Below are positions 1-64,000 of a stretch of DNA of 64,000 bases, in pieces. Each line of letters starts with the position of its first letter. Positions within the stretch are counted from its first letter, which is position 1. Both the position numbers and the translations under genes were made by a program. The notes under the pieces were generated by a model that made no database searches, had not been told where the DNA came from, and saw only the letters and a program-made list of their open reading frames with translations. The DNA is taken from IMG/VR virus record IMGVR_UViG_3300017917_001336, positions 83,568-147,567 of that record, one strand, 5' to 3'. The DNA is from a virus.

Positions 1-16
1 TGTCTCTTAATTTTGC

Positions 17-24
17 CATAAATA
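17..24 (+). promoter_or_regulatory. late promoter for the 48-1136 gene
   Basis: CATAAATA matches the T4-type late -10 element TATAAATA at seven of eight bases. It lies 23 nt before the ATG at 48, leaving room for the ribosome-binding site AAAGGG at 31-36. Confidence 0.6.
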
Positions 25-47
25 GTATATAAAGGGTCTTGCCAGGT

Positions 48-1136
48 ATGCAAAAAATCTCAAGTTATTTATATCCGAATAGAGTAATACTATTAGCCGA
101 TTTGGCGGGCTTTCCTGTGGAGTGGACAAACGTGTACCAAAGAACAATAAAAATTTACAATGGCATTGATAATACTATCGAGTTTGATATTAAGAATGCT
201 GATCAAAAACGTATCGATTTAGATACATTAACGAATATTGAATTGAATGTTATGGATGCCCAAGGGATTGCATTACCTAACAGCCCTTATACTATAACAC
301 CGTTTGATCAAACTAGCAGAAAAGGTTTAGCATCTGTTACAATTCCGCAAGATGACTTAATTGATTTAACATCTCAAAATCTAAAGTATAGTGTGAGTGC
401 TAATTCCAACGGAAACAACGTATTACTATATTGTGATAGTAGATTTGGTGCTGTAGGTACTATTGAGCTAGTCGGTAGTGCAATGCCTGTAGATAGAGCT
501 AGTAGAACATATGATTCTTTTACCGCAGAAATTGATTTAAAAGGCTTCCCAACTTGGCATTCTAGTGCAATACCTACAAAATTTTATGAAGCAGTTCCTA
601 CAACAACATTACAGTTTGATATTGATGTTAAGGGGTTAACTGGAAACGTTTGGATTGAAGGCACTAAGAAAAGCACCATTAATACCGAAGCATTCAAAAC
701 TGGAGATATAGTATATTCTTTCTCAGATTGTAATGACACTACTGACACACTTTCTTCGCCAGCTTTGAATATAGGTGATTATCAATATTTTAGAGTTTCT
801 TATGCTACACAACTTGGAAACGGCATTGGTGCAGCATTTGCAGTTACTCAGCGAGATGGCGACTATGATGTAGTTGTTAGAGCAGGCGGAACTGGTTATG
901 CTGTAGGAAGTCAAATTAAAATTTTTGGTAGCTTAATTGGCGGAACTGACGGTGTGAACGATCTAATTATAACGGTTACCCAAGTTGACGGCGCATCAAC
1001 TGGATACATTTCAAGTTATTCTGTTAGTTCAGCTTCTGGTATTTCTTGGACAGGTAATGCAGCACCTGGCTCGTCAACATTTGTAGTAACGGGCAAAAAT
1101 ATTACCGGAACTGTTGACAAAGTTACAGTAAATTAA
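48..1136 (+). CDS. putative virion structural protein, 362 aa
   Basis: I do not recognise a named family. The protein is rich in Ser, Thr, Gly and Asn with beta-type segments, and its second half has a Gly-rich stretch (GGTGYAVGSQIKIFGS) like short repeats in phage fibre and baseplate-associated proteins. The ATG at 48 is preferred over an in-frame TTG at 39 because AAAGGG sits 11 nt upstream of it. A late promoter precedes it, which fits a virion role. Its 3' end carries the promoter of the primase gene. Structural role is inferred from composition and promoter class only. Confidence 0.6.
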   Translation: MQKISSYLYPNRVILLADLAGFPVEWTNVYQRTIKIYNGIDNTIEFDIKNADQKRIDLDTLTNIELNVMDAQGIALPNSPYTITPFDQTSRKGLASVTIPQDDLIDLTSQNLKYSVSANSNGNNVLLYCDSRFGAVGTIELVGSAMPVDRASRTYDSFTAEIDLKGFPTWHSSAIPTKFYEAVPTTTLQFDIDVKGLTGNVWIEGTKKSTINTEAFKTGDIVYSFSDCNDTTDTLSSPALNIGDYQYFRVSYATQLGNGIGAAFAVTQRDGDYDVVVRAGGTGYAVGSQIKIFGSLIGGTDGVNDLIITVTQVDGASTGYISSYSVSSASGISWTGNAAPGSSTFVVTGKNITGTVDKVTVN

Positions 1137-1143
1137 GTATAAT
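1114..1143 (+). promoter_or_regulatory. sigma70 promoter giving a leaderless primase mRNA
   Basis: TTGACA at 1114-1119, 18-bp spacer, TATAAT at 1138-1143, then exactly 6 nt to the ATG at 1150. Transcription would start at or next to the start codon. The -35 lies inside the upstream gene. Confidence 0.7.
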
Positions 1144-1149
1144 AGTGCT

Positions 1150-2154
1150 ATGAGCCTCATAGCCGATACTTTACTAACTTATCTTCCTGCTAAAAAGAAA
1201 CACACTCCAAGTGGTTGGATTAGTTTTAACGCACCCTGTTGTGGTGATAAGCGTATGCGTGGCGGATTTATTGTTAACGCAGGCGATGCAGTAAGTTATC
1301 ATTGTTTTAATTGCGGGTTCAAAGCAAGTTGGCAACCTGGCCGAACAATCAGTCAAAAGATGAATAAACTCATGCGGGATTTGAACATGCCCGATGATGT
1401 TATTAGCCAATTAAGATTAGAAGCATTGCGTCTTAATGAAAATTCAAACGCAACTGTGAGACAAGTTATTCCAACATTCGAAGAACGTGCTTTGCCAATG
1501 GACGCAAAGAGTTTAGAAGAATGGAGTACCTGGATTGAGCTACAGGGTTGGGAAAATACTGACCAAGAACTAATCAATGCGTTTTGTTATTTACGAAACA
1601 ACCGAGCAATAGATCCATATTCATATCCGTTTTATTGGACTAACAAAATAGGATTTAAAAATAGAATTATTATTCCTTTTTATAAAGACGGCAAAGTTGT
1701 AGGCTATACTGCCCGTGCTACTAATGATGCTAAACCTAAGTTTATTAGTGAACAACAACCAGGTTATGTTTTTAATTTAGATAGACAAACGCAGGATAAA
1801 GAATTCGTAATTGTATGTGAAGGCCCATTTGATGCGATAAGTATTGACGGCTGTGCAATTTTAGGTGCAGAAATTAAAGATAGTCAAAACTGGTTATTAA
1901 AACAACTAGGCAAAGAAATTATCTTAGTACCAGATAGAGACCATGAAGGCCCACGTACAGTAGAACAAGCACTAGAATTTGGTTGGTCAGTTAGCATGCC
2001 TGAATGGTCCGACGGCGTTAAAGACGTTAATGACGCAGTTAAAAAATATGGACGTTTAGCAACACTATATTTGATTTTGCAATCACGAGAATCAAATAAC
2101 CTTAAAATACAACTAAAGGCAAAGAAATGGTTCAAGGAACAAGAGAATGTATAA
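1150..2154 (+). CDS. DNA primase (T4 gp61-like)
   Basis: Makes RNA primers for lagging-strand synthesis with the replicative helicase encoded 1 kb downstream. An N-terminal zinc-ribbon is visible (Cys30/Cys31 paired with Cys52 and Cys55 in YHCFNCGF), followed after about 170 residues by a TOPRIM-type domain with EGPFDAIS (metal/catalytic Glu) and the acidic motif PDRDHEG. The length of 334 aa matches T4-type primases. There is no Shine-Dalgarno sequence; the ATG lies 6 nt after a perfect TATAAT, so the mRNA is probably leaderless. The 3' end overlaps a 37-aa ORF. Confidence 0.9.
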   Translation: MSLIADTLLTYLPAKKKHTPSGWISFNAPCCGDKRMRGGFIVNAGDAVSYHCFNCGFKASWQPGRTISQKMNKLMRDLNMPDDVISQLRLEALRLNENSNATVRQVIPTFEERALPMDAKSLEEWSTWIELQGWENTDQELINAFCYLRNNRAIDPYSYPFYWTNKIGFKNRIIIPFYKDGKVVGYTARATNDAKPKFISEQQPGYVFNLDRQTQDKEFVIVCEGPFDAISIDGCAILGAEIKDSQNWLLKQLGKEIILVPDRDHEGPRTVEQALEFGWSVSMPEWSDGVKDVNDAVKKYGRLATLYLILQSRESNNLKIQLKAKKWFKEQENV

Positions 2155-2260
2155 ACTTTGGCAATTCTTAAAAAACCCGTTTACGTATATTCAAAATCGT
2201 AGATTGCTCAAGAAACGACTCGACGAGTTGCGTAAAAGAGATCCGTTTATATACAAATGA
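2147..2260 (+). CDS. small basic protein, 37 aa
   Basis: A short ORF (MYKLWQFLKNPF...) that overlaps the end of the primase gene and ends in an ATGA overlap with the next gene, the tight packing expected of a translated phage ORF. AAGGAA lies upstream of the ATG within primase. The C-terminal half is strongly basic (RRLLKKRLDELRKR) and probably helical. No function can be assigned. Confidence 0.55.
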   Translation: MYKLWQFLKNPFTYIQNRRLLKKRLDELRKRDPFIYK

Positions 2261-3204
2261 TTGAATGGGGAATAAATGCTCTAAACCACGGCAGTAGTTT
2301 AGCCGTGTTTAAGAGTGGAGAATATAAAGCTAATATGATAGCTAATACTGACGAGATTCCGAGCGAAATAATTCGTTCAGCATTAGATTACGGGTCTCCA
2401 GATAAAATATACTGGTACGAAAATCCATGGACGAAAAAGGCTAGACAAATTTACGCAGGACAATATAAGACAGCAATTGATTTGTCTGTGCTTCCAAGTA
2501 AATATCTTAAACGTGCGAGGCTAGACTATGCATCCTTATATTATACTCCTCATCATGCTAGTCATGCTGCCGCTGGGTATTATACTAGTCCTTTCAACCA
2601 TACTGCGATTGTGGTTTTAGATGCTATTGGCGAATTTGATTGTGCAAGTATTTGGGAAGGAAAACACGGAGAAATTCGGAAAGTGTGGAGCAAACGTTAT
2701 CCACATAGTTTAGGATTATTTTATTCAGCCTTTACAAAATTACTTGGATTAGAGCCAATTAAACAGGAATTTTTATTACAACAAATGAGCGATCAAGGAA
2801 ACCCTAATAAGTATTATTTTGATGTAAAAGAGTATATAGGTACGTTAGTGCAAGCTCATAAAAATATGCATAGAGGCATTAACGATTGGCCGCATGAAAT
2901 TAAAAATTTACAAGATCAATGTGATATTGCAGCCGCAGTTCAAGAAATATTTACAGAACAAGTAGATATGGTAATGAAACAAGCTATCGAGCTGACTGGC
3001 GCTGATTCTTTGGTGTACATGGGCGGTTGTGCTATGAATAGTAAAACAAACAAACAAGTTGTCGAACCTAAATTTAAATGGATTTGGTCATTGCCAAATC
3101 CCGGCGATCCTTCTAGTTCAATTGGTGCAGTTACATATCACAATAAACAACGAGTCTGGCGTAATGATTGGACACCAATCAAACATATTGCTATTAAGGT
3201 ATAA
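2257..3204 (+). CDS. carbamoyltransferase-like protein (NodU/CmcH N-terminal domain), short form
   Basis: Family members transfer a carbamoyl group to small molecules or sugars. The Kae1-like N-terminal fold is visible: HHASHAAAGYY (metal-binding His motif), VVLDAIGEF, GGCAMNSKTN and NPGDPSSSIGA. At 315 aa it is roughly half the usual length of about 550-600 aa and lacks the C-terminal domain of full-length enzymes. It sits between primase and helicase genes. The substrate cannot be inferred; modified nucleotides or surface sugars are both possible. Confidence 0.75.
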   Translation: MIEWGINALNHGSSLAVFKSGEYKANMIANTDEIPSEIIRSALDYGSPDKIYWYENPWTKKARQIYAGQYKTAIDLSVLPSKYLKRARLDYASLYYTPHHASHAAAGYYTSPFNHTAIVVLDAIGEFDCASIWEGKHGEIRKVWSKRYPHSLGLFYSAFTKLLGLEPIKQEFLLQQMSDQGNPNKYYFDVKEYIGTLVQAHKNMHRGINDWPHEIKNLQDQCDIAAAVQEIFTEQVDMVMKQAIELTGADSLVYMGGCAMNSKTNKQVVEPKFKWIWSLPNPGDPSSSIGAVTYHNKQRVWRNDWTPIKHIAIKV

Positions 3205-3216
3205 AGATAATATAAT
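3188..3216 (+). promoter_or_regulatory. sigma70 promoter giving a leaderless helicase mRNA
   Basis: TTGCTA at 3188-3193, 17-bp spacer, TATAAT at 3211-3216, and 6 nt (ATAACA) before the ATG at 3223. The -35 matches consensus at four of six positions. The geometry is the same as at the primase gene. Confidence 0.6.
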
Positions 3217-3222
3217 ATAACA

Positions 3223-4653
3223 ATGAAACAAAATACAGATTACGGTTACGATATTCAAAAAGTATATTTAGAAATGATGCTTGCAGATGCAGCAACATTT
3301 GCTCGATGTCAAACAATTTTTGATCCTAGCTTGTTTGATAGAAAATTGCAACTAGGCGCAGAGTTTATCAATGAATATATTAAAGAACATTCAGTGATGC
3401 CAACTGAAGAGATTGTAAATGCTGCTACCAGCATGAATTTTAAAGTTCCACACGATTTAAGAGAAGAGCACTTTGATTGGCTATTAAACGATTTTGAAAC
3501 TTTTACAAGGCACAAAGGTCTTGAACGTGCTATCCTTGAATCAGCAGACATGTTAGAAAAAGGTGAGTACGGAACTGTAGAAGAAAAAATTAAAAAAGCA
3601 GTACAAGTTGGTCTAACCAAAGACATGGGCACTGATTACTGGGCTGATCCTAGGGCCCGTCTAATGAAAATCAAAGATAAGAATGGTCAAATTAGTACAG
3701 GCTGGAAGTCAGTTGATGACAAACTATTTGGCGGAATGAATCGAGGCGAATTGAATATTTTTGCGGCAGCTTCGGGTGGCGGTAAGTCTTTGTTCCTTGC
3801 AAACTTAGGTGTTAACTGGGCAATGGCAGGATTAAATGTAATTTACTTAACACTTGAACTTAGTGAAGAACTAGTGTCAATGCGTGTTGATTCGATGATT
3901 ACAGGAATTCCAACTAGAGAAATTTTTAAGAGTCTTGATGATGTAGAAATGAAAGTTAAAATGATTGGTAAAAAATCTGGTAGCTTTCAAGTCAAGTACA
4001 TGCCAAGCGGTAAAACAGCAAACGATATTAGAAGTTATCTAAAAGAATATGAAATTAGAATGGGCCAAAAGTGTGATGTATTGTTAGTTGACTACTTAGA
4101 CTTGTTAATGCCAATGAGTAAGAAGATTTCAGCAGAAAACTTGTTTATTAAAGACAAGTATGTCTCTGAAGAATTGCGTAACTTAGCAATGGAAAAGAAT
4201 TGTATTTTTGTAACTGCGGCACAGTTAAATCGCGGAGCAGTTGAAGAAGTAGAATTTGATCATTCACACATTTCAGGTGGACTATCTAAAATCCAAACCG
4301 CAGATAATGTAATTGGTATCTTTACTAGTCGTGCAATGCGTGAACGTGGACGTTATCAAATTCAATTTATGAAAACACGTAGTTCTAGTGGTGTTGGACA
4401 AAAAATTGATTTAGAATTTAACATTGATACTTTAAGAATTACTGATCTTGAACAAGAAGATAGTTATGGCAATAGTAGCGTACAAAGTGCAGGTAGCACA
4501 CTATTGGCTAGTATTAAAAATCGAGCAACCGTTGATGCCCAAACTGGAGAAATTGATCCAAACAGTTTAACACCAGTACCAAAAATTAAAGCACAAGTTG
4601 AATCGAGTAAACTAAGAGAATTACTTAACAATTTACCATCCGACGATCTTTGA
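3223..4653 (+). CDS. replicative DNA helicase (DnaB/T4 gp41-like)
   Basis: Hexameric 5'-3' helicase of the replisome, partner of the primase. The N-terminal helical domain (about 1-130) is followed by a RecA-type core with Walker A ASGGGKSL at 183-190, a DnaB-type LELSEE segment, Walker B LLVDYLDLL and a QLNRG motif. The length of 476 aa is typical. No ribosome-binding site is present; the ATG lies 6 nt after TATAAT, as in the primase gene, so both replication genes look leaderless. Confidence 0.93.
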   Translation: MKQNTDYGYDIQKVYLEMMLADAATFARCQTIFDPSLFDRKLQLGAEFINEYIKEHSVMPTEEIVNAATSMNFKVPHDLREEHFDWLLNDFETFTRHKGLERAILESADMLEKGEYGTVEEKIKKAVQVGLTKDMGTDYWADPRARLMKIKDKNGQISTGWKSVDDKLFGGMNRGELNIFAAASGGGKSLFLANLGVNWAMAGLNVIYLTLELSEELVSMRVDSMITGIPTREIFKSLDDVEMKVKMIGKKSGSFQVKYMPSGKTANDIRSYLKEYEIRMGQKCDVLLVDYLDLLMPMSKKISAENLFIKDKYVSEELRNLAMEKNCIFVTAAQLNRGAVEEVEFDHSHISGGLSKIQTADNVIGIFTSRAMRERGRYQIQFMKTRSSSGVGQKIDLEFNIDTLRITDLEQEDSYGNSSVQSAGSTLLASIKNRATVDAQTGEIDPNSLTPVPKIKAQVESSKLRELLNNLPSDDL

Positions 4654-4678
4654 TTATCTGGCAGTTTATTGTAAAATT

Positions 4679-4686
4679 AATAAATA
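4679..4686 (+). promoter_or_regulatory. late promoter for the GNAT-like gene
   Basis: AATAAATA lies 25 nt before the ATG at 4712. The leader contains the ribosome-binding site AGGAAA. Confidence 0.6.
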
Positions 4687-4711
4687 CGCATATAACTGCT
4701 AGGAAACCGCC

Positions 4712-5155
4712 ATGGAATTGCACCACATCAAAGATTTATCTGACCCTCTTGTTAAAGTAATTAAGGACGATCCCGTTCGCCCACACATCCCATTAGAACA
4801 AAGAATTAATGATGCTGCTGAAATTTTAATTCTTAAGGCAGGAGAAGAAATTCTTGCGGCTACTTGTATGCAGTGGTTAAAAGACATTCCTGAAGACGAA
4901 CAAGATCTAGTTGAAATGGAAAAGGATAAAGAAGTAGCAGTATTCTATACTATTTGGAGTTATAAGCCAGGTGCAGGACAAGCATTGATTAAACAAGCTG
5001 CAGATTGGTTATTAAGCGAATATAAGGATATTAAAAACATTGTTACGCTAAGTCCACAAACAGAAATGGCTCGTCGTTTCCACCATAAAAACGGTGCTAA
5101 AACTCTACGAGAAAATCAAACAAGTGTTAATTACGAATATTACTCAAAAAAGTAA
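4712..5155 (+). CDS. GNAT-fold acyltransferase-like protein, 147 aa
   Basis: The order of motifs resembles GNAT proteins: a central strand VAVFYTIW, then PGAGQALIKQAADWLL (like the acetyl-CoA pyrophosphate-loop helix) and a C-terminal segment LSPQTEMARRFHHKNGAK typical of the last helix and strand. The substrate is unknown. It starts from its own late promoter and is closed by a strong terminator, so it is a single-gene transcript. The alternative is a degenerate GNAT fold without catalysis. Confidence 0.6.
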   Translation: MELHHIKDLSDPLVKVIKDDPVRPHIPLEQRINDAAEILILKAGEEILAATCMQWLKDIPEDEQDLVEMEKDKEVAVFYTIWSYKPGAGQALIKQAADWLLSEYKDIKNIVTLSPQTEMARRFHHKNGAKTLRENQTSVNYEYYSKK

Positions 5156-5173
5156 CTAGTAAATCACACAAAT

Positions 5174-5193
5174 AAACCCCGAAAGGGGTTTTT
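5174..5193 (+). terminator. rho-independent terminator
   Basis: AAACCCC, GAAA tetraloop, GGGGTTT followed by T's. It closes the GNAT-like gene just before the next late promoter. Confidence 0.85.
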
Positions 5194-5201
5194 CTTTGGG
5201 C

Positions 5202-5209
5202 GATAAATA
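5202..5209 (+). promoter_or_regulatory. late promoter for the tail-fibre gene
   Basis: GATAAATA, 27 nt before the ATG at 5237. Confidence 0.65.
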
Positions 5210-5236
5210 CAGTACCTATTCAAGGACTGTGACCTA

Positions 5237-8002
5237 ATGAAACACGTAAGATTACCGGCGTATGACGCTTACGATTTAGATAGACTAAGCTATTCTAACG
5301 GCGAATTAGTAAATGATACAACTAATGCGATTATCCGTTATATGGACGGAGAAACCCCTGGCGGCTTTAAAATTGCTACCCAAGACTATGTGCAGGCTAA
5401 TGCTATTACACAGTCTAACTTAGATTCAGCATTAACTGTAAAATTACAACCATATGCAAAAACAACAGATTTAGCACCATACGCTCTTACAGTTGATGTA
5501 AACAATGCGATTGCTGCTATTCCAGTTTACTCATTACCAACTGCATCTACCTCAATTAAAGGTGGTGTTAAGGTTGATGGTACAACGATTCTTATCGATG
5601 GTAATGGTGTTATTAGCGGTGCTAATCAATATGTGTTGCCAACAGCCGGTGTAGGATCAGGTGGAACAAAAGGTGGTGTTAAGGTAGACGGCACAACAAT
5701 TCTTATTGATGGCAACGGTGTTATCAGTGGTGCTAACCAATATGTACTTCCTACAGCATCTACTACAGTTAAAGGTGGGGTTATTATACCTGCTGTGGGG
5801 ACTAGCGGTCTTAACAACTCAGCAGGATCGATTACACTAGCTACTGCTAGCACTACACAGTTAGGTGGTGTTAAAGTTGATGGTACAACTATTACTATCA
5901 GTAATGGAGTTATCAGCGGTAGTAATCAATACGTATTACCAACTGCAACAACATCAGTTTTAGGCGGCGTAACTGTTCCTGCAACAGCTAACTCAGGTTT
6001 AACAAATACATCAGGTGCAATACGTATTGCAACAGCTAGTACAAACCAAATTGGTGGTGTTAAAGTAGACGGTGTTACAATTACTATTAACGGTTCTGGT
6101 GTTATTTCTGCTAACATTACAGGTGCAATTATTTTCCAAGGCGGTTGGGATGCTAGTCTTAACAGTCCAACCCTAAACAACTCTAGTGGTGCATTTAACG
6201 TAAACGGTTATGAATTTGTTACAACTGTAGCTGGTACAGTAAACTTTGGTGCAGGTAACGTAACATTTGCTGTTGGTGATAACGTAATTTATGATGGTAC
6301 TAAATGGGTTAAAGTTCCTATTGGTTCAAGTGCTGGACAAACTAATAGTATATTAACAGTTAACAACTCAGGCACAGGTGATGCAAGTGGTACAACTTTT
6401 AATGGTTCTTCTCCTATAACAATCAGTTACAACTCAGTAGGAGCAAGTCCGTTAGCTGGAAGTAGTAGTTTAACAACTGTAGGCACAATAACATCTGGTA
6501 CATGGAGCGGCAATATTATTAGCCCAACTTACGGCGGTACTGGGATTAACAATGGCTCTTATACATTAACAATTACAGGCGCCAACAGAACATTAGATCA
6601 AAACGTATCGTCAGGTTCTAGCCCATCATTTGACGGAACAAACTTTTCTGGAACTGCATCAAGTTTATCAGTAGGGTCAGCTTCAAATGCAACATCAGCA
6701 ACATCAGCAGGTAAGTCAACAAACATTGCTGGTGGTACTGCTAATAGAATTCCTTATCAAACTGCTGCAGATACAACAAGTTTTATTGCTGCACCTGCAG
6801 ACGGTACATTCCTTAATTATACTACAGCAGGTGGACTAGCATGGACTAGTACAATAGCGGCTACTACTGCAACAAACGTAAGTGGTGGTGCAGCCAACAG
6901 AATTGTATATCAAACAGGTGCTAGTACTACAGGATTTATAGCTGCGCCAGCAAGTACCAACACATACTTACAATGGAACGGAACAGCGTTTGTGTTTGCC
7001 GCAGTTTCTGGTGCAACTGGTGGTACAGTAACATCTGTTAGTGGTACTGGTACAGTTAGCGGTATAACATTATCAGGTACTGTAACATCTACTGGTAACT
7101 TAACATTAGGCGGCTCTTTAAGTTTAGTAAGCCCTCCTGCAATTGGTTCAACAACACCAAACACCGGTGCATTTACTATCCTTACAGTTAACTCAGCTTC
7201 AACTTCAGCAGTTACACTAAGCCCAACAGGAACTGGTACAGTAACTATAAACCCAACAACTGCTGGTACAATTAATAACATGAGTATTGGTGCTACAACA
7301 GCATCAACTGGACGCTTTACAACAATTACGTCAACTGTTACTACTGGTACTGCTCCATTTACTGTTGCTTCAAGCACTAACGTGGCTAACTTAAATGCTA
7401 GTTCGTTAAACGGTGCAACTTTTGCAAGCCCCGGACAAATCGGTTCAGTTACTGCATCGTCAGGAAGATTTACTACTATTGAATCAACAGTAACAACAGG
7501 TACTGCACCATTTACAGTAGCGTCTACAACTAACGTGGTCAACTTAAACGCTAGTTCACTGAATGGTGCAACGTTTGCAAGTCCAGGATCAATTGGTAGT
7601 AGCGTAGCAGGCAGTGGTGCATTTACTACTGTAACTGCTACAACAAGCGTTAAGGCCAGTGGTAGTGGTGGTGTTGGTTATAACACAGGTGCTGCCGCAG
7701 GTGGTACTGTAACACAGTTAGTTTCACGTACAACAGGTGTTACCCTTAACAAAATTACTGGACAAATTACTTTGTTTACAGCAGCTGGTGATAACACTCA
7801 ATGGTTAACATTTACAGTTACTAATAGTACTGTAGTCGCAACTGACGTTGTTATTGTTACTGGAGATACTGCTACTAACAAATATATTGCCAACGTGTCT
7901 AATGTAACTGCAGGATCGTTTGATATTACTTACTTCTCTTTTGGTACAGCTATTGATGCACCAACATTTAACTTTGCTGTAATCAAAGGATCAAATAACT
8001 AA
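5237..8002 (+). CDS. large repeat-containing tail fibre protein, 921 aa
   Basis: Virion fibre protein presumed to take part in host recognition. Residues about 95-300 carry repeated modules built on GGVKVDGTTI, NGVISG and QYVLPTA. A second repeat region around residues 690-790 holds two near-identical copies of a unit containing TTGTAPFTVAS and NASSLNGATFASPG. The rest is low-complexity Thr/Ser/Gly/Asn sequence typical of trimeric beta-structured fibres. A late promoter and preceding terminator isolate it. A long ORF on the opposite strand (6910-7542) is an artefact of the repetitive codons. Confidence 0.85.
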   Translation: MKHVRLPAYDAYDLDRLSYSNGELVNDTTNAIIRYMDGETPGGFKIATQDYVQANAITQSNLDSALTVKLQPYAKTTDLAPYALTVDVNNAIAAIPVYSLPTASTSIKGGVKVDGTTILIDGNGVISGANQYVLPTAGVGSGGTKGGVKVDGTTILIDGNGVISGANQYVLPTASTTVKGGVIIPAVGTSGLNNSAGSITLATASTTQLGGVKVDGTTITISNGVISGSNQYVLPTATTSVLGGVTVPATANSGLTNTSGAIRIATASTNQIGGVKVDGVTITINGSGVISANITGAIIFQGGWDASLNSPTLNNSSGAFNVNGYEFVTTVAGTVNFGAGNVTFAVGDNVIYDGTKWVKVPIGSSAGQTNSILTVNNSGTGDASGTTFNGSSPITISYNSVGASPLAGSSSLTTVGTITSGTWSGNIISPTYGGTGINNGSYTLTITGANRTLDQNVSSGSSPSFDGTNFSGTASSLSVGSASNATSATSAGKSTNIAGGTANRIPYQTAADTTSFIAAPADGTFLNYTTAGGLAWTSTIAATTATNVSGGAANRIVYQTGASTTGFIAAPASTNTYLQWNGTAFVFAAVSGATGGTVTSVSGTGTVSGITLSGTVTSTGNLTLGGSLSLVSPPAIGSTTPNTGAFTILTVNSASTSAVTLSPTGTGTVTINPTTAGTINNMSIGATTASTGRFTTITSTVTTGTAPFTVASSTNVANLNASSLNGATFASPGQIGSVTASSGRFTTIESTVTTGTAPFTVASTTNVVNLNASSLNGATFASPGSIGSSVAGSGAFTTVTATTSVKASGSGGVGYNTGAAAGGTVTQLVSRTTGVTLNKITGQITLFTAAGDNTQWLTFTVTNSTVVATDVVIVTGDTATNKYIANVSNVTAGSFDITYFSFGTAIDAPTFNFAVIKGSNN

Positions 8003-10002
8003 ACGCCAGCTAACTTACGCACACGAGTTAGCTCTGCGCTTTCTTTAAATCCGTCTATAGTATTTGATGCACTTGCCGGGGTATTAAAGTTTTGTGTTGG
8101 CGATTGCGGAGGAGTAGTTCCGTATGCATGGTCTACTAGCATGTCAATAAACTGTTCAACAGTATTGCCAAATGCCTTGTTAGCCGCCACTGCAGCCGCA
8201 AAACCTGTACCAGCACCGATGATAGCCGCCGGAATAACACCTATAACAGTTGGACTGGCCACAGTACCTGCCAAGGCCGCGCCAAATATAGCAGCCACAA
8301 TCTCAAGACCAAAACGTGCAATAGGTTGTGCAATAATCTTAGTAACTTCAGCACGATACTGATCCTGTGTCATCTTCTTAGGATCAAGTGCTTGATACTT
8401 GGCAACAGCATCGCTTACTTCAACGTAAATTGAATAACCTAACAACAACCAACCACCTGCTTTAAATGCAGCACCAGTAGCGGCTTTGGCATTTGTTACA
8501 GCAGTCTTAGGTGCTTGTGCTACTTTAGCGGCAAACTCATCAGCGGCTAAATCTAAACGTGTGGTGCCAATTTTAACCGAGTTCCAAGTATTTGGTAATA
8601 AACTTTTTTGAATACTGTCTTGTGGAATGCCTGTTAAGAATGCACGGAATCGAGCACTCCAAGATGCTTTACCAGCGGCACTGGATAAATCAACTGGACT
8701 GGTTTGTTGTTGGCTAACAAACTTAACAGCTTTGTTAAACAGTTTACGAAACTCTGGATCTTTAAGTGCAGAACTAAGTGCTTCCTTTTGAAACTCGGGC
8801 GCACTAGTTTTTAAACTACTACGCAAAAAATTTCTAAATTCTTTGTCCGCTACTTCACCATTGGGAAATGACTTGGGCATTTTGTTAGGGTCAACAAACT
8901 CAGCAGTAATGTTTTGATCCAAGAAGCTTTTTTCAATCATAGCAACAATTTGCTCGTTAGACATCTTGGGTTTAACATCCCGGGCCATTTGTTCCACGGC
9001 TTGTTGTAATCGTGAGTTAAGTTCTACAGGGTCACGCCAATAAGCATCACCATGATAGTCTGTGGGTATCTTAGGATTAGCTGGCGCCGCACCGGTCTTT
9101 AAACGATCACGTAACACAGCCATTTCTTGACGATGTGCTGTTAGTCGTTCGCTAGCTGACTTAATAGCAGCTTGATCACCACTGCGAGTAGCGGCAGTTA
9201 GTGTTTTTTGTAATTCAGGTTCTTGTTTGACTAATTCAGCTAAACGATCGCGATTTTCTACAGCTTGTCGTAAAAATGAGTTAGGAATAGTCTTAGGATC
9301 AGTACCCGGAGGAATAGCATCTAGTTGGGCCTTAAACTTAGCACGGTCGGCGTTTGCATTAACTCGACGCTGTGTGTCAGCCATGCTCATACCTTGTAGT
9401 GCGTTATAATGGTGATTTAATTCGTGAGCAATAGTAGAACGCATACCCTTTAAATCACTAGTAACACGATTGGTAACCCAAAGTCTGTTTGCACGTGGCC
9501 CCGGAGAATTAATATTCATGTTGCCCGTGATAGTTTCTGTGGGTATGTTAATTTGTAGTTTATGCCCTTGCTTTTCTAACCAACTAGCCATGCGGGGATC
9601 TTGGCGGAAATCACCCATGCTTGGGCGAGCATTAGCCTTGTCTGATCGGGCCAAGTCCCAGGGATCAGCAACCTTTGGATTATACTGATAGCCCGTCTTA
9701 GGATCAGCAAACCATGTACTAGCACTAGCACGGGGCATGTCAATAGTATATCCCCCATCGGGTAACTGTTTAAACTTAGCCATGGGCTCAAAGTTAACTT
9801 GCCCAGACTGCGCTAATATCTGAACTTGTGGACTTTTAAAATCTGCAGGATTAATACCCATGTCTGTTAAATTAACACGAGACCCGTCTTTGACTTTACC
9901 GGGGTTGGCATTTAAGTAGTCAATGATCTTTTGACTAATTAGTGATAGTTCCTGTTGTGCAACAGCATCTTCTTGTACTAATTGAATATATTCGCGGAGC
10001 AT
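7999..10002 (-). CDS. HExxH metallopeptidase-like protein with hydrophobic C-terminus, 667 aa
   Basis: A zinc-peptidase motif is visible at residues 193-198 (HELNHH, within STIAHELNHHYNAL). The middle is charged and helical (about 230-440), and a glycine/alanine-rich hydrophobic stretch at about 560-610 could insert in a membrane. The extreme N-terminus (MLREYIQLVQED) resembles the T4 capsid-targeting peptide that the head protease cuts after x-x-E. The C-terminus ends in LTRVRKLAGV, close to the LxxIAG tail at 57579. It is read from a late promoter 5 nt before the ATG. It may be a packaged, injected enzyme; the function is inference. Confidence 0.65.
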   Translation of the reverse strand: MLREYIQLVQEDAVAQQELSLISQKIIDYLNANPGKVKDGSRVNLTDMGINPADFKSPQVQILAQSGQVNFEPMAKFKQLPDGGYTIDMPRASASTWFADPKTGYQYNPKVADPWDLARSDKANARPSMGDFRQDPRMASWLEKQGHKLQINIPTETITGNMNINSPGPRANRLWVTNRVTSDLKGMRSTIAHELNHHYNALQGMSMADTQRRVNANADRAKFKAQLDAIPPGTDPKTIPNSFLRQAVENRDRLAELVKQEPELQKTLTAATRSGDQAAIKSASERLTAHRQEMAVLRDRLKTGAAPANPKIPTDYHGDAYWRDPVELNSRLQQAVEQMARDVKPKMSNEQIVAMIEKSFLDQNITAEFVDPNKMPKSFPNGEVADKEFRNFLRSSLKTSAPEFQKEALSSALKDPEFRKLFNKAVKFVSQQQTSPVDLSSAAGKASWSARFRAFLTGIPQDSIQKSLLPNTWNSVKIGTTRLDLAADEFAAKVAQAPKTAVTNAKAATGAAFKAGGWLLLGYSIYVEVSDAVAKYQALDPKKMTQDQYRAEVTKIIAQPIARFGLEIVAAIFGAALAGTVASPTVIGVIPAAIIGAGTGFAAAVAANKAFGNTVEQFIDMLVDHAYGTTPPQSPTQNFNTPASASNTIDGFKESAELTRVRKLAGV

Positions 10003-10007
10003 GATAG

Positions 10008-10015
10008 TATTTACC
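10008..10015 (-). promoter_or_regulatory. late promoter, leaderless type
   Basis: On the minus strand GGTAAATA ends 5 nt before the ATG at 10002, too close to leave room for a ribosome-binding site in the mRNA. Confidence 0.65.
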
Positions 10016-10110
10016 GCGCGAAGCGGCAGCGCAGATTTTAAGAAGCGCGAAGCGTTAGCGCAAAAAAATAACCGCGAAGCGGCAACGGTAAACGCGATAC
10101 CGAGCGTTCT
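10016..10110. repeat. GC-rich mini-hairpin cluster (REP-like)
   Basis: Three short hairpins made from CGCGAAGCG-type units lie between divergent genes: CCGC/GCGG stems near 10015-10027 and 10072-10082 and a GCGC stem at 10045-10061. The unit GCGAAGCGTTAGCG followed by A's recurs in near-identical form (reverse complement) at 23896-23918. Confidence 0.5.
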
Positions 10111-10121
10111 GTTGGCTGTGC

Positions 10122-10129
10122 CATAAATA
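10122..10129 (+). promoter_or_regulatory. late promoter for 10135-10566
   Basis: CATAAATA ends 5 nt before the first ATG (10135) and 14 nt before a second in-frame ATG (10144). Confidence 0.6.
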
Positions 10130-10134
10130 ATTAT

Positions 10135-10566
10135 ATGTTAAACATGACTGCAATCAACGGTTTCCGCAGCATCTTAGCTGACACTTGCACCCGCCATGGT
10201 TGGCAAGCACCCGAAACTGTACTAGACTACTCTGTTAAGATTCTAGCTGACAAGCTGGATAAAAATCCATGGCAACCTGAGCCTAGCTACGCAGAACGCT
10301 ATATGACCCTTAAAAGCATCACAGAAGCTATAGAATTGGGCAATACTTGTTGGTTCACTAGGGCTGTATTTCCAGAGCTAATGCAGCGTAGAGGTTTAAG
10401 CAGCCGTTACTTTGTAGATATGGGTCAAGGATGCTATAGTATGGTTCTTAAGCATAATCCGCACCCAGCTATATCTATACTAAACAAACACTTTGAGTTT
10501 ACAGCTGAAATAGCATATACAGCAGTACGCCACTTTAACAGTCAGCGTGAAATGTGGGATTTATAA
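10135..10566 (+). CDS. conserved-type phage protein of unknown function, 143 aa
   Basis: Unrecognised. A soluble, mixed alpha/beta protein rich in aromatic residues (RYFVDMGQGCYSMVLKHNPHP). Two starts are possible: ATG 10135, leaderless, or ATG 10144. It is read from its own late promoter and is convergent with the minus-strand early block, overlapping the last gene there by six bases. Confidence 0.65.
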   Translation: MLNMTAINGFRSILADTCTRHGWQAPETVLDYSVKILADKLDKNPWQPEPSYAERYMTLKSITEAIELGNTCWFTRAVFPELMQRRGLSSRYFVDMGQGCYSMVLKHNPHPAISILNKHFEFTAEIAYTAVRHFNSQREMWDL

Positions 10567-10773
10567 GGGCAAACCTGTAGCTAAGTCTAGTGCGGGATCT
10601 ACATGTTCTACACTAGAACCAAAACGTATAATAAACTCTGTTAGTAACGGACCTTCTGGGATCCAAAAACGTGTACGATTTAAGTGCATTTCACTGGCTA
10701 TACTATGACTCTTGATATAGTTGATAACGTGTACAAAGTTTGGATTTTGGGTTAGAATATAATAGTGTCTCAT
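10561..10773 (-). CDS. small phage protein, 70 aa
   Basis: Unknown function. The sequence is cohesive and protein-like (FWIPEGPLLTEFIIRFGSSVEHV) and its ATG overlaps the TGA of the upstream reading frame (ATGA). It lies downstream of the early block's terminator and overlaps a convergent late gene by six bases. Confidence 0.6.
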   Translation of the reverse strand: MRHYYILTQNPNFVHVINYIKSHSIASEMHLNRTRFWIPEGPLLTEFIIRFGSSVEHVDPALDLATGLPL

Positions 10774-10902
10774 GCTAGAATATTTACTTGTGTGCCCTTG
10801 GGACGAGTATTATTATAGAGCCACATGTGATAACGATGTAGTGTATTGTAGCTAGTACGATTAGGCGGGGATTGTTTTAAGTATTGAGCAGTTGTCCACA
10901 TA
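10770..10902 (-). pseudogene. possible small gene interrupted by a one-base frameshift
   Basis: An excellent early ribosome-binding site (AAGGAGCGAAAC) precedes ATG at 10902, starting MWTTAQYLKQSPPN, but the frame stops after 16 codons. A neighbouring frame continues with protein-like sequence (NTLHRYHMWLYNNTRPKGTQVNILA) up to an ATGA overlap with the next gene. One inserted base near 10860 would explain this. It could be a true frameshift, a programmed shift or a sequencing/assembly error. Confidence 0.4.
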
Positions 10903-11154
10903 GTTTCGCTCCTTGTGACAACGTATTTAATGATATTTGACTATTGCCCAGAATGGGTCCTGCAGGATAAAAAAATAGCCGCGCAAAAAATTATAGGGAA
11001 GTACTTACAGATTCATGATGGTGATTTTGAGTCTATATGGGGTGTTTTTTTAGGTTGCGCTGTTGCAAAAATGCCACACATTTTATATTATATACCCCGA
11101 CCCCCCATAAACCGAACCGAGCCCCACCGACCACCGAGAGGCCGAACCTGAGAC

Positions 11155-11297
11155 CAAAAAAAACCCCTAGGATACCGGGAGCGAATCGGGTTTATACCTA
11201 GGGGCACTACAAAGGCCGTTGCCTCGTTGGCGTCGACCGCTGACAGCTTACCGGGAGCGAATCGTTGGGCTGTCTACTACAGTATGCACTACAGCTC
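11155..11297 (-). ncRNA. 3'-end RNA with two anti-ribosome-binding-site hairpins
   Basis: Read on the minus strand, downstream of the AAA+ gene, are two stem-loops with the same 16-base loop region (plus-strand TACCGGGAGCGAATCG at 11249-11264 and 11173-11188). Stem 1 is GACAGC/GCTGTC (11242-11247 with 11269-11274). Stem 2 is CCCCTAGG/CCTAGGGG (11164-11171 with 11197-11204), followed by eight U's, so it is also the terminator. In RNA the loops read UUCGCUCC, the exact complement of GGAGCGAA, the ribosome-binding site before most genes of this early block. A translational regulator acting in trans is inferred. Confidence 0.6.
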
Positions 11298-12203
11298 TTA
11301 GCGGCTGTTACGCATACACGTTACTTCTACTACGCTACGCCAGTTGCTGGGCATACTAACACGAATGTCCGCAACCTTAAGCACCATACGCAGGCTTAGC
11401 TCTCGCATACGCTCTGCATTGTTATTAATGTAGTCTACTACTTCTTGCTTGTCCTCATCAGTTAGCTTGTAGTCATCGAGCATACCGCACTCGTTAACTA
11501 CCTGCTTGATACGCAACAGCTTCTCACGGGTAGTATCAATAGTCAGATCCAAATAGTGACAACGTGACTCCAATGCTTCCAAGTGATCGCGCAGCTTCTT
11601 TGACTTAACGTGATCGAACTTGATGTTGCTAATAAAGATAGCACCACCGTGGAAGTCGAAACTGTTGGGCACACCTTCTTGTCTAAGCAAACGGCTGTCC
11701 GTGTTCCAATGGATAGTACGCTTCTTACCTGAGTCTAGCGCAGCCTTTAGGATGTTCAAGCTAAGGTCATCTAGCAGTACAGAGTCGCAGTCATCAAACA
11801 CTAGGATGCATTTACGATCGCTGAACTCGTAGAGCTTTTTGTACAAGCCAATGGCACTCATTGCGCCCTTGACTACTTCGTATTTCTTCAGCTTGGTATC
11901 GTTGGCTACATTAGCAAACACATCATGCTTGCCCAGTACCCGTTCTACACCAAAGCTCTTACCAACACCCGGAGGGCCAGTTACGATCATAGCACGAACA
12001 TCACCCTTCTTTACAGCACGGGTCATGTCTTCTAGAATCTGAAAACGTTGGCCCAAACGTTCCATAATACTTTCATCGGACTCGGCTTTGAGCTGGCGCT
12101 CTTTTTCTTTAATATAGTCCTTGTCCTGCTCCAAGCTGGCTGTAGTGCCTGCTGAGCTCTTTTTACCTTTGGGCATGTCTGCTAGTGTCATTACTTTTGC
12201 CAT
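11298..12203 (-). CDS. AAA+ ATPase, 301 aa
   Basis: A P-loop NTPase with Walker A GPPGVGKS at 76-83 and Walker B ILVFDDCD at about 133-140, followed by a conserved-type segment (HGGAIFISN, sensor 1 region) and an Arg-rich helical C-terminal lid. The N-terminal 50 residues are Lys/Glu-rich and probably coiled. Its partner and substrate cannot be told; remodelling of DNA- or RNA-bound complexes is the usual role. It has its own early promoter and the ribosome-binding site AAAGGAGCGAAC, and is the last protein gene before the block's terminator. Confidence 0.8.
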   Translation of the reverse strand: MAKVMTLADMPKGKKSSAGTTASLEQDKDYIKEKERQLKAESDESIMERLGQRFQILEDMTRAVKKGDVRAMIVTGPPGVGKSFGVERVLGKHDVFANVANDTKLKKYEVVKGAMSAIGLYKKLYEFSDRKCILVFDDCDSVLLDDLSLNILKAALDSGKKRTIHWNTDSRLLRQEGVPNSFDFHGGAIFISNIKFDHVKSKKLRDHLEALESRCHYLDLTIDTTREKLLRIKQVVNECGMLDDYKLTDEDKQEVVDYINNNAERMRELSLRMVLKVADIRVSMPSNWRSVVEVTCMRNSR

Positions 12204-12232
12204 GTGTGTTCGCTCCTTTATTTAAAACATCT

Positions 12233-12261
12233 AGTATACTATCGAATGCAGTCTTGGTCAA
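12233..12261 (-). promoter_or_regulatory. early sigma70 promoter for the AAA+ gene
   Basis: TTGACC, 17-bp spacer, TATACT. The -35 overlaps the stop codon of the upstream 52-aa gene. Confidence 0.75.
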
Positions 12262-12416
12262 CTCTTTTGAAACACGCTTTGCACATAGCACTCGGAGCCA
12301 TATTGGGCTTCTACTAGTGCTCGAGCCTGTTGCGGATGGTTGGCCTGAACCACTTGGGTAATGTTTCTCAGTTGGGTGTCGCCACCCACTGAGAATGTAA
12401 CTTCATACATGTTCAT
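12258..12416 (-). CDS. small protein, 52 aa
   Basis: Starts MNMYEVTFSVGG and ends FQKS. Its ATG shares a base with the TAA of the upstream gene (TAATG), indicating coupled translation. Unknown function; a short alpha/beta protein. Its stop codon overlaps the promoter of the AAA+ gene. Confidence 0.6.
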   Translation of the reverse strand: MNMYEVTFSVGGDTQLRNITQVVQANHPQQARALVEAQYGSECYVQSVFQKS

Positions 12417-12757
12417 TAGTCGAGCCTCGAACCTGCGTAAGCATCAAACCCATACTTGCGGAGTACTTGGGCGCAAGCTTCTGCACCCGCTTCTAGTGTA
12501 TCCACGTTCTGGACATAGAGCCCGGATGGGTTCCAAAGCTGGAATGCCTTGTTATAGCTTTGGCGGATGCCTGCTTCTTTGAGTGTGCGACCCAGTTTGG
12601 TGTTGCCTTTGATACCCAGGATATCAACCCAGGCAAAGCCACATGCGAACTGGTCACGTCCGCCTAGTTTGGTTTGGAAGAACAGGGTTGCTGCTTCGGT
12701 AGCTGCTTGGCTAGCTTCTGCTACGATGTCTTTGACTTGCTCGACTGTATATTGCAT
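12416..12757 (-). CDS. early protein of unknown function, 113 aa
   Basis: An alpha-helical N-terminus (EQVKDIVAEASQAATEAATLFFQTK) precedes a Gly/Trp-containing segment (CGFAWVDILGIKGNTKLGRTLKEAG). Preceded by AAGGAGCGAACC and a full early promoter. This type of sequence recurs in aquatic T4-like phages, but no activity is known to me. Confidence 0.75.
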   Translation of the reverse strand: MQYTVEQVKDIVAEASQAATEAATLFFQTKLGGRDQFACGFAWVDILGIKGNTKLGRTLKEAGIRQSYNKAFQLWNPSGLYVQNVDTLEAGAEACAQVLRKYGFDAYAGSRLD

Positions 12758-12789
12758 GGTTCGCTCCTTGCTGTGTTGTTTAAGTATGT

Positions 12790-12818
12790 ATTATACTATT
12801 TCAGGGCCGGGTTGTCAA
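12790..12818 (-). promoter_or_regulatory. early sigma70 promoter
   Basis: TTGACA, 17 bp, TATAAT; drives 12757 and 12416. It overlaps the end of the upstream membrane-protein gene. Confidence 0.85.
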
Positions 12819-12933
12819 CCGTTTGATTCCGGTATTTTTGGACTAGACCTTCTGCGGCCATTGCGATGCAGAGTATAGCAAGGAATGCCCAAAGCTCGAT
12901 GGTCATATAAAATGCGTTGATTACTTCGTTCAT
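12796..12933 (-). CDS. small membrane protein, 45 aa
   Basis: MNEVINAFYM followed by a single hydrophobic segment (LWAFLAILCIAMAA) and a polar tail. Its ATG overlaps the TGA of the upstream gene and AAGGAGG precedes it. The coding sequence of its tail doubles as the -35 of the next promoter. Likely an inner-membrane peptide; no known function. Confidence 0.6.
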   Translation of the reverse strand: MNEVINAFYMTIELWAFLAILCIAMAAEGLVQKYRNQTVDNPALK

Positions 12934-13262
12934 GCTGCCTCCTTAAGGGTTAGAATTTTTGCAGGGTAAGTAATAGAACCTTCCCACTCCAACTGGCTCT
13001 TTTCGAACTCAGTCATGTAATCATCGGCTACTACACCGTAGGACACGATGTATTGGCGTGAGCCTATATCATCCCACTCTACTTCAGAACGGAAGTAGTT
13101 GACCAGCTCTGCTAGAGCTTCATCGGAGCGACCTGCTGCACCCAGCGGATAGAAGTAGTCCTCACCGCCTTTGAACTTCCAATACTGTGGGCACTCGCCG
13201 GTGCCGTCCCAATCGTGGGCACCATAGTTTTCCATGTATTGGCAAGTAATGTGCAGTTTCAT
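12930..13262 (-). CDS. early protein of unknown function, 110 aa
   Basis: A Trp/Tyr-rich acidic protein (QYMENYGAHDWDGTGECPQYWKFKGG). It has its own early promoter and the ribosome-binding site AAAGGAGCGAAT immediately before the ATG. It is coupled to the downstream 45-aa membrane protein by ATGA overlap. No domain recognised. Confidence 0.75.
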   Translation of the reverse strand: MKLHITCQYMENYGAHDWDGTGECPQYWKFKGGEDYFYPLGAAGRSDEALAELVNYFRSEVEWDDIGSRQYIVSYGVVADDYMTEFEKSQLEWEGSITYPAKILTLKEAA

Positions 13263-13291
13263 ATTCGCTCCTTTGTTTAACTTATGCTGCT

Positions 13292-13320
13292 AGTATAGCA
13301 AATTTGGGCTAGGCTGTCAA
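13292..13320 (-). promoter_or_regulatory. early sigma70 promoter
   Basis: TTGACA, 17 bp, extended TGC-TATACT, for 13262. Confidence 0.85.
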
Positions 13321-13324
13321 CCAA

Positions 13325-13552
13325 TTAGTCCCAGCTCTTTTTATCACCGAACTGCTCGTTCCACTGGTAGCCTGCGAGATAGGCTTGAACTTCTGTAGGT
13401 GTTAGATCCGTTACACGATCCGATGTGCCAGTGCCACCAACATAGTAATGTGGCTGGCGTCCACGGCCGTAGTAGCTGTCTGCAGAGCCTCTATCAAAAG
13501 GGCCGCCGTGGCGTTGATCGTATGCGTCTCGGGATTCGTATGTAAATGGCAT
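13325..13552 (-). CDS. early protein of unknown function, 75 aa
   Basis: Start chosen at the ATG at 13552 (MPFTYESRD) because AAGGAGCGA precedes it; a longer in-frame extension to 13600 would cross the promoter. The protein is Arg/Gly/Tyr-rich and low-complexity in the middle (RGSADSYYGRGRQPHYYVGG), so it may be partly disordered and bind nucleic acid. This is inference from composition. Confidence 0.65.
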   Translation of the reverse strand: MPFTYESRDAYDQRHGGPFDRGSADSYYGRGRQPHYYVGGTGTSDRVTDLTPTEVQAYLAGYQWNEQFGDKKSWD

Positions 13553-13579
13553 TGTATCGCTCCTTGTTAGTATGTGTAC

Positions 13580-13608
13580 ATTATAGCAAGGAACAGCCAA
13601 ACTGTCAA
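13580..13608 (-). promoter_or_regulatory. early sigma70 promoter
   Basis: TTGACA, 17 bp, extended TGC-TATAAT, for 13552. It lies just downstream of the tRNA-Arg gene. Confidence 0.85.
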
Positions 13609-13636
13609 CCGTTTGGTTGTTGTATTTTTACAACAG

Positions 13637-13713
13637 TGGCCTGCCCGGAGGGAATCGAACCCCCAACCTACGGCTTAGAAGGCCGTTGCTCTATCCGGTT
13701 GAGCTACGGGCAG
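13637..13713 (-). tRNA. tRNA-Arg (anticodon TCT)
   Basis: A full cloverleaf can be folded: acceptor CTGCCCG/CGGGCAG, D arm, anticodon loop CTTCTAA and T arm GGGGGTTCGATTCCCTC. The CCA end is encoded. It would read AGA codons, which are common in AT-rich phage genes. Confidence 0.92.
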
Positions 13714-13718
13714 ATGAA

Positions 13719-13796
<78 letters not shown>

Positions 13797-13803
13797 GGTT
13801 GTG

Positions 13804-13992
13804 TTATCTACTTAGCTGTTTGATTGATTGGTAGTCACCATCACTGGTTTCTTCGAATACTTCTACAAAGTCGCACCCGTCATTAAATGTACGTTCTGCG
13901 AGTTGTATTGCTTCCTTCTTAGAGTGTGTGGTTTCGATGAGTTCTTGATGGCCATCTAGCTCGGCCCAAACTTCATACTGAGTCCAGCTCAT
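13804..13992 (-). CDS. small acidic protein, 62 aa
   Basis: MSWTQYEVWAELDGHQELIET...; a compact beta-alpha-beta-like sequence with a motif ERTFNDGCDFVEVFEE. The ribosome-binding site is weak (GAAAG), and the start overlaps the upstream ORF by 20 bases, suggesting coupling. Function unknown. Confidence 0.65.
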   Translation of the reverse strand: MSWTQYEVWAELDGHQELIETTHSKKEAIQLAERTFNDGCDFVEVFEETSDGDYQSIKQLSR

Positions 13993-14164
13993 TTCTTTCT
14001 TTCTGGTTAAGAAGATCGCAAAGCATCTGTCCTAGTTGCTCTGCTTCGTGTCTATTGTCTCTTGCAATGATGCAGAGCACCCGCCCAGCTGGGACTGATT
14101 TAAAGTCCCTAACAACTACCCTATTAGGGCCGTAGTCGTCACTGAGCGAGCATCCGTATCGCAT
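13973..14164 (-). CDS. small protein, 63 aa
   Basis: The ATG follows directly after the stop of the upstream gene (TAA-ATG) with no clear Shine-Dalgarno sequence, so translation is probably coupled. The C-terminal half is helical and charged (NRHEAEQLGQMLCDLLNQKERNEL). Function unknown. Confidence 0.55.
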   Translation of the reverse strand: MRYGCSLSDDYGPNRVVVRDFKSVPAGRVLCIIARDNRHEAEQLGQMLCDLLNQKERNELDSV

Positions 14165-14530
14165 TTAGAAAGGTGCGTCTTCTGCGTCTGCAGGAACAGC
14201 AGCCTTAGCCTTAGTCTTTGACTGTGCCTTAGCAGGAGCCTTCGCAGGTGCTGCCTTAGCTTTAGGAGCTTTGGGTGCCTTAGGAGCCTTGTCTTCCAAG
14301 TACTCCGCAATCGCTGACTGTGCAGCGGCGTCCTGGAACTCGTCCATAGACTGAAGCTGTTTGACAGCCTCATACTTCGAAACAGCTTCGTCGAGCTCAG
14401 CAAGACGAATGTCTTCGTGGCCATGTTTAGCCAGTACTTTGATACGCATAATATCAGTTGCAAAGCGCACCTTGTACTCGCCATTGAGTTTCGAAACGCC
14501 AACGATGTTAAAAGTTTTATCTGTAGCCAT
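14165..14530 (-). CDS. protein with Ala/Lys/Pro linker and SSB-like acidic tip, 121 aa
   Basis: The start is the ATG at 14530, preceded by AGAGGT. Residues 1-80 form a small domain (NIVGVSKLNGEYKVRFATDIMRIKV). It is followed by a KAPKAPKAKAAPAKAP-type linker and the tip DAEDAPF. This layout (globular domain, disordered basic linker, acidic tip ending in Pro-Phe) is that of single-stranded DNA-binding proteins, whose tip recruits replication and repair enzymes. Whether the N-terminal part is an OB fold cannot be told by eye. Confidence 0.65.
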   Translation of the reverse strand: MATDKTFNIVGVSKLNGEYKVRFATDIMRIKVLAKHGHEDIRLAELDEAVSKYEAVKQLQSMDEFQDAAAQSAIAEYLEDKAPKAPKAPKAKAAPAKAPAKAQSKTKAKAAVPADAEDAPF

Positions 14531-14590
14531 TGTAATACCTCTTTCTGTGTGTGGTTTAAGTTTATATGCCAGTTTCCTTAGCATGTTTCT

Positions 14591-14619
14591 ATTATAAGTT
14601 CATTTGCTCGGTTTGTCAA
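14591..14619 (-). promoter_or_regulatory. early sigma70 promoter
   Basis: TTGACA, 17 bp, TATAAT, for the SSB-tip gene. It lies inside the 3' end of the next gene upstream. Confidence 0.8.
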
Positions 14620-14869
14620 CCGTTTTGTGCCTCTTTTGGGCAACCAATTTCTCTTTCTCTTTGCCAAATTCCTTTTCTGAGTAGTATTCAATCAAATGGT
14701 GTCTAATCATTAGGGTTAGATCCATTCCGGAATCATCTGGGCAGATAAATCGGACTGGACAGTATCCCCAACTCCTCGTTTGGACAAACTGGTAATACCA
14801 GCGCCTATGATCCTTGTTGTAAGGATCAAAGGCTACCAGCGGGCGTGAATAATATTCTAACTTACTCAC
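14600..14869 (-). CDS. early protein of unknown function, 89 aa
   Basis: Begins with GTG (GTGAGTAAG) after AGAGGA; no upstream ATG is available in frame without crossing the neighbour. It contains YNKDHRRWYYQFVQTRSWGYCPVRF and a Lys-rich tail. It is the last gene of a run starting at 15837. Function unknown. Confidence 0.6.
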   Translation of the reverse strand: MSKLEYYSRPLVAFDPYNKDHRRWYYQFVQTRSWGYCPVRFICPDDSGMDLTLMIRHHLIEYYSEKEFGKEKEKLVAQKRHKTVDKPSK

Positions 14870-14933
14870 GATCCTCTATCCATAGACGCATAATTGCATC
14901 CAATTGGTCCATCGCTTCTTTACTTGCTACCAT
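14862..14933 (-). CDS. possible 23-aa peptide
   Basis: MVASKEAMDQLDAIMRLWIEDRE, overlapping both the end of the Api92-like gene and the GTG start of the next gene, with a GAGAGGA upstream. It may be a coupling ORF that hands ribosomes to the 89-aa gene. Evidence is limited to position. Confidence 0.35.
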   Translation of the reverse strand: MVASKEAMDQLDAIMRLWIEDRE

Positions 14934-15555
14934 GTGGTTCCAATCCTCTCTTTTCAATGCCATCTTCATACCATTCCTGGACTTCGTCCATTTCCTCTGC
15001 TTCATACTCTGCCATTGACTCACTGATACCAAACATCTCGTCCAGTTCCTCGCCAATGGTGTCTACAACAGTCTTAGAGTTGGTGCCACCGTAATCGTAG
15101 CACTCGTCGTAACCGTCTTCGAACTTGCCCACATAAGCCATACCTGGCTCGTAGTAGTAAGCACGAACTTCAAAGCCTTGCTCAACCAACTCTTCGTAAA
15201 CACCCATAGGAGGGCTCCACGCAGAGTCAAATCCAAATTCAATAGTGTTGTCTTCTACAACAACAGCCTCAGGGTCATAAGCATCAACATCCCATTTGGT
15301 GCCCCAGCGGCCTACGCAGAAGTCATACCAGTTGCCATAGCCATACTTCTCGACATTTTCAGCAGTCTTACGAACCAATTCAATTTGGTCCGGGTTGTCA
15401 TCGCTACCCACGCAACCTGCTACAATGTTCAGGTCCTCTGGAACAGGAATGACGTGTTTAAGGAATCTGCCTTCGCGGACAGCACTCGCAAGCGCCTCTA
15501 TTTTAGCAGAGTCAGTGTGTGAAATTGTGACGTTGTTATTGCACCAATTAGGCAT
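14920..15555 (-). CDS. Api92/DUF1281-like protein, 211 aa
   Basis: The opening MPNWCNNNVTIS and the later WGTKWDVDAY and SAWSPPMGVYEELVEQG segments are those of the Api92-like (DUF1281, ferredoxin-like) family found on plasmids and phages. The biochemical role is unknown. The C-terminal 50 residues are very acidic (Glu/Asp-rich). The ribosome-binding site AGGAGCGAA precedes the ATG. It is transcribed from the promoter upstream of 15837. Confidence 0.75.
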   Translation of the reverse strand: MPNWCNNNVTISHTDSAKIEALASAVREGRFLKHVIPVPEDLNIVAGCVGSDDNPDQIELVRKTAENVEKYGYGNWYDFCVGRWGTKWDVDAYDPEAVVVEDNTIEFGFDSAWSPPMGVYEELVEQGFEVRAYYYEPGMAYVGKFEDGYDECYDYGGTNSKTVVDTIGEELDEMFGISESMAEYEAEEMDEVQEWYEDGIEKRGLEPHGSK

Positions 15556-15573
15556 AGTTCGCTCCTATGTTGT

Positions 15574-15837
15574 TTAAGAAAATTCGTAAAAGGTTACGCT
15601 AGGGTCAATGCTCATCAACTCGCGGGCTGCACGGCGCAGATAAGTTGCACGGTCCTGCAGGGCCTTACCACGCAGTTCGCCATCGCAAGTAAGGTTCTCT
15701 GGGCTAAGGTCCGCATCCAAAGAGTTCGCAATCTTCTGGCGGTCCTCTGCGTTGAGCAGGCTCAAGGCCTTGCTACCAAAGATAGCACCCCAACGGTTCT
15801 TTTGCTCTACATAGTGTTCGATAGTTGAAATATTCAT
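15574..15837 (-). CDS. early protein of unknown function, 87 aa
   Basis: A mostly helical protein (IEHYVEQKNRWGAIFGSKALSLLNAEDRQKIANSL). CAGGAGCGAAA immediately precedes the ATG, and a full early promoter lies 30 bp further upstream. It starts a three- to four-gene run with the Api92-like gene. Confidence 0.7.
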   Translation of the reverse strand: MNISTIEHYVEQKNRWGAIFGSKALSLLNAEDRQKIANSLDADLSPENLTCDGELRGKALQDRATYLRRAARELMSIDPSVTFYEFS

Positions 15838-15866
15838 TTTCGCTCCTGTTTATTTACTATAACTCT

Positions 15867-15895
15867 ATTGTAAGCTCAAATGATCACTTTGTCAA
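15867..15895 (-). promoter_or_regulatory. early sigma70 promoter
   Basis: TTGACA, 17 bp, TACAAT (one mismatch in the -10), for 15837 and the genes after it. Confidence 0.75.
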
Positions 15896-16129
15896 CCGGA
15901 ACTGATCAATAACCCTATTAGCTTCAGGGAAATCGGTGTTGTTTTTCTGCAACATTTCCTCGTCCACGCACTCCATAATCATTAGACGCTGGAGCAGTTC
16001 TGCTTGGTGTTGCTGGGCAGGGTCGAGCGCATCGTACCAGTTGAGGAAGTCCTCTTCGGTTTCAAGTTCGTTCCACATGAAGTCCAGCATCTCCACTTGT
16101 TCTTCAGTTAGGTTGTTGATCGTAGGCAT
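15884..16129 (-). CDS. acidic helical protein, 81 aa
   Basis: MPTINNLTEEQVEMLDFMWNELETEEDFLNWY...; a highly acidic helical protein typical of small phage early proteins. There is no ribosome-binding site. The ATG lies 1 nt after the TAA of the upstream HTH gene, so it is presumably reached by coupled re-initiation. Confidence 0.65.
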   Translation of the reverse strand: MPTINNLTEEQVEMLDFMWNELETEEDFLNWYDALDPAQQHQAELLQRLMIMECVDEEMLQKNNTDFPEANRVIDQFRLTK

Positions 16130-16130
16130 A

Positions 16131-16307
16131 TTAGGAGTTGATAGTTGCGTTAGGGCTGTATTCCTCGTCTACACCGCACCCGTTGGACTCAATCCAATCG
16201 TATACGATATCCACAGGACAGCCTAGTTGGACAGCAATACTCTTAGGGCCATAGCCCTCAATGTAGAGCTGTTCAATGTCGTATGCTAGGTCTTTCAGTT
16301 TAGTCAT
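16131..16307 (-). CDS. small helix-turn-helix protein, 58 aa
   Basis: MTKLKDLAYDIEQLYIEG followed by a clear helix-turn-helix (PKSIAVQLGCPVDIVYDWIES) of the homeodomain/sigma-region-4 type, then a short acidic tail. GAGGAGG precedes the ATG, which overlaps the upstream stop (ATGACTAA). It probably binds DNA as a small regulator; target unknown. Confidence 0.65.
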   Translation of the reverse strand: MTKLKDLAYDIEQLYIEGYGPKSIAVQLGCPVDIVYDWIESNGCGVDEEYSPNATINS

Positions 16308-16512
16308 CGTAGGCCTCCTCGCCCAATTCAGTTACTTCTTCTTCCAGCACCATTACGTCAATGATGCGAGCTGTTTGATCTTCGTTGCTTACGCCCTGGA
16401 ACGCAGTACGAAAGGATTGATACTCACCGAGGAAGTCATAGACATCCATTCGGTCCCAGCCCTCTGGCACTTCAATCTCTTGCCGGAGGATAGTTGTTAC
16501 ATAGGCTTTCAT
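16300..16512 (-). CDS. early protein of unknown function, 70 aa
   Basis: MKAYVTTILRQEIEVPEGWDRMDVYDFLGEYQSF...; a small alpha/beta acidic protein. AAGGAGG precedes the ATG, which overlaps the TGA of the 160-aa gene. Part of a four-gene coupled run 16991-15884. Confidence 0.7.
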   Translation of the reverse strand: MKAYVTTILRQEIEVPEGWDRMDVYDFLGEYQSFRTAFQGVSNEDQTARIIDVMVLEEEVTELGEEAYDD

Positions 16513-16991
16513 GCTGCCTCCTTCTCTGCTTGGAACGCAAATGCTTCTTCCAGTGTAAGGAACTCGCCGTCAGTGCCGTAAAAGTCAACAAACCAAGTAG
16601 CCTTGCCGTTTACATTGCGCAGGATGTATTCGTACTCCTCACGCTGGTGCTCTCGTGCATATTCCTCAAAGTTCTTAAAACGCTTGGCACCCACACCCTC
16701 TTCGCCGCGATCGCGACCGTAGAAGGTAGTAATTTGTTGGCGTGCTTCTTGCTCTGCTTGGTACTCAGGGGTACCGTACTTGGCTTGTATGTCAAAGCTG
16801 TGCTTCTCGCCAATCTCAGGGCCCAGCGAGCTAACATCGCCCAAGTCCATAAGCTTCTGCACTTTGAAGGGATCCATGTAGTGATCGCGCAGGATAACAC
16901 CGTTGTGATCTAAGTAACCGTCCCAGTGGCAGTAGATCTGATCCACAGTACCGTCTGCGTATTCAATTGCAATAGTTGATCGTGTAGCCAT
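16509..16991 (-). CDS. conserved early protein, 160 aa (MATRSTIAIEY family)
   Basis: The N-terminal signature MATRSTIAIEYADGTVDQIYCHWDGYLDHNGVI (residues 1-33) marks a family common in phages and some bacteria. No function is known to me. The central part is helical with FYGRDRGEEGV. CAGGAGCGAAAC precedes the ATG and a full early promoter lies upstream. Confidence 0.75.
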   Translation of the reverse strand: MATRSTIAIEYADGTVDQIYCHWDGYLDHNGVILRDHYMDPFKVQKLMDLGDVSSLGPEIGEKHSFDIQAKYGTPEYQAEQEARQQITTFYGRDRGEEGVGAKRFKNFEEYAREHQREEYEYILRNVNGKATWFVDFYGTDGEFLTLEEAFAFQAEKEAA

Positions 16992-17022
16992 TTGTTTCGC
17001 TCCTGTGTGTGTTTAAGCCTTA

Positions 17023-17051
17023 ATTATACAACCTTTTGGGTCCGCTGTCAA
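17023..17051 (-). promoter_or_regulatory. early sigma70 promoter
   Basis: TTGACA, 17 bp, TATAAT (minus strand), for the 16991 run. It overlaps the last codons of 17048-17284. Confidence 0.85.
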
Positions 17052-17284
17052 GCCACTTCTTTGTAGACTTTGTAGCCGTAGATCGCCAGCTTGCGGATAG
17101 CCGATTGGATCTCGCCGTAGGTCTCGTTGAGGTCTTCTAGGCACTTCTTAGCATCTTTGATAGTGTCTGCGGTGCAGGTCTCGCCTGAGTAGATGTGTCT
17201 GCAGTCGTAGTAACGATCGCCATCGTCAGTGACCAGTTGGTAAGTGCCAAAGGTCTTGTACATTGTCATCTCGCCTGTTTTCAT
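17048..17284 (-). CDS. early protein of unknown function, 78 aa
   Basis: Start at ATG 17284 (MKTGEMTMYKTFGTYQLV), preceded by AAGGAGCGAGCG. A longer frame to 17338 has no ribosome-binding site. It includes DGDRYYDCRHIYSGETC and a helical C-terminus. Its mRNA would carry a leader of about 210 nt that looks structured. Confidence 0.65.
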   Translation of the reverse strand: MKTGEMTMYKTFGTYQLVTDDGDRYYDCRHIYSGETCTADTIKDAKKCLEDLNETYGEIQSAIRKLAIYGYKVYKEVA

Positions 17285-17497
17285 CGCTCGCTCCTTGTTG
17301 ATTAATCTGTTGGGGAACTCCGGACTAGCCGCTAGCACCGTCTGCTAGATCGTCTGCCTTCGTCATTACCGCCTACCTTCTCCGCCGCTTCTCCGAGCTT
17401 ACGCCCTGTTTCATGTGCTTAGATTGAGCGTGACCGTCGCCACTGTCCTAACCCTCTAAGCACCTAACGGTGTAGGTAACCCCTAATTCCTTACTAT
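17285..17497 (-). ncRNA. long structured leader or independent RNA
   Basis: About 210 nt without a gene lie between the 17504-17532 promoter and the next start codon. Read on the minus strand the region contains a perfect 9-bp arm pair GTGCTTAGA/TCTAAGCAC enclosing about 30 nt, a hairpin ACCTA/TAGGT, and CTAGC/GCTAG near the end. The composition is GC-rich compared with neighbouring coding sequence. A cis-regulatory leader or a stable small RNA would both fit. Confidence 0.45.
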
Positions 17498-17500
17498 GTG

Positions 17501-17758
17501 TTAATTATAAGCCCAAACCTCAACCTTGTCAACCTCTGCAATAACCCTACTGCCTGTATGGGTAATGTAAACTTTAGTACTATCTGTACCGCCTTCAACT
17601 AGGAAGACAGCCATGTAGACGAATTGCCCACCGTTGCTTATGCCCAGGAACTTGCACGAGCTGAACGCAGGGCCCTTATAGCCATTCTCGCGGGCTAGGC
17701 TGTTGAGCGTAGGCCCATTGTAGGAGATAAGAGTTTTTAGTGTCTCTGGGGTAATCAT
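17501..17758 (-). CDS. early protein of unknown function, 85 aa
   Basis: MITPETLKTLISYNGPTLNSLARENGYKG...; GAGGAGCC precedes the ATG, which overlaps the stop of the upstream 50-aa gene (ATGA). The second half is beta-rich (GQFVYMAVFLVEGGTDSTKVYITHTG). Its last codons overlap the promoter of the structured leader. Confidence 0.65.
   Translation of the reverse strand: MITPETLKTLISYNGPTLNSLARENGYKGPAFSSCKFLGISNGGQFVYMAVFLVEGGTDSTKVYITHTGSRVIAEVDKVEVWAYN
17504..17532 (-). promoter_or_regulatory. early sigma70 promoter
   Basis: TTGACA, 17 bp, TATAAT. Transcription should begin near 17497 and run into the structured leader before 17284. Confidence 0.85.
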
Positions 17759-17907
17759 TTAGGCTCCTCAATTTTTAAGTTAGACAACACGGCTTCTAGT
17801 GTGTCGTAAGCCATTTGCCAACGATCCCCAGGGATGTTATAGATCTGACTAATAGCATCGTTGAGAGTAGCTAGAGCCTCTAGCTTCTTGTAGTCTTGCT
17901 CAGTCAT
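17755..17907 (-). CDS. small helical protein, 50 aa
   Basis: MTEQDYKKLEALATLNDAISQIYNIPGDRWQMAYDTLEAVLSNLKIEEPK in outline; almost entirely helical. Both ends overlap neighbours through ATGA, the usual sign of a coupled gene. No function recognised. Confidence 0.6.
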   Translation of the reverse strand: MTEQDYKKLEALATLNDAISQIYNIPGDRWQMAYDTLEAVLSNLKIEEPK

Positions 17908-18224
17908 TCTGCATCCTCCTCTACTGCTTCGTCTTCCAAGCAGTCAAAGCAGTCCTCTACACGATTGTGTCCCTGATAGATAGTGTAGTCGCCAATTTGT
18001 GTTTTACATTCTTTGTCAATGTACTCGAAGCCGCCGTAGTACTCTAAGCTACGGGCATTGTCGCTAACAATAACACGCTCGCCTCTGTCAATGTACACAC
18101 GGCCGCAACGGATGTCTAGTCCCAGCTTGTCAGCACTCACCCGTTCCATACCCGCTACAAAACGCTCAATGCCGTAGCTAACCTCGTCTACAACATCCAA
18201 AATGCTAGTGCAGTCTTTAAACAT
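17904..18224 (-). CDS. early protein of unknown function, 106 aa
   Basis: MFKDCTSILDVVDEVSYGIERF...; ends in a very acidic tail (FDCLEDEAVEEDAE). Contains a beta-rich centre (GRVYIDRGERVIVSDNARSLEYYGGFEYID). Preceded by AAAGGAGCGAAACT and a full early promoter; first gene of a three-gene run. Confidence 0.7.
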   Translation of the reverse strand: MFKDCTSILDVVDEVSYGIERFVAGMERVSADKLGLDIRCGRVYIDRGERVIVSDNARSLEYYGGFEYIDKECKTQIGDYTIYQGHNRVEDCFDCLEDEAVEEDAE

Positions 18225-18255
18225 AGTTTCGCTCCTTTTGTTTAACTTAGCCTAT

Positions 18256-18284
18256 AGTATAGCACCGAGGGCCCAAACTGTCAA
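18256..18284 (-). promoter_or_regulatory. early sigma70 promoter
   Basis: TTGACA, 17 bp containing TTTGGGC, extended TGC-TATACT, for 18224. Confidence 0.85.
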
Positions 18285-18505
18285 CCCCATGCTTTCAATA
18301 ACCCTGCACAGCACACAAGTATTCCCGCAAGGTTGACAAGGATTTGTGCTTTGTTGCGTACCCTATAGCTCCACATAAAATAAAAGCTACCACCGCATAG
18401 CCCTGCTACTAAATTGTAGGGGTACAGTTGGGGGTAAAAAGACATTAATATGTACATTGTGAGGAGGCACATAGTGCCTGCCCACTGTAGCATATTATTA
18501 AACAT
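18281..18505 (-). CDS. small membrane protein, 74 aa
   Basis: Start at ATG 18505 (MFNNMLQWAGT), which overlaps the stop of the upstream gene and has GAGG before it. At least two hydrophobic segments are visible (TMCLLTMYILMSFY and ILVNLAGILVCCAGLL) with a Gly-rich turn between. This resembles an inner-membrane protein with an SDR/transporter-like hairpin, but no family is recognised. Confidence 0.6.
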   Translation of the reverse strand: MFNNMLQWAGTMCLLTMYILMSFYPQLYPYNLVAGLCGGSFYFMWSYRVRNKAQILVNLAGILVCCAGLLKAWG

Positions 18506-18683
18506 TGTCTGCCTCAAATTCCATTACGTCACAGCGCAAGTCCTCTACAATGTCCTCAATCCTGCAATGCGTCTCATAGCACACGTCACTGTCACCCAGT
18601 GCATCTTGTATAAGTGCGTCTGCGTCCTCTAGCAATTCCATTGCCTCGCGCAGTTTAGCTGCTTTTTGTTTTGCTGTTAGCAT
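18498..18683 (-). CDS. small helical protein, 61 aa
   Basis: MLTAKQKAAKLREAMELLEDADALIQDALGDSD...; a charged helix-rich protein that may form a coiled coil. AAGGAGCGACAC precedes the ATG, and a full early promoter lies upstream. Confidence 0.7.
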   Translation of the reverse strand: MLTAKQKAAKLREAMELLEDADALIQDALGDSDVCYETHCRIEDIVEDLRCDVMEFEADNV

Positions 18684-18713
18684 AGTGTCGCTCCTTGCTG
18701 TTTAAGTGTTTTA

Positions 18714-18742
18714 ATTATAGCGCACATAGCCCAATCTGTCAA
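18714..18742 (-). promoter_or_regulatory. early sigma70 promoter
   Basis: TTGACA, 17 bp containing TTGGGC, TATAAT, for 18683. Confidence 0.85.
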
Positions 18743-18761
18743 CCATGTGCGCTTGTGTTAA

Positions 18762-19094
18762 TTAAAACGCCCCTTCAAAAATTTGTTGTGTTTCGTATGC
18801 ATACAAATCGCCTGTAGCCTTTTCGCGTACAGTAATCCAATCCTGTGCATAAAAGCGTTCTTGCTCATATGCGCTACCCATAAAAAAGTAACAGTCTACA
18901 GTCTCAAACTCAATCTCGTCTGTAGCAAATTGTTTAACAATGTATTCACCACATTCATCAGCGTCTAACGCATACCCGTGTTCACCAACGCTACCTAGTA
19001 CATTAGCAATCCAGCGTTCCTGCTGCTCTTGCGTGTCCTCTGTGTATGTAATGTCTTGCAGTTTGCACAATTTTACAAAATTACGCTTTTCCAT
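18762..19094 (-). CDS. early protein of unknown function, 110 aa
   Basis: MEKRNFVKLCKLQDITYTEDTQEQQERWIANVL...; acidic alpha/beta protein ending QIFEGAF. AAGGAGCGAAAA precedes the ATG. Its promoter is atypical, with a palindrome in place of the usual -35. Confidence 0.7.
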   Translation of the reverse strand: MEKRNFVKLCKLQDITYTEDTQEQQERWIANVLGSVGEHGYALDADECGEYIVKQFATDEIEFETVDCYFFMGSAYEQERFYAQDWITVREKATGDLYAYETQQIFEGAF

Positions 19095-19122
19095 TTTTCG
19101 CTCCTTCTAATTACAGTACAGC

Positions 19123-19150
19123 TAGTATAGCACAGCTAGCCTAGCTGTGC
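19123..19150 (-). promoter_or_regulatory. atypical promoter with palindrome
   Basis: A TATACT -10 (near 19123-19128) lies next to a perfect palindrome GCACAGCTAG-C-CTAGCTGTGC at 19130-19150. No TTGACA is present at the expected distance, unlike the other promoters of the block. The palindrome could be an operator or a transcription-stop hairpin for the upstream gene. Confidence 0.4.
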
Positions 19151-19160
19151 TGTGCTTACA

Positions 19161-19484
19161 TTACGCCTCCATGCTAGCAAGCTCGTCCTCTTGCATACCT
19201 TGTTCTGTAAAGCTAACAGCAAAGCCTACAGCGTCACTAATAGCAGTTTCAAACCCACTATCTGTATAAATGTCCCATGTGCTGTTGTGTTGCACATTTA
19301 CCATTGTATAAAATTCGCTGTCGTAAATGTTATTAATAATAGTAATACCTGTTACATTAATAACACGCCCTGCCTCACAGCCCCACAAGCCGTCGCCTGC
19401 TGTAGTAACTGTAAATGCACACATAAATTCTGTAATAATACAGTCTACGTCACGCTCGTAACGCACAAGCACTAATTTTTGCAT
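19161..19484 (-). CDS. early protein of unknown function, 107 aa
   Basis: MQKLVLVRYERDVDCIITEFMCAFTVTTAGDGLWGCEAGRVINVTG...; beta-rich with a C-terminal helical acidic segment. AAAAGGAGCGATGT precedes the ATG. Codons such as GCA/GTA/ACA dominate as in its neighbours. Confidence 0.7.
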   Translation of the reverse strand: MQKLVLVRYERDVDCIITEFMCAFTVTTAGDGLWGCEAGRVINVTGITIINNIYDSEFYTMVNVQHNSTWDIYTDSGFETAISDAVGFAVSFTEQGMQEDELASMEA

Positions 19485-19513
19485 ACATCGCTCCTTTTGC
19501 TACTTAAAAAACA

Positions 19514-19542
19514 ATTATAGCACAGCAAGCCCAAAATGTCAA
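19514..19542 (-). promoter_or_regulatory. early sigma70 promoter
   Basis: TTGACA, 17 bp starting TTTTGGGC, extended TGC-TATAAT, for 19484. Confidence 0.85.
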
Positions 19543-19567
19543 CTTGCTGTGCTAATAACCCTACAGT

Positions 19568-19798
19568 TTAGTCTATTATTTGCACATTAGCACAGCGCAA
19601 AGTCTGCATAGCAGTATTAATGCTTTTTAATACTTCTGCTTGTGCATTTACATAATCTGTACTACAAATATCTCCTGTAACTAGTACAGCATTTTTAACA
19701 GTTACTACATTATGCTTATCAAAACTAAAAATTACGCGATAAGTGTTAAGACGCTTGTTTACTACTACTTTAGCTAACACAGTACAATTTGTTTGCAT
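19568..19798 (-). CDS. early protein of unknown function, 76 aa
   Basis: MQTNCTVLAKVVVNKRLNTYRVIFSFDKHNVVTV...; alternating beta segments then a helix, like a small alpha/beta sandwich. GAAGGAGCGTGT precedes the ATG. Confidence 0.7.
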   Translation of the reverse strand: MQTNCTVLAKVVVNKRLNTYRVIFSFDKHNVVTVKNAVLVTGDICSTDYVNAQAEVLKSINTAMQTLRCANVQIID

Positions 19799-19821
19799 AC
19801 ACGCTCCTTCTAAGTGTTTGT

Positions 19822-19850
19822 ATTATAGCGCAGCTAGCCCAAAATGTCAA
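19822..19850 (-). promoter_or_regulatory. early sigma70 promoter
   Basis: TTGACA, 17 bp starting TTTTGGGC, TATAAT, for 19798. Confidence 0.85.
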
Positions 19851-20086
19851 ATCCCTACAGCTTGTAGGGTCTTTAGTTCTTGTTGCAATTCTGCCACACG
19901 CTGTTTTTGCAGTTGTGCAATAAACTTGACTTTTTTAGTTTCGATGTCTTTGCGGAACTTATTAATGCTTACATTTAGCATATAAGAGGTTTGTCCGTAG
20001 CTTTGCAGCTTATTTTGTGTTTTGTACACATGAGCACGAGCGGCAGACATAGCGTATGCGTTTACAGTATTAGCGTATTGACCCAT
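19847..20086 (-). CDS. basic helical protein, 79 aa
   Basis: Start at ATG 20086 (MGQYANTVNAYAMS), with AAAAGGAAC before it; the longer frame to 20287 crosses a promoter and a terminator. The protein is a long, Lys/Gln-rich helix (NKFRKDIETKKVKFIAQLQKQRVAELQQELKTL), probably a coiled coil. Function unknown. Confidence 0.65.
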   Translation of the reverse strand: MGQYANTVNAYAMSAARAHVYKTQNKLQSYGQTSYMLNVSINKFRKDIETKKVKFIAQLQKQRVAELQQELKTLQAVGI

Positions 20087-20107
20087 CTTTGTTCCTTTTA
20101 AAAATGT

Positions 20108-20136
20108 ATTATAGCACACTTTGGACCCGCTGTCAA
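20108..20136 (-). promoter_or_regulatory. early sigma70 promoter
   Basis: TTGACA, 17 bp, extended TGC-TATAAT, for 20086. Confidence 0.85.
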
Positions 20137-20170
20137 CAACCCTAACGACCGTAGGGTCTCTCATGATCCA

Positions 20171-20199
20171 TTGACGCCTAACCCAAAAGGCAGTATAAT
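20171..20199 (+). promoter_or_regulatory. plus-strand sigma70 promoter within the minus block
   Basis: TTGACG, 17-bp spacer, TATAAT. It fires against the direction of the surrounding genes, toward a short non-genic stretch. Confidence 0.65.
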
Positions 20200-20205
20200 A
20201 CATGT

Positions 20206-20300
20206 ATTCGAACAAAGGGGGGTGGACGTCGAGGCTGGGCGTCAGTTTCTGAGCCTGAAATAAGAAAAAGTGTGGCATCTGCGCCACACTCTAGAATACC
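20206..20300 (+). ncRNA. candidate small RNA A (or a 13-aa ORF)
   Basis: Begins at the promoter above and contains TTCGAACA, then GGGGGGTGGACGTCGAGG, a motif shared with the RNA at 22135. It could fold with AGGC/GCCT and TCAG/CTGA arms. A tiny GTG-started ORF of 13 codons overlaps the shared motif. The only strong hairpin at its end (20269-20290) has its T-run on the other strand, so the 3' end is uncertain. Confidence 0.35.
20262..20290 (-). terminator. rho-independent terminator (minus strand)
   Basis: AGTGTGGC/GCCACACT stem followed on the minus strand by TTTTTCTT. It ends the two-gene run 20858-20317. Confidence 0.75.
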
Positions 20301-20316
20301 CTGGTTGACAGCAGGG

Positions 20317-20580
20317 TTACATGCTCCAGTATGCCTCGCTGGATGGGCTACAGTATCTGGGCGTATCAAATCGTTCCATGTACTCTTTACCACCCATCAT
20401 GTTGATCCGCTTGACCATAGTCTCATGGATTTCATAGCGGAACCCTTGACTGGCTCGCCACGTATGCTTGACAGTATGCTCTAGGGTCTTGAGGTCTGTA
20501 GTATCATAGTCACTATAATGCACTCGGCGCTCGCCTGCCTTGGTGCGAGCATCCTTTTTGTATATGATAACGGTATACAT
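20317..20580 (-). CDS. early protein of unknown function, 87 aa
   Basis: MYTVIIYKKDARTKAGERRVHYSDYDTTDLKTL...; basic alpha/beta protein with RYEIHETMVKRINMMGG. The ATG overlaps the TAA of the upstream gene (TAATG), with no own ribosome-binding site. The C-terminus is Ser/Tyr-rich. Confidence 0.65.
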   Translation of the reverse strand: MYTVIIYKKDARTKAGERRVHYSDYDTTDLKTLEHTVKHTWRASQGFRYEIHETMVKRINMMGGKEYMERFDTPRYCSPSSEAYWSM

Positions 20581-20858
20581 TATGCAGCCTCCAACATTGA
20601 CAGTGGAACGGAGTAGACCATGTTCATGCTAGGGATATGCACATCGGCCTTCTTGATCTTGATCTTGCGGATCGTTCCCACTACGGTACCACCCAACTTG
20701 GCATGGGTCAGTTTAACCTTATCGCCACTGTGGAAGGTGCAGGCGTTAACCCGGGCAGTCTTTGAACGGGCAAAGGCCACAGCGTCTACAATACTTTGCA
20801 GATCCTGCGCAGACCACGCACCCGAAATAATTGCACGATTGATAGTACCAATATCCAT
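20580..20858 (-). CDS. SH3/KOW-like small protein, 92 aa
   Basis: Residues 45-85 (SGDKVKLTHAKLGGTVVGTIRKIKIKKADV) look like a KOW or SH3-type beta barrel, often nucleic-acid binding; the N-terminal 40 residues are helical. AAGGAGCGTGAA precedes the ATG and a full early promoter lies upstream. The exact role is unknown. Confidence 0.65.
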   Translation of the reverse strand: MDIGTINRAIISGAWSAQDLQSIVDAVAFARSKTARVNACTFHSGDKVKLTHAKLGGTVVGTIRKIKIKKADVHIPSMNMVYSVPLSMLEAA

Positions 20859-20887
20859 TTCACGCTCCTTTTTGTCTAAGTGTTTCT

Positions 20888-20916
20888 ATTATATGCTCAA
20901 ACGCACCCGCTGTCAA
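20888..20916 (-). promoter_or_regulatory. early sigma70 promoter
   Basis: TTGACA, 17 bp, TATAAT, for 20858. Confidence 0.85.
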
Positions 20917-20924
20917 CCTACTAA

Positions 20925-20937
20925 GCAGCGGGGCCTA
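20925..20937 (+). repeat. 13-base repeat, copy 1
   Basis: GCAGCGGGGCCTA, identical to copies at 22847-22859 and 23053-23065. Here it overlaps the upstream edge of an early promoter next to the end of the Gp88-like gene. Confidence 0.5.
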
Positions 20938-21642
20938 TTATGCAGCTACAGCGATTGGAATCATACGGCGAACGAACCCAGTGGTGTCCTTCTTAGCACG
21001 ACCCTTAGCCTTAAGCCCTGCGATGCAACCCTTAGGGTCCAAAAAGCGCAGGTCAGTGTCGTCTGCATTAATTACAGGACGGCCCATGTAAGAGTCTGGG
21101 AGCTTGTCAAAGACAGCAGCCACGTTCATACCTGCACTCACTGCCTTTTGTACGTCTGCTTCGTTACCGTCTGCAGCTGAGAACGTCAAGTGATAGTTGG
21201 GCAGGTGTGCTACCTTGCGTCCAAGCACCTTAGTATAGTCATAGAACTGTACATTGGGGAACTTCTCAATGATACCGTACTTCTCCCAAGCCAAGTCCGA
21301 TGTACCGTTAAGGCGGAACACGGGTGTCAAACCCAGCTTCGCAGACTGTTTGATGCCCAGCTTGATGTCCTTCTCCAGCTGAGCCATAAATGCATCACGC
21401 TGCTCAAAGAACATCCTAGTCTTGCGAATGCGAGCCTGCTGGATCATGTTGGTGTTTTCACCGCGCTTGAACATACCACCGCGCCCGGCAGTATTCAAAC
21501 AGGCAGCGGTACAGCCTGCGGTGCGCTTAGGGCAAGTCTCCTTACCGGACAGCGTCGCAGGAGCAAGATGCAGAATAAAGCTAAGATAGCCCAATTTTGC
21601 ACCCTTTTGGATCTTGGGATTTGCAGTACTTAGAAGTTTCAT
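20938..21642 (-). CDS. Gp88-family phage protein, 234 aa
   Basis: The N-terminal signature KLLSTANPKIQKGAKLGYLSFILHLAPA and the Cys cluster CPKRTAGCTAACLNTAGRGGM match the Gp88 family seen in many actino- and T4-like phages. The Cys pattern (C-x6-C-x3-C) suggests a metal site. FYDYTKVLGRK and LTFSAADGNE follow. The activity is not known to me. ATGGAGCGAAC precedes the ATG. Confidence 0.8.
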   Translation of the reverse strand: MKLLSTANPKIQKGAKLGYLSFILHLAPATLSGKETCPKRTAGCTAACLNTAGRGGMFKRGENTNMIQQARIRKTRMFFEQRDAFMAQLEKDIKLGIKQSAKLGLTPVFRLNGTSDLAWEKYGIIEKFPNVQFYDYTKVLGRKVAHLPNYHLTFSAADGNEADVQKAVSAGMNVAAVFDKLPDSYMGRPVINADDTDLRFLDPKGCIAGLKAKGRAKKDTTGFVRRMIPIAVAA

Positions 21643-21673
21643 GTTCGCTCCATGTTCGTTTAAGTTAGCCTAT

Positions 21674-21702
21674 AGTATAGCAAGAATTAATAACCCTGTC
21701 AA
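21674..21702 (-). promoter_or_regulatory. early sigma70 promoter
   Basis: TTGACA, 17 bp, extended TGC-TATACT, for the Gp88-like gene. It overlaps the end of the GIY-YIG gene. Confidence 0.85.
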
Positions 21703-22022
21703 CCGTCGGTGTATTGGTCGTTGAGCGAGGGTTGATGCTGCTTGACCCATGCCCGTTCCCAAGCATAAGCTTCAGCCCGCCCACGTATGACAGCCAGTAC
21801 TTCGTGTTCCCAGTCTGTCCAAGCACCAGCACGGATATATTCGTATACAGTCCACGCCTGCTGTTCGTGACGAGCCCGGCTAATATGCTTACGCCAACGC
21901 TCTGCCACTGCCTTAGGTACTGTACGGGTGCCCTTACGGGTCAAGCCCACGTATACATTGCCTTCATGCATAGCAGCGTAGATAACATAGTTTGAATCTT
22001 TACGAGCAGTTCTTTTTGTCAT
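21699..22022 (-). CDS. GIY-YIG-like nuclease domain protein, 107 aa
   Basis: The start is taken as ATG 22022 (MTKRTARKDSNYVIYAAM). The motif VIYAAMHEGNVYVGLTRK is a GIY-YIG variant (GIY as VIY, YIG as YVG), with later Arg (ERWRKHISRA) and Glu (AWERAWV) positions that could complete the active site. The ATG lies 6 nt after TATAAT, so the mRNA is probably leaderless. A longer frame to 22136 would cross the promoter. It may be a homing-type or repair nuclease. Confidence 0.7.
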   Translation of the reverse strand: MTKRTARKDSNYVIYAAMHEGNVYVGLTRKGTRTVPKAVAERWRKHISRARHEQQAWTVYEYIRAGAWTDWEHEVLAVIRGRAEAYAWERAWVKQHQPSLNDQYTDG

Positions 22023-22028
22023 AGTCGT

Positions 22029-22057
22029 ATTATAGCATTCCGAGCCCAAACTGTCAA
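22029..22057 (-). promoter_or_regulatory. sigma70 promoter giving a leaderless mRNA
   Basis: TTGACA, 17 bp containing TTTGGGC, extended TGC-TATAAT, then ACGACT and the ATG at 22022. Confidence 0.85.
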
Positions 22058-22099
22058 CCACAATAACCCTACAGCTGACTCGGGTATTTTTGCCCCGAG

Positions 22100-22128
22100 T
22101 TGACAGCCTGCCCAAAATGCAGTATAAT
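22100..22128 (+). promoter_or_regulatory. sigma70 promoter for small RNA B
   Basis: TTGACA at 22100-22105, 17 bp, TATAAT at 22123-22128. Confidence 0.8.
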
Positions 22129-22134
22129 TTGGGC

Positions 22135-22266
22135 ATAGGTTCGAACAGCTACACTGGGGATGGACGGCGAGGGTGCGCAGGTGATTCTAAGTTAGTAAGT
22201 GCCAACTTAGCCCGTGGTTAAAATACAACAAACTAGAAAAACCCGGTTGACAAAACGGGTTTTTGG
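22135..22266 (+). ncRNA. candidate small RNA B
   Basis: A stretch of about 130 nt bounded by a consensus promoter and a strong terminator and lacking a sizeable ORF. It contains GGTTCGAACA and GGGGATGGACGGCGAGGG, shared in outline with candidate RNA A, and a CTAAGTT/AACTTAG hairpin. An 11-codon ORF (MDGEGAQVILS) starts inside the shared motif, so a short peptide cannot be excluded. Confidence 0.55.
22237..22264. terminator. bidirectional rho-independent terminator
   Basis: AAAAACCCG at 22237-22245 pairs with CGGGTTTTT at 22256-22264, with A/T runs on both sides. It closes RNA B and would also stop minus-strand transcripts from 22529. Confidence 0.85.
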
Positions 22267-22273
22267 GCTGGGT

Positions 22274-22309
22274 GTCTCGGCCCGGCCGAGACCGTCTCGG
22301 CCCCTTTTT
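22274..22309 (+). promoter_or_regulatory. three-arm alternative hairpins
   Basis: GTCTCGGCC (22274-22282), GGCCGAGAC (22284-22292) and GTCTCGGCC (22294-22302) are followed by CCTTTTT. The middle arm can pair with either flank; only pairing with the third arm gives a terminator. Confidence 0.45.
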
Positions 22310-22334
22310 CTCAAAAACCATTCCGAACCGCCGC

Positions 22335-22529
22335 CTAATTTTGAATGGGTTTTTCTATGAACTTGCAAGCGTCATATTGATTATCAAATATTTCATACTC
22401 GCAACTGACATCGTTATATTTGAATATATGTAAATTCCTAGTGGCCATGCACATGCTGATAGCTATATTATAGTCTTTACCTGCTACATGTACGTGTGCT
22501 AAATGCACTATAGTATTAGGGGTCATCAT
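22335..22529 (-). CDS. small protein, 64 aa
   Basis: MMTPNTIVHLAHVHVAGKDYNIAISMCMATRNLHIFKYNDVS...; a beta-rich small protein. AAGGAG occurs about 17 nt upstream, further than usual, so the start is not secure. It is the outermost gene of the minus block. Function unknown. Confidence 0.5.
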   Translation of the reverse strand: MMTPNTIVHLAHVHVAGKDYNIAISMCMATRNLHIFKYNDVSCEYEIFDNQYDACKFIEKPIQN

Positions 22530-22589
22530 ATATTTAACAGTTCGAGCTCCTTATAGCAGTTAGCAGGATCCCCACTGTGACTCCTACGA

Positions 22590-22740
22590 GACTCCTAGCG
22601 TGTGACAAAGTGCAAGTAGAATGCTCGATTGTGTGATCTAGATCACCCCACCATGCGTATAGAGTCATACACAGGGGTCTCAGAATAGAAAAAGTGCAGA
22701 AAAGTGTAGAATTGTGTGATAAAGTGTGACAGAACCTAGA
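22590..22740. other. non-genic stretch with AAAGTG-type repeats
   Basis: No convincing gene occupies 22530-22725. Short repeats of the form AAAGTG/GTGTGA occur at least six times (GTGTGACAAAGTGCAAG near 22602, and a run near 22688-22728). It lies between the minus and plus transcription units, a position compatible with an origin or enhancer. Confidence 0.3.
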
Positions 22741-22941
22741 AAATGCGTCAGAATCGTGGCAGGCACCCTGGAACACGGTGGTCCTAGAATTTTCTACCTT
22801 GAGGTCGAGACGGGCATAGTTAAAATGGATACTATGTATCTAGACCGCAGCGGGGCCTATTGCACACACGCACATAAACCCCCGCCCAATTGTTCTCAGC
22901 CTATATATAAGTTTTGCCAAAGCACTTGCACCCTTAACTAA
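22726..22941 (+). CDS. doubtful ORF, 71 aa
   Basis: Starts with GTG in the AAAGTG-repeat region without a good ribosome-binding site. The first half (VRIVAGTLEHGGPRIFYLEVETGIVKMD) is protein-like, but the second half is Cys/Pro-rich and contains one copy of the 13-base repeat. May be spurious. Confidence 0.25.
   Translation: MTEPRKCVRIVAGTLEHGGPRIFYLEVETGIVKMDTMYLDRSGAYCTHAHKPPPNCSQPIYKFCQSTCTLN
22847..22859 (+). repeat. 13-base repeat, copy 2
   Basis: GCAGCGGGGCCTA within the doubtful ORF. Confidence 0.5.
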
Positions 22942-23111
22942 TAGCCTCTATACTATATGCATAAGGGTCCGCCCAATCGTATCTTATACTATAGTTCTAC
23001 TGTGCTAGTAAGGTTTAGAAACTGATGCAGTCATAGTGCTCTATACATGTACGCAGCGGGGCCTAAGCGGAGTTCGTAGAACGAGCCTCCTATGTATAAC
23101 TGTGAGTTATT
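22942..23111. other. non-genic stretch
   Basis: No gene seen. It holds the third 13-base repeat and a small hairpin around 23069-23092 (GGAG..CTCC with TTCGT/ACGA). Confidence 0.4.
23053..23065 (+). repeat. 13-base repeat, copy 3
   Basis: GCAGCGGGGCCTA in the intergenic stretch before the 23112 gene. Confidence 0.5.
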
Positions 23112-23195
23112 ATGATTATATTTGATTACATGTACATACTAGCGTTAATCGCTATAGTAGTCTACATAGTATATAAGTTGAACAAGCCATTATGA
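23112..23195 (+). CDS. 27-aa membrane peptide
   Basis: MIIFDYMYILALIAIVVYIVYKLNKPL in outline: one hydrophobic segment with a Lys-containing tail. It ends in an ATGA overlap with the next gene. The ribosome-binding site is weak. Likely a single-pass membrane peptide of unknown role. Confidence 0.5.
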   Translation: MIIFDYMYILALIAIVVYIVYKLNKPL

Positions 23196-23392
23196 ATGCA
23201 TTTACTGTATATAAGATCTTACAGCATGACACTAAGCAACTGTTATTAGTACAGGGTTTTGGTTCTGTAGAGTTTCAACTAAGCGTATATGATGAACACA
23301 CAGGTACTACGCTCAAGAGACTATCTAACTGTACTATAGAAGAATTTGAAGAAGCCATTAAAATTTTACGGGGAACTTGCGAGAGTCAGTAA
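23192..23392 (+). CDS. small protein, 66 aa
   Basis: MNAFTVYKILQHDTKQLLLVQGFGSVEFQLSVYDEHTGTTL...; beta-rich N-terminal half and an acidic helix at the end. Coupled to the preceding membrane peptide by ATGA. Overlaps the convergent gene 23358-23579 by 35 bases. Confidence 0.6.
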   Translation: MNAFTVYKILQHDTKQLLLVQGFGSVEFQLSVYDEHTGTTLKRLSNCTIEEFEEAIKILRGTCESQ

Positions 23393-23579
23393 GGGCATTT
23401 AGCTTTTCGTGTAAGCGGGCAAATACTACATTGTCCATGTGATTCTTTTGTAACACTACATCCGCTAATATACCCAAAGCCCAAGCCAAGTGTTCGTTAT
23501 GTGTGTAGTCAGGGTGTATGCTGTGACTAACTTCTAATACATTTAACACTAAGTTTTTTACTCTGCTTGGGTCTACCAT
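23358..23579 (-). CDS. helical protein, 73 aa
   Basis: MVDPSRVKNLVLNVLEVSHSIHPDYTHNEHLAWALGILADVVLQKN...; helix-rich with several His. No ribosome-binding site; it starts 4 bases after the stop of the upstream gene and is probably translationally coupled. Confidence 0.6.
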   Translation of the reverse strand: MVDPSRVKNLVLNVLEVSHSIHPDYTHNEHLAWALGILADVVLQKNHMDNVVFARLHEKLNALTDSRKFPVKF

Positions 23580-23583
23580 AAGA

Positions 23584-23775
23584 TTATTGTTGTGCTGGTT
23601 CGTACGCTACTTTGATTACGCCAACCCAGTCACTTGCTCCTGTTTGTTCTGCGGCCCATGCATCAGCTGCTAGTCTAGCTTCAGCAGTTTCAGCTATGAG
23701 TGTGTTGGGTTTTTCTACAGTTTTGTTGAGTGTTTCTGAATGTGCATGTATAGTATGTGTAAATGGAAATGCCAT
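23584..23775 (-). CDS. small protein, 63 aa
   Basis: MAFPFTHTIHAHSETLNKTVEKPNTLIAETAEARLAADAW...; GAGGAGA precedes the ATG, and a late-type AATAAATA lies 20 nt upstream. First gene of a two-gene minus operon. Function unknown. Confidence 0.65.
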   Translation of the reverse strand: MAFPFTHTIHAHSETLNKTVEKPNTLIAETAEARLAADAWAAEQTGASDWVGVIKVAYEPAQQ

Positions 23776-23794
23776 AATATTCTCCTCTTTGTAC

Positions 23795-23802
23795 TATTTA
23801 TT
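23795..23802 (-). promoter_or_regulatory. late promoter for 23775
   Basis: AATAAATA on the minus strand, 20 nt before the ATG at 23775. Confidence 0.55.
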
Positions 23803-23826
23803 GGAATACAATTAAGTACCCAGAGT

Positions 23827-23854
23827 AAAGGGGAAGAGGCATGACTTCCCCTTT
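23827..23854. terminator. strong hairpin, probable bidirectional transcription stop
   Basis: AAAGGGGAAG/CTTCCCCTTT, a 10-bp perfect stem with an 8-nt loop between divergent units; short A/T runs are part of the stem. Confidence 0.5.
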
Positions 23855-23895
23855 GCGAATGGTTAGCGGAGCGATCTGGACTACATGTGCGCTCA

Positions 23896-23918
23896 AAATT
23901 TTTCGCTGACGCTTCGCG
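23896..23918 (-). repeat. REP-like unit
   Basis: On the minus strand CGCGAAGCGTCAGCG followed by AAAAATTTT, nearly identical to the unit at 10045-10067. Confidence 0.45.
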
Positions 23919-23955
23919 TATTTTTGGCGCTGCCGCCCTACGGCTTTTTGGGCTC

Positions 23956-23984
23956 TTGACTGGCACCATTTTTTATGTTATAGT
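23956..23984 (+). promoter_or_regulatory. sigma70 promoter for the SWIM gene
   Basis: TTGACT at 23956-23961, 17 bp, TATAGT at 23979-23984; the ATG at 24011 has AGGCGGAG upstream. Confidence 0.7.
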
Positions 23985-24010
23985 TATGCTTATTAGGCGG
24001 AGAATAGGCT

Positions 24011-24385
24011 ATGCAACTTAAAGTGTACAATCCACAACATGCTCGTCGTGATGTTTACTTCTTTGAAGTAGCCGAGTTTCACTACTATACGGGTGAGGAA
24101 GTTAATGTTAAATGGGCCAAGGCGTGTGAAATGGGTTTCAAGACTGATGACGCGGTTGGCTTGCGTATTATACAGCGCAAGTGGATTCGTGAAATTGATG
24201 GCCAGCCCTATGTGTATAAGGATGAGCTAGAAGTCAAGCCTTCGGGCATCATTGAGGTTGCAGGCTCTAAAGGATCTGTGTATTATCTAGATATAGGCCA
24301 GGGTACTTGTACATGCCCGGGCTTTACATTTAGGGGTGCTTGCAAGCACATAGCTGAACATGTCAAATCATCCGGAAGAAGTTGA
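24011..24385 (+). CDS. SWIM zinc-finger protein, 124 aa
   Basis: The C-terminal segment GTCTCPGFTFRGACKHIAEHV is a SWIM finger (C-x-C, then C-x-H), a motif used for DNA or protein contacts. The N-terminal 90 residues form an unrecognised domain with several Tyr and Lys. It has its own sigma70 promoter, so it is probably an early or middle gene, and it leads a coupled run down to 25499. Confidence 0.75.
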   Translation: MQLKVYNPQHARRDVYFFEVAEFHYYTGEEVNVKWAKACEMGFKTDDAVGLRIIQRKWIREIDGQPYVYKDELEVKPSGIIEVAGSKGSVYYLDIGQGTCTCPGFTFRGACKHIAEHVKSSGRS

Positions 24386-24722
24386 ATATTTTATACGCAA
24401 ATATGAAGCTCAAATAGAGCCCAGCCGCAAACGAGTGGCTTACAAGCGGCCACCATATAACTATGCACTAGCATTTGATGAGCCATACACATACTCCGTA
24501 GACATAGAACGTGAGCCTTGTGTAGAAATAACCCTACCCCCTGAACGTTTTAGAGATTTATTGGATCAGCAACATACCCTGACACGCTTGATGGAAGATT
24601 CGGGACGTTATGGGGAAATGCTAGCCGAAATGCGAGCAGAAGAACGGGTACGCCAGGATAACCCTGCTGTGGCCCGTGCTTGGCGTAACTATGTTACCCT
24701 ATTAGAATTAGCAAGGAGATAG
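24360..24722 (+). CDS. protein of unknown function, 120 aa
   Basis: MSNHPEEVEYFIRKYEAQIEPSRKRVAYKRPPYNYALAFDEP...; charged, with a helical C-terminal half (LLDQQHTLTRLMEDSGRYGEMLAEMRAEERV). It overlaps the SWIM gene by 26 bases; GAAC-type purines upstream only. C-terminal NPAVARAWRNYVTLLELARR resembles a segment of the 129-aa protein next door (NNPALQKAYEAIARAEANF) and of the protein at 32564 (ENPVVRKAYERFLLICELT). Confidence 0.65.
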   Translation: MSNHPEEVEYFIRKYEAQIEPSRKRVAYKRPPYNYALAFDEPYTYSVDIEREPCVEITLPPERFRDLLDQQHTLTRLMEDSGRYGEMLAEMRAEERVRQDNPAVARAWRNYVTLLELARR

Positions 24723-24723
24723 T

Positions 24724-24822
24724 ATGGAATTTGATATAATAGCTACCCTGGTAGCATTTGGTTTGATAGCCCTATTTGTTGTGGGCATGTATAAGTGTGT
24801 AAAGGGTGACTCGGATGATTAA
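24724..24822 (+). CDS. 32-aa membrane peptide
   Basis: MEFDIIATLVAFGLIALFVVGMYKCVKG...; a single transmembrane segment and a short acidic tail. AAGGAG precedes the ATG at good spacing. Coupled to the next gene by overlap. Confidence 0.65.
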   Translation: MEFDIIATLVAFGLIALFVVGMYKCVKGDSDD

Positions 24823-25204
24823 AGGTATTAACGGGGGCCAGTTTATAACAGTCCAGGGTGGCTCACCATCATCTACATACGTTAACAACTATTCAGGTGG
24901 CCAGGGTGTGGGCAATATGCGCTACAATACTTCTAGCCAGAACGTTGAAGTGTATGATGGTAATAACTGGGTACAGCTAGCCATGAGCTATGCTAGTGTA
25001 GAGCTGTCGGGTGATGCTCAAAGTTTACTACGCTGGGCCCAAGATGAACGTTCACGTCAGAGTCGTCGTCAAGAGCTAATTAAAAACAATCCTGCACTAC
25101 AAAAAGCCTATGAAGCTATTGCTCGTGCTGAAGCTAACTTTGACATCCTGGAAAAGTTTGTGGAGAACGACAGTGAATCAGGTCAAGTCCAATCCAGCCC
25201 ATAA
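24815..25204 (+). CDS. possible minor virion protein, 129 aa
   Basis: Start at ATG 24815 (MIKGINGGQFITVQGG), which overlaps the TAA of the previous ORF and has AAAGGG upstream. The N-terminal half is Gly/Asn/Ser-rich (SSTYVNNYSGGQGVGNMRYNTSSQNVEVYDGNNWVQL), like short fibre or decoration segments. The C-terminal half is a charged helix containing NNPALQKAYEAIARAEANFDILEKF. Virion role is inference. Confidence 0.6.
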   Translation: MIKGINGGQFITVQGGSPSSTYVNNYSGGQGVGNMRYNTSSQNVEVYDGNNWVQLAMSYASVELSGDAQSLLRWAQDERSRQSRRQELIKNNPALQKAYEAIARAEANFDILEKFVENDSESGQVQSSP

Positions 25205-25499
25205 CGAGGGTAGTATCAAACTACCCGGGGAAACGGACCCGGACTTTGCTCGTGTAGTTCACGAGTATCTTAGCCATTTTGCTTACTATAAAATCAAAAA
25301 GGACTATGCTCAACGTGAGCGTTTATACGAGTGGTGTGCCCAATACATGGGTGAAAAGTACCGGGATTGGTTTGTACACGAAGGTGGCAAGTATGACAAA
25401 TGGTGGACCATAAACATACGCAGTCCAAAACATTGCACCATTTTTAGTTTACGCTGGTCCGATATCATTATCGAATTTGTTGACAGAAAATCTAAATAG
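25173..25499 (+). CDS. F-x-L-R-W-type protein, 108 aa
   Basis: Start taken as GTG 25173, with GGAG 7 nt upstream; the ORF open to 25110 overlaps its neighbour. It ends PKHCTIFSLRWSDI and a short tail. That ending matches the tandem family at 27991-30106 (hydrophobic-F-x-hydrophobic-R-W). Function unknown. Confidence 0.55.
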   Translation: MNQVKSNPAHNEGSIKLPGETDPDFARVVHEYLSHFAYYKIKKDYAQRERLYEWCAQYMGEKYRDWFVHEGGKYDKWWTINIRSPKHCTIFSLRWSDIIIEFVDRKSK

Positions 25500-25508
25500 T
25501 GCTAAACT
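25480..25508 (+). promoter_or_regulatory. sigma70-like promoter
   Basis: TTGACA at 25480-25485, 17 bp, TAAACT at 25503-25508, overlapping the end of the previous gene; serves 25536. Confidence 0.6.
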
Positions 25509-25535
25509 AAGGCTATCGTATATCTAAAGGTAGCT

Positions 25536-25772
25536 ATGTTTACTGCTGAAACTTTTCAATCTAAGCACGACATCCGCACAATTCGCCAAGGCGAACCTAA
25601 CTTCATGCTAAGTGATGGCATGGTCATGTATCCACGGGCTATGATTCATATCATGCCTGAATGTCCGTTGCGTGTTCGCGAAATGATTAATTGGGCTATT
25701 ACCGAAGGATATGTTAAAACCGTAGCACATGTTCAAGGAAAGGAACTGACATGGGAACAACTCACAAAATAA
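25536..25772 (+). CDS. protein of unknown function, 78 aa
   Basis: MFTAETFQSKHDIRTIRQGEPNFMLSDGMVMYPRAMIHIMPECPLRVREM...; small alpha/beta protein. AAAGGTAG precedes the ATG. It starts a coupled run that continues to 26832. Confidence 0.65.
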   Translation: MFTAETFQSKHDIRTIRQGEPNFMLSDGMVMYPRAMIHIMPECPLRVREMINWAITEGYVKTVAHVQGKELTWEQLTK

Positions 25773-25930
25773 CTGGCTTTAGAAACTGGCTACAGGAAAT
25801 GTGGATGTTACACAAGGACGAGTATAGTGAAATGCACTTGCCAATTCCAGAATCAGATCAAGCTGAATACTTTCAAAAGTACAAGTATTGGCTTAAACGT
25901 GAATACCGCCACCAAACTAAGGATGAATAA
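25751..25930 (+). CDS. small protein, 59 aa
   Basis: MGTTHKITGFRNWLQEMWMLHKDEYSEMHLPIPESDQ...; Trp/Tyr/Lys-rich helices (YFQKYKYWLKREYRHQTKDE). AAGGAAAGGAA lies upstream inside the previous gene. Overlaps it by 22 bases. Confidence 0.65.
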   Translation: MGTTHKITGFRNWLQEMWMLHKDEYSEMHLPIPESDQAEYFQKYKYWLKREYRHQTKDE

Positions 25931-25932
25931 TA

Positions 25933-26301
25933 ATGTTTGATTCTATTTTTATATTGTTAGCCTTGCTGTTTATCAAGCATTGGTACATTGACTTTGTTAA
26001 TCAATCTAATGAAGAAGTAGCGGGCAAAGGCATTTACGGCAATGCTCACGGGCTTATGCACTCTATCAAGCATGGTGCGGCTACGTTCTTAATTTTCCTG
26101 TTGTTTAGCAAAGACTTTCCTTTTAGCGTGATTATTGGCTTTTTGGACTTTGTGCTACACTATCACATTGACTGGGCCAAAATGAATATCAACAAGCGTT
26201 TTAAATATACAATTGAAATGCCGCAGTTCTGGGCTTGGCTTGGTGCTGATCAATTAGCTCATTCGTTAACTTATCTAGGATTGGTTTGGTTAGCAGTATG
26301 A
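25933..26301 (+). CDS. DUF3307-like membrane protein, 122 aa
   Basis: The arrangement KHWYIDFV, then HGLMHSIKHGAATF, DFVLHYHIDWAK and FWAWLGADQLAHSLTYLG is that of DUF3307 membrane proteins, with conserved His/Asp on the membrane segments. Three to four hydrophobic stretches are visible. The role of the family is unknown; metal or lipid chemistry is conceivable from the His/Asp pattern. Confidence 0.75.
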   Translation: MFDSIFILLALLFIKHWYIDFVNQSNEEVAGKGIYGNAHGLMHSIKHGAATFLIFLLFSKDFPFSVIIGFLDFVLHYHIDWAKMNINKRFKYTIEMPQFWAWLGADQLAHSLTYLGLVWLAV

Positions 26302-26540
26302 AAGAACTTCCTGTTCACAAAGACAAATTAGGCCGCGAAATTAAAGTAAATGACTTTGTGGCTTATCCTACTCATAACAGCCTTGAGTTCGGCAAGGTTA
26401 TGAAAATTAACAACAAGATGATTGGTGTGTTGCCTGTTATTCAAAAGTACAAGCATCACAAAAATACAAACAAGTATCCATCTGATCTAGTTCGTTTAGA
26501 AGCACAGGATATGACATGGTATATACTAAAGAACTCGTAG
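26298..26540 (+). CDS. SH3-like small protein, 80 aa
   Basis: Start at ATG 26298 (MKELPVHKDKLGREIKVND), overlapping the TGA upstream. VNDFVAYPTHNSLEFGKVMKINNKMIGVLPV is a beta-barrel-like pattern often seen in small phage proteins that regulate or bind nucleic acid. Function unknown. Confidence 0.65.
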   Translation: MKELPVHKDKLGREIKVNDFVAYPTHNSLEFGKVMKINNKMIGVLPVIQKYKHHKNTNKYPSDLVRLEAQDMTWYILKNS

Positions 26541-26734
26541 ACCCAATGAAACTTCCCTGTGGAGGTACAGCATACTTTGATCAAGACTCGGGTATTGCTT
26601 ATCGTTGTCAAGATTGCATGGCTGTAGTTGGATCAATTGGGCAACCACAACGATGTAAAGATGCGGCTCAAAAATATGAAAATTGGGCGGCCATGGGTGG
26701 CGAGCCCTGGGATTACTTTGAGGAAGCAGAATAA
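26516..26734 (+). CDS. zinc-ribbon-like protein, 72 aa
   Basis: Two Cys groups (PCGG and RCQDC) separated by 15 residues suggest a zinc ribbon. AGGA lies before the ATG in the preceding gene. The C-terminus is acidic (GGEPWDYFEEAE). Overlaps 26540 by 25 bases and the next ORF by TAATG. Confidence 0.6.
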   Translation: MVYTKELVDPMKLPCGGTAYFDQDSGIAYRCQDCMAVVGSIGQPQRCKDAAQKYENWAAMGGEPWDYFEEAE

Positions 26735-26832
26735 TGACTGATAACATGACACTGAATATTATTTGTGCTATAATCGTAGGCGTGCCTATGTTTTATGTAG
26801 CATGGCGAATTTTAAATCTAATGGAGAAATAA
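26734..26832 (+). CDS. 32-aa membrane peptide
   Basis: MTDNMTLNIICAIIVGVPMFYVAWRILNLMEK in outline; one transmembrane helix. TAATG overlap with the upstream gene and GAGGAAG upstream. Its coding sequence contains the promoter of the macro-domain gene. Confidence 0.6.
   Translation: MTDNMTLNIICAIIVGVPMFYVAWRILNLMEK
26746..26774 (+). promoter_or_regulatory. sigma70 promoter for the macro-domain gene
   Basis: ATGACA at 26746-26751, 17 bp, extended TGC-TATAAT at 26769-26774. Confidence 0.6.
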
Positions 26833-26833
26833 G

Positions 26834-27301
26834 ATGAATGTAGTCAAAGGTGATCTGCTACAAATGGGCAAGGATAATGAATTTGATATTATCATGCACG
26901 GCTGTAACTGTTTTTGTATAATGGGTGGCGGTATTGCTGCTCAAATATCAGATCAATTTCCAGATGCTCGTTTAGCAGACGACGAAACTGTGCGTGGTGA
27001 CGCTGGGAAGTTAGGCACTTATACTATAGGTATGCACGGTAGACTTGTTATTCTAAACTGCTATACTCAATTTAGAACTTCAGCAGGTGCGGGTGACGAT
27101 GTATTTGAATATACAGCCTTTGAGCGTGTATTAGATAAAATTTCTATGCGTTTTGGCAAATGGCGCATTGGACTGCCTTTAATAGGTATGGGCCTCGCTG
27201 GTGGAAACCCTGAACGCATTGTTCCTATGATTGAACGTTTTGCTAGTAAAGTTGAAAGGCAGGGCGGATCTGTTACACTGGTTGAGTGGGAACGCAAATG
27301 A
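26834..27301 (+). CDS. macro-domain protein (ADP-ribose binding/hydrolysing), 155 aa
   Basis: GDLLQMG, DIIMHGCNCFCIMGGGIAAQI and GLPLIGMGLAGGN are the three ligand loops of the macro domain, which binds or removes ADP-ribose. The whole protein is one domain. Phage versions could counter host ADP-ribosyl-based defence or recycle NAD products; this is inference. GGAGA precedes the ATG and it is coupled to 27298. Confidence 0.85.
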   Translation: MNVVKGDLLQMGKDNEFDIIMHGCNCFCIMGGGIAAQISDQFPDARLADDETVRGDAGKLGTYTIGMHGRLVILNCYTQFRTSAGAGDDVFEYTAFERVLDKISMRFGKWRIGLPLIGMGLAGGNPERIVPMIERFASKVERQGGSVTLVEWERK

Positions 27302-27591
27302 TTAATTTAAAATTTGAATTAACTAATCCGTGGACTGATCGCTTTGAAAGCATTCAGTGTTGGGTAGGTGTTACACCTTTTAAACACAAGTTCTGGGAAG
27401 TTCAAATAATGAAAACAGATGACATCGTGTCATTTGACTTGCGTGTTACAACTAGACGAGATCACGCAGGAGCAGAACTATGGTTAGGCTTGTTAGGCTA
27501 CAGCATCAATTTTAATGTTTACGACAATCGCCATTGGAACCATAGCGAAGGTCGTTGGATGATTTATACCGAAGAGGAGGGGTTGCATTAA
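27298..27591 (+). CDS. conserved phage-type protein, 97 aa
   Basis: Start at ATG 27298 (MINLKFELTNPWTDRF), overlapping the upstream TGA. It contains HKFWEVQIMKTDDIVSFDLRVTTRRDHAGAELWLGLLGYSINFN and a His/Trp-rich end. I recognise this as a recurrent phage protein but know no activity for it. Confidence 0.65.
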   Translation: MINLKFELTNPWTDRFESIQCWVGVTPFKHKFWEVQIMKTDDIVSFDLRVTTRRDHAGAELWLGLLGYSINFNVYDNRHWNHSEGRWMIYTEEEGLH

Positions 27592-28016
27592 TGTTAGATT
27601 GTTTAATTCTAGGCGATAGCCTTGCAGTAGGTGTAGGACAAATCCGCAAAGAGTGTGTTACTTACGCAAAAAGCGGAATCAATAGTTATGACTATGTTAA
27701 TCGTCATGTGTTGCATACTAACGGTTCAAACAAAGAAGCTAAGACTGTTATTATCAGCTTAGGTAGTAATGACACAAAGAACATCGAAACGTACGACGAA
27801 CTAGATACATTGCGTCAAATGGTTAAAGCAGATCGTGTATATTGGATACTGCCTAACATTAAAGAAACAAAACGCAAAGCCGTTTGGATGGTTGCTGACA
27901 AATACAAAGATCATGTTATTGATGCTAGACAGTATGACCGCAGTCCAGATCATGTACATCCAACTTATACAGGCTACAAAGGCATAGCAAATGAAACCCG
28001 TCGTACTGACCGTTGA
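27591..28016 (+). CDS. SGNH/GDSL hydrolase, 141 aa
   Basis: Catalytic Ser10 in LILGDSLAVGVG (block I), the GSND motif (block III) and the Asp/His pair in DHVHPTYTGYKG (block V) are all present. SGNH enzymes hydrolyse esters, for example O-acetyl groups on sugars. The start is ATG 27591 after GAGGAGG, overlapping the previous stop. No signal peptide, so it would act in the cytoplasm unless packaged. Confidence 0.8.
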   Translation: MLDCLILGDSLAVGVGQIRKECVTYAKSGINSYDYVNRHVLHTNGSNKEAKTVIISLGSNDTKNIETYDELDTLRQMVKADRVYWILPNIKETKRKAVWMVADKYKDHVIDARQYDRSPDHVHPTYTGYKGIANETRRTDR

Positions 28017-28272
28017 CCAATGGAAAACTATTCGTTCTGAATTGCAAACAGAATATCCACGAACTGTCTTTATGCTTAGAGATAAGATGAAACGTGTATT
28101 AGGTTTTACTGTGCGTGAACATAAGGCATGGCTTTCTGAACCTAAGACATCAGGAGATGATTTAAACTTTGGATATTATGAGTTTCAAATCCATTTAGAT
28201 TTCTTTTCAGAAAAGAAACGTACAATGTTCTTAATGAAATTTAGTGAAGTGATTAGTAATGCAGAACTGTGA
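27991..28272 (+). CDS. tandem family member 1, 93 aa
   Basis: MKPVVLTVDQWKTIRSELQTEYPRTVFMLR... ending EKKRTMFLMKFSEV, a divergent version of the C-terminal F-x-hydrophobic-R/K-W/F motif that links this and the next seven genes. Overlaps the SGNH gene by 26 bases. Function unknown. Confidence 0.6.
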   Translation: MKPVVLTVDQWKTIRSELQTEYPRTVFMLRDKMKRVLGFTVREHKAWLSEPKTSGDDLNFGYYEFQIHLDFFSEKKRTMFLMKFSEVISNAEL

Positions 28273-28489
28273 AGTAGGCCCATTCCGTTTGCCAGGTATT
28301 GCTTTTGATAAAGGCGAGTTGCCTACTGACTTGTTAGAAGAAATGCAATCATGGGCTAATGCTGAAGGTGTTGGCATGAGCACTACAGATAGACTTTGGT
28401 CTTTTAAGAAAGAAGCACATCGCGAATGGTTTATTTTACGCTGGTCTGATGACATAAGCAAACGATGCAAAAAGGAAGACGATGCTTAA
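28259..28489 (+). CDS. tandem family member 2, 76 aa
   Basis: MQNCEVGPFRLPGIAFDKGELPTDLLEEMQSWANAEG... with the ending RLWSFKKEAHREWFILRWSDD. The pattern is strand, charged turn, helix, then F-h-L-R-W. Overlaps its neighbour by 14 bases. Confidence 0.65.
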   Translation: MQNCEVGPFRLPGIAFDKGELPTDLLEEMQSWANAEGVGMSTTDRLWSFKKEAHREWFILRWSDDISKRCKKEDDA

Positions 28490-28778
28490 AAAGAAATTGC
28501 TCACTGATCGATCAGGTAACTTACAAGAACAAATTCTAGAAGAGAAAGCAAAAGAACTTGCTGACGAGATGGACGCTGAAGTTTTGCGAGGTATGCTATG
28601 TGAACTTGGATGGCATCAAGTTGTTATAGCACCAGTGACGTGGGAAACTGGTGATAGAATCGATTTGTGGGTAACAAAAACAATTAAAGGAAGGCATTGG
28701 AATCGTGGTCTTGTTTGGTTGTTTGAAGACGATAAAGATGCTATGTGGTTTAAAATGAGGTGGATGTCAAATGAGTGA
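28482..28778 (+). CDS. tandem family member 3, 98 aa
   Basis: A helical N-terminus (LQEQILEEKAKELADEMDAEVLRGMLCELGWHQV) precedes the family ending WLFEDDKDAMWFKMRW. The extra N-terminal helix segment (DRSGNLQEQILEEKAKELADEMD) looks like a part of another protein joined to the family domain. Confidence 0.65.
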   Translation: MLKKKLLTDRSGNLQEQILEEKAKELADEMDAEVLRGMLCELGWHQVVIAPVTWETGDRIDLWVTKTIKGRHWNRGLVWLFEDDKDAMWFKMRWMSNE

Positions 28779-29181
28779 ATCAGCAGAATTAGAACCGTGG
28801 CAACAACGTGCTTTAGATAAAATGAAGTCGTTTAAAGGCAAAGGTGTTGTACAAATTACAGGCCGTAATGCCGGTAAGAGTCATTGGAATAGTGTTGCTG
28901 TAAAACGGCTGTTTGATGACATTTACAGTCGTCCAATTGAAGCACTAATTTTCGATGTAGGAACAGTATACGGTGCTAGGTATTATACTGTTGAACCTAT
29001 TGGCGGTAATTGGCCAGAGATGGAACATTGGTGTTATGCAACGTTTGGTGACAGCGGAGACAATATGTGGGGTGAGAAAAAAGCACCTAAACCTTCTGAG
29101 CGTTGGTATATGAATAACCGAAAGTTTTGGTTCCGTAATGAAAAAGATCGCGATTGGTTTGTGATAAGGTGGAACGCATGA
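28771..29181 (+). CDS. tandem family member 4 with P-loop-like N-terminus, 136 aa
   Basis: EPWQQRALDKMKSFKGKGVVQITGRNAGKSHW carries GRNAGKSH, similar to a Walker A loop (G-x4-G-K-S), but no Walker B follows; the rest ends in the family form FWFRNEKDRDWFVIRWNA. It may be a remnant of an ATPase (for instance a terminase-type start) fused to the F-x-h-R-W domain. Confidence 0.6.
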   Translation: MSESAELEPWQQRALDKMKSFKGKGVVQITGRNAGKSHWNSVAVKRLFDDIYSRPIEALIFDVGTVYGARYYTVEPIGGNWPEMEHWCYATFGDSGDNMWGEKKAPKPSERWYMNNRKFWFRNEKDRDWFVIRWNA

Positions 29182-29378
29182 TTATAGATAAAAGTGTATA
29201 CTGGAATCGTGTTGTTGATCATTACTACGATGACATTCATTGGGTAGATGGTGCTCCACGCAATATCTACGATTGGTTAGAAACAGAGTTTACTATAACA
29301 TCTGATACAGGAAGCTCAGTTTTAGAATTCAAAGATGCAAGTAAGGCAACATTCTTTGTAATGAGGTTTGGTTCATGA
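29178..29378 (+). CDS. tandem family member 5, 66 aa
   Basis: Start at ATG 29178 (MIIDKSVYWNRVV), overlapping the TGA upstream. Contains WLETEFTITSDTGSSVLEF and ends DASKATFFVMRFGS, with Phe in place of the usual Trp. Confidence 0.65.
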   Translation: MIIDKSVYWNRVVDHYYDDIHWVDGAPRNIYDWLETEFTITSDTGSSVLEFKDASKATFFVMRFGS

Positions 29379-29605
29379 TTACACAAGAACGCAAAAGCAA
29401 GTATAAGCACAAAGTAATGGTAGATAGCGGCACTGACAGCGTATCCTTTAAGGAGATGCGTGAATGGTGCGAGAAGAGTTTTGGCCCAGGCGGCCGAAGT
29501 AAGAAGCTACGCTGGCGTGTAGGTTGGACTGACAGTATTGATACATTTTATTTTAAAAGCGGCAAAGATGCTATGATGTTTACTTTACGGTGGAGTCATG
29601 CCTAA
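29375..29605 (+). CDS. tandem family member 6, 76 aa
   Basis: MITQERKSKYKHKVMVDSGTDSVSFKEMREWCEKSFGPGG... ending TFYFKSGKDAMMFTLRWSHA, the closest match to the family consensus. ATGA overlap upstream. Confidence 0.65.
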   Translation: MITQERKSKYKHKVMVDSGTDSVSFKEMREWCEKSFGPGGRSKKLRWRVGWTDSIDTFYFKSGKDAMMFTLRWSHA

Positions 29606-29837
29606 TAAGTTTCGTGTTGATGTTGGCACACCCTGGAAAGATCCATGGGCTACTTATTTTGAGAACTTCTATCATCATTGTCAAGACATTGCTATTAAAG
29701 GCAAGTATCATGTTGATACTGTGTGCAACTACGAACTAAAACCACATGGTAGGTTAATCAAAACTAAAACACAAGGATGGTATTTACGTTGGGACGACGA
29801 GAAGTACCATACAGCATTTGTATTGAGGTGGTCTTAA
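29598..29837 (+). CDS. tandem family member 7, 79 aa
   Basis: MPNKFRVDVGTPWKDPWATYFENFYHHCQDIAIKG... ending GWYLRWDDEKYHTAFVLRWS. GGTGGAG precedes the ATG. Confidence 0.65.
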   Translation: MPNKFRVDVGTPWKDPWATYFENFYHHCQDIAIKGKYHVDTVCNYELKPHGRLIKTKTQGWYLRWDDEKYHTAFVLRWS

Positions 29838-30106
29838 TGGGAATGACTTACGAATATAAGGCATGGAATATGCAGGACAAAGCAGAGCGTGATAGGTACT
29901 TTGATGCAATTAGACGTATGCGCCGCGAGTATACAGAAGAATATAAAGGTATATATGATCTTACTGTCAGACCAACAGTTCATTATTGGGCTGAAGAAAA
30001 ATATGGATTTGCAATGGCTATGGACGGTACCGGCAACTATACTGCTGAGTATACTGTAACCAATCCTAAGAAATTTATGTTGTTTAAAATAAAGTATTGG
30101 AAATGA
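29837..30106 (+). CDS. tandem family member 8, 89 aa
   Basis: Start at ATG 29837 (MGMTYEYKAWNMQDKAERDRYFDAI), after GAGGTGG and overlapping the upstream TAA. Ends YTVTNPKKFMLFKIKYWK, a Lys/Tyr variant of the family ending. Confidence 0.65.
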   Translation: MGMTYEYKAWNMQDKAERDRYFDAIRRMRREYTEEYKGIYDLTVRPTVHYWAEEKYGFAMAMDGTGNYTAEYTVTNPKKFMLFKIKYWK

Positions 30107-30375
30107 AAGCACCAGCACCTCCAGGATATGAATGGGTAAAGATTAAAGATTTGAAACCTACCGCAATTATTACTAATGGATGCGACTGTTATCCGTGGCA
30201 TGAAGTATTTGCTTGGTGGCCAGTTAAAACTGTAGCAGGCCGATATGTTTGGCGCCAAAAAATATTCAAACGTAAAGTTTGGGTAGTTTGGGGCGATGGC
30301 TTTCATATGGAGCCGGAAGTACAGTATGCAACAGCATTTGATCTAATAACACATAATGATACAAGACTTGCATAG
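30103..30375 (+). CDS. protein of unknown function, 90 aa
   Basis: Start at ATG 30103 (MKAPAPPGYEWVKIKDLKPT), overlapping the TGA of member 8. Trp-rich (HEVFAWWPVKTVAGRYVWRQKIFKRKVWVVWGDGFHM), beta-type. It is coupled to the methyltransferase gene and might act with it. Confidence 0.6.
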   Translation: MKAPAPPGYEWVKIKDLKPTAIITNGCDCYPWHEVFAWWPVKTVAGRYVWRQKIFKRKVWVVWGDGFHMEPEVQYATAFDLITHNDTRLA

Positions 30376-31474
30376 ACTTTGGGGTGTAACAAATTATGTT
30401 ACATCGGATCAGTTTACTGGTTATGAATCAGTAGACGATATTCTTGCAGGCTACACAAAGGAAGTGTATGATAAAGATCCAGAAGGCACAATAGAAAATG
30501 TGTTTAATACATATAGATCTATTAATCTTGTGCCAATTGTTTACTATACAGAAGAAGGCTTAATCAAAGCAATCAAAGAACTAACAGATACAACTGCTAA
30601 TCCTGTAATAGATAATGTAATTGGTTTAGGAAACAATCAAGGACAGACTATTAATCGTTTTTTATTTCCAAACATGATGACTGCTGAACCAAAAGGCAGA
30701 GGATCAAATAGTTTGCGTGATAGATTCTTGGATGATCGTAAACTCAAACGTGCTATTAAATTATGCTTTGAACACAGAGAAGGCAACAATTTAGTAAGTC
30801 CTACAGCATTACGTAGAGCATTGGAATTAGTTACAGGTGAGAATGTACAGAACTTTAAATGCCTTAATGCTCGTGCCATTGTAGAAGACTTATGTCCGGT
30901 TATGTGGGGCAATGTATATGATTATTCAGCAGGGTACGGTGGCAGGCTGTTAGGTATAACCACAAGTCGTATGCGTTACAATTATCTAGCAGTTGACCCA
31001 AATACTGAAACAGTTAATTACCTTAATTACTTAAATGAGCTAATTGATCAAGCAGTAGGTAATAAAGGTAGTATAATACAAAGTGTAAGCGAAGAATATC
31101 AGCCTACAGATATTGATCTTGCCTTTAGTAGCCCTCCTTATTTTAATCTAGAAAAGTACAGCGATGAACCTACACAATGTATGGTACGCTATACTACAAT
31201 GGATGAATGGTTCGACGGATATGTTGTTCCTACAATGAAGAACATACATAAAGGACTTAATGCAGATGGTGTGTTTGCTACAAACATTGCTGACTACAAA
31301 AGCTACGGAAATAAAGAATATCTTGTTGTTGATCGTTGGATTGAAACAGCAGAGAGTTTAGGTTTTAAGTTTGAAAAAACTATTAAAATGATGTTAAATA
31401 CTCGTCCAGGTGTTGGCAACAATAAAACTGAAGGTCGAGAGAAGTTTGAAGGCGTTTACGTTTTTAGGAAATAA
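30356..31474 (+). CDS. DNA methyltransferase (SPPY type), 372 aa
   Basis: Residues about 185-200 carry the AdoMet-binding motif (YDYSAGYGGRLLG), and about 260 the catalytic SSPPYF typical of amino-methyltransferases acting on N4-cytosine or N6-adenine. Motif order (I before IV) and a long N-terminal region with KLKRAIKLCF fit phage methyltransferases. It would modify phage DNA against restriction or for regulation. The start overlaps the 90-aa gene by 20 bases. Confidence 0.85.
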   Translation: MIQDLHRLWGVTNYVTSDQFTGYESVDDILAGYTKEVYDKDPEGTIENVFNTYRSINLVPIVYYTEEGLIKAIKELTDTTANPVIDNVIGLGNNQGQTINRFLFPNMMTAEPKGRGSNSLRDRFLDDRKLKRAIKLCFEHREGNNLVSPTALRRALELVTGENVQNFKCLNARAIVEDLCPVMWGNVYDYSAGYGGRLLGITTSRMRYNYLAVDPNTETVNYLNYLNELIDQAVGNKGSIIQSVSEEYQPTDIDLAFSSPPYFNLEKYSDEPTQCMVRYTTMDEWFDGYVVPTMKNIHKGLNADGVFATNIADYKSYGNKEYLVVDRWIETAESLGFKFEKTIKMMLNTRPGVGNNKTEGREKFEGVYVFRK

Positions 31475-31475
31475 A

Positions 31476-31991
31476 ATGATTATATATTTAGATATGGATG
31501 ATGTCGTTGCTGACTGGCGTGATGCCGCAGAAACTTTGCTTAAATTAAAGTTTCCAAACGGAGATCAGTGGGCACGAATCCCAGACGATAAGTGGCAAGA
31601 ACTAAAACGTGCTAGTCGTTTTTATCGTGACTTGCCTATGAAGCATGGTGCAAAAGAGTTAGTTGATTTTTGTCTTAATGCAGTGGAGTACGGACTTGCA
31701 GATGAAGTTCGCTTCCTGACTGCTATACCACACAACAACGATATGCCTTGGACATTCCAAGATAAGGTTTGGTGGGCACATGAACGTTTCCCAAACATTC
31801 CTGTATTCTTTGGTCCTTATAGTCACGATAAGCAAGATCATTGTCGCCCCGGAGATATCTTAATTGACGATCGTACAGACAACTGTATGCAATGGGAAGC
31901 CCGTGGCGGACTTGCACACATTTATAGAACTTGGGAAGGATGCAGACCATGGCTGGAACTTACACTAAATCCAATGCCCGAGCTACCGTAA
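31476..31991 (+). CDS. 5'(3')-deoxyribonucleotidase (HAD family), 171 aa
   Basis: MIIYLDMDDVVADW has the nucleophile pair Asp6/Asp8 of HAD phosphatases, FLTA supplies motif II and DILIDDRTDN motif IV. The fold and length match NT5C-type deoxynucleotidases, which dephosphorylate dNMPs and help set pools. The start is ATG 31476, right after the methyltransferase stop. Confidence 0.8.
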   Translation: MIIYLDMDDVVADWRDAAETLLKLKFPNGDQWARIPDDKWQELKRASRFYRDLPMKHGAKELVDFCLNAVEYGLADEVRFLTAIPHNNDMPWTFQDKVWWAHERFPNIPVFFGPYSHDKQDHCRPGDILIDDRTDNCMQWEARGGLAHIYRTWEGCRPWLELTLNPMPELP

Positions 31992-32290
31992 GTGAGCACT
32001 TGGGTATGTCTACTAAAACTACACAGAAATACCAAGTATATGGCGATGAAGTTTACGAACGACGAGTAGTACATAAATTTACTATGGGTGATGTTGAAGA
32101 CCCCGAGTTGTATGCTGCCCAACCAATTTACGAATGGCAACAAACTGAACACGGACAATGGGTAATGAAATATGGTAAAGATCCACAGTACCATATGAAC
32201 ATGGAACCAGTTACTTACGGATACCAAATTGTTATCACAGCCCATATTACGCCCAAACGCTGGACAGAGTATTGCTTACGATTTGCTTGA
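31949..32290 (+). CDS. protein of unknown function, 113 aa
   Basis: Start at ATG 31949 (MAGTYTKSNARAT), with GGAAGGA upstream; a second start at 32006 is possible. Contains KYQVYGDEVYERRVVHKFTMGDVEDPELYAAQPIYEWQQTE and ends ITPKRWTEYCLRFA, again F/Y-x-L-R-F, so it may be a distant relative of the tandem family. Confidence 0.6.
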   Translation: MAGTYTKSNARATVSEHLGMSTKTTQKYQVYGDEVYERRVVHKFTMGDVEDPELYAAQPIYEWQQTEHGQWVMKYGKDPQYHMNMEPVTYGYQIVITAHITPKRWTEYCLRFA

Positions 32291-32315
32291 CAGGAGGCAT
32301 CACCGATGCTATAAT
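32287..32315 (+). promoter_or_regulatory. sigma70 promoter giving a leaderless mRNA
   Basis: TTGACA at 32287-32292, 17 bp, extended TGC-TATAAT at 32310-32315, then 6 nt to the ATG at 32322. Confidence 0.85.
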
Positions 32316-32321
32316 AACGAC

Positions 32322-32567
32322 ATGAATGAACAACCAGAATACAATAACGAAGAAGAGGCTGAAGTAGCCCAAATCTTATCTATAACCCGTAGTATGGCGG
32401 CTGTTAATAAAGTGCAAGAAGCACTAGCCAAACAACGTCTGCTACCTAGTCTGGAAGAATGTGAGGAATGCGGCGAAGAAATTCCAAAAGAGCGACAACT
32501 TGCTATTAAAGGAGTTACCCGTTGCATCTATTGCCAAGAACTACTGGAACGAAAAGGTCGTGTGTGA
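32322..32567 (+). CDS. DksA/TraR-like zinc-finger protein, 81 aa
   Basis: The C-terminal finger CEECGEEIPKERQLAIKGVTRCIYCQ (C-x2-C-x17-C-x2-C) is that of DksA/TraR proteins, which bind the RNA polymerase secondary channel and retune host transcription. The N-terminal half is a coiled helix with acidic residues, shorter than in DksA and like TraR. Start at ATG 32322: leaderless from a perfect promoter. Coupled to 32564 by GTGA. Confidence 0.85.
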   Translation: MNEQPEYNNEEEAEVAQILSITRSMAAVNKVQEALAKQRLLPSLEECEECGEEIPKERQLAIKGVTRCIYCQELLERKGRV

Positions 32568-33028
32568 GCAAAACAATTTTTTACAAAAAGGTTGGCAGGC
32601 GCTATCAGCCTGTAGCAGAGTTTGACAATGAATATATGGACAGTTTTCCAAAAGGCAACCACTTGGTTATGTGTTATCCAGGAGGCCAATCTCGCAGGTT
32701 TAATATTGATCCTGCTTATGCCCCACTGATAGCAGCTGGTCGTGTTGCTGAAGATGCTATCAGCAAACATATCATGGAAGTTAGTTCATTGCGAGTTCCA
32801 GATAAGGAAAAGCCATTAACTGACGAACAACGCAATGCCTGGCAAGCATTTAGTAAAGCAATGGGCAAGGAAGTGTATGCCCTTGAATACTGCTCATACC
32901 GTGAAGCCGCCGAGCAAGGTGTAAAAGCTATGATGGATGAAGCAGAGAAACTATTAGAAAACCCTGTCGTTCGCAAAGCATACGAACGATTCCTATTAAT
33001 CTGTGAACTTACAAAGGAACACACATGA
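32564..33028 (+). CDS. protein of unknown function, 154 aa
   Basis: GTG start at 32564 overlapping the upstream TGA. A beta-rich N-terminus (TIFYKKVGRRYQPVAEFDNEYMDSFPKGNHLVMCYPGG) leads to a helical C-terminus ending ENPVVRKAYERFLLICELTKEHT. This ending resembles those of two proteins at 24.4-25.2 kb. Function unknown. Confidence 0.65.
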   Translation: MSKTIFYKKVGRRYQPVAEFDNEYMDSFPKGNHLVMCYPGGQSRRFNIDPAYAPLIAAGRVAEDAISKHIMEVSSLRVPDKEKPLTDEQRNAWQAFSKAMGKEVYALEYCSYREAAEQGVKAMMDEAEKLLENPVVRKAYERFLLICELTKEHT

Positions 33029-33312
33029 AAGAAGTTTGGTTATTTTTAAAATGGAAGTGGGCAAAGTTTACCTTTGCTGACAAGTGTTGGTTTGGTGGCG
33101 CATTCCTGGTAGGTTCGGGAACATATGAAATGTGGACACATCCACAAGATCCAATCCCATTGAGGGTGCTTGTTGGATTTGGACTTTGGTTTACTGTTCT
33201 AACTAAATGGTTTATAGTTGATCAAATCAAAGACCAATGGTTGAAATACAAAAAAGAAAAATCAGAGCTGTTTAACACAATTAAGGAGAGTGAACATGCA
33301 AGTAAGAGTTGA
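33025..33312 (+). CDS. membrane protein, 95 aa
   Basis: Two hydrophobic segments (CWFGGAFLVGSGTYEM and VLVGFGLWFTVLTKWFIV) between Lys/Trp-rich ends. ATGA overlap upstream. Unknown role; a phage inner-membrane protein. Confidence 0.65.
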   Translation: MKEVWLFLKWKWAKFTFADKCWFGGAFLVGSGTYEMWTHPQDPIPLRVLVGFGLWFTVLTKWFIVDQIKDQWLKYKKEKSELFNTIKESEHASKS

Positions 33313-33502
33313 AGAAAACGCAGAAGATATTGGTAAGTGTGGTTGTGGCCGCAGTCCTACAGGTAAGTGTATTGGTCTCCATACACTAACTGAACAACAA
33401 TGGATTGAAGGCAAAACACAAATCCTTGCTAACATTGCTATTGGCAGAACTAATATTGGTATTGAAAAACCCGTTGGGGAGCCGGACGATGAAGTGGTTT
33501 GA
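33296..33502 (+). CDS. CDGSH-like Cys-motif protein, 68 aa
   Basis: Start at ATG 33296 with AAGGAG 7 nt upstream. The motif CGCGRSPTGKCIGLH resembles the CDGSH iron-sulfur motif (C-x-C...C-x-G-x-H), though the usual Asp is replaced by Ile. Such phage proteins are common; cluster binding is unproven. Confidence 0.6.
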   Translation: MQVRVEENAEDIGKCGCGRSPTGKCIGLHTLTEQQWIEGKTQILANIAIGRTNIGIEKPVGEPDDEVV

Positions 33503-33824
33503 CAAATGGTTTTATAAACAAGCCAAAAAGGCTTGGGACAACAAAGACCAATATGAAGAAGAAAGTAATTACGTCTTAAGTGCAAAAGAAGCTAGGAGTC
33601 TAAAAATGGGAACAATGGGTGCAGTACAAATTGATAGAGGCCGCGCAGAAGGCGAAGATCGGATTAGTTTTGAACTAACATCAGCAGTTGGCGGACGCAT
33701 TCTTAATGTACGCAGATATGATCAGCGTAAAGATCAGCATGATCAACAAACCTATGTAATTCCTAGCGGCGAAGATGTAGGTGCTAGAGTAGCTAAAATT
33801 TTGAACTTGGAATTGCTTAAATAA
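33489..33824 (+). CDS. conserved phage-type protein, 111 aa
   Basis: Start at ATG 33489 (MKWFDKWFYKQAKKAWDN), GGGGAG upstream. N-terminal basic/aromatic helix followed by a beta-rich part (GGRILNVRRYDQRKDQHDQQTYVIPSGEDVGARVAKIL). Unknown function. Confidence 0.65.
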   Translation: MKWFDKWFYKQAKKAWDNKDQYEEESNYVLSAKEARSLKMGTMGAVQIDRGRAEGEDRISFELTSAVGGRILNVRRYDQRKDQHDQQTYVIPSGEDVGARVAKILNLELLK

Positions 33825-33847
33825 ACTATCCTTTCTGGAGAATCATA

Positions 33848-34207
33848 ATGGAAGAAGTTCTATTGTACGTGATTGCACTTGGTTTTGCATTTTGGTTAGG
33901 TTGGCATCTTAGAAGCATCGTAATGATAGCCAATTTAGCAACCAATCCCGATAAAGTTATTAAGATGCTTGAAAAAATCAAAGAAATTAATGCCGCCGAA
34001 GCAGACGGAAAAGATGCATCAGAGCTCGAAGGAACAGAAATTGCACCAGAGCAAGTAGGAAACGTATGGTATGCTTATGCAAAAGATTCTGGACAATTCC
34101 TTGGTCAAGGTCCAACATTTGAAGATGCGCTCAAAATGGCCGCCGAACGATTTCCTAATAAAAAGTTTTGGTGTAAAAAACCAAAAGAAGTTAGCCATAA
34201 CACTTGA
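33848..34207 (+). CDS. membrane-anchored protein, 119 aa
   Basis: One N-terminal transmembrane segment (LLYVIALGFAFWLGWHL) and a soluble domain that ends with VWYAYAKDSGQFLGQGPTFEDALKMAAERFPNKKFWC, like a small alpha/beta domain. TGGAGAA precedes the ATG. Confidence 0.65.
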   Translation: MEEVLLYVIALGFAFWLGWHLRSIVMIANLATNPDKVIKMLEKIKEINAAEADGKDASELEGTEIAPEQVGNVWYAYAKDSGQFLGQGPTFEDALKMAAERFPNKKFWCKKPKEVSHNT

Positions 34208-34232
34208 TAAAATTTTTATATTGTAATATACT
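34204..34232 (+). promoter_or_regulatory. sigma70 promoter
   Basis: TTGATA at 34204-34209, 17 bp, TATACT at 34227-34232, for 34279. Confidence 0.7.
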
Positions 34233-34278
34233 GTGTATAGCTGTTGAATTACAGCATAATCTAAAAAGAGGAAACAAT

Positions 34279-34551
34279 ATGAAATTTTTTAATCCAGAAA
34301 CTAAGACTTACAAAGTGTTTAACGCATTGTATAATGGCGATGCTCTAACCCAATCACAAGCTGAAAAGCGTTTTGGTGTTAAGAACCTAGGTGCCGAAGT
34401 TAGCCGTATCCGTCACAATGGTTACGCTGTTTATGCAAACACACGTAAGGCAGGTAACGGTGTTCAAGTTACTGAGTATGTTATGGGTAAGCCAAGCCGT
34501 GAAATCGTTGCTCTAGGCTACAAAGCTAAGGCAATGGGTATCACTCTTTAA
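34279..34551 (+). CDS. winged-helix/HTH-like protein, 90 aa
   Basis: Start at ATG 34279 (MKFFNPETKTYKVFNALYNG), after AGAGGAAA. TQSQAEKRFGVKNLGAEVSRIRHNGYAVYANTRK looks like a winged-helix DNA-binding domain, a family shared among T4-like aquatic phages. It has its own promoter and a strong terminator and is thus a single-gene, probably highly expressed transcript. Possible regulator or DNA-associated protein. Confidence 0.75.
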   Translation: MKFFNPETKTYKVFNALYNGDALTQSQAEKRFGVKNLGAEVSRIRHNGYAVYANTRKAGNGVQVTEYVMGKPSREIVALGYKAKAMGITL

Positions 34552-34578
34552 TTAAGAGAGGTTAGGCCTAACCAACTC

Positions 34579-34608
34579 AAAAAGCCCCACATGCTTGGGG
34601 CTTTTTTT
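34579..34608 (+). terminator. rho-independent terminator
   Basis: AAAAAGCCCC, 8-nt loop, GGGGCTTTTTTT; closes 34551. Confidence 0.9.
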
Positions 34609-34619
34609 ATACATACAGT

Positions 34620-34910
34620 ATGATAATAGACTTTTTTAAACCTACTATAGATTGGATACGCGATGACTGGACTAGTAACCCATTTCGCTTTTGTATTGAG
34701 GTATTGGCTTGGGCAATCTCAATTGGCTGTAGCATCACTATGGCTGTCACTGTCCCTAACCCGCCTCTTCTTGCTTTATATCCTGTGTGGATCACTGGCT
34801 GTGCTATGTATGCTTGGGCTAGTTATACTAGGAAATCATTTGGCATGTTGGCTAACTACATCTTGTTAACAACTATCGACACAATCGGATTGATAAGGAT
34901 GTTAACATGA
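34620..34910 (+). CDS. membrane protein, 96 aa
   Basis: Three hydrophobic stretches (CIEVLAWAISIGCSITMAV, LLALYPVWITGCAMYAWA and MLANYILLTTIDTIGLI). The ATG is just past the terminator, with no visible ribosome-binding site, so the start may be leaderless or mis-assigned. Confidence 0.6.
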   Translation: MIIDFFKPTIDWIRDDWTSNPFRFCIEVLAWAISIGCSITMAVTVPNPPLLALYPVWITGCAMYAWASYTRKSFGMLANYILLTTIDTIGLIRMLT

Positions 34911-35089
34911 AGTTGAATGAAATTTATGGAAGTGTCGATGGTAAAGTTTTTAAAGTTGTAGCCATCTATAATCCTAATGAAGAAAACGACCCTTGGGTTG
35001 AATTTATTAACACAGACACAGAGCAAAAATACTCATGCAGACAAGAAGCATTCTTACTGCGATACTCATTATTGCCGCAACCTCGTTAA
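34907..35089 (+). CDS. small protein, 60 aa
   Basis: MKLNEIYGSVDGKVFKVVAIYNPNEENDPWVEFINTDTEQKYSC...; small beta-barrel-like protein. ATGA overlap with the membrane-protein gene. Overlaps the lipoprotein gene by 55 bases in another frame. Confidence 0.6.
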   Translation: MKLNEIYGSVDGKVFKVVAIYNPNEENDPWVEFINTDTEQKYSCRQEAFLLRYSLLPQPR

Positions 35090-35265
35090 ACGGCTGTGCC
35101 GTCTATACTGTTGCTAGTGTAGGTAGTTATGCAACCACGGGCAAAGGTATTGGTGATCATGTTGGATCAGCAGTATCAGGCGGCGATTGCAACTTAATCA
35201 AACATACAGTTAATGGAAAATATGTTTGCGAAATGCCTGTTGTCTATAATCGCAATGGATTCTAA
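35035..35265 (+). CDS. lipoprotein, 76 aa
   Basis: A signal sequence (TRSILTAILIIAATSLNGC) with lipobox L-N-G-C predicts a lipid-anchored Cys20. The mature part has two more Cys (GGDC and KYVC). Likely in the inner or outer membrane; possible roles are lysis (o-spanin-like) or superinfection exclusion, but the sequence does not decide. Confidence 0.7.
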   Translation: MQTRSILTAILIIAATSLNGCAVYTVASVGSYATTGKGIGDHVGSAVSGGDCNLIKHTVNGKYVCEMPVVYNRNGF

Positions 35266-35272
35266 ATAAATA
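35265..35272 (+). promoter_or_regulatory. late promoter for 35292
   Basis: AATAAATA within TAAATAAATA, 19 nt before the ATG. Confidence 0.65.
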
Positions 35273-35291
35273 CAGAATCGAGGATAACATT

Positions 35292-35540
35292 ATGTCATTT
35301 CAATATACAGTATGGGCTAGAAGTCCAAGTTTACAACAAGAAGTTAGAGAGTTTAATTTAACAGGCGGCCAAAACAATCCGTACCCAGATCAAAATGCAG
35401 CTAATCAAGCCGCTGGATCACTTGTTAACCGTTTAAATACAGAACGTTATCTACACACAGCAGATTGGCAACCTTTGGTAAAGTACGAAGAACTTGGTAT
35501 CCAAACCTTTATCAATGCAATGAACAATCGAGTTCTTTAA
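35292..35540 (+). CDS. protein of unknown function, 82 aa
   Basis: MSFQYTVWARSPSLQQEVREFNLTGGQNNPYPDQNAANQAAGSLVNRLN...; Asn/Gln-rich soluble protein. GAGGATAAC upstream. The late promoter suggests a virion or morphogenesis role. Confidence 0.65.
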   Translation: MSFQYTVWARSPSLQQEVREFNLTGGQNNPYPDQNAANQAAGSLVNRLNTERYLHTADWQPLVKYEELGIQTFINAMNNRVL

Positions 35541-35739
35541 TATATTCTGTTCTTAAAATACGCTCAGCTTTTTTGTTGTCTTGCGTATAATACAATCGTG
35601 GGTCACCCCACCCAAACATTTCGCATACCCATTCTCCTAAATATTTGGATTGGCAGTTATTAAACGCATACCAAAATAGGAGTTTATCTAACTCTTTTGT
35701 AGTTAGATAATGGGTAGTGTTAGTCATATAATGTTCCAT
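35512..35739 (-). CDS. small protein, 75 aa
   Basis: Read from ATG 35739 (MEHYMTNTTHYLTTKELDKL) or 35727. Contains FWYAFNNCQSKYLGEWVCEMFGWGDPRLYYTQDNKKAERIL, aromatic-rich and protein-like. No ribosome-binding site; convergent overlap of 29 bases with 35540. Moderate support. Confidence 0.45.
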   Translation of the reverse strand: MEHYMTNTTHYLTTKELDKLLFWYAFNNCQSKYLGEWVCEMFGWGDPRLYYTQDNKKAERILRTEYIKELDCSLH

Positions 35740-35759
35740 AATAATATTTACATTTGAAC

Positions 35760-35788
35760 TTGACAATTTAGCCTAATGGTACTATAAT
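35760..35788 (+). promoter_or_regulatory. sigma70 promoter
   Basis: TTGACA at 35760-35765, 17 bp, TATAAT at 35783-35788, for 35819. Confidence 0.85.
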
Positions 35789-35818
35789 ACAAACTGTATT
35801 AACTAATTAAGGCTCACA

Positions 35819-36949
35819 ATGAAATTTGCATTCCAATACGAAGATGTAGTTAAAAAACCAAACCCAATGGTTAAGATTAATCCTCTTAAGCGTGGCTCTG
35901 GTAAGACTGTTAACTTACAAGATCGTGTAGATACTCTTAATAAGAGTGCCGCTTGGAAGAAAACTATCAAAGCGTGGAACAATCAAAGTAAGCAGTTTGA
36001 CCTAACACGACTTCCTAAAGTATCTATGGAAGAATTAGGTGTACTAGACATTGACGAAGACATCCAACGTGCATTAGATGACAAACATTGTGCTAACAAA
36101 ATTGCCAATCCAGATTTGTTTGATCCAGCATTGCTTCAGCCTGTAGTTTGTATTAAAACATCTAAAGGCAAGTTTATCAGTATTGATACACAACATACTG
36201 TCAGCACTATTGCTGCATTAATTGATGCCGGACTTGTTCCAGGTGTTAAGAACTGGAAAACATTTAAGTATCCATTTACATACATTGAAACTGACAACCT
36301 TGCTTATGCTCGCCGAGCATTTGGCATTCTCAACGGCAAGGGTAAGAAGAAACAGTCTGCCTATCAGGACTTGCGTAATGCTGTCTTTACAATCCGTATC
36401 GATAAAGATAAAACAGATTCAGACGAAGTTGCTCTTGAAAGGAAAGTTGCTATTGCAGAAAAGCATAATTGCTTTCCTGTAGAAGTAGATAGCGATTTGT
36501 CAAAGTATCCAGGAACATTTACTAACATTGCTACATTCAAAACTCTTAACGAAGATGAGCTCGAAGTATCGTGTGGGTGGCATGATAAGTACTTCCACTA
36601 TGAAAACGTTCACGTTAGTTTGTTCTTTATCTTCCGAGACTTGTGCCGACAGTTTGGTAGTGCAAAACTAAAAATTACTCCTAAGTTACAAGAAGAACTT
36701 GCCGCATTAGTGCAAAGCTGTTTTGGTAACTTGTCACAGTTCCAAGAATCAGTAACAGAAGCACATCGCCGTTGGACTGAAAAGCGTTATGGATATCAGG
36801 CTAACTGGGACGATGATGCGTATGCTTGTGCATTGATTCAACTTTATCAACACTTTGGTGGTAAGGAAAAAGTTGCTCCTACCTTACTAGATCACTTTGA
36901 CGGACTCATTGAGTTCTTTGATGAAGACATTTTAAACTTAGCAGACTAA
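35819..36949 (+). CDS. ParB-like nuclease-fold protein, 376 aa
   Basis: The segment LLQPVVCIKTSKGKFISIDTQHTVST is like the ParB N-terminal (ParB/sulfiredoxin fold) core, with DTQHT in place of the usual DGQHR. The remainder is helical with a Lys-rich segment (GILNGKGKKKQSAY). Such phage proteins may bind or cut DNA or use CTP; none is shown. Own sigma70 promoter and AAGG ribosome-binding site; coupled to 36949. Confidence 0.65.
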   Translation: MKFAFQYEDVVKKPNPMVKINPLKRGSGKTVNLQDRVDTLNKSAAWKKTIKAWNNQSKQFDLTRLPKVSMEELGVLDIDEDIQRALDDKHCANKIANPDLFDPALLQPVVCIKTSKGKFISIDTQHTVSTIAALIDAGLVPGVKNWKTFKYPFTYIETDNLAYARRAFGILNGKGKKKQSAYQDLRNAVFTIRIDKDKTDSDEVALERKVAIAEKHNCFPVEVDSDLSKYPGTFTNIATFKTLNEDELEVSCGWHDKYFHYENVHVSLFFIFRDLCRQFGSAKLKITPKLQEELAALVQSCFGNLSQFQESVTEAHRRWTEKRYGYQANWDDDAYACALIQLYQHFGGKEKVAPTLLDHFDGLIEFFDEDILNLAD

Positions 36950-37293
36950 TGTATCATTTTTACTTAATCCAGTCACTAGGCGGCCGAGCAGGTTTTGGTA
37001 TCGCGCAGGACATCAAAGAACGCAATAAACAATACTGCTCTCATGCAGGCGGTATTGTCAACATGCACGTCTATACTGGATTAAGGGCACACGCTAAGGC
37101 TTTAGAACGCACAATTAAAACTCAGTACGTTGATAATATCTGGATAATTGAAGATTGGAAAACAGAATGGTTAAATGATTCTGTTCCAATGGAAGTTCTT
37201 AAAAAATATGTTGATGATCTAATAAAAGAACGTCACTTTAAGTTAAAATGCATCGCTCAAGATTGGAACTTCTTACAAGACATTCCTGAGTAA
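36949..37293 (+). CDS. GIY-YIG-like protein, 114 aa
   Basis: MYHFYLIQSLGGRAGFGIAQDIKERNKQYCSHAGG resembles a GIY-YIG start (FYLI...GFGIA) with the following Arg-containing helix. A later Glu (ALERTIKTQYV) could be the metal ligand. Start overlaps the upstream TAA (TAATG). Possibly a nuclease. Confidence 0.6.
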   Translation: MYHFYLIQSLGGRAGFGIAQDIKERNKQYCSHAGGIVNMHVYTGLRAHAKALERTIKTQYVDNIWIIEDWKTEWLNDSVPMEVLKKYVDDLIKERHFKLKCIAQDWNFLQDIPE

Positions 37294-37296
37294 ATA
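37289..37296 (+). promoter_or_regulatory. late promoter, leaderless type
   Basis: AGTAAATA ends 4 nt before the ATG at 37301 and overlaps the stop codon of the previous gene. Confidence 0.6.
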
Positions 37297-37300
37297 CTTT

Positions 37301-38119
37301 ATGAGAGTTCTAATCACCGGCCATGAAGGATTCATAGGTCGTAATATGCTTGCCTGGTGTGCAGCAGAAGAAGGTTGGGAAGTTGACGGGTATGAATGGC
37401 ATCCTGTTGAGCGTCCTGATGTCCGAGAATATGATTGGGTAATTCACCTGGGTGCTATTGCTGATATGACGTTTACAGACGTTGATCAGATAATGAAACA
37501 AAACTATGAGTTCAGCCAGTGGCTTTTTGACGAGTGCAACAAACACGGTGTAAACCTACAATATGCAAGTTCTAGTTCTGTTTATGGCGACACTAATGAT
37601 TTTAGTGAACACGCAGCATGCCACCCACAAACACCTTATGCGTGGAGCAAATACCTATTTGATCGTTGGTGGCCACAACAGCGTGTAAAAATTATGGTTC
37701 AAGGATTCCGTTACTTTAATGTATACGGAAAATGGATGCACTTACGAGGTAATCGCGCTAATGCTATAGTTAAATGGCGTAATCAAGCTCGTAAAGAAGG
37801 TAAGATTACAGTATGGGAAAATGCTGAACATATTAAACGTGATTGGACTTGGGTAGGCGATGTTTGCCGTCTGCACATTGATTTTATCAAACACGTAAAT
37901 GGATCCGGTATTTGGAACTGTGGCGCAGGTCTTGCTCATTCATTTTTAGATATTGCTGAAGAAATAGCAGAACAAGAGGGTGTTGAAATAGAGTTTATTC
38001 CTGTTCCAGACGAAGAGAAAACCCGCTTTAGACATAAAACTAAAGCAGATTTAACTAATCTTAAAGCAACCATAGGTAAACGAAAGTGGCTCAACGTATT
38101 TGAGTTTCTAGCTCAGTAA
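37301..38119 (+). CDS. NAD-dependent sugar-nucleotide epimerase (HldD/GalE-like), 272 aa
   Basis: Rossmann start MRVLITGHEGFIGRN (G-x2-G-x2-G), catalytic YAWSK (Y-x3-K), ASSSSVYGD and GFRYFNVYGK mark an extended short-chain dehydrogenase. KRDWTWVGDV fits the heptose-epimerase (HldD) branch. It could alter lipopolysaccharide or capsule sugars during infection. Late promoter with TAAATA 4 nt before the ATG. Confidence 0.8.
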   Translation: MRVLITGHEGFIGRNMLAWCAAEEGWEVDGYEWHPVERPDVREYDWVIHLGAIADMTFTDVDQIMKQNYEFSQWLFDECNKHGVNLQYASSSSVYGDTNDFSEHAACHPQTPYAWSKYLFDRWWPQQRVKIMVQGFRYFNVYGKWMHLRGNRANAIVKWRNQARKEGKITVWENAEHIKRDWTWVGDVCRLHIDFIKHVNGSGIWNCGAGLAHSFLDIAEEIAEQEGVEIEFIPVPDEEKTRFRHKTKADLTNLKATIGKRKWLNVFEFLAQ

Positions 38120-38123
38120 TTCT

Positions 38124-38131
38124 AATAAATA
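38124..38131 (+). promoter_or_regulatory. late promoter for 38155
   Basis: AATAAATA, 23 nt before the ATG. Confidence 0.65.
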
Positions 38132-38154
38132 TAGTATTAACTGAGTCGTTTACT

Positions 38155-38928
38155 ATGAGAGCAAAACAATTTTTACCTGAAGCACCGTTAGGCATTAGTC
38201 AAAAACGCCCTTCACGTCAAGGAAGTCGTCCAGAGCGCGGACACGAGCCTGTAGAGCGTTATACTACCACTAAGGAAGAATGGAGCCAAAAGTATAAAAA
38301 TAGCATTAATTGTAGTCACCCTAAAGGTTTTAGCCAAAAGGCTCACTGTGCAGGTAAGAAGAAGCATAACGAATCTGCTGACATGGAAATGACTTGCCCA
38401 GATTGCGGAATGTGTGAAACACACGGCGACCACATGATGGAAGTTAAACAACGTCTTGATGCTAAATGCTGGAAAGGTAAACACAAAGAAGGCACAAAAA
38501 TTAAAGGTGGTGTTCGTGTAAACAACTGTGTACCTAACGAAAGTTTATCAGAAGGTAAAACACAAAAACAAGAAACACCTAAGCCACGTAACTTTGTGGC
38601 AAAGAACGCTATCAATACAGGTGCAGGCGCACACAAAGATAAAAAGAAAGCAGCTAAACAAGGTGATGTTAAGCATAAAGGTAAGATGATGGATCTTGCT
38701 GAAATGGAAGACATTTTAGAAAAAGCAAGTCTTAAACTATGTAAGAGCTCAACACCAGACGAAGATTTAGGTGCTAGTAATCTAGCTTCATGTAAGTCAC
38801 AAGGATTACGTGCCCGTGACGGAAACAAATCGCATAAGTTAGGAAAAACTAAAAAGAGTCGTGTGAAGGTTGGCGGTCACAAGATCAAAGGCAACAAATA
38901 CGGCGGCCCGTTACCTGACTGGAGTTAA
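38155..38928 (+). CDS. basic Cys-rich protein with capsid-targeting-like start, 257 aa
   Basis: The first nine residues MRAKQFLPE followed by A fit the T4 head-protease pattern (L-x-E then A). The rest is Lys-rich with several Cys modules: HPKGFSQKAHCAGKKKH near 57-73, CPDCGMCETHGDH near 80-92, and CWKGKHKEGTKIKGGVRV..NCVPNE near 105-128. The last is shared with the protein at 43685. It looks like a DNA-binding internal head protein, which is an inference. Confidence 0.65.
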   Translation: MRAKQFLPEAPLGISQKRPSRQGSRPERGHEPVERYTTTKEEWSQKYKNSINCSHPKGFSQKAHCAGKKKHNESADMEMTCPDCGMCETHGDHMMEVKQRLDAKCWKGKHKEGTKIKGGVRVNNCVPNESLSEGKTQKQETPKPRNFVAKNAINTGAGAHKDKKKAAKQGDVKHKGKMMDLAEMEDILEKASLKLCKSSTPDEDLGASNLASCKSQGLRARDGNKSHKLGKTKKSRVKVGGHKIKGNKYGGPLPDWS

Positions 38929-38929
38929 G

Positions 38930-40444
38930 ATGCGATTTTCAGAATTTAAAAGATATTTCTTTGAAGCAGATGGAGAGCCGGGATATTACACTATTGGTGA
39001 TAGCCATGCTAAAGGTATTGCCGATGCCGCAGGTCATCCATGGATTAACAGCGCAGTAGGTGGCAGGACCAGTACAAGTCCAGAAATAAGAGCAAAGGTT
39101 CCTACTGTTACTCCAGGTAGTATCGTAGTAGTTGCCGCAGGAGCCAATGACACAGCAAACTCTTATAGAGCATCTGTAGAAAGTGGAAACAAAGTTAAAC
39201 TTGTAGATCCTAAGGTTATTGCTAGTAATGTAGCAGACTTAGTTAACATGGTCAAGGCACAAAAGCCAAAGAAGATTATATTTTTATTGTTTCCAAATGG
39301 CAAAGGAAGAACAAAAGGTAGCGCCAAGTGGTATAACGGAGATTACCAAGAGGATGTTAGGTCAGCTATCAAATCAGCAGTATCTGGTGTAGAAATTATT
39401 GATCAAAGCGGCTACCCGATTGCTCCAGATCAAATACACTCAGATTGGAATGTATATAGCAGATTAGGTAAAGAAATTGTACAACGCAACCCATTAGGTG
39501 GAATTTCAGGTGCACCTGAAACAAAATCAGGAAGAGAAGTAAATCCAATGCTTGCCCGCCGACATCCAGACTGGAATTTTAACAAGACTGGGTCTTCGGG
39601 AAATCCAGACGAACAACTACAGAAAGAAGGCGAAAAGTTCTTTATCGATGTTCCAACAAGTCGCAGAGGAACAGCAGTACGTGATGTACAACAAGCATTA
39701 GAAAAATTAGGGTATAGTGTTGGCCCTCCAGGGCTTGACGGTCTTCGAGGCAAGTATACTATTGCAGCAGTAAGAGCTTTCCAGCGTGACAACCCACCAT
39801 TAGAACAAGACGGTGACCCGGGCCCAGAAACTGTTGCTAAACTAAACGCTATAATTAAAGCTAAACCAGAAAAGTTCAAAGGTCTAGTTAGAAGTAAACC
39901 AAACCAAGTTAAGTCATGGGGTGGTGGCTCTGCTGAAGCAGATGTTGGTGATTTATTAACTGACACAGATGATAATATTGAACAAGCAAGAAAATCAGCC
40001 GAACAGTACCTTGGTCGTAAAATGAGTGACACTGAGTGGACAGCATTACTTAAAGTAACTGCCGCAGAAGAAAATAATACTGAAGCACTTGGTTGGGTAA
40101 TAGGCGCAATTTTAAATCGCGTTAAGCAAGGAAGCTGGGGTGATGATGTTGTATCAGTCTTAACAGCTGGCGGACAGTTTGAACCAGTAACGGGCACTTA
40201 TGACAAAGTGAACAAACGCTGGTTAGGAAAAGGATTACCCGCACTACCAATTCCTAGCGGAACAAAACTTCGTAAGATCTTAACAGGTGCAACGGAATTC
40301 CTTCCAAGTGTACCAAGTGATATTGTTAACTTTACATCAGCTATTGATGCTGCATATAATAAACCTGGTCATAACATTAGTTATAAAAAACAACTGTTAG
40401 ACCGCGGCGGTGTGCGTAAAGGTAACTCTATCTTTGCTAGATAA
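38930..40444 (+). CDS. three-domain cell-wall hydrolase: SGNH + peptidoglycan-binding + SleB-like, 504 aa
   Basis: Start at ATG 38930; TGGAG lies upstream. Residues 1-15 (MRFSEFKRYFFEADG) resemble a capsid-targeting peptide. Residues about 18-200 are an SGNH hydrolase (GDSH with Ser25, GAND, and the Asp-x2-His of DQIHSDW). About 245-310 is a PG-binding-1 repeat (RDVQQALEKLGY...RAFQRDN). About 365-500 resembles SleB/Hydrolase-2 with catalytic-type Glu in AAEENNTEALGWVIGAILNRV. It could remove acetyl groups and then cut the glycan during DNA entry or lysis. Confidence 0.8.
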   Translation: MRFSEFKRYFFEADGEPGYYTIGDSHAKGIADAAGHPWINSAVGGRTSTSPEIRAKVPTVTPGSIVVVAAGANDTANSYRASVESGNKVKLVDPKVIASNVADLVNMVKAQKPKKIIFLLFPNGKGRTKGSAKWYNGDYQEDVRSAIKSAVSGVEIIDQSGYPIAPDQIHSDWNVYSRLGKEIVQRNPLGGISGAPETKSGREVNPMLARRHPDWNFNKTGSSGNPDEQLQKEGEKFFIDVPTSRRGTAVRDVQQALEKLGYSVGPPGLDGLRGKYTIAAVRAFQRDNPPLEQDGDPGPETVAKLNAIIKAKPEKFKGLVRSKPNQVKSWGGGSAEADVGDLLTDTDDNIEQARKSAEQYLGRKMSDTEWTALLKVTAAEENNTEALGWVIGAILNRVKQGSWGDDVVSVLTAGGQFEPVTGTYDKVNKRWLGKGLPALPIPSGTKLRKILTGATEFLPSVPSDIVNFTSAIDAAYNKPGHNISYKKQLLDRGGVRKGNSIFAR

Positions 40445-40456
40445 GATTCATAGGAG

Positions 40457-40464
40457 CGTAAATA
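40457..40464 (+). promoter_or_regulatory. late promoter, 4 nt before the start codon
   Basis: CGTAAATA inside the palindrome GCGTAAATACGC, with the ATG at 40469. AGGAGCG lies on the upstream side of the promoter, outside the predicted mRNA. Confidence 0.6.
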
Positions 40465-40468
40465 CGCT

Positions 40469-41017
40469 ATGAATTTAATTGGCAATTTATTAATCGCACC
40501 ACCCGCAGTCAAAGGTAACTTCTGGTATAAAACAGTTATCATGGTAACTGAAAACCACATGCAGGGATCAGTCGGTCTTGTACTAAACAAGCGAAGTCAT
40601 ATGTCTATTAAAGAGTTTGGATCAGAGCTCGGGTACGACATAGACTTACCTGGATTTGTTTATCTTGGCGGCCCTGTTAATGTAAAGAGTCTTAGTTTCT
40701 TACATAGCAACGAATGGGTAAGCAAGAACACAATGCGTATCAGTAACGAGTTTAGTCTAAGCTCGGCAGATGACATACTTCCTCGTTTAGCTATGGGTGA
40801 TACTCCAGAACGTTGGAGATTATTTTTGGGCATGTGTGGTTGGGCACATGGACAGCTAGCAGGCGAAATAAAAGGAAAAGCACCTTGGACACATGAAACA
40901 AGTTGGCTTTTGGCTAGTGCTGATTCAGAATTGGTTTTTGGCAACGATAATAAAGAACAATGGTGCAACGCCATTGATAGAGCCGGTTTAGAGTTTGCTC
41001 AAAATATGTTGGCATAA
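40469..41017 (+). CDS. AlgH/YqgE family protein (UPF0301), 182 aa
   Basis: NLIGNLLIAPPAVKGNFWYKTVIMVTENHMQGSVGLVLNK, VYLGGPV and GMCGWAHGQLAGEI are the family's signature blocks. The bacterial proteins are widespread and of uncertain function (AlgH was named as an alginate regulator). Length matches the family. A phage copy may replace or modulate the host protein. It is read from a late promoter. Confidence 0.85.
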   Translation: MNLIGNLLIAPPAVKGNFWYKTVIMVTENHMQGSVGLVLNKRSHMSIKEFGSELGYDIDLPGFVYLGGPVNVKSLSFLHSNEWVSKNTMRISNEFSLSSADDILPRLAMGDTPERWRLFLGMCGWAHGQLAGEIKGKAPWTHETSWLLASADSELVFGNDNKEQWCNAIDRAGLEFAQNMLA

Positions 41018-41037
41018 ATAACTTTTGAGTGTATAAT
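41009..41037 (+). promoter_or_regulatory. overlapping sigma70 and late promoters for the HNH gene
   Basis: TTGGCA at 41009-41014, 17 bp, TATAAT at 41032-41037. The late-type CATAAATA at 41013-41020 lies inside it, so the gene could be read in two phases of infection. Confidence 0.6.
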
Positions 41038-41085
41038 ATATACTTCATAGGTTGGGTCTGTAACACAATCGAAAGAGGTAAAAAA

Positions 41086-41604
41086 ATGTCAGACACGTTG
41101 GTCTTGAATGCCGACGGATTGCCTGTAAGCGTAATGCCGTTGAGCGTAATCCCTTGGGAAGAAAGCATCAAGTACATGGTTTTAGATAAAGCCGATGTAT
41201 TGCTATGGCACGAAAATTGGATCGTGCATTCTGCTACTTGGGAAACACCAGTCCCTTCTGTTATCATGTTACGTGAGTACATGAAAGCAAAGCAAACAGT
41301 TCGTTTCTCAAGAGCGAATGTTTACTTGCGAGATGATGGAAAATGTATGTATTGCGGTACACATGTAGAACGCAAGGACTCAACATTGGACCACGTACAC
41401 CCAATTTCAAAGGGTGGTAAAACTACGTGGGAAAATACAGTTACCGCTTGCGGTCCATGTAATGCTGACAAGGCAGATAAGACCCATACTCATAAGCCTA
41501 AAATCAAACCTTATAAGCCTGACTACTACGAACTTGTAAATAAGCGTAAGAAGCAAGGCTTCCATAACTTAAGGTTTCAAGAATGGCTCCAATTCATCGC
41601 TTAA
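41086..41604 (+). CDS. HNH endonuclease, 172 aa
   Basis: Start at ATG 41086, AGAGGT upstream. DGKCMYCG, then LDHVHPISKGGKTTWENTVTACGPCNADK contains the catalytic His (D-H), the Asn of the HNH core and two C-x2-C zinc pairs. This is the HNH-5 type common in T4-like and bacterial genomes. It may act in packaging, recombination or exclusion of competitors. Confidence 0.88.
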   Translation: MSDTLVLNADGLPVSVMPLSVIPWEESIKYMVLDKADVLLWHENWIVHSATWETPVPSVIMLREYMKAKQTVRFSRANVYLRDDGKCMYCGTHVERKDSTLDHVHPISKGGKTTWENTVTACGPCNADKADKTHTHKPKIKPYKPDYYELVNKRKKQGFHNLRFQEWLQFIA

Positions 41605-42020
41605 AAAAAGTCCTCTGGACTACACTAGGTCTACTTAGTTTAGGAATGGCCTATATAGGGGTTGTCACACCTGGCATCCCCTATTCTCCTTTTGTAGTAT
41701 TTGCTGCATACTGTTTTAGCAAAGGCAGTGAGCGTTTGCATCGTTGGATTTATAATCATAAGCTGTTTGGACCATTTCTTACTAATTGGGGTCAGAAGCG
41801 TGTGTTTCCGCTTAAACTAAAATTTTTTATGCTGGGTATGATGAGTCTTAGTCTAGTACTCATGTACACAGGAGGAGTTCCACTTCGTGGTATATACTAT
41901 ACTGGTGCTTTTATGGCCTGTGTTGCCGTTTGGGCTTGGCGTTATCCTTCCTCTGTTGCCGAATATGATAAGCGTATTGAAGAAGGCCGTAAGATAGGTT
42001 GGTTTAACAATTACATATGA
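41583..42020 (+). CDS. DUF454/YbaN-like membrane protein, 145 aa
   Basis: WTTLGLLSLGMAYIGVVTPGIPYSPFVVFAAYCFSKGSERLHRWIYNHKLFGPFLTNW is the DUF454 (YbaN) signature, with three to four transmembrane segments. The bacterial family is an inner-membrane protein of unknown role. Overlaps the HNH gene by 22 bases. Confidence 0.78.
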   Translation: MAPIHRLKKVLWTTLGLLSLGMAYIGVVTPGIPYSPFVVFAAYCFSKGSERLHRWIYNHKLFGPFLTNWGQKRVFPLKLKFFMLGMMSLSLVLMYTGGVPLRGIYYTGAFMACVAVWAWRYPSSVAEYDKRIEEGRKIGWFNNYI

Positions 42021-42724
42021 AACTCCTAGAGCTTGAAAATAGAAATGGAGAGCTTTGGAGTGGTGGAGATACGCCTACAAAGTTTCAACGTAATTTAGAA
42101 TTACAGCCTGCAAATTGGTTGTGGCGTACTAAAGAAGTAAAATACACTCTTAACGAACAAAAGTATCGAGCACCGTCTTGGGACACAGTCGACTGGGCTA
42201 ACAGTATTATTTTCTTTGGCGACAGTATGGTATATGGAGTAGGTGCAAGCGACGAAGATACTGTAGCACATCAGCTAAGTTTGCAAATGAACTGCCCTGT
42301 TATCAATTTAGGACAAGGGGAAGTTGGACTTGGGTTTTACTGGGGCAATGCAATTATCCTGCGAGAACATAATATTAAACCAAAAGCAGTATGTTTTGTG
42401 TGGCCTGATAGGATCCGACAATGCGAGTACTTGTCAGACGTAAAGACAATTAATTACGGGCCTTGGAACTATGATAAAAGCTGGATGCTGCCTTTAGCAA
42501 CGCATAACAAGCACAACTATCATTGGGCTAAATTTATGGTCCGTAACCTAAGATTGCTTTGGGCAGATGTTCCAGTAGCAGAAGGCACATGGTATGACAG
42601 CATGTCATGGACAGGAGCTCCTCTTTTACCGTTTGATGATTACAGTAGAGATATGGAACATGCTGGTCCAGAGAGCTACAAATTAAGTGCTACTATATTT
42701 GCTAGCCAGCTAAAGGAACTATAA
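42017..42724 (+). CDS. SGNH-like hydrolase, 235 aa
   Basis: SIIFFGDSMVYGVGASDEDTVAHQLS is an SGNH block I with the Ser nucleophile near residue 69; NLGQGEVGLG supplies the Gly motif; and DMEHAGPESYKLSA fits the Asp-x2-His block V. No GxND is obvious (FVWPDRIRQ is at that place). ATGA overlap upstream. The third SGNH-type protein in this window. Confidence 0.7.
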   Translation: MKLLELENRNGELWSGGDTPTKFQRNLELQPANWLWRTKEVKYTLNEQKYRAPSWDTVDWANSIIFFGDSMVYGVGASDEDTVAHQLSLQMNCPVINLGQGEVGLGFYWGNAIILREHNIKPKAVCFVWPDRIRQCEYLSDVKTINYGPWNYDKSWMLPLATHNKHNYHWAKFMVRNLRLLWADVPVAEGTWYDSMSWTGAPLLPFDDYSRDMEHAGPESYKLSATIFASQLKEL

Positions 42725-42732
42725 ACTAAATA
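42725..42732 (+). promoter_or_regulatory. late promoter for the secreted nuclease
   Basis: ACTAAATA, 25 nt before the ATG at 42758. Confidence 0.6.
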
Positions 42733-42757
42733 GTAGTTGTTATCAAGGACAATTACA

Positions 42758-43570
42758 ATGAAGAAGTTTTTAGTTTTGCTAGCACTTGTTTCTACACAAG
42801 TGTTTGCATGGGAGCAACGTGCCCCATTACCCGTACAAAATTGCCAAGTACACAGCCCTTATGGATGGGCACAATCCAGTAGACCAGCAAGTCCAATTTG
42901 CCGAGAAGCATATCTAGTAGCATACGATGCTCCGGTTAAGATTCCGGCTTATGTTGCCTACACACTACTTCCACAAAACGCCTTAGGATGCTTTCCACGT
43001 ACGAACGCATTCGTTGCGGATCAGTCAGTTCCAGGAGGTGCTACTCCTAATGACTACGCAGGCACAGGCTACGACAAAGGACATGCTGCTCCCGATGGTG
43101 ACCTAAGTTGGTCACAGATTGTGGAGTATGAGAGTTTCCTAATGACAAATATGTACCCACAACACGGATCATTAAATCGTGGCATATGGAAACTACTAGA
43201 AACTTCAGTACGTGGGTGGACGGTACAGCAGAATCGTCCGTTTACTATCTACGTGGGGGCATTCTATGGCGCTGGTGATCCATTTATTGGTAATGGAGTT
43301 ATTGTTCCACACGGTTACTATAAAATCGTTATTGACCAACAAACAGGTGCTATTGCTGGCTGGGCATTCCCACATACTAAACCATATGTTAATTTAGGCA
43401 ATGACTTAACTAAGTTTCGTGTGCCGGTAGCACAAATACAACAACAAGCAGGGATCACATTCAAGTATCCTGCTAACGCAAAAGAATTACAACCAGGACA
43501 AGAGTGGCCTGTAGACTATGGAGCATTAACAAATGCTAAACGTGCTAAGTGTGGTAAAAATGCAGAATGA
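42758..43570 (+). CDS. secreted DNA/RNA non-specific endonuclease, 270 aa
   Basis: Start at ATG 42758 (MKKFLVLLALVSTQVFAW), AAGGAC upstream; this is a clear Sec signal peptide with cleavage after VFA. YDKGHAAPDGD is the D-[RK]-G-H motif of beta-beta-alpha-metal nucleases, and TNMYPQHGSLNRGIWKLLE carries the metal-binding Asn. It would act in the periplasm or outside, degrading free nucleic acid, possibly DNA of competing phages. Confidence 0.88.
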   Translation: MKKFLVLLALVSTQVFAWEQRAPLPVQNCQVHSPYGWAQSSRPASPICREAYLVAYDAPVKIPAYVAYTLLPQNALGCFPRTNAFVADQSVPGGATPNDYAGTGYDKGHAAPDGDLSWSQIVEYESFLMTNMYPQHGSLNRGIWKLLETSVRGWTVQQNRPFTIYVGAFYGAGDPFIGNGVIVPHGYYKIVIDQQTGAIAGWAFPHTKPYVNLGNDLTKFRVPVAQIQQQAGITFKYPANAKELQPGQEWPVDYGALTNAKRAKCGKNAE

Positions 43571-43643
43571 TCCAAATGACTATCCAGTATATCCAGAAGA
43601 TGACGGTTACGATCGTCCAAGAAACCCTTATAGCCCTGTATGA
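43560..43643 (+). CDS. possible 27-aa peptide
   Basis: MQNDPNDYPVYPEDDGYDRPRNPYSPV in outline: acidic and Pro/Tyr-rich, overlapping the end of the nuclease gene. No good ribosome-binding site. Weak support. Confidence 0.3.
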   Translation: MQNDPNDYPVYPEDDGYDRPRNPYSPV

Positions 43644-43684
43644 AGGATTAGCCCGCTTTGGTTGCGGCCTAGGAGGAATACCTT

Positions 43685-44119
43685 ATGAGAATGAATGAAG
43701 TTTTAAACGAAGATTGGCAAAAAGTCAACAAGCATGATAAGACAGATGGCATGAGTTCTAAAGCTGTCAAAGCATATCGCAGAGAAAATCCAGGCAGCAA
43801 ATTAAAAACTGCTGTAACTACTAAACCTAGCAAACTTAAAAAAGGATCTAAGTCTGCTAAACGTCGCAAGAGTTTTTGCGCCAGGATGAGTGGTATGAAG
43901 AAAGCACATGCTAGTGCTAAGACTAAGAGAGATCCAGATAGCCCAATCAATAAAGCACTACGTCGTTGGAACTGCGAAAGCATCGAACAATTAGAACAAA
44001 TGGTGGCAGAAGCAGAAAAGACTTTAAGAAACTCAAATCCATGCTGGAAGGGTTACAAGCCAGTTGGCACAAAGAAAAAAGGTGGACGCACAGTTCCTAA
44101 CTGTGTACCAAAAGAGTAA
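43685..44119 (+). CDS. basic protein with capsid-targeting-like start (DUF6321-like), 144 aa
   Basis: Starts MRMNEVLNEDW (fits x-L-x-E) after a strong AGGAGGA. The middle is Lys/Arg/Ser-rich (KLKKGSKSAKRRKSFCARMSGMKKAH...RDPDSPINKALRRWNC), a conserved phage module. The end CWKGYKPVGTKKKGGRTVPNCVPKE matches the module at 38155. It is suited to binding packaged DNA; inference from composition. Confidence 0.65.
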   Translation: MRMNEVLNEDWQKVNKHDKTDGMSSKAVKAYRRENPGSKLKTAVTTKPSKLKKGSKSAKRRKSFCARMSGMKKAHASAKTKRDPDSPINKALRRWNCESIEQLEQMVAEAEKTLRNSNPCWKGYKPVGTKKKGGRTVPNCVPKE

Positions 44120-45607
44120 ATGAGATCTAAAGAGTTTACGCCAGGCAACAGAGATTTAATTATCTTTGATATTGACGATACACTACTTCATACGACTGCT
44201 AAAATTAAAGTCATAGATGCCAACGGCAATATAGTAAGAGATTTAACTAATCAAGAGTTTAACAATTACCAACTCCGCCCAGGCGAGCAATTTGATTTTG
44301 GAGAGTTTCGTAGTGCTGAAAAGTTTCGTCAAGAAAGCCAGCCTATTGTCCCAATGATACGTAAACTCAAAACAATATTATCGCATGCCGGTACTGCTAA
44401 AGTTATCATGCTTACCGCTCGCGCAGATTTTGATAATAAAGAAGAATTCCTACAAACATTTCAAGACTTAGGAATTGACATGAGTCGTGTGCATGTTCAT
44501 CGCGCAGGCAACTTACCTGGCAACGAACCACCAGCGTACAAAAAAGCAGTTTGGGTACGCAAGTATTTAGATACGCAACAGTATGGGCATGTTCGCTTAT
44601 ATGACGACAGCATGAGCAATTTAAAAGTCTTCAAAGAACTAAAAAATGAGTATCCTCAGGTAGACTTTAGAGCATTATATGTAGGCCCTACTGGCAGCAC
44701 ACAAGTAGTCGAAAATCAAGATGATTATGAAATACGCAATTACGAAAAGTTAGATAATATATTGCATGAACTAACAAACTTAGTAATTAAAGGACAAAAG
44801 AAAGACCCTGACAAATACGGCATGGTTGCAGCCGCAGTATTAGATATGGACAACAATCTTGTTCAAGGTATTAATTCTCCAGCATCTGACGGGAAACGTA
44901 AACATGCTGAGCGAGTTGCTATTGATAGATATGTAAAACAATATGGAGATATTCCAGAAGGAAGTATTATCATAACAACTTGTAGTCCGTGCAGTGAGTA
45001 TATGGACGAAAGGTATGGAGAAGATTGCACAGAATTAATTAATCAACACGGTGTTAAAAAAGTCTATGCAGGGTACATGGATCCGACACAAGAGGAAGAA
45101 CATAGAGATTTTAATATTATAGAAACTGAAAACAGTTCTATAAGAGATATGTGTAAAGAGTTTGCTGATACTTTTTTACATTTAAGAGAAAGCTACAAAT
45201 CAATAAAAGAATTTGCACCTGATGACGGATCAGGCGATGAAGAAGAAACATTACTTAAATATGCACGTTTGTGGTATAGAGGTAACTTAGATACACAACA
45301 ACAAGTTGAAAAAGTACTAGCTCGCATGGGTTGGGAAATTGGAGAGCTAGAGTCAGAAGAAGGCGGCGCATTTGTTGTGCAATCTGGAGACGAACACGGC
45401 AATAGTTATATAGGCTTTGCCGCTGACGACTTACTAGAAAACTTTGCAGATGGAAAGAATCCTGGACGCAAAGGTTTAGCAAAGCGTAGTGGAGTGAATT
45501 GTAAAGCAAGTGTTTCTACGCTACGTAATGTAGCAAAAAATAGTAGCGGTGAAAAGCAACGTATGGCACATTGGTGTGCTAATATGAAAAGCGGGAGAAA
45601 GAAATGA
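44120..45607 (+). CDS. HAD phosphatase - nucleotide/nucleoside deaminase fusion, 495 aa
   Basis: The HAD part (about 12-190) has D17-x-D19 (IIFDIDDTL), T99 (MLTAR) and the acidic pair 162-163 (LYDDS). The deaminase part (about 230-345) has H262-A-E264 and C288-x2-C291, the zinc-site pattern of cytidine/dCMP-type deaminases. A third, acidic region and a basic Cys tail (NPGRKGLAKRSGVNCK...HWCANM) follow. The N-terminus MRSKEFTPG is like the capsid-targeting motif. A two-step deaminase/phosphatase on one nucleotide is plausible. Starts directly after the upstream stop. Confidence 0.8.
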   Translation: MRSKEFTPGNRDLIIFDIDDTLLHTTAKIKVIDANGNIVRDLTNQEFNNYQLRPGEQFDFGEFRSAEKFRQESQPIVPMIRKLKTILSHAGTAKVIMLTARADFDNKEEFLQTFQDLGIDMSRVHVHRAGNLPGNEPPAYKKAVWVRKYLDTQQYGHVRLYDDSMSNLKVFKELKNEYPQVDFRALYVGPTGSTQVVENQDDYEIRNYEKLDNILHELTNLVIKGQKKDPDKYGMVAAAVLDMDNNLVQGINSPASDGKRKHAERVAIDRYVKQYGDIPEGSIIITTCSPCSEYMDERYGEDCTELINQHGVKKVYAGYMDPTQEEEHRDFNIIETENSSIRDMCKEFADTFLHLRESYKSIKEFAPDDGSGDEEETLLKYARLWYRGNLDTQQQVEKVLARMGWEIGELESEEGGAFVVQSGDEHGNSYIGFAADDLLENFADGKNPGRKGLAKRSGVNCKASVSTLRNVAKNSSGEKQRMAHWCANMKSGRKK

Positions 45608-45987
45608 AAAAGTTTTTAGTAGTGCTCGCAGTTGTAAGTTTAACAGGTTGTTCAACAATTAAAGATTGGATACCAGTTAGATGGGATGCCAATCAAAGTC
45701 AATCAATTACAACGATTCAACAAACAACACGTAACTTTGATTGTAAGGGTGATATTGCTCAACAAGCAAAAGATTTATCCGGAAAAATACAATGGTTCAC
45801 AATCTATTCAGAGTCTAAGCCAACCCGTGATGTTATTGGGCCAATTGGACATATGAATGATACAGTTAAGGAACTTGTTGACCGTAGCTCAAAAGGTCCA
45901 GTAAGTCCTATGTATTGTGAAATTAAAAAGAAGCTAATGATACAACAAGCTGATATGGTTGCACATACAGTTCAGGGGAGATTCTAA
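45604..45987 (+). CDS. lipoprotein, 127 aa
   Basis: MKKFLVVLAVVSLTGCSTIKDW has a lipobox L-T-G-C; the mature protein is anchored by Cys16. The remainder is soluble with SESKPTRDVIGPIGHMNDTVKELVDRSS and one more Cys pair. Located in the outer or inner membrane; function unknown (lysis, exclusion and entry are all possible). ATGA-type overlap with the fusion gene. Confidence 0.75.
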   Translation: MKKFLVVLAVVSLTGCSTIKDWIPVRWDANQSQSITTIQQTTRNFDCKGDIAQQAKDLSGKIQWFTIYSESKPTRDVIGPIGHMNDTVKELVDRSSKGPVSPMYCEIKKKLMIQQADMVAHTVQGRF

Positions 45988-46223
45988 TGCAAAACGAATT
46001 ATTACAATTAGCAGGATGTGGTTTACCTTGGGCAGAACAACGTGCTCAATATGCTATACAGATTGCAGAAGCTAATCAACGCGGTGAAATATCAGCAGAC
46101 GAAGCTCGTGCGTTGTTAGAGGATTTAGTTAATACTGATAAGTTAAACGAAGAAGCTAGTAATGCAGAAGCTCGCGCTATGCTAGTGTTTGGTGTTACTC
46201 AAATTGCTCGAATGCTTGTTTAA
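45987..46223 (+). CDS. helical protein, 78 aa
   Basis: [48 protein letters not shown]...; helix-rich, ends in hydrophobic [20 protein letters not shown] overlap with the lipoprotein gene suggests they act together. Overlaps the convergent hemA by 29 bases. Confidence 0.65.
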
Positions 46224-47397
46224 GCGCATCTACTAAATCTTCAATCATTCCGTCATCATGAAACGGTGACGGAGCAAATCGTAAACGTTCAGTTCCAACG
46301 TCTACAGTTGGATAGTTAATAGGCTGAACATAAATTCCATGTTCAGCTAACAAATAATCACTCATTGCTTTACACTTTTTAGCATCTCCAACAAGCACAG
46401 GAATGATGTGTGTAGTACTGCATTCCATAACTGTAATTCCTGCTTTATTCAACCGATGTCTTAACTTACGAGCACGTTCTTGATGCTTTTCTCTAACTTC
46501 GTTATGCTCTTTTAAATATTTAATAGCAGCTAATGCACCTGCACAACTAACAGGACTCATAGAAGTAGTAAAAATAAATCCAGCTGCAATACTTCGAATA
46601 CAATCAACTACATCTGCATCGGCAGCAATATAACCACCTTGGACTCCAAACGCTTTGCCAAGTGTTCCGTTGACTATGTCTACTTGATCCTGTAATCCTA
46701 ATTCTTCTAGTTTGCCGGCACCTGTTGCACCGTAAAGTCCTACCGCATGTACTTCATCAATATAAGTGATTGCTTTATACTTTTTAGCTAATTTGCATAT
46801 ATCAGCTATTGGACTAACATCGCCATCCATACTATAAACAGACTCAAACACTACACACGGCGTTTTTCCTTGTGCAAAACTAATTTTTAGCTTCTGTTCT
46901 AGATCATCTAAGTTATTGTGTTCAAAGATAACTTTTGGAGCACGGCTATGATTAATACCAACAATGATACTATTGTGATTGTTGCTGTCGCTAATGAATT
47001 CTAAATTTGGAACAATTTTAGATAGTGCTATAAGTGTCCATTCATTTGCCACATACGCACTTGAAAATAACAATGCACGTTCTTTTTTATGTAGTGTAGA
47101 AAGCTCGTGCTCTAGTGCTTTATGATAGTGACTTGAACCTCCTATATTCCGTGTACCGCCCGAACCAGAGCCTGTGTGGTCTAAGGCTGTGTGCATAGCA
47201 TCTAGCACAACTTTGTGCTGTCCCATGCCAAGGTAATCGTTCGAACACCAGTTTACTATGTTCTTAATGTTATACGGTCCGTACCAGATAGCCGTAGGAA
47301 ACTTGCCTGCTTCACGCACAATGTCGTTAAACACGCGATATTTGCCAGTTTCTTTTAAGTTTTCTAGTAGTTTTTTAAAAGGTTCTTTGTTTATCAT
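46195..47397 (-). CDS. hemA: 5-aminolevulinate synthase (ALAS)
   Basis: Condenses glycine with succinyl-CoA to 5-aminolevulinate, the first step of heme and other tetrapyrroles in the Shemin route. The 400-aa length matches alphaproteobacterial enzymes and the catalytic residues fall at the same numbers as in the Rhodobacter enzyme: PLP-binding Lys248 ([12 protein letters not shown]), Asp214 and His217 (DEVHAVG), Arg21. [10 protein letters not shown] is the ALAS-type signature, separating it from KBL and BioF relatives. It faces against its neighbours and starts 7 nt after a late-type TAAATA. Confidence 0.93.
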
Positions 47398-47404
47398 AGT
47401 CAGC

Positions 47405-47412
47405 TATTTAAC
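47405..47412 (-). promoter_or_regulatory. late promoter for hemA
   Basis: GTTAAATA on the minus strand, 7 nt before the ATG at 47397; no ribosome-binding site in the short leader. Confidence 0.55.
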
Positions 47413-47420
47413 GCTAAATA
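47413..47420 (+). promoter_or_regulatory. late promoter for 47440
   Basis: GCTAAATA abuts the hemA promoter head-to-head, making a divergent late-promoter pair. Confidence 0.6.
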
Positions 47421-47439
47421 TAAAACATGGGGATCAATT

Positions 47440-47775
47440 ATGAGAGCAAACGAGATTATTAGAAGCATACTAGATTTAATCGACGGTGTAGATCAAGAAC
47501 CTACAGTACAAATTGCTGTAGAACCTATCGACGATGTAGAAGATGAGTTTGCTGGCGACGATATCCGCAGATTTAAGCAAATTGTTGATCTAGCCAGTGA
47601 TGAAACAGACGGCACTAATAGTCCATTTTCAAATGCACCAAATGAAAAAGTAGCAGACATTGATGCTGTTACTGTTGATGCAGGCGGCGGTTGGCAAGAA
47701 CCTAAACATCCAGCAGATATACGTGGAGAACATCCTAGCATGTATCCAGCATATCAAGCAGGATTTGGAGAGTAA
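47440..47775 (+). CDS. small acidic phage protein, 111 aa
   Basis: N-terminus MRANEIIRSILDLIDGV resembles the capsid-targeting type (M-R-x-x-E-h), then an acidic middle and the end HPADIRGEHPSMYPAYQAGFGE, which recurs in T4-like aquatic phage proteins. Function unknown. GGGGATC before the ATG. Confidence 0.65.
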   Translation: MRANEIIRSILDLIDGVDQEPTVQIAVEPIDDVEDEFAGDDIRRFKQIVDLASDETDGTNSPFSNAPNEKVADIDAVTVDAGGGWQEPKHPADIRGEHPSMYPAYQAGFGE

Positions 47776-47776
47776 T

Positions 47777-49378
47777 ATGTCAGCAAACGGTATTGCACAT
47801 TTAGCAACTAAAGAATTAAGACAAAAAGCCAAACTTGATATTGCAAAAGCAAAACGTCAAGGTAAAGTTGTAGCAGACGATGGTACTGTAACAGGCAGTA
47901 TCGATCCAACAAAAAATTACTACCGTAGTAGAAACAACTACGACATTACAGAATTACCAACACAGTATGATGACAATGGTATTATTGATAATCCAAACGT
48001 AGGAGGACTAATTGTAGGTCGTCCATGGGTATCTGCTCCAGTATTTAATTTGCCATCAGGTATGAGTGAACATGAACCACTAGAAGGATCTGGAGGTAAC
48101 GATCCAACAGTACCTGGATCAGCATATCTATCAGCAGCCGCAAGTGGTATAAATGCAGCCTATGGAACACGCGGTACACCTTACGACCCAGGCGGCGCCA
48201 TTTCATCTGTTCCAAATAGTGCTAGTGGTTTATACAGAACCAAGTACCTTGGTAATGTATGGAGCACGTATGGAGCATTCAGCGAATTTGACGTAACTTG
48301 GTTTGACGATCCATTAATTGGCCCAATCGGCACTGACGTTTATGGATATGCCGGCTTTGGCCAGCGCCAAGACTTAGATGCTTTGCCAACATTAGAAGAC
48401 GGATATACATTACATTGGCAAGCCTACGTACAAGTACCAACTACAGGTACATATAATATATGGACTTCGGGTACAGACGATGATGCCGCAGTATGGATCG
48501 GTAATGCGGCGTACACACCAACATACGCAAACATGAACGGGTATGCTAGTAACAACCGTGTGCTAAGTTTAAACAGCGTTAAGTTAGTAGGCGGTCAGTG
48601 GTATCCAATGCGAATGGTATTCACCGAATTTGGCGGCTGGGAGCAATGCCAATGGTTCTTACAAAATAGTACCACTGGAGTTTTGTACAACGGTACAGAC
48701 TTAACATGGGCATACGACACATCAGTTAACGGAATTAATCCTAGCCTAACAACACCGCCATTCCCAGTAGTACAACTTGACGCTGGCGACATTCGCAGTT
48801 ATTCAGGATCAGGCTCGACCTGGACTAATATTACAGATAACACAGCGTACACTATTAACGCTGGATCATACAGTAGCGGCAATGGTGGATACATTAACTT
48901 TAACGGATTCAGTACTTATGTTGACATCGGCAATCCAATAAGTACCAACGGCAACTTTACTAAAGAAGCATGGGTAAGTCCTCAATCGTTATCTGGTGGT
49001 CACGTTATAATAGGATCGTATAGTAATCGTTTATTCTTTAATAATACTAATCTACAATGTAGTGCTAACGGTTCAAACATACTAATTAAAACAGGAGTAT
49101 CAACAGGTTGGCAACATGTAGTAGCAACATTTGATGACACTACAAATACCGCAACACTTTACATTAATGGTGTACAAGTAGTACAGAATACCAATATTAC
49201 CGCGCATTATACAGTGACACACGCTGAACGAGTTGGTTCTGATACTGATACAACTGGAACAACTGGTGCTAATTTCTTTGGTGGTAAGATAGCAATAGCC
49301 CGTGTTTACGACTATGCTATAGATAGCACTACAGTACTGGCAAACTTCAACGCTGAAAAAGCAAGGTTTGGATTATAA
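47777..49378 (+). CDS. adhesin-like tail protein with PA14-like and LamG-like domains, 533 aa
   Basis: Start at ATG 47777 (MSANGIAHLATKELRQKAK), GGAGAG upstream. A middle domain (about 180-310) with TGTYNIWTSGTDDDAAVWIG looks like PA14/GLEYA. The C-terminal part (about 365-533), with GYINFNGFSTYVDIG, FTKEAWV, WQHVVATFDDTTNTATLYINGVQV and GKIAIARVYDYAI, is a laminin-G/concanavalin-type carbohydrate-binding domain. Probably binds host surface glycans. Confidence 0.8.
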   Translation: MSANGIAHLATKELRQKAKLDIAKAKRQGKVVADDGTVTGSIDPTKNYYRSRNNYDITELPTQYDDNGIIDNPNVGGLIVGRPWVSAPVFNLPSGMSEHEPLEGSGGNDPTVPGSAYLSAAASGINAAYGTRGTPYDPGGAISSVPNSASGLYRTKYLGNVWSTYGAFSEFDVTWFDDPLIGPIGTDVYGYAGFGQRQDLDALPTLEDGYTLHWQAYVQVPTTGTYNIWTSGTDDDAAVWIGNAAYTPTYANMNGYASNNRVLSLNSVKLVGGQWYPMRMVFTEFGGWEQCQWFLQNSTTGVLYNGTDLTWAYDTSVNGINPSLTTPPFPVVQLDAGDIRSYSGSGSTWTNITDNTAYTINAGSYSSGNGGYINFNGFSTYVDIGNPISTNGNFTKEAWVSPQSLSGGHVIIGSYSNRLFFNNTNLQCSANGSNILIKTGVSTGWQHVVATFDDTTNTATLYINGVQVVQNTNITAHYTVTHAERVGSDTDTTGTTGANFFGGKIAIARVYDYAIDSTTVLANFNAEKARFGL

Positions 49379-49381
49379 TAT

Positions 49382-51457
49382 ATGGGCGTTCAACAACCTA
49401 ATTCAACTAACTACCAGCATCCGCACGAGTCTAACCTATTAGACTTGCACAATGTCATGCAGTATAACAATGCAGGAGAACCGGTTGCTCGCGTTCACGT
49501 TGACGGCATCAGTATAGAAGGCGATGTTGTTGTAGATAAAGTTAAACTGTGGGATGGAACAAACAATCTCATATTTGACATGCCTAACAATGATGGAGAA
49601 ACTGCTCCAATATCATTGCCCACAGAAAACCACAACATGGTGTTTAACGGTTCTACCTGGGATCGTATGCGTGGCAACACTACAGATGGTGTGCTAACAA
49701 AGATAACCAATAGTTATCTTGCTGTCAGCAAAGACACTAATGCCAACAGCGACAGCAATCGTATATTTGTCAATGCTACAGGTACAGTAGAGTTAGGCAC
49801 AGCATCACTAGCCGCATTAGAAAACATAGGTGTAACTGGTACGGTCACAGTACAGGATGGCGGTGGATCAATCACCGTAGATGGTAATGTCACAGCTACT
49901 ATTACAGGTACTCCTGTGTTTGCTAGAGAAGAAACAGCAAGTACCGTTACAGCATTTGGTGAACAGTATGGAGTAACTATCACTCCTGTTATCCAGTTAG
50001 ACAGCATCTACGGCATCACAGACGAAGTTATACAGACTTATACCAACGGCACAGGTGCAAGCGCCACAGCCACACCACAGCAAGGACTATGGACCATACA
50101 GTCAGGAACTACAGCCTATGGTTACGGTGTGTTACGAAGTCGCAGATTCCTACGCTACCGTCCAGGTCAAGGTGCCCTTGCCCGCTTCACAGCCGCATTC
50201 AGCCCTACAGTAGCACTGACCAGCCAACGTGCTGGATTGGCCAATCAGGAAAATGCTATACAGATTGGCATCAATGATGATGGAGTCAATGGTCCACGGT
50301 TTGGTATATTAAGAGCATCAGGCGGCAAGACGCAGATTGTGGTACTGACCATCAATACAGCACCAACGGGTAGTCAAACAGCCACAGTAACTCTCAATGG
50401 TGTAGCTTTTACTGTGTCTATCACAGCAGGCACTACCACGGCCACAGCAGTAGCAATTAATAAAGCAGATGGATTCACAGGCTGGCTGACAGATCAAGTA
50501 GACAACACTATTGTGTTTATGAGTACTTCACTAGGAGCCAAGTCAGGAACTTACAGTTTTTCAAGCTCAGGTACAGGCACACTGGCCGCGGGCACATTCA
50601 GCACTAAACAGGTTGGTGTGGCACAGACAGAACACTGGACTTATCAAACAGATTTTAACGTTGACAGACTAGACGGCAGCAAAGGAACACCCAGCGACAT
50701 CGGTAAAAACCCTAGTGGTATGACTCTACACAGTCAATATCTAAATGTCTATCAGATCAACTTCCGTTGGCTTGGAGCAGGTGAAATACGTTTTGCTATT
50801 GAAAACGAACTAAATGGACAAGTAGTGTTCTTCCATCGCATACACTATACTAATCAAAATAGCTTACCACACGTACTACAGCCCAGTTTCAAACTTGGCT
50901 ATGTCAGTTACAACATAGGTTCAACTACCAATGCTACTGTAACAGGTGCTTCGATGATGGCAGCTATCGAAGGCGAAATAAAACAAAACGAGCTAAATCG
51001 CAGTTGTGAAAGCGTTAAATCAAACCTAGCACAAAACACTCTACATCACTTGCTGACCCTGAGAAATCCTTATGTGACCAACGGAGCGGTAGGAGCCTTA
51101 AATGGCAACTATCTACTCAACGCCAAAGAGATCATATTGAAAGACATCAGTGTTGCTCTACAAGGGCAGGATCCTGGTATAATCTACATATTCTACAATG
51201 CTACCAGCTTTTCAGGAACGCACACATTTACCAGCCAGCCCAAAGACAACGGTTTTATCAGCACGGTAGACGGTACACTAGATAGCACAGTAGACACAGC
51301 CATATGCCGTTTCGTTACTGCTATCAACGGTGAAAGTGAATATAAACTCAGCGATTTCCGTATTGCTATTCCTCCAGGTGACAGCGTTAGCATTGGTATC
51401 CGTAGCACTAACGGTATCACACGCTTGTCCTTAGCAATGGTATTCAGCGAGGATTAA
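49382..51457 (+). CDS. large virion (tail/fibre-type) protein, 691 aa
   Basis: Beta-rich, Thr/Ser/Gly/Asn-heavy with an N-terminal NVMQYNNAGEPVARVHVDG and a short repeat-like region TVTVQDGGGSITVDGNVTATITGTP (about 155-180). Residues 300-690 form compact beta segments (FRWLGAGEIRFAIENELNGQVVFFHRIHYTNQ). Follows the adhesin gene after 3 nt. Probably part of the same tail-tip or fibre structure. Confidence 0.75.
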   Translation: MGVQQPNSTNYQHPHESNLLDLHNVMQYNNAGEPVARVHVDGISIEGDVVVDKVKLWDGTNNLIFDMPNNDGETAPISLPTENHNMVFNGSTWDRMRGNTTDGVLTKITNSYLAVSKDTNANSDSNRIFVNATGTVELGTASLAALENIGVTGTVTVQDGGGSITVDGNVTATITGTPVFAREETASTVTAFGEQYGVTITPVIQLDSIYGITDEVIQTYTNGTGASATATPQQGLWTIQSGTTAYGYGVLRSRRFLRYRPGQGALARFTAAFSPTVALTSQRAGLANQENAIQIGINDDGVNGPRFGILRASGGKTQIVVLTINTAPTGSQTATVTLNGVAFTVSITAGTTTATAVAINKADGFTGWLTDQVDNTIVFMSTSLGAKSGTYSFSSSGTGTLAAGTFSTKQVGVAQTEHWTYQTDFNVDRLDGSKGTPSDIGKNPSGMTLHSQYLNVYQINFRWLGAGEIRFAIENELNGQVVFFHRIHYTNQNSLPHVLQPSFKLGYVSYNIGSTTNATVTGASMMAAIEGEIKQNELNRSCESVKSNLAQNTLHHLLTLRNPYVTNGAVGALNGNYLLNAKEIILKDISVALQGQDPGIIYIFYNATSFSGTHTFTSQPKDNGFISTVDGTLDSTVDTAICRFVTAINGESEYKLSDFRIAIPPGDSVSIGIRSTNGITRLSLAMVFSED

Positions 51458-51470
51458 GATAAGTAATAAT

Positions 51471-51878
51471 ATGAAAGTAAAAGAACTCCTAAACGAAAGC
51501 CTAGAACGCAAAGACACTTACAGTATCCTATTGGACTTTATACGTTTTGCCGCTGAACACTTAGAACTTACTAAGTTACCTAAGTTTGATTTCTTATTTG
51601 ATACTAAGAAAAGTTTAGAGCACAAGAGCTTTGGTGGATACAGTACCGAAAAGCACATCAACATTACTGTTGTTAATCGTCACATCATGGATGTGTGCCG
51701 CACGTTAGCACATGAGCTTGTACATTTCAAGCAAGATCTAAATGATCAGTTAACGGGCGAAAATCCAGGTGCAACCGGTAGTCCCCAAGAAAATGAAGCC
51801 AACGCAGAAGCCGCAGTTATTATGCGGAACTGGGGTAAGAAACATCCAGATCTGTTTGATAAAGAAAGCATATCATAA
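51471..51878 (+). CDS. small zinc metallopeptidase with capsid-targeting-like start, 135 aa
   Basis: MKVKELLNESLERK fits the L-x-E head-protease pattern. HELVH in CRTLAHELVHFKQDLNDQL supplies two zinc His and the catalytic Glu; ENEANAEAAVIM may give the third ligand. It resembles the small SprT/ImmA-type peptidases. Together with the 667-aa HELNHH protein this makes two putative packaged peptidases. A terminator follows. Confidence 0.75.
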   Translation: MKVKELLNESLERKDTYSILLDFIRFAAEHLELTKLPKFDFLFDTKKSLEHKSFGGYSTEKHINITVVNRHIMDVCRTLAHELVHFKQDLNDQLTGENPGATGSPQENEANAEAAVIMRNWGKKHPDLFDKESIS

Positions 51879-51880
51879 GA

Positions 51881-51901
51881 AAAGGGCTCTGAGAGCCCTT
51901 T
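51881..51901. terminator. bidirectional rho-independent terminator
   Basis: AAAGGGCTC, TGA, GAGCCCTTT with A/T runs outside, between convergent genes. Confidence 0.85.
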
Positions 51902-51937
51902 AATGTTTTTATAGTATCAACCTACTAAAAGCTATGC

Positions 51938-52204
51938 TTACTTCTTAACTCCGGCATTAACGAAGCCATAGAATTTTTCAGCAGCCTCTAAAACTTTTTC
52001 AAGTCCTGGAAACTCTGGCATACCTACCTTAGTAATAATTTGTCCTGTCTTAGCATCACGTTCTGCTGATACTTCCCAGCCTGCAAACTTAGCATGATAT
52101 TCTTGCTCAACATGTTCTTTAGCCATGGCTAAGATATCAGCACGGATTTCATAGCCGTTCTTGTTGAATTTTACTTCTGGTAGCTTTGGTGTAAATTCTG
52201 ACAT
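51938..52204 (-). CDS. protein of unknown function, 88 aa
   Basis: Start at ATG 52204 (MSEFTPKLPEVKFN), AAAGGAGC upstream. Helical with a Lys/Glu bias (ADILAMAKEHVEQEYHAKFAGWEV). Forms a two-gene unit with the 72-aa gene, with its own sigma70 promoter and terminator, so it is probably well expressed. Confidence 0.7.
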   Translation of the reverse strand: MSEFTPKLPEVKFNKNGYEIRADILAMAKEHVEQEYHAKFAGWEVSAERDAKTGQIITKVGMPEFPGLEKVLEAAEKFYGFVNAGVKK

Positions 52205-52205
52205 A

Positions 52206-52424
52206 TTAAGCTCCTTTCTTTGCGTAGATTGCATCGGTAGCACTTTTGTAAACTGCTTGTGCAATGCTTAATGATGTTTGGTAAGAACCTTTAACAAACT
52301 TAGCGTGAGCTTCAGTTAACTTAACTAGTTCTGCTTGTAATTTCTTGTCTGAAACGTAGGTTTCTACGAAAGACTTTTGAGCACCTTGAACGGTGTCAAC
52401 GATTGTATCAAATGATGTAAACAT
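52206..52424 (-). CDS. small amphipathic helical protein (phasin-like?), 72 aa
   Basis: MFTSFDTIVDTVQGAQKSFVETYVSDKKLQAELVKLTEAHAKFVKGSYQTSL...; nearly all helix with heptad-like hydrophobic spacing. The layout is reminiscent of phasins that coat polyhydroxyalkanoate granules, but it is short, and the resemblance is weak. AGGAG precedes the ATG. Confidence 0.6.
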   Translation of the reverse strand: MFTSFDTIVDTVQGAQKSFVETYVSDKKLQAELVKLTEAHAKFVKGSYQTSLSIAQAVYKSATDAIYAKKGA

Positions 52425-52481
52425 ATTTTTCTCCTGTGTGTATGTTTTTGTTAACAGTTACTTCTTTTTCACTGTTAGCTT

Positions 52482-52510
52482 ATTATATATCTCTTTCATT
52501 AAAAAAGCAA
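52482..52510 (-). promoter_or_regulatory. sigma70 promoter for 52424
   Basis: TTGCTT, 17 bp, TATAAT; the leader contains a TAACAGT/ACTGTTA hairpin. It overlaps the end of the hydrolase gene. Confidence 0.65.
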
Positions 52511-53086
52511 CTATTTTCTGAACTTTTTTATTCGTTCTTTAATAATATCAACTACTGGCTCGGCCAAAACTACTTCATAATGATTGTAGTCTACTTCTAC
52601 TAGTTCCATATCTTCATGATGTTTTTGACTAGCAACTGTAACTACGCCATCGTTATGTACTAACATAAAGGGGCTTTGTCCCTTTACTGTAACAACATTA
52701 GTCCAAGGATGCTGTATCTTAATCTTACTAGCCTGTTTAAATGCCCAGCTATTTGGTCCGATATCTCGCATTAATCGACTAAACGGTAAAAAGTATTTGG
52801 CATAGTCAGCTACTTCAGCACCTCCATACGGTGTGCTTAATGTTACTGCTCCTAACACTTGGTTGGGTAAAGTGTTAGCAATGTGTAAACTATAGATACC
52901 ACCCAAACTGTGCGCTACAAAAGCGATGTCTTTAACTCCAGATAGCTTATCAAGCATGTCATTTAAGTTATTTTCAAATCCATTACGACTGTCGTAATCG
53001 ATATCAATACCTTTGCCTAACTTACTTCTGATATAGTTAAAACTTTCACTGGTAGCACTGGCTCCGTGAATATAAACTAGCGTCAT
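52511..53086 (-). CDS. alpha/beta hydrolase, 191 aa
   Basis: YIHGASATSESF (oxyanion HG), AHSLGG (nucleophile Ser60), NDGVVTVAS (acid) and NHYEVV (His) are the ordered catalytic elements of a lipase/esterase-type fold. The substrate is unknown; lipids or polyhydroxyalkanoate are possible. It starts 4 nt after a late-type TAAATA, so the mRNA from that promoter would be leaderless. Confidence 0.8.
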   Translation of the reverse strand: MTLVYIHGASATSESFNYIRSKLGKGIDIDYDSRNGFENNLNDMLDKLSGVKDIAFVAHSLGGIYSLHIANTLPNQVLGAVTLSTPYGGAEVADYAKYFLPFSRLMRDIGPNSWAFKQASKIKIQHPWTNVVTVKGQSPFMLVHNDGVVTVASQKHHEDMELVEVDYNHYEVVLAEPVVDIIKERIKKFRK

Positions 53087-53090
53087 CAGT

Positions 53091-53097
53091 TATTTAT
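53091..53097 (-). promoter_or_regulatory. late promoter, leaderless type
   Basis: ATAAATA on the minus strand, 4 nt (ACTG) before the hydrolase ATG at 53086, overlapping the stop of the 35-aa gene. Confidence 0.6.
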
Positions 53098-53201
53098 TGA
53101 GCTATCACCAAATAAACAATTATAGCAACAATAGCCCATGCAGCTAACTTTTCTCCGTACTCAGCTTCAACTTGCTCTATTTTTTTAATAATATCCGCCA
53201 T
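53094..53201 (-). CDS. 35-aa membrane peptide
   Basis: MADIIKKIEQVEAEYGEKLAAWAIVAIIVYLVIAQ in outline: a charged helix, then one transmembrane helix. AAAGGA precedes the ATG. Confidence 0.65.
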   Translation of the reverse strand: MADIIKKIEQVEAEYGEKLAAWAIVAIIVYLVIAQ

Positions 53202-53286
53202 TACGATATCCTTTACGATTGCGATATTCGTGCAATGATTCAGCGCAGGCAATTAAAAAATTCCAAACGTATTTGATAGGCTTCAT
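53185..53286 (-). CDS. 33-aa peptide
   Basis: MKPIKYVWNFLIACAESLHEYRNRKGYRNGGYY in outline; short hydrophobic start and basic tail. AAGGAGC upstream and an ATGA overlap with the 59-aa gene support it. Confidence 0.55.
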   Translation of the reverse strand: MKPIKYVWNFLIACAESLHEYRNRKGYRNGGYY

Positions 53287-53462
53287 AGGTATTGCTCCTT
53301 GTGAGAGTAGTTGAACTCGCGAATGTAGTTTTCGAGTTGGGCGGCATCGGTAATGCCTTTGGTACTTAGATAAGAATCTAAGCGTGATTGATAAGAGCTA
53401 TTTGGAAACATCTCTGCTAGACGCTCTAAAATGGCTAGCATTTTTCTTGATAGGGTTTGCAT
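53283..53462 (-). CDS. small helical protein, 59 aa
   Basis: MQTLSRKMLAILERLAEMFPNSSYQSRLDSYLSTKGITDAAQLENYIREFNYSHKEQYL in outline; helix-rich. AGAGGAC precedes the ATG. First gene of the minus operon that ends with the alpha/beta hydrolase. Confidence 0.65.
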   Translation of the reverse strand: MQTLSRKMLAILERLAEMFPNSSYQSRLDSYLSTKGITDAAQLENYIREFNYSHKEQYL

Positions 53463-53510
53463 TTTACTGTCCTCTGTAAGTGTGTGTAGTAACTCATGGT
53501 TTCTACTGAG

Positions 53511-53518
53511 TATTTATA
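53511..53518 (-). promoter_or_regulatory. late promoter, perfect TATAAATA
   Basis: Exact match to the T4 late consensus on the minus strand, upstream of 53462. Confidence 0.7.
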
Positions 53519-53585
53519 TTTTATTAACGCATCGCAACATGAATTTGTTGCCACTTGATTTCGTCAAATCTTTATGTTACAATAC

Positions 53586-53593
53586 GATAAATA
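53586..53593 (+). promoter_or_regulatory. late promoter for 53613
   Basis: GATAAATA, 19 nt before the ATG. Confidence 0.65.
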
Positions 53594-53612
53594 TCTGTAG
53601 GATACTAATAAA

Positions 53613-53867
53613 ATGCGTAAAAGTACAAGATCAATTCTGCAAGGCCTCTCTGACCTAGGACTTAATCGTGACACCGAATTAGTCATAGAAAGCCGTGGTT
53701 CAAACTTAATACAAAGTGCAATCAATCTATTAGATATGATTAGAGAAACATATGATGTTGAAACAGCAGCAGAATTAGAGCGCCGATTTATTAATTCTAT
53801 TAAAGCAAGTGATCCTGCAAAATTTAAGCGTGGTATCAAACGCATTCAAGAGAGTAAAGATCAATGA
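53613..53867 (+). CDS. helical basic protein, 84 aa
   Basis: MRKSTRSILQGLSDLGLNRDTELVIESRGSNLIQSAINLLDMIRETYDVETAAELERRF...; starts Arg-rich. Coupled to the nucleotidyltransferase gene by overlap (ATGA). Possibly a partner (antitoxin-like or accessory) of that enzyme; this is only context. Confidence 0.65.
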   Translation: MRKSTRSILQGLSDLGLNRDTELVIESRGSNLIQSAINLLDMIRETYDVETAAELERRFINSIKASDPAKFKRGIKRIQESKDQ

Positions 53868-54706
53868 GCGGTTCAGCGTTAAAAAAGCTAGGGATTGATA
53901 CACTAGATAATAATCCTACTAAAGGTGTACTTGTACGTCTAAGCCCTAAGCAATTTTTACAAATTAAACAAGGACTACAACCTGTATTGGCTGCACTAGG
54001 CGACAAGGGTGTTTGGACTAGTGGTGGCGCAGGCAGTTTTGATCCAGAGCATCGTTTTGCTAGTAAAGGTACAACTAAAATAGACAGCGGTGATGTAGAT
54101 GTATTCATAGATACAGCCCTACTTAAACAAAAACTTAACTTAGATCCAGAAATGGACGATCCAGCTGTGCGTAAAGTTTTAGCTGGTCATATGGTTAAAC
54201 ACTATCCAACTATTCAAATTGGTAAAAACGTGCATATTGGTTACCCAGTAGGTAAAGAAATAGAAGGATTGCCAGCTTACTTTCAGGTAGACTTAATGAC
54301 TATGGCTCATGCACATGAAATTGCTCGACATCACGAACATGATTATAGTGTTAAAGATAGTCCGTATGGCGGGCAGGATCAACAATTTGCTCTAGCCAGT
54401 TTAGTTAACACAATTCCAGGTGCTCCCGAAAGAACATATCAATATAATGGCTTTGGCGGCGCATTACAAAATCGTGCCACTGGTGAAGTTATTACACGTG
54501 ATATCGATAAAATAGCAGAAATTGTGCTAGGTAAAGGAGCAACAGGTGACATGCTAGGAAATGTAGAAAGCATGATTGCCGCAGTAGGCGGAATTGATAG
54601 CCCAAGATTAGCGCAATTCCGTGATGATATGGCTAAAAAGTACCCGCACTTAAAAGAAGGGTCTATAGACTGGTTTAAAGCTATACGCTCAAAATTAGCC
54701 GTATAA
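53864..54706 (+). CDS. nucleotidyltransferase-fold protein, 280 aa
   Basis: DSGDVDVFIDTALL carries the D-x-D pair of polymerase-beta-like nucleotidyltransferases, and YFQVDLMTMA provides the third Asp. GAGSFDPEHRFASKGTTKI is in the place of the GS motif. Transfers NMP groups to protein, RNA or small molecules in known members. Substrate unknown. Confidence 0.72.
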   Translation: MSGSALKKLGIDTLDNNPTKGVLVRLSPKQFLQIKQGLQPVLAALGDKGVWTSGGAGSFDPEHRFASKGTTKIDSGDVDVFIDTALLKQKLNLDPEMDDPAVRKVLAGHMVKHYPTIQIGKNVHIGYPVGKEIEGLPAYFQVDLMTMAHAHEIARHHEHDYSVKDSPYGGQDQQFALASLVNTIPGAPERTYQYNGFGGALQNRATGEVITRDIDKIAEIVLGKGATGDMLGNVESMIAAVGGIDSPRLAQFRDDMAKKYPHLKEGSIDWFKAIRSKLAV

Positions 54707-54726
54707 GCCCATTTTTAAACTTCAAT

Positions 54727-54734
54727 ACTAAATA
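54727..54734 (+). promoter_or_regulatory. late promoter for 54792
   Basis: ACTAAATA, with a leader of about 50 nt that ends in GAGGAGAAAAA before the ATG at 54792. Confidence 0.65.
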
Positions 54735-54791
54735 CATATACAAAGCTCACAGAGTAGTGGGCATTGATAAGCATATACGAGGAGAAAAATT

Positions 54792-55220
54792 ATGCCATCA
54801 TTAATCGGAACAACAGTTGCCGCTAACTACGGCAAGATGACAGCACAACAAACCTACGGCGTAGGTGAAGTTTATAGCAACTTTGGTACACGTCAATTAA
54901 CTTTCATTAAAGTTGTTGTATCAGGTGGTTCAACACCAGACCTAAGCACAAACTACAACACAGATCCTTTCAGCAACTTTGCTAAGGCTGTTCGTGCTTT
55001 ACAAAATCAAAACGAAATTTATTTCTTAGGCGTACCAAGCTCAACAGCTTTTGTTGCAGCTATTTCTTACGACACACAAGTTGGTGCAGAAACATCTAGC
55101 AACACACAAGCAACTACTTATGGTCAATTAGAAAGCGATGTTTACAAAGCATTAGGATCATGGGGTTCAGGTGCAGTAACAGTTAGCGTTCTAACAGCTA
55201 GCGGTGCTTCTATTGCTTAA
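54792..55220 (+). CDS. abundant-type virion protein, 142 aa
   Basis: MPSLIGTTVAANYGKMTAQQTYGVGEVYSNFGTRQLTFIKVVVSGG...; Thr/Ser/Ala-rich with beta segments, a strong ribosome-binding site (GAGGAG), long leader and a strong terminator, all as expected for a highly expressed structural protein. No specific homologue recognised. Confidence 0.72.
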   Translation: MPSLIGTTVAANYGKMTAQQTYGVGEVYSNFGTRQLTFIKVVVSGGSTPDLSTNYNTDPFSNFAKAVRALQNQNEIYFLGVPSSTAFVAAISYDTQVGAETSSNTQATTYGQLESDVYKALGSWGSGAVTVSVLTASGASIA

Positions 55221-55258
55221 TAGCAATTTTTAATTCTCATCGGGATGGGAAGCAAATC

Positions 55259-55281
55259 AGGACTCTTCGGAGTCCTTTTTT
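55259..55281 (+). terminator. rho-independent terminator
   Basis: AGGACTC, TTCG tetraloop, GAGTCCT and T's. Confidence 0.9.
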
Positions 55282-55286
55282 GTTGG

Positions 55287-55294
55287 CGTAAATA
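55287..55294 (+). promoter_or_regulatory. late promoter, leaderless type
   Basis: CGTAAATA within the palindrome GCGTAAATATACGC; the ATG at 55300 is 5 nt downstream. Confidence 0.6.
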
Positions 55295-55299
55295 TACGC

Positions 55300-55701
55300 A
55301 TGGATTATAAGCTATACACTACTGTCGACATAACTAATACTGGGCAATATAGAACAGAGCCTGGCAAAGAGCATTTGCGTTGGAAAGAGCAAAACTTCCA
55401 AACAGTATTATTAACTTTAGGTATTAGAGCAAATGTCACATACTCATTAAAACCTACAATAACAGAAGTAAAAGGGAGTCTAGTTGGGTTTGAAACTGAC
55501 GAAATAATACGTGTATGGCGTTTTGATTTTAGAACTGAACGTGAACATTTATTTGAATCAAACAAAGATCCTGTTGGATATTTACTAGAAGATTTTAACG
55601 GAGTACCGTTCATAAGTGGGTTAGACGAAAGTATGCAACAAAATCTCGATGTTTTTGTTACAGATGGTCCATCACGAAATATTGTTTTTAAACAAAAATA
55701 A
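55300..55701 (+). CDS. virion-type protein of unknown function, 133 aa
   Basis: MDYKLYTTVDITNTGQYRTEPGKEHLRWKEQNFQTVLLTLGIRANVTYSL...; beta-rich. Late promoter directly before the ATG and no ribosome-binding site. Role inferred from context only. Confidence 0.65.
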   Translation: MDYKLYTTVDITNTGQYRTEPGKEHLRWKEQNFQTVLLTLGIRANVTYSLKPTITEVKGSLVGFETDEIIRVWRFDFRTEREHLFESNKDPVGYLLEDFNGVPFISGLDESMQQNLDVFVTDGPSRNIVFKQK

Positions 55702-55707
55702 TAAATA
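55700..55707 (+). promoter_or_regulatory. late promoter for 55787
   Basis: AATAAATA. The leader of about 75 nt contains the hairpin CTAAGGA-ACG-TCCTTAG at 55743-55759. Confidence 0.6.
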
Positions 55708-55786
55708 TATCAAAGGCTCCAAACTAGGCAATTAATCATACACTAAGGAACGTCCTTAGACACATTAATTAACAGGATAAAAACTA

Positions 55787-56086
55787 ATGCCAACAGTTGC
55801 AGAGCGAGTAAGCGTACTTGAAACAAAGATTGAAAACTTTGATGAAAAGTTAGACGATGTCAAAAATGACATTACCTCTAACCACTCCGATTTAAAAACA
55901 CAACTCAAAACGATGTACGATGCTAGCTGTCAACAACACGCAGAGCTTGCTGGCAAAATCAAAGACCTAGAAGGCATTAAAGACAGATGGATCAAATGGA
56001 CTATGATTGTCCTAGCATTTGCAGCAGGTGCAGGTTGGATTGGTAATGCAAACTTACCAACTATTTTAAAATTCATTGGCCTATAA
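55787..56086 (+). CDS. coiled-coil membrane protein (XhlA-like), 99 aa
   Basis: An N-terminal coiled coil (VAERVSVLETKIENFDEKLDDVKNDITSNHSDLKTQL) and one C-terminal transmembrane segment (WTMIVLAFAAGAGWIG) give the layout of hemolysin XhlA-type holin accessories. Could act in lysis or as a virion-membrane contact protein. The mRNA leader carries a hairpin. AGGAT before the ATG. Confidence 0.65.
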   Translation: MPTVAERVSVLETKIENFDEKLDDVKNDITSNHSDLKTQLKTMYDASCQQHAELAGKIKDLEGIKDRWIKWTMIVLAFAAGAGWIGNANLPTILKFIGL

Positions 56087-56087
56087 T

Positions 56088-56095
56088 AGTAAATA
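56088..56095 (+). promoter_or_regulatory. late promoter, leaderless type
   Basis: AGTAAATA, 4 nt (ATGA) before the ATG at 56100. Confidence 0.6.
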
Positions 56096-56099
56096 ATGA

Positions 56100-56798
56100 A
56101 TGAAAGTCCAAGAGCTATCCCCAGCGCCAATAACGCACAACATTGAACTTAATCCTAAGCTCTGGGACAATACGTCTCTCATACCAGAAGTAAGACACAA
56201 GTTATTAGTCATAGCAAAACATTTTGCTGACTATCTTAACGTAGATCGTCTAAATCTTAAAGACATTACAATTAGCGGATCTAACGCTAGCTATGGATAT
56301 AATGATAGCAGTGATGTAGATTTGCATTTAGTTTGTATTGTTGACCCATCACAAGCAGAGTTGTTTGATGCAAAGAAAAATGTATACAACTCTCGATATA
56401 ATATTAAAATCAAAGATATTGATGTAGAACTGTATGTGCAGGACTATAAGCAAAAGCATCATTCATCCGGCATATATTCTGTACTAAACAATAAATGGTT
56501 AAACGAGCCAAAAAAAGAAGCGCCACGTGCTACTGCCCAAGAAGTTAAAAGTAAAGCCCGTAATTATGCTGGCCGTATCAATCAAGCACTTCGCTCTAAA
56601 AATTTAGAAACAGCTAAAGAAACTATGGCTAACATACGCAGGTTACGCCAAGCAGGTTTAGAAAAGGGCGGAGAACATTCTGTAGAAAACTTAGCATTTA
56701 AGTTGCTCAGAGCTCGCGGCCAAATTGATAAATTGCGTAAATACATAGATAAATTAGAAAGTGCTAGTCTTAGCATTGGAGAAAAACATGAAAGTTAA
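56100..56798 (+). CDS. nucleotidyltransferase-fold protein with capsid-targeting-like start, 232 aa
   Basis: ISGSNASYGYNDSSDVDLHLVCIVD is a full polymerase-beta-like motif (G-S, then D-x-D), and KDIDVELYVQDYK gives the third Asp. The C-terminal 100 residues are helical and basic (KSKARNYAGRINQALRSKNLETAKETMANIRRLRQAG). MKVQELSPAP at the start fits the M-K-x-x-E-L pattern. Substrate unknown. Leaderless late gene. Confidence 0.75.
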   Translation: MKVQELSPAPITHNIELNPKLWDNTSLIPEVRHKLLVIAKHFADYLNVDRLNLKDITISGSNASYGYNDSSDVDLHLVCIVDPSQAELFDAKKNVYNSRYNIKIKDIDVELYVQDYKQKHHSSGIYSVLNNKWLNEPKKEAPRATAQEVKSKARNYAGRINQALRSKNLETAKETMANIRRLRQAGLEKGGEHSVENLAFKLLRARGQIDKLRKYIDKLESASLSIGEKHES

Positions 56799-57579
56799 AC
56801 AAATCGTAGGCGAACACAAAAAAGGTGTGAGAGCAATGAAGTATGGCAAAAAGACCAAAGGTGCAGTACCTATTTACGGTCCTGATGCTAAAGATGCTAA
56901 ACTAAAACCAGTTAAACCTGTTGGGCCTGGAGCAAAATTAGATGAAGCTGGTGATGTTATCAAACAATATGAACCAGGAAAATTAGTTACTACTGATAAT
57001 CCACAAACTGGTGTAAGCACTACTGTTGACCTAACTAAATCTCCAGGAGCACTTCGTCCTACAGACAAAGGTACATTAGAACTTGATCCAACCCCTGCGG
57101 CAGGAACAGTGGGCTCTACTGGCGGCCAAGCGGCACCAAAAATTGCTCCAGGGGCTCCAGTTACAGTAGCAGACGATGACAAAGCAGTTTCTGAAGAAAC
57201 ACCAGATGCAATCAAACAACAATATGTAACACAATTAACACAACTGATGCAAACTGCCCAGCAACCATGGGAAAAGAAACAATTAGAATATAGACTAAAA
57301 GCTGTTCAAGACGGTATGGTTCCAACTACAGGCACTGGCGGAGCAATTAAAGTGCTACCTCCAGTAGAATGGGAACGCTCAACTAACCCAACGGTTATTG
57401 CTAGAATTATTGGCAAGGACGGACTAAGCCCAGAGTATCTACAAAAATCTAATATGATTGGTAGAGGATTAGATTACATCGGACTTCCAGGAAAGAATCC
57501 AGTTAATCCCGACTTAAAGTTTGAATCTGAAGATGATAAGTTACTAAACAAAATGTTAACTATTGCTGGTCTAAGATGA
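56788..57579 (+). CDS. virion-type protein with conserved ends, 263 aa
   Basis: Start at ATG 56788 (MKVKQIVGEHKKG), GGAGAAAAA upstream. The start is capsid-targeting-like; the end FESEDDKLLNKMLTIAGLR is a tail motif (LxxMLxIAG) also seen, as LTRVRKLAGV, on the 667-aa protein at 7999. The middle is Pro/Gly/Thr-rich and probably disordered. Likely internal head or ejection protein. Confidence 0.65.
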   Translation: MKVKQIVGEHKKGVRAMKYGKKTKGAVPIYGPDAKDAKLKPVKPVGPGAKLDEAGDVIKQYEPGKLVTTDNPQTGVSTTVDLTKSPGALRPTDKGTLELDPTPAAGTVGSTGGQAAPKIAPGAPVTVADDDKAVSEETPDAIKQQYVTQLTQLMQTAQQPWEKKQLEYRLKAVQDGMVPTTGTGGAIKVLPPVEWERSTNPTVIARIIGKDGLSPEYLQKSNMIGRGLDYIGLPGKNPVNPDLKFESEDDKLLNKMLTIAGLR

Positions 57580-57842
57580 GAATAAGCGAGCTTATACAGG
57601 GGTTTGATTTTCAACCCCCTAAAAATCAAAAAGTGTATAACATACTTGACGAGTTTGAAGTATGGACAACACTTGAAGAATTAGAGCTCCTTAAAAAGCT
57701 ACAAAAGCCTATTAAAATCTCAAAGCTCACAGAACATGAGCAATTCACAATCCAGGCTATGATTCGTAAAAGTTTGGTAACTAAGATAGGGATGGAAGAT
57801 CCTATGGTAGTAGCCAATGAAAAAACTAACGAAGAAGACTAA
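57576..57842 (+). CDS. protein of unknown function, 88 aa
   Basis: MRISELIQGFDFQPPKNQKVYNILDEFEVWTTLEELELLKKL...; start fits the M-R-x-x-E-L pattern, then a helical domain resembling a small winged-helix (LTEHEQFTIQAMIRKSLVTKIG). ATGA overlap upstream. Confidence 0.65.
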   Translation: MRISELIQGFDFQPPKNQKVYNILDEFEVWTTLEELELLKKLQKPIKISKLTEHEQFTIQAMIRKSLVTKIGMEDPMVVANEKTNEED

Positions 57843-58272
57843 AACTAAAGTAATCAAAACTCTAGCTGAACAATTTAGTGTTGAGCTAGATAAGAAACTG
57901 CCAGTTACTATTTTGCCCAACGGAGGAATCCTTTATAAGGATTATCTAGTTAAGCAAATGAAAAACGGCAACTGGGGTGTGTACAATTACAGGCAAAAAA
58001 ATCTAATAGAGCAGTTCTACCTTAAAAGTTGTGCTCTTATGGCGGCAAAAGCCCACGCAAACACTAATTTAACTGCGTTTTTTGAAGTTAAGCATCTAGA
58101 TAATCGTTATTGGGCTAACCACTGTGATTTTGTTGTTTACAAAAATAATATAAAATCAGCAAAAGACTTTGATCGATACTTGGTTCTTCTTACTAGATTG
58201 GAAGAAAGCCAGCTTAAGGAAGCGTTCTATAAGGAAGAAATTTCCAATAAGTTTAAGTGGTCATTTGTATAA
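57817..58272 (+). CDS. basic protein of unknown function, 151 aa
   Basis: MKKLTKKTKTKVIKTLAEQFSVELDKKLPVTILPNGGILYKDYLVKQMKNGNWGVYNYRQK...; Lys-rich start, then mixed alpha/beta with RYWANHCDFVVYK. Overlaps 57842 by 26 bases. No domain recognised. Confidence 0.65.
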   Translation: MKKLTKKTKTKVIKTLAEQFSVELDKKLPVTILPNGGILYKDYLVKQMKNGNWGVYNYRQKNLIEQFYLKSCALMAAKAHANTNLTAFFEVKHLDNRYWANHCDFVVYKNNIKSAKDFDRYLVLLTRLEESQLKEAFYKEEISNKFKWSFV

Positions 58273-58275
58273 ATA
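58268..58275 (+). promoter_or_regulatory. late promoter, perfect TATAAATA
   Basis: Exact T4 late consensus, 27 nt before the ATG at 58303. Confidence 0.75.
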
Positions 58276-58302
58276 CGTAATAAGATTTCTAGGACAAGAA
58301 TC

Positions 58303-59304
58303 ATGCAAATTAGAGAATTTTCAAAACCAGTAACAAGCAAGCAGCTTAACGAAAGTTTAGCACAAAAGTTTGGTTACAGACTTCAGTTAGAGCAGTTTAC
58401 TGACATGCAACTAGAAGATGCACGTAACAAGTTACGTACACGTATTAGTCAAATGGAGTTGTCAGAAAGCTTCGACTCTATTCTTGAAAGCCCAGAGTAC
58501 CAAAAGACTCGCTTAATGTTAGATTGCATTAATCAGGAAATTCTAGAAAGAGAAATGACGCCTGGCGAAAAGAAGAAAGAAAAAGAAATCAAAGCAAAAA
58601 CTGACAAATCAGGGATGAAGCAATCTATGAAAAAACAATACGGTGAAGAAAAAGGCGAAAACGTTTACTTCGCAACCATTCGCAAACGTGCAATGGACGA
58701 ATCAATTCCAGAAAGCTGGATTGACTCAGCAATCAGTCGTTTAGAACTAGGCGAATCAGACAATGAAGAGCTAAAGGCAGAATTAGCAGTACGTTATGAC
58801 ATCAAAGAATCAGTAGCTAGCTGGTTGTTATGTGAAGGCGAAGAAGATAAAGCTGAGACTATCATTGCTACCAAAGATATGGTTGACCGTATTACTAGCT
58901 GGTTGGAAGACGTCGCTGCAATGAAGTCAGAACAGTTATTAGAATTATTAGACTCTATAAGAGATACACAAGGTAGTGACGTAGCACAACGTTACAATGA
59001 CGCAATTAAACCAGCACTTGAATCAGTATATTCAGCATTAGAACAATCACGCGAAGGCTTATCAAATGCTTTAGCTGTTGTTTCAGGCAAAGAAATTTCA
59101 ACAATGGGCTCAGCTACACCAGGCGCAATGGGTGGTGCACCAGCTGACTTAGGTACAGGCGCAGGCGAACTAACTCCTCCAATTGGTGGAGCAGAAGGCG
59201 AAGAAGAACTACCACCTCCAGCAGCAGAAGTAGGCAGAGAAAAACGTGAAAGCGTTGATTACAGCAGACGCTTAGGCATGTTGCTAGCATCAAAAAAAAA
59301 GTAA
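58303..59304 (+). CDS. putative head/scaffold-type structural protein, 333 aa
   Basis: Starts MQIREFSKPVTSKQLNES (M-x-x-R-E-F and L-N-E), consistent with head-protease processing. Strongly helical and acidic from about 30 to 250, with repeated Glu/Lys heptads (EDARNKLRTRISQMELSESFDSILES) and the segment SGMKQSMKKQYGEEKGENVYFATIRKRAMDES. The last 90 residues are Gly/Pro/Ala/Glu-rich. The pattern is like prohead core proteins, but the identity is not certain. Confidence 0.65.
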   Translation: MQIREFSKPVTSKQLNESLAQKFGYRLQLEQFTDMQLEDARNKLRTRISQMELSESFDSILESPEYQKTRLMLDCINQEILEREMTPGEKKKEKEIKAKTDKSGMKQSMKKQYGEEKGENVYFATIRKRAMDESIPESWIDSAISRLELGESDNEELKAELAVRYDIKESVASWLLCEGEEDKAETIIATKDMVDRITSWLEDVAAMKSEQLLELLDSIRDTQGSDVAQRYNDAIKPALESVYSALEQSREGLSNALAVVSGKEISTMGSATPGAMGGAPADLGTGAGELTPPIGGAEGEEELPPPAAEVGREKRESVDYSRRLGMLLASKKK

Positions 59305-59312
59305 TTAAAGAA

Positions 59313-59642
59313 ATGGTTGACCCCTTGGTTATGACACTAAGGGGCATCCAAGCAGACGCAGACAACAAAGGAGTAGAAGCTCCTATGACATGGGATGCGC
59401 TCAATTCAATCAATACCGGAATGGGTTCTCCAAACATTGACTATGATCGTTTTGCTGCCCAATGGGAAGCAGAAGGTGAAGAAGGCATTTTACATCAATT
59501 AGTAGATAGATTCGACGGTAACGGTGTAGTTATTAAGACCAAAGACCAAGAAGACGAACTACCTCAACAAGGCCAAGAGAAAGAAGCAGAAAGCGAAATC
59601 TCTAAAATGGCAAAACGTGTTACAAGAAAAAAGTTCGGATAA
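59313..59642 (+). CDS. acidic protein of unknown function, 109 aa
   Basis: MVDPLVMTLRGIQADADNKGVEAPMTWDALNSINTGMGSPNIDYDRFAAQWEAEGEEGILHQLV...; ends Lys-rich (KMAKRVTRKKFG). Follows the scaffold-type gene after 8 nt, with only AAAGAA upstream. Function unknown. Confidence 0.65.
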   Translation: MVDPLVMTLRGIQADADNKGVEAPMTWDALNSINTGMGSPNIDYDRFAAQWEAEGEEGILHQLVDRFDGNGVVIKTKDQEDELPQQGQEKEAESEISKMAKRVTRKKFG

Positions 59643-59671
59643 TTGACATGTAGAGTTGTATAGTATATAAT
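59643..59671 (+). promoter_or_regulatory. sigma70 promoter giving a leaderless nuclease mRNA
   Basis: TTGACA at 59643-59648, 17 bp, TATAAT at 59666-59671, then TACTAT and the ATG at 59678. Confidence 0.85.
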
Positions 59672-59677
59672 TACTAT

Positions 59678-60394
59678 ATGACTCTATTAACCGAAAGATA
59701 TGACTACACTCCTTTGGACAGGGAAAGTGTAGAGGGCAAGCGATTATACGCTACGCCCGACGGCAACAAGTTGCCATCCGTAACAACAATCCTAGACAAG
59801 ACTAAACCGTGGGAAAAGGTGCAAGCCTTACTTAATTGGAAAAAGTCTGTTGGTGAAAAGAAAGCACAAGAGATTGTAACAGAAGCTGCAGGACGTGGCA
59901 CACGAATGCACAAGTACCTTGAGGATTATATTACACAAGGTGTTTTAAATGAACCTGGTTCAAATCCGTACTCTGTTCAAAGCCACAAGATGGCCAAACA
60001 CATTATCGAAAACGGACTTAAAAACGTTAATGAAGTTTGGGGTGTTGAGGTTGGACTGTACTATCCAGGATTATATGCTGGCTCAACAGACTGTGTAGGC
60101 ATACACCTTAATGAGCCAGCAATCATGGACCATAAGCAAACTAACAAGCCTAAAAAAGAAGAGTGGATCGAAGACTACTACTTACAAATGGTTGCTTATG
60201 CCCTAGCACACAACGAAGTACACAAAACTAATATCCGCAAGGGTGTAGTGTTTATGTGTGTAAAACCCCCAGAAATTAAACCGTTAGTTTGGGGAGATCC
60301 TGCATATCAAGAATTTGTACTTACACCTGATAAATTTGATTACTGGGAAAAACAGTGGTGGAATAGAGTGGAACAATACTACCGCGAAAACTGA
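59678..60394 (+). CDS. PD-(D/E)XK exonuclease (RecB/Cas4-like), 238 aa
   Basis: LPSVTTILDKTKP and AGRGTRMHKYLEDY form the N-terminal part; YAGSTDCVGIHLNEPAIMDHKQTNK holds the catalytic Asp, Asp and Lys (D...D-x-K); YLQMVAYALAHNEVH supplies the Q-x3-Y motif of RecB-type nucleases. It likely processes DNA ends in recombination or repair. The ATG is 6 nt after TATAAT, as for the replication genes. Confidence 0.87.
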   Translation: MTLLTERYDYTPLDRESVEGKRLYATPDGNKLPSVTTILDKTKPWEKVQALLNWKKSVGEKKAQEIVTEAAGRGTRMHKYLEDYITQGVLNEPGSNPYSVQSHKMAKHIIENGLKNVNEVWGVEVGLYYPGLYAGSTDCVGIHLNEPAIMDHKQTNKPKKEEWIEDYYLQMVAYALAHNEVHKTNIRKGVVFMCVKPPEIKPLVWGDPAYQEFVLTPDKFDYWEKQWWNRVEQYYREN

Positions 60395-60400
60395 TAAATA
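60393..60400 (+). promoter_or_regulatory. late promoter for the tailspike
   Basis: GATAAATA, 20 nt before the ATG at 60421. Confidence 0.65.
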
Positions 60401-60420
60401 TCCAATAAGAGGATATAATT

Positions 60421-62649
60421 ATGGCAGTTGTGCAAATCAGCCGTATTCAAATACGCAGAGGTAAATCGCTTGAAGGAACCGGGCTTCCCCAACTAGCGTC
60501 GGGCGAATTAGCTTGGTCGTTAGATACCCAAGAACTGTACATTGGTAACGGTTCTGTTGCTGAGGGCTCTCCTGCGGTTGGAAATACAAAAATTCTAACA
60601 GAGCGTGACCTTACATCACAAGGTAACATTCTTAACTTAATTAACCACACATACAAAGTTACTGACCCAGGTATACAAACTGGGCCTACAATTAACAGTC
60701 CTATATCACGTACTATACAAGAACGTTTTGATGATAGAGTAAGTGCTGTAGACTTCGGAGCAGTGGGTGATGGAGTTATTGATGATACTAGCGCATTACA
60801 ACGTGCTATCAACCAATTGTATCTAAATTCAACTACAAAAGCATCTGCTGACATTGCTGACGGTGTTAAGTCTCGTGTTGTGCTAACTCTTGCTCCTGGA
60901 ATTTATAAAATTACTGATACATTGTATATTCCAAGCTATGCTACATTAGTTGGAGCAGGTTCAAATAAAACTATTATTTCATACACAGGTACTGGGCCAG
61001 CTATACAATTTGTAAATGATTCTTCAACAATAGGCAACCCAAGTACTATTGGCAATACTTTAGGAAACACACAACCTCGCTATATTGAACTTAGTGGGTT
61101 AACTGTGTTTACTAATACAAATAACGAAATAGCTTTAAAATTAGATGCTGTACGAAATAGCACATTTACAGATATTATTGTTAAAGGTAACTGGTTAGAA
61201 GTTGTGAACGCTAATAGCAAAGGTATCGAAATGAACGCAGTATCTGCATTAGTTACTTGTAGCGATAACGTATTTTCTAAAGTAACAGTAACAGGGTTTA
61301 CAACAGGCATATACGCTAAACAAGATATTATTAATAATTCATTTAATGATTGTAACATATATGATGTTAGACAGGGATTTGTATTAGGAGACGAGGCCGA
61401 CGGTACTACTGTTGGACAACAATATGGACCTAGACAAACATCCATTGTTCGTTGCAAGTTTGAAAATATTAAACAACATGCGGTATATGTTGATAGAGGA
61501 ACAGGTACAACAACTCGCGATTGTAAATTAATTAATGTAGGCAACGACGGCGCTGGCGTTTATTATCCGGCATACCCTCAAATTTATTTTGGTCGTCCTG
61601 GCAACTCAAGCCAGAATGATCAATCAGATAGAGAAGCTTTAGGTTCTGAGCAATCATTTACTATTGAATTAGAATTAAGTACACCTATTACTGCTAGTAA
61701 AGGCGATTTGTTTAAACAACTAACAACAAACGTTCAGGCTATACTTAAAGAAGATGTTGTGAATACTAGATTTGTAACAGTCGTTACTCAATATACTACA
61801 CCATTCAACAACTTTAGTAACATTTCTATTAATAATAATATTACACCAGGACTTCCGAAGACTATTGAAATCAGTTCGTCTAGTACAACTGCATTTACAA
61901 CAACAGACACTACTGAAGAGCTTACTGTTGGAACAGCTATTGTGTTTAGCGGGTCAGTGTTTGGTGGTGTTATTGCTGGTACAACATACTATGTCCAAGG
62001 CATTACTGATGGCTTTACATTTTCTATAAGTGATAGTTTAGGCGGCCCCCAAAAAACTTTAGGGTTATCAAGTGGAGTAATGACAGCTACATTTGCACCA
62101 ACAATACATCCGTTTACTGTTGGGAATTCTATGATAGTTCCGTATATTCCAGAAGTAACCGGCTGGGGAACTTATAATTCATATGGTTCAAGACAAAAAG
62201 ATGTTGGCTATTTTGCACTAAACTTGTTAGATCCTAACGTAAAGGCGTTAATTGGATTACTACCAATATCAACATTATCAACAGGCTCTGGCGCAGGCTC
62301 TATAACTTACAAAATTGATTATTTGTATAAGAGTAGAGTTCATAATTTTAGTAAATCGGGTACACTAACATTAGTAGTTGATATTGATGCAAGCAATTCA
62401 GAGTTGACTACTATTTCCCAACTAACAGACGACTATAACGTTTCTGGAATATCAGATGAGGATGCTCTTAAATTTGATATCTCAGCTGTGTTGCTAAATG
62501 AAAGTGGTAATACATTCTCTGGGTTAGGTGATGTACCAACATCAATTGCCCTGCAATATGTAAACACTATTAGTTTTAGTAGTGTACCAGATTCTGGTGC
62601 GTTCATTTATTCTTATACTTCAACAGCTACATATCTAACCATAATTTAA
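60421..62649 (+). CDS. tailspike-like protein with pectate-lyase-3 fold, 742 aa
   Basis: The N-terminal 65 residues (ISRIQIRRGKSLEGTGLPQLASGELAWSLDTQELYIGNGS) form a small attachment domain of the Mtd/hyaluronidase-start type. Residues 103-125 (VSAVDFGAVGDGVIDDTSALQRAIN) are the start of a pectate-lyase-3 right-handed beta-helix running to about 400. The C-terminal part is beta-rich. It probably binds and degrades a host surface polysaccharide. GAGGATATAA before the ATG; closed by a long-looped terminator. Confidence 0.87.
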   Translation: MAVVQISRIQIRRGKSLEGTGLPQLASGELAWSLDTQELYIGNGSVAEGSPAVGNTKILTERDLTSQGNILNLINHTYKVTDPGIQTGPTINSPISRTIQERFDDRVSAVDFGAVGDGVIDDTSALQRAINQLYLNSTTKASADIADGVKSRVVLTLAPGIYKITDTLYIPSYATLVGAGSNKTIISYTGTGPAIQFVNDSSTIGNPSTIGNTLGNTQPRYIELSGLTVFTNTNNEIALKLDAVRNSTFTDIIVKGNWLEVVNANSKGIEMNAVSALVTCSDNVFSKVTVTGFTTGIYAKQDIINNSFNDCNIYDVRQGFVLGDEADGTTVGQQYGPRQTSIVRCKFENIKQHAVYVDRGTGTTTRDCKLINVGNDGAGVYYPAYPQIYFGRPGNSSQNDQSDREALGSEQSFTIELELSTPITASKGDLFKQLTTNVQAILKEDVVNTRFVTVVTQYTTPFNNFSNISINNNITPGLPKTIEISSSSTTAFTTTDTTEELTVGTAIVFSGSVFGGVIAGTTYYVQGITDGFTFSISDSLGGPQKTLGLSSGVMTATFAPTIHPFTVGNSMIVPYIPEVTGWGTYNSYGSRQKDVGYFALNLLDPNVKALIGLLPISTLSTGSGAGSITYKIDYLYKSRVHNFSKSGTLTLVVDIDASNSELTTISQLTDDYNVSGISDEDALKFDISAVLLNESGNTFSGLGDVPTSIALQYVNTISFSSVPDSGAFIYSYTSTATYLTII

Positions 62650-62674
62650 AATAAATCCGTTACCAAACCATTTG

Positions 62675-62728
62675 ACCTTATCAAAAAATACGTATATTAT
62701 TATGTTCGTATCAATGATAAGGTTTTTA
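62675..62728 (+). terminator. terminator after the tailspike
   Basis: ACCTTATCA at 62675-62683 pairs with TGATAAGGT at 62715-62723, then TTTTTACATTTTT. The loop is about 31 nt and contains a TACG/CGTA inner stem. Confidence 0.7.
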
Positions 62729-62811
62729 CATTTTTAAATTAACAATAAATCTTGCAAAATCGGGTTGTAAACCGTTGTGAATCAAGAAGAATTAACAGGT
62801 TGGGTCTATCC

Positions 62812-62819
62812 ACTAAATA
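62812..62819 (+). promoter_or_regulatory. late-type promoter and structured leader of nrdA
   Basis: ACTAAATA lies 49 nt before the ATG at 62869. The surrounding sequence can fold as GGGTCT (near 62802-62807) with AGACCC (near 62837-62842), and an inner TTCC/GGAA. Confidence 0.4.
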
Positions 62820-62868
62820 CTTCCTAAACACGGAAAAGACCCCAAACAATTTGTGAGAGCGTAGCAGA

Positions 62869-64000
62869 ATGACAAACATAACAGTAATTAAAAGAAGCGG
62901 GAACAAAGAACCATTAGCAGTAGAAAAGTGGCAAGCTCAAGTAGCAAAAGTATGTCAAGGTATAGCAGATGTAAGTCAATCAATGATTGAAATTAAAAGT
63001 CAGCCACACTTTTATGACGGTATCACAACTAAAGAAATTGACGAGGTTACTTTACGTGCTATTGTTGATTTGATTGACGTAGAACATAACCCAGATATTG
63101 GCCACACTAACTATCAATATGTAGCAGGTAAACAACGCCTATCAATGTTGCGTAAAGATGTGTACGGCGACTATCAAGTTCCACACATTTACGAAATTGT
63201 AAAGAAAAACATAGAAGTAGGGTTATACACACCTGAGTTGCTTGAATGGTATTCGGAAGAAGACTGGAACAAGATGAACGATATGCTCGAACATGACAAA
63301 GACGAGCAGTACAGTTACGCTGCAATTGAGCAACTTATTGAAAAATATCTAGTACGCAATCGTGCTACTAAAGAAATTTACGAAACACCCCAAATTAGAT
63401 ACATGGTCGCCGCGGCAACTGTGTTCCATAAAGAAGAGCCCAACTCGGCTCGTATGAAGTACATTAAGGAGTATTACAATGCGGCTTCAGACGGTTTATT
63501 TACTCTCGCTACTCCTGTTCTTGCTGGGCTTGGAACTCCCACTAAGCAGTTCAGTAGTTGTGTTCTCATTCGCAGTGATGATGATCTTGACTCCATTTTT
63601 GCTTCTGGCGAAATGATGGCTAAGTATGCTAGTAAACGTGCTGGCATTGGTTTAGAAATTGGCAGACTTCGTCCACTAGGCAGTCCTATTCGCGGTGGCG
63701 AGATCATGCACACTGGTATGATTCCTTTTTTGAAGAAGTGGTTTGGTGACTTACGTTCTTGCTCACAAGGTGGCATTCGAAATGCTAGTGCTACAGTCTT
63801 TTATCCTATTTGGCATCATCAGTTTGATGACCTCATTGTTCTTAAGAATAATCAAGGAACTGAAGAAACTCGCGTTAGACACATGGACTACGGAGTGGTG
63901 CTATCAGCGTTCTTTTGGCGTCGTTTTAAAAACAAAGAAAATATTACTTTCTTTGATCCTAACGAAGTACCTGATCTTTACGAAGCCTTCTATAAGAATA
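62869..64000 (+). CDS. nrdA: ribonucleoside-diphosphate reductase alpha subunit, N-terminal part (cut by the window)
   Basis: Reduces ribonucleotides to deoxyribonucleotides for phage DNA synthesis. The frame is open from the ATG at 62869 (MTNITVIKRSGNKEPLAVEKWQ) to the last base. An ATP-cone (VIKRSGNKEPLAVEKWQ, about 5-90) is present, so activity is probably under dATP control. Conserved segments ATPVLAGLGTPTKQFSSCVLI (with the first active-site Cys) and GIGLEIGRLRPLGSPIRGGE follow. The class Ia type is inferred from these; the C-terminal Cys and the beta subunit lie outside the window. Confidence 0.95.
   Translation, partial: MTNITVIKRSGNKEPLAVEKWQAQVAKVCQGIADVSQSMIEIKSQPHFYDGITTKEIDEVTLRAIVDLIDVEHNPDIGHTNYQYVAGKQRLSMLRKDVYGDYQVPHIYEIVKKNIEVGLYTPELLEWYSEEDWNKMNDMLEHDKDEQYSYAAIEQLIEKYLVRNRATKEIYETPQIRYMVAAATVFHKEEPNSARMKYIKEYYNAASDGLFTLATPVLAGLGTPTKQFSSCVLIRSDDDLDSIFASGEMMAKYASKRAGIGLEIGRLRPLGSPIRGGEIMHTGMIPFLKKWFGDLRSCSQGGIRNASATVFYPIWHHQFDDLIVLKNNQGTEETRVRHMDYGVVLSAFFWRRFKNKENITFFDPNEVPDLYEAFYKN

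Follow-up and report, generated by a model that had tools for sequence, protein, structure and literature searches.

Why does a phage join a HAD phosphatase-like domain and a deaminase-like domain in one reading frame, and does the product work as one enzyme? The gene in question lies in a 64,000-nucleotide stretch of viral DNA (the window), which is part of an IMG/VR contig of 147,567 bases. An earlier note on this DNA had proposed a channelled two-step enzyme, perhaps acting at the moment of entry. The reading that we favour, and which sequence comparison makes probable though by no means secure, is that the protein (P0001) is a mosaic polyprotein packaged in the phage head, cut at its module joints and injected. 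What the earlier note had observed was confirmed in part, and its interpretation was supported in part.

The gene and its genomic setting

The reading frame runs from ATG to stop without interruption and encodes 495 amino acids, and the single polypeptide described earlier was recovered with exactly the same coordinates. Its start directly abuts the stop of the ORF at 43685-44119, and there is a 4-nt overlap with the next ORF (45604). The parts of the gene are given below, an arrow marking a predicted cut.

44120..45607, plus strand: whole ORF of P0001, a HAD-deaminase-linker-tail mosaic (ORF calling, module profiles)
44120..44143, plus strand: capsid-targeting-like N-terminus MRSKEFTP, of the form M[RK]xxEF (start pattern)
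44144..44710, plus strand: HAD phosphatase-like domain, residues 9-197, with D17, D19, T99, K142, D162 and D163 (motifs, profiles, model, Foldseek)
44705..44713, plus strand: predicted prohead-protease site VVE198↓N between the HAD and deaminase domains (motif)
44723..45184, plus strand: deaminase-fold domain, residues 202-355, with H262, E264, C291 and C303 (PF00383, model, Foldseek)
45182..45190, plus strand: predicted prohead-protease site LRE357↓S between deaminase and linker, within the low-confidence stretch 356-365 (motif, model)
45200..45424, plus strand: acidic alpha/beta linker module, residues 361-435 (relatives, model)
45431..45439, plus strand: predicted prohead-protease site LLE440↓N between linker and tail, beside the low-confidence stretch 439-449 (motif, model)
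45440..45604, plus strand: widespread basic tail module, residues 441-495, with Cys 461 and 486 (relatives)

The first complete genes of the contig are a gp22-like scaffold gene, so named from its position beside gp23, and the gene of the gp23 major capsid protein (PF07068, E 6.5e-83). Phages with genomes of 350-470 kb, among them Cronobacter phage GAP32, Vibrio phage 2.275.O and Sinorhizobium phage Phosso, have capsid proteins 69-72% identical to this one, so the contig probably covers part of a larger genome. A gp23 match in another contig of 345 kb (L178 in G015) carried one in-frame TAA, possibly an intron or a sequencing error.

A frameshift or an assembly error joining two genes had been named as an outcome that would undo the earlier reading. 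The same HAD-deaminase fusion was found in other phages, on the independent contigs L001, L002, L003, L011 and L016, which rules out such an artefact; the gene is genuine. The isolated phages were searched with whole P0001, its C-terminal 126 aa, the tail alone (E up to 10, low-complexity filtering of this query being possible) and the lone deaminase, and no match was obtained; the search itself worked, because the neighbouring DUF6321 protein matched 530 records there, mostly of cyanophages. No relative was found in the bacterial and archaeal genome contigs searched, and PADLOC made no call for P0001.

The HAD and deaminase domains

The HAD residues pointed out earlier (D17/D19, T99, D162/D163) are present and, like K142, with which they make up HAD motifs I-IV, invariant in 12 relatives. 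Pfam HAD profiles nevertheless scored P0001 under their cut-offs, a PDB sequence search with the HAD profile returned chance matches only, and weak profile similarity was obtained to phrog_415 (polynucleotide-kinase 3'-phosphatase-like). In Foldseek searches of the PDB the domain matched HAD phosphatases, more weakly than the deaminase matched a tRNA deaminase, and the nearest viral models included phosphatases of the polynucleotide-kinase type and a Swiss Army Knife HAD. With these domains it shares the HAD motifs and a weak profile and fold similarity, whereas it lacks the kinase domain of the polynucleotide-kinase type and forms a distinct conserved family.

The second domain matched PF00383 (E 1.3e-12, 47.9 bits, above the gathering cut-off of 25). 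The zinc set had been read as H262, E264, C288 and C291; H262, E264 and C291 held, but position 288 is Leu in 39 and Cys in 17 of the 56 deaminases with a readable motif, and the true partner of C291, which lies in a Pro-Cys pair, is C303, a Cys conserved 11-15 residues further on. The fold and the HAE...PC...C set are those of the RibD/TadA/CDA superfamily, from which the P0001 family differs by its PC-x11-15-C spacing with RYGxSC. The cut-offs of the RibD equivalog TIGR00326 (23.6 bits against 156.35) and of the anti-phage dCTP deaminase NF041025 (14.2 bits against 400) were not reached. The nearest PDB structure in Foldseek was the tRNA deaminase 6l2m (2e-6), and the nearest viral models were uncultured Caudovirales proteins, one of them labelled RibD pyrimidine deaminase.

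An AlphaFold2 model of full P0001, built with 39 sequences, had a mean pLDDT of 79.5, with values below 50 at residues 1-7, 356-365, 414-417, 425-428 and 439-449. The single domains were predicted well; the pTM of 0.46 means that the model gives no confident arrangement of the HAD and deaminase domains.

Independent shuffling of the modules

Among 75 distinct deaminase ORFs of IMG/VR relatives, only 6 were fused to a HAD domain, 25 combined deaminase and tail, and 42 matched the deaminase profile alone, about half of these being bare domains of 161-173 aa. HAD-tail proteins and lone HAD domains were also seen, as were larger mosaics in which the deaminase was joined to a GH19 chitinase domain or to a weak ParB match. 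The linker occurs on unrelated proteins as well (L001, L031, L043, L020), tail modules terminate unrelated proteins too, and ORFs of 62-64 aa exist that hold scarcely more than the N-terminal signal and the tail. When loci were found with the deaminase alone, a HAD lay within about 4 kb in 7 of 80. HAD and deaminase were adjacent, either fused or in neighbouring ORFs, in about 9 distinct contigs, and in the L016 fusion about 400 residues separate them. The four modules of P0001 shuffle independently of one another, and P0001 is one chance combination of interchangeable cassettes.

The acidic region and the basic module recognized earlier are both there; calling the tail Cys-rich was an overstatement, as it has two Cys. 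These are kept or lost as a pair (two in 46 tails, none in 31, one in 0), which suggests a disulfide or a shared ligand. No Pfam family matched the tail or the linker, and Foldseek gave no significant match for the tail.

A protease-type motif at the module junctions

Of the four predicted prohead-protease sites of P0001, IPE280↓G alone lies within the deaminase; each of the other three falls at one of the three module borders. The p of such a placement arising at random is about 2e-4, the borders being HMM edges rounded by eye, and two of the border sites coincide with low-confidence stretches of the model.

Homology break points were taken from all-against-all BLAST, blind to any motif, and the motif was scored within about 8 residues of them. 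In the first protein set, [ILVMF]xE[NSADGQ] was present at 31.8% of 368 break points as against 5.1% of 6,229 control positions (p 4e-53), and the stricter [ILV]xE[NS] at 14.1% as against 0.9%. A second set, picked for being unlike the first, gave 39.1% versus 8.3% and 18.1% versus 0.9%, respectively. About 60-70% of break points had no site, many break points being imprecise. The controls were positions of the same proteins at least 20 residues off the break points and hence more often in folded interiors, so contrasts with Lys at P1 or with shifted spacing are the better control. The signal required Glu at P1 and the one-residue spacing, and it peaked with an aliphatic P3; Lys at P1 was not enriched (0.9x and 1.2x in the two sets), and Asp at P1 was somewhat enriched (1.7x and 2.8x), which indicates that acidic linkers contribute.

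The same preference was seen upstream of the tail: of 68 distinct flanks, 48 had V, L, I or M as the P3 residue, and neither P2 nor any of P4-P7 was biased in this way. Many different codons encode this P3 residue, so selection acts on the amino acid; seams serving as recombination linkers at the DNA level were rejected on this ground in favour of a constraint on the protein. At the C-terminal border of the deaminase, [ILVMF]xE was near 47 of 49 borders, a few of these being chance matches in a conserved FLE/FLD stretch. Within domains, [ILV]xE was depleted in the HAD but not in the deaminase (2.66 versus 2.08 expected). Interior depletion is not general, and folded domains must therefore resist cutting if the sites are cut.

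T4 gp21 cuts after L/I-X-E (PMC9026906), and by its pattern the junction motif [I/L/V]-x-E↓[N/S] is of this T4 prohead-protease type. In gp23 of this contig and of three sisters, L-x-E↓[S/A] is kept just ahead of ATAGATSAGN (or ATSGATSAGN/PTAGATSAGN). A small ORF at 1701-1988 of contig L066 joins a start like that of capsid-targeted proteins, MRIKDLLE, to TATAGATSAGNIAAV, the stretch after the presumed gp23 cut site.

These junctions could also belong to a protein that is packaged and injected whole, with L/I-x-E marking acidic flexible linkers or recombination seams. We consider this unlikely, though it is the strongest of the alternatives. Multidomain injected proteins have been described (Iyer et al. 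2017, PMC5512222): the polyvalent proteins of phages and conjugative elements resemble the P0001 family in their shuffling architectures of two or more unlike domains and in their predicted delivery with DNA as enzymes against the host; the shuffling is clear here as well, and the modest enrichment of Asp at P1 agrees with such linkers. However, the motif must have Glu at P1 and an aliphatic residue at P3 with exactly one residue between them, while its codons vary; this fits the specificity of the protease as well as the site at which gp23 of these phages is processed, and modules delimited by protease sites were not found in the part of PMC5512222 consulted.

The N-terminal signal and the head-maturation machinery

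Cleavage at the junctions, as in the polyprotein reading, would take place in the head. The start of P0001, MRSKEFTPGN, fits M[RK]xx[EQD][FILV], a likeness of pattern rather than proof of targeting. Such capsid-targeting-like (CTS-like) starts marked 10 of the 30 genes of this region but 1 of the 158 in the rest of the contig (p 2.5e-8, an optimistic value because the region was chosen after the starts were seen), and across the loci in 110 of 138 module ORFs versus 172 of 904 other ORFs. The capsid-targeting-like start proposed earlier therefore stood up statistically, but P0001 itself lacks the L/I-x-E cleavage part, which sister cassettes have (e.g. MKVKELLNE↓S). Other genes of the window with starts of a similar kind are:

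38155..38928, plus strand: cassette protein with start MRAKQFLPE↓A and a WSQKYKNSINC..GFSQKAHCAGKK module (start pattern)
38930..40444, plus strand: CTS-like start MRFSEFKRYFFE↓A with GDSL lipase, peptidoglycan-binding and weak cell-wall-hydrolase domains
43685..44119, plus strand: upstream cassette with start MRMNEVLNE↓D, DUF6321 (PF19846) and a CWKGYK..PNC module (Pfam, start pattern)
51471..51878, plus strand: cassette protein with start MKVKELLNE↓S and a HELVH metallopeptidase-like motif, without a Pfam match
58303..59304, plus strand: 333-aa ORF that starts with MQIREF and has L/I/M-x-E[NSADGQ] at eight places along its length

The last of these is possibly a core or scaffold-like protein, as if meant for chopping up, and the product of 38930-40444 may be a wall enzyme delivered by the head or virion. 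The window further holds a DNA/RNA non-specific endonuclease with a signal-peptide-like start (42761-43567; PF01223, 1.2e-37), an AlgH-like protein, here in a phage (40469-41014; PF02622, 4.8e-31), and, on the minus strand, a gene whose product, judged by eye, looks like a PLP enzyme of the 5-aminolevulinate synthase/KBL type (46195-47397).

In T4, the first 10 residues of IPIII are enough for head targeting (PMC9026906), and the T4 Alt start is MELITELFDE. A strict MxxxEF[I/L]xE pattern searched in DNA gave 7 matches in the cassette phages G007, G008 and G015 as against 2 for the reversed control, a weak signal alone, and none in GAP32, CBB, S-CREM2, DSL-LC02, G009, G010 or this contig. All of the other contigs with gp23 that were tested, 5 of 5, had an S77 prohead protease gene, and so did 3 more contigs with the deaminase. 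It was not found on this contig, whose sequence opens with the gp22-like gene; in GAP32 one gene stands between the protease gene and the gp23 that follows, and the corresponding place would fall off the end of this contig.

The adjacent DUF6321 cassette provides a bridge to cultured phages. DSL-LC02, P-TIM68 and S-RIM2 each encode a mosaic DUF6321 protein between their terminase genes; the 665-aa DSL-LC02 protein combines DUF6321 with SINC-PKGFSQ and GYK..PNC modules, both of which occur in this window and its relatives, whereas the three proteins have no HAD or deaminase module. S-CREM2 gp137, encoded at the same genomic place, carries DUF6321 at residues 415-488 and was detected in purified virions by mass spectrometry (4 unique peptides, 4.1% coverage; PMC10665884 Table 3), evidence that concerns a relative of the neighbouring module and not P0001. 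The authors of that study noted that regulatory proteins in their virion list could be carry-over (PMC10665884). Taken with the clustered T4-like N-terminal signal, the prohead-protease-type junctions and the S77 protease of sister contigs, this virion protein supports the earlier suggestion of head targeting and action at entry.

Unpackaged cytoplasmic enzymes of nucleotide metabolism, made in the course of infection, would explain why families of phage dCMP deaminases and of polynucleotide kinases/phosphatases were matched; we regard this as improbable, since the N-terminal signal and the mobile tail are common to cell-wall hydrolases and unrelated proteins, and the scores lie far under the RibD, dCTP-deaminase and CDA equivalog cut-offs.

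A probable head-packaged polyprotein

For P0001 we infer the following course, in a Rak2/GAP32-like giant T4-related phage. The N-terminal capsid-targeting-like sequence would bring the protein into the prohead core, where a T4 gp21-type prohead protease would cut it at the L/I/V-x-E sites of the module junctions. The products, a HAD phosphatase-like and a deaminase-like protein together with a small acidic module and a basic peptide, would be ejected along with the DNA. The HAD-like and deaminase-like parts would thus probably reach the host as separate proteins and not as one fused enzyme; if they are active, their most likely substrates would be nucleotides of the newly infected host or the ends of its nucleic acids. 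In evolution, the junctions would be the seams where cassettes swap.

Least probable of all is the channelled enzyme of the earlier note, in which one chain deaminates and dephosphorylates: both motif sets look intact and the adjacency in about 9 contigs makes some functional link possible, but the domains are separable cassettes that are seldom fused (6/75) or near each other (7/80 loci), stand far apart in L016, have VVE198↓N between them and lack a confident mutual arrangement (pTM 0.46).

The polyprotein reading has partial precedents. T4 IPI-III and Alt, which are processed by gp21 (PMC9026906), share with P0001 a short M-x..E-[FL] N-terminus and L/I-x-E sites, and T4 shares with its phage group a gp21-family protease gene and gp23; the T4 proteins, however, shed terminal propeptides, whereas the sites of P0001 lie between several folded interchangeable modules. 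In phiKZ/SPN3US-like giant phages (PMC10052503), head proteins likewise have cut sites behind x-E motifs, in some of them two or more, but the cuts there remove propeptides (13/14 N-terminal) with A-x-E or S/A-x-E specificity. No description of interchangeable cassettes delimited by prohead-protease sites was found in the open-access papers searched.

Beyond this gene, we lean towards a general system in which giant T4-like freshwater phages and, to some extent, cyanophages build head-delivered effector polyproteins that are swappable at L/I/V-x-E seams and released in the capsid by the maturation protease. If this is true, many annotated 'fusion enzymes' of large phages would sit in the virion as separate proteins, several injected products being made from one gene by the capsid maturation protease, and a CTS-like start with L/I/V-x-E seams would provide a sequence rule for head-delivered effectors of unknown function.
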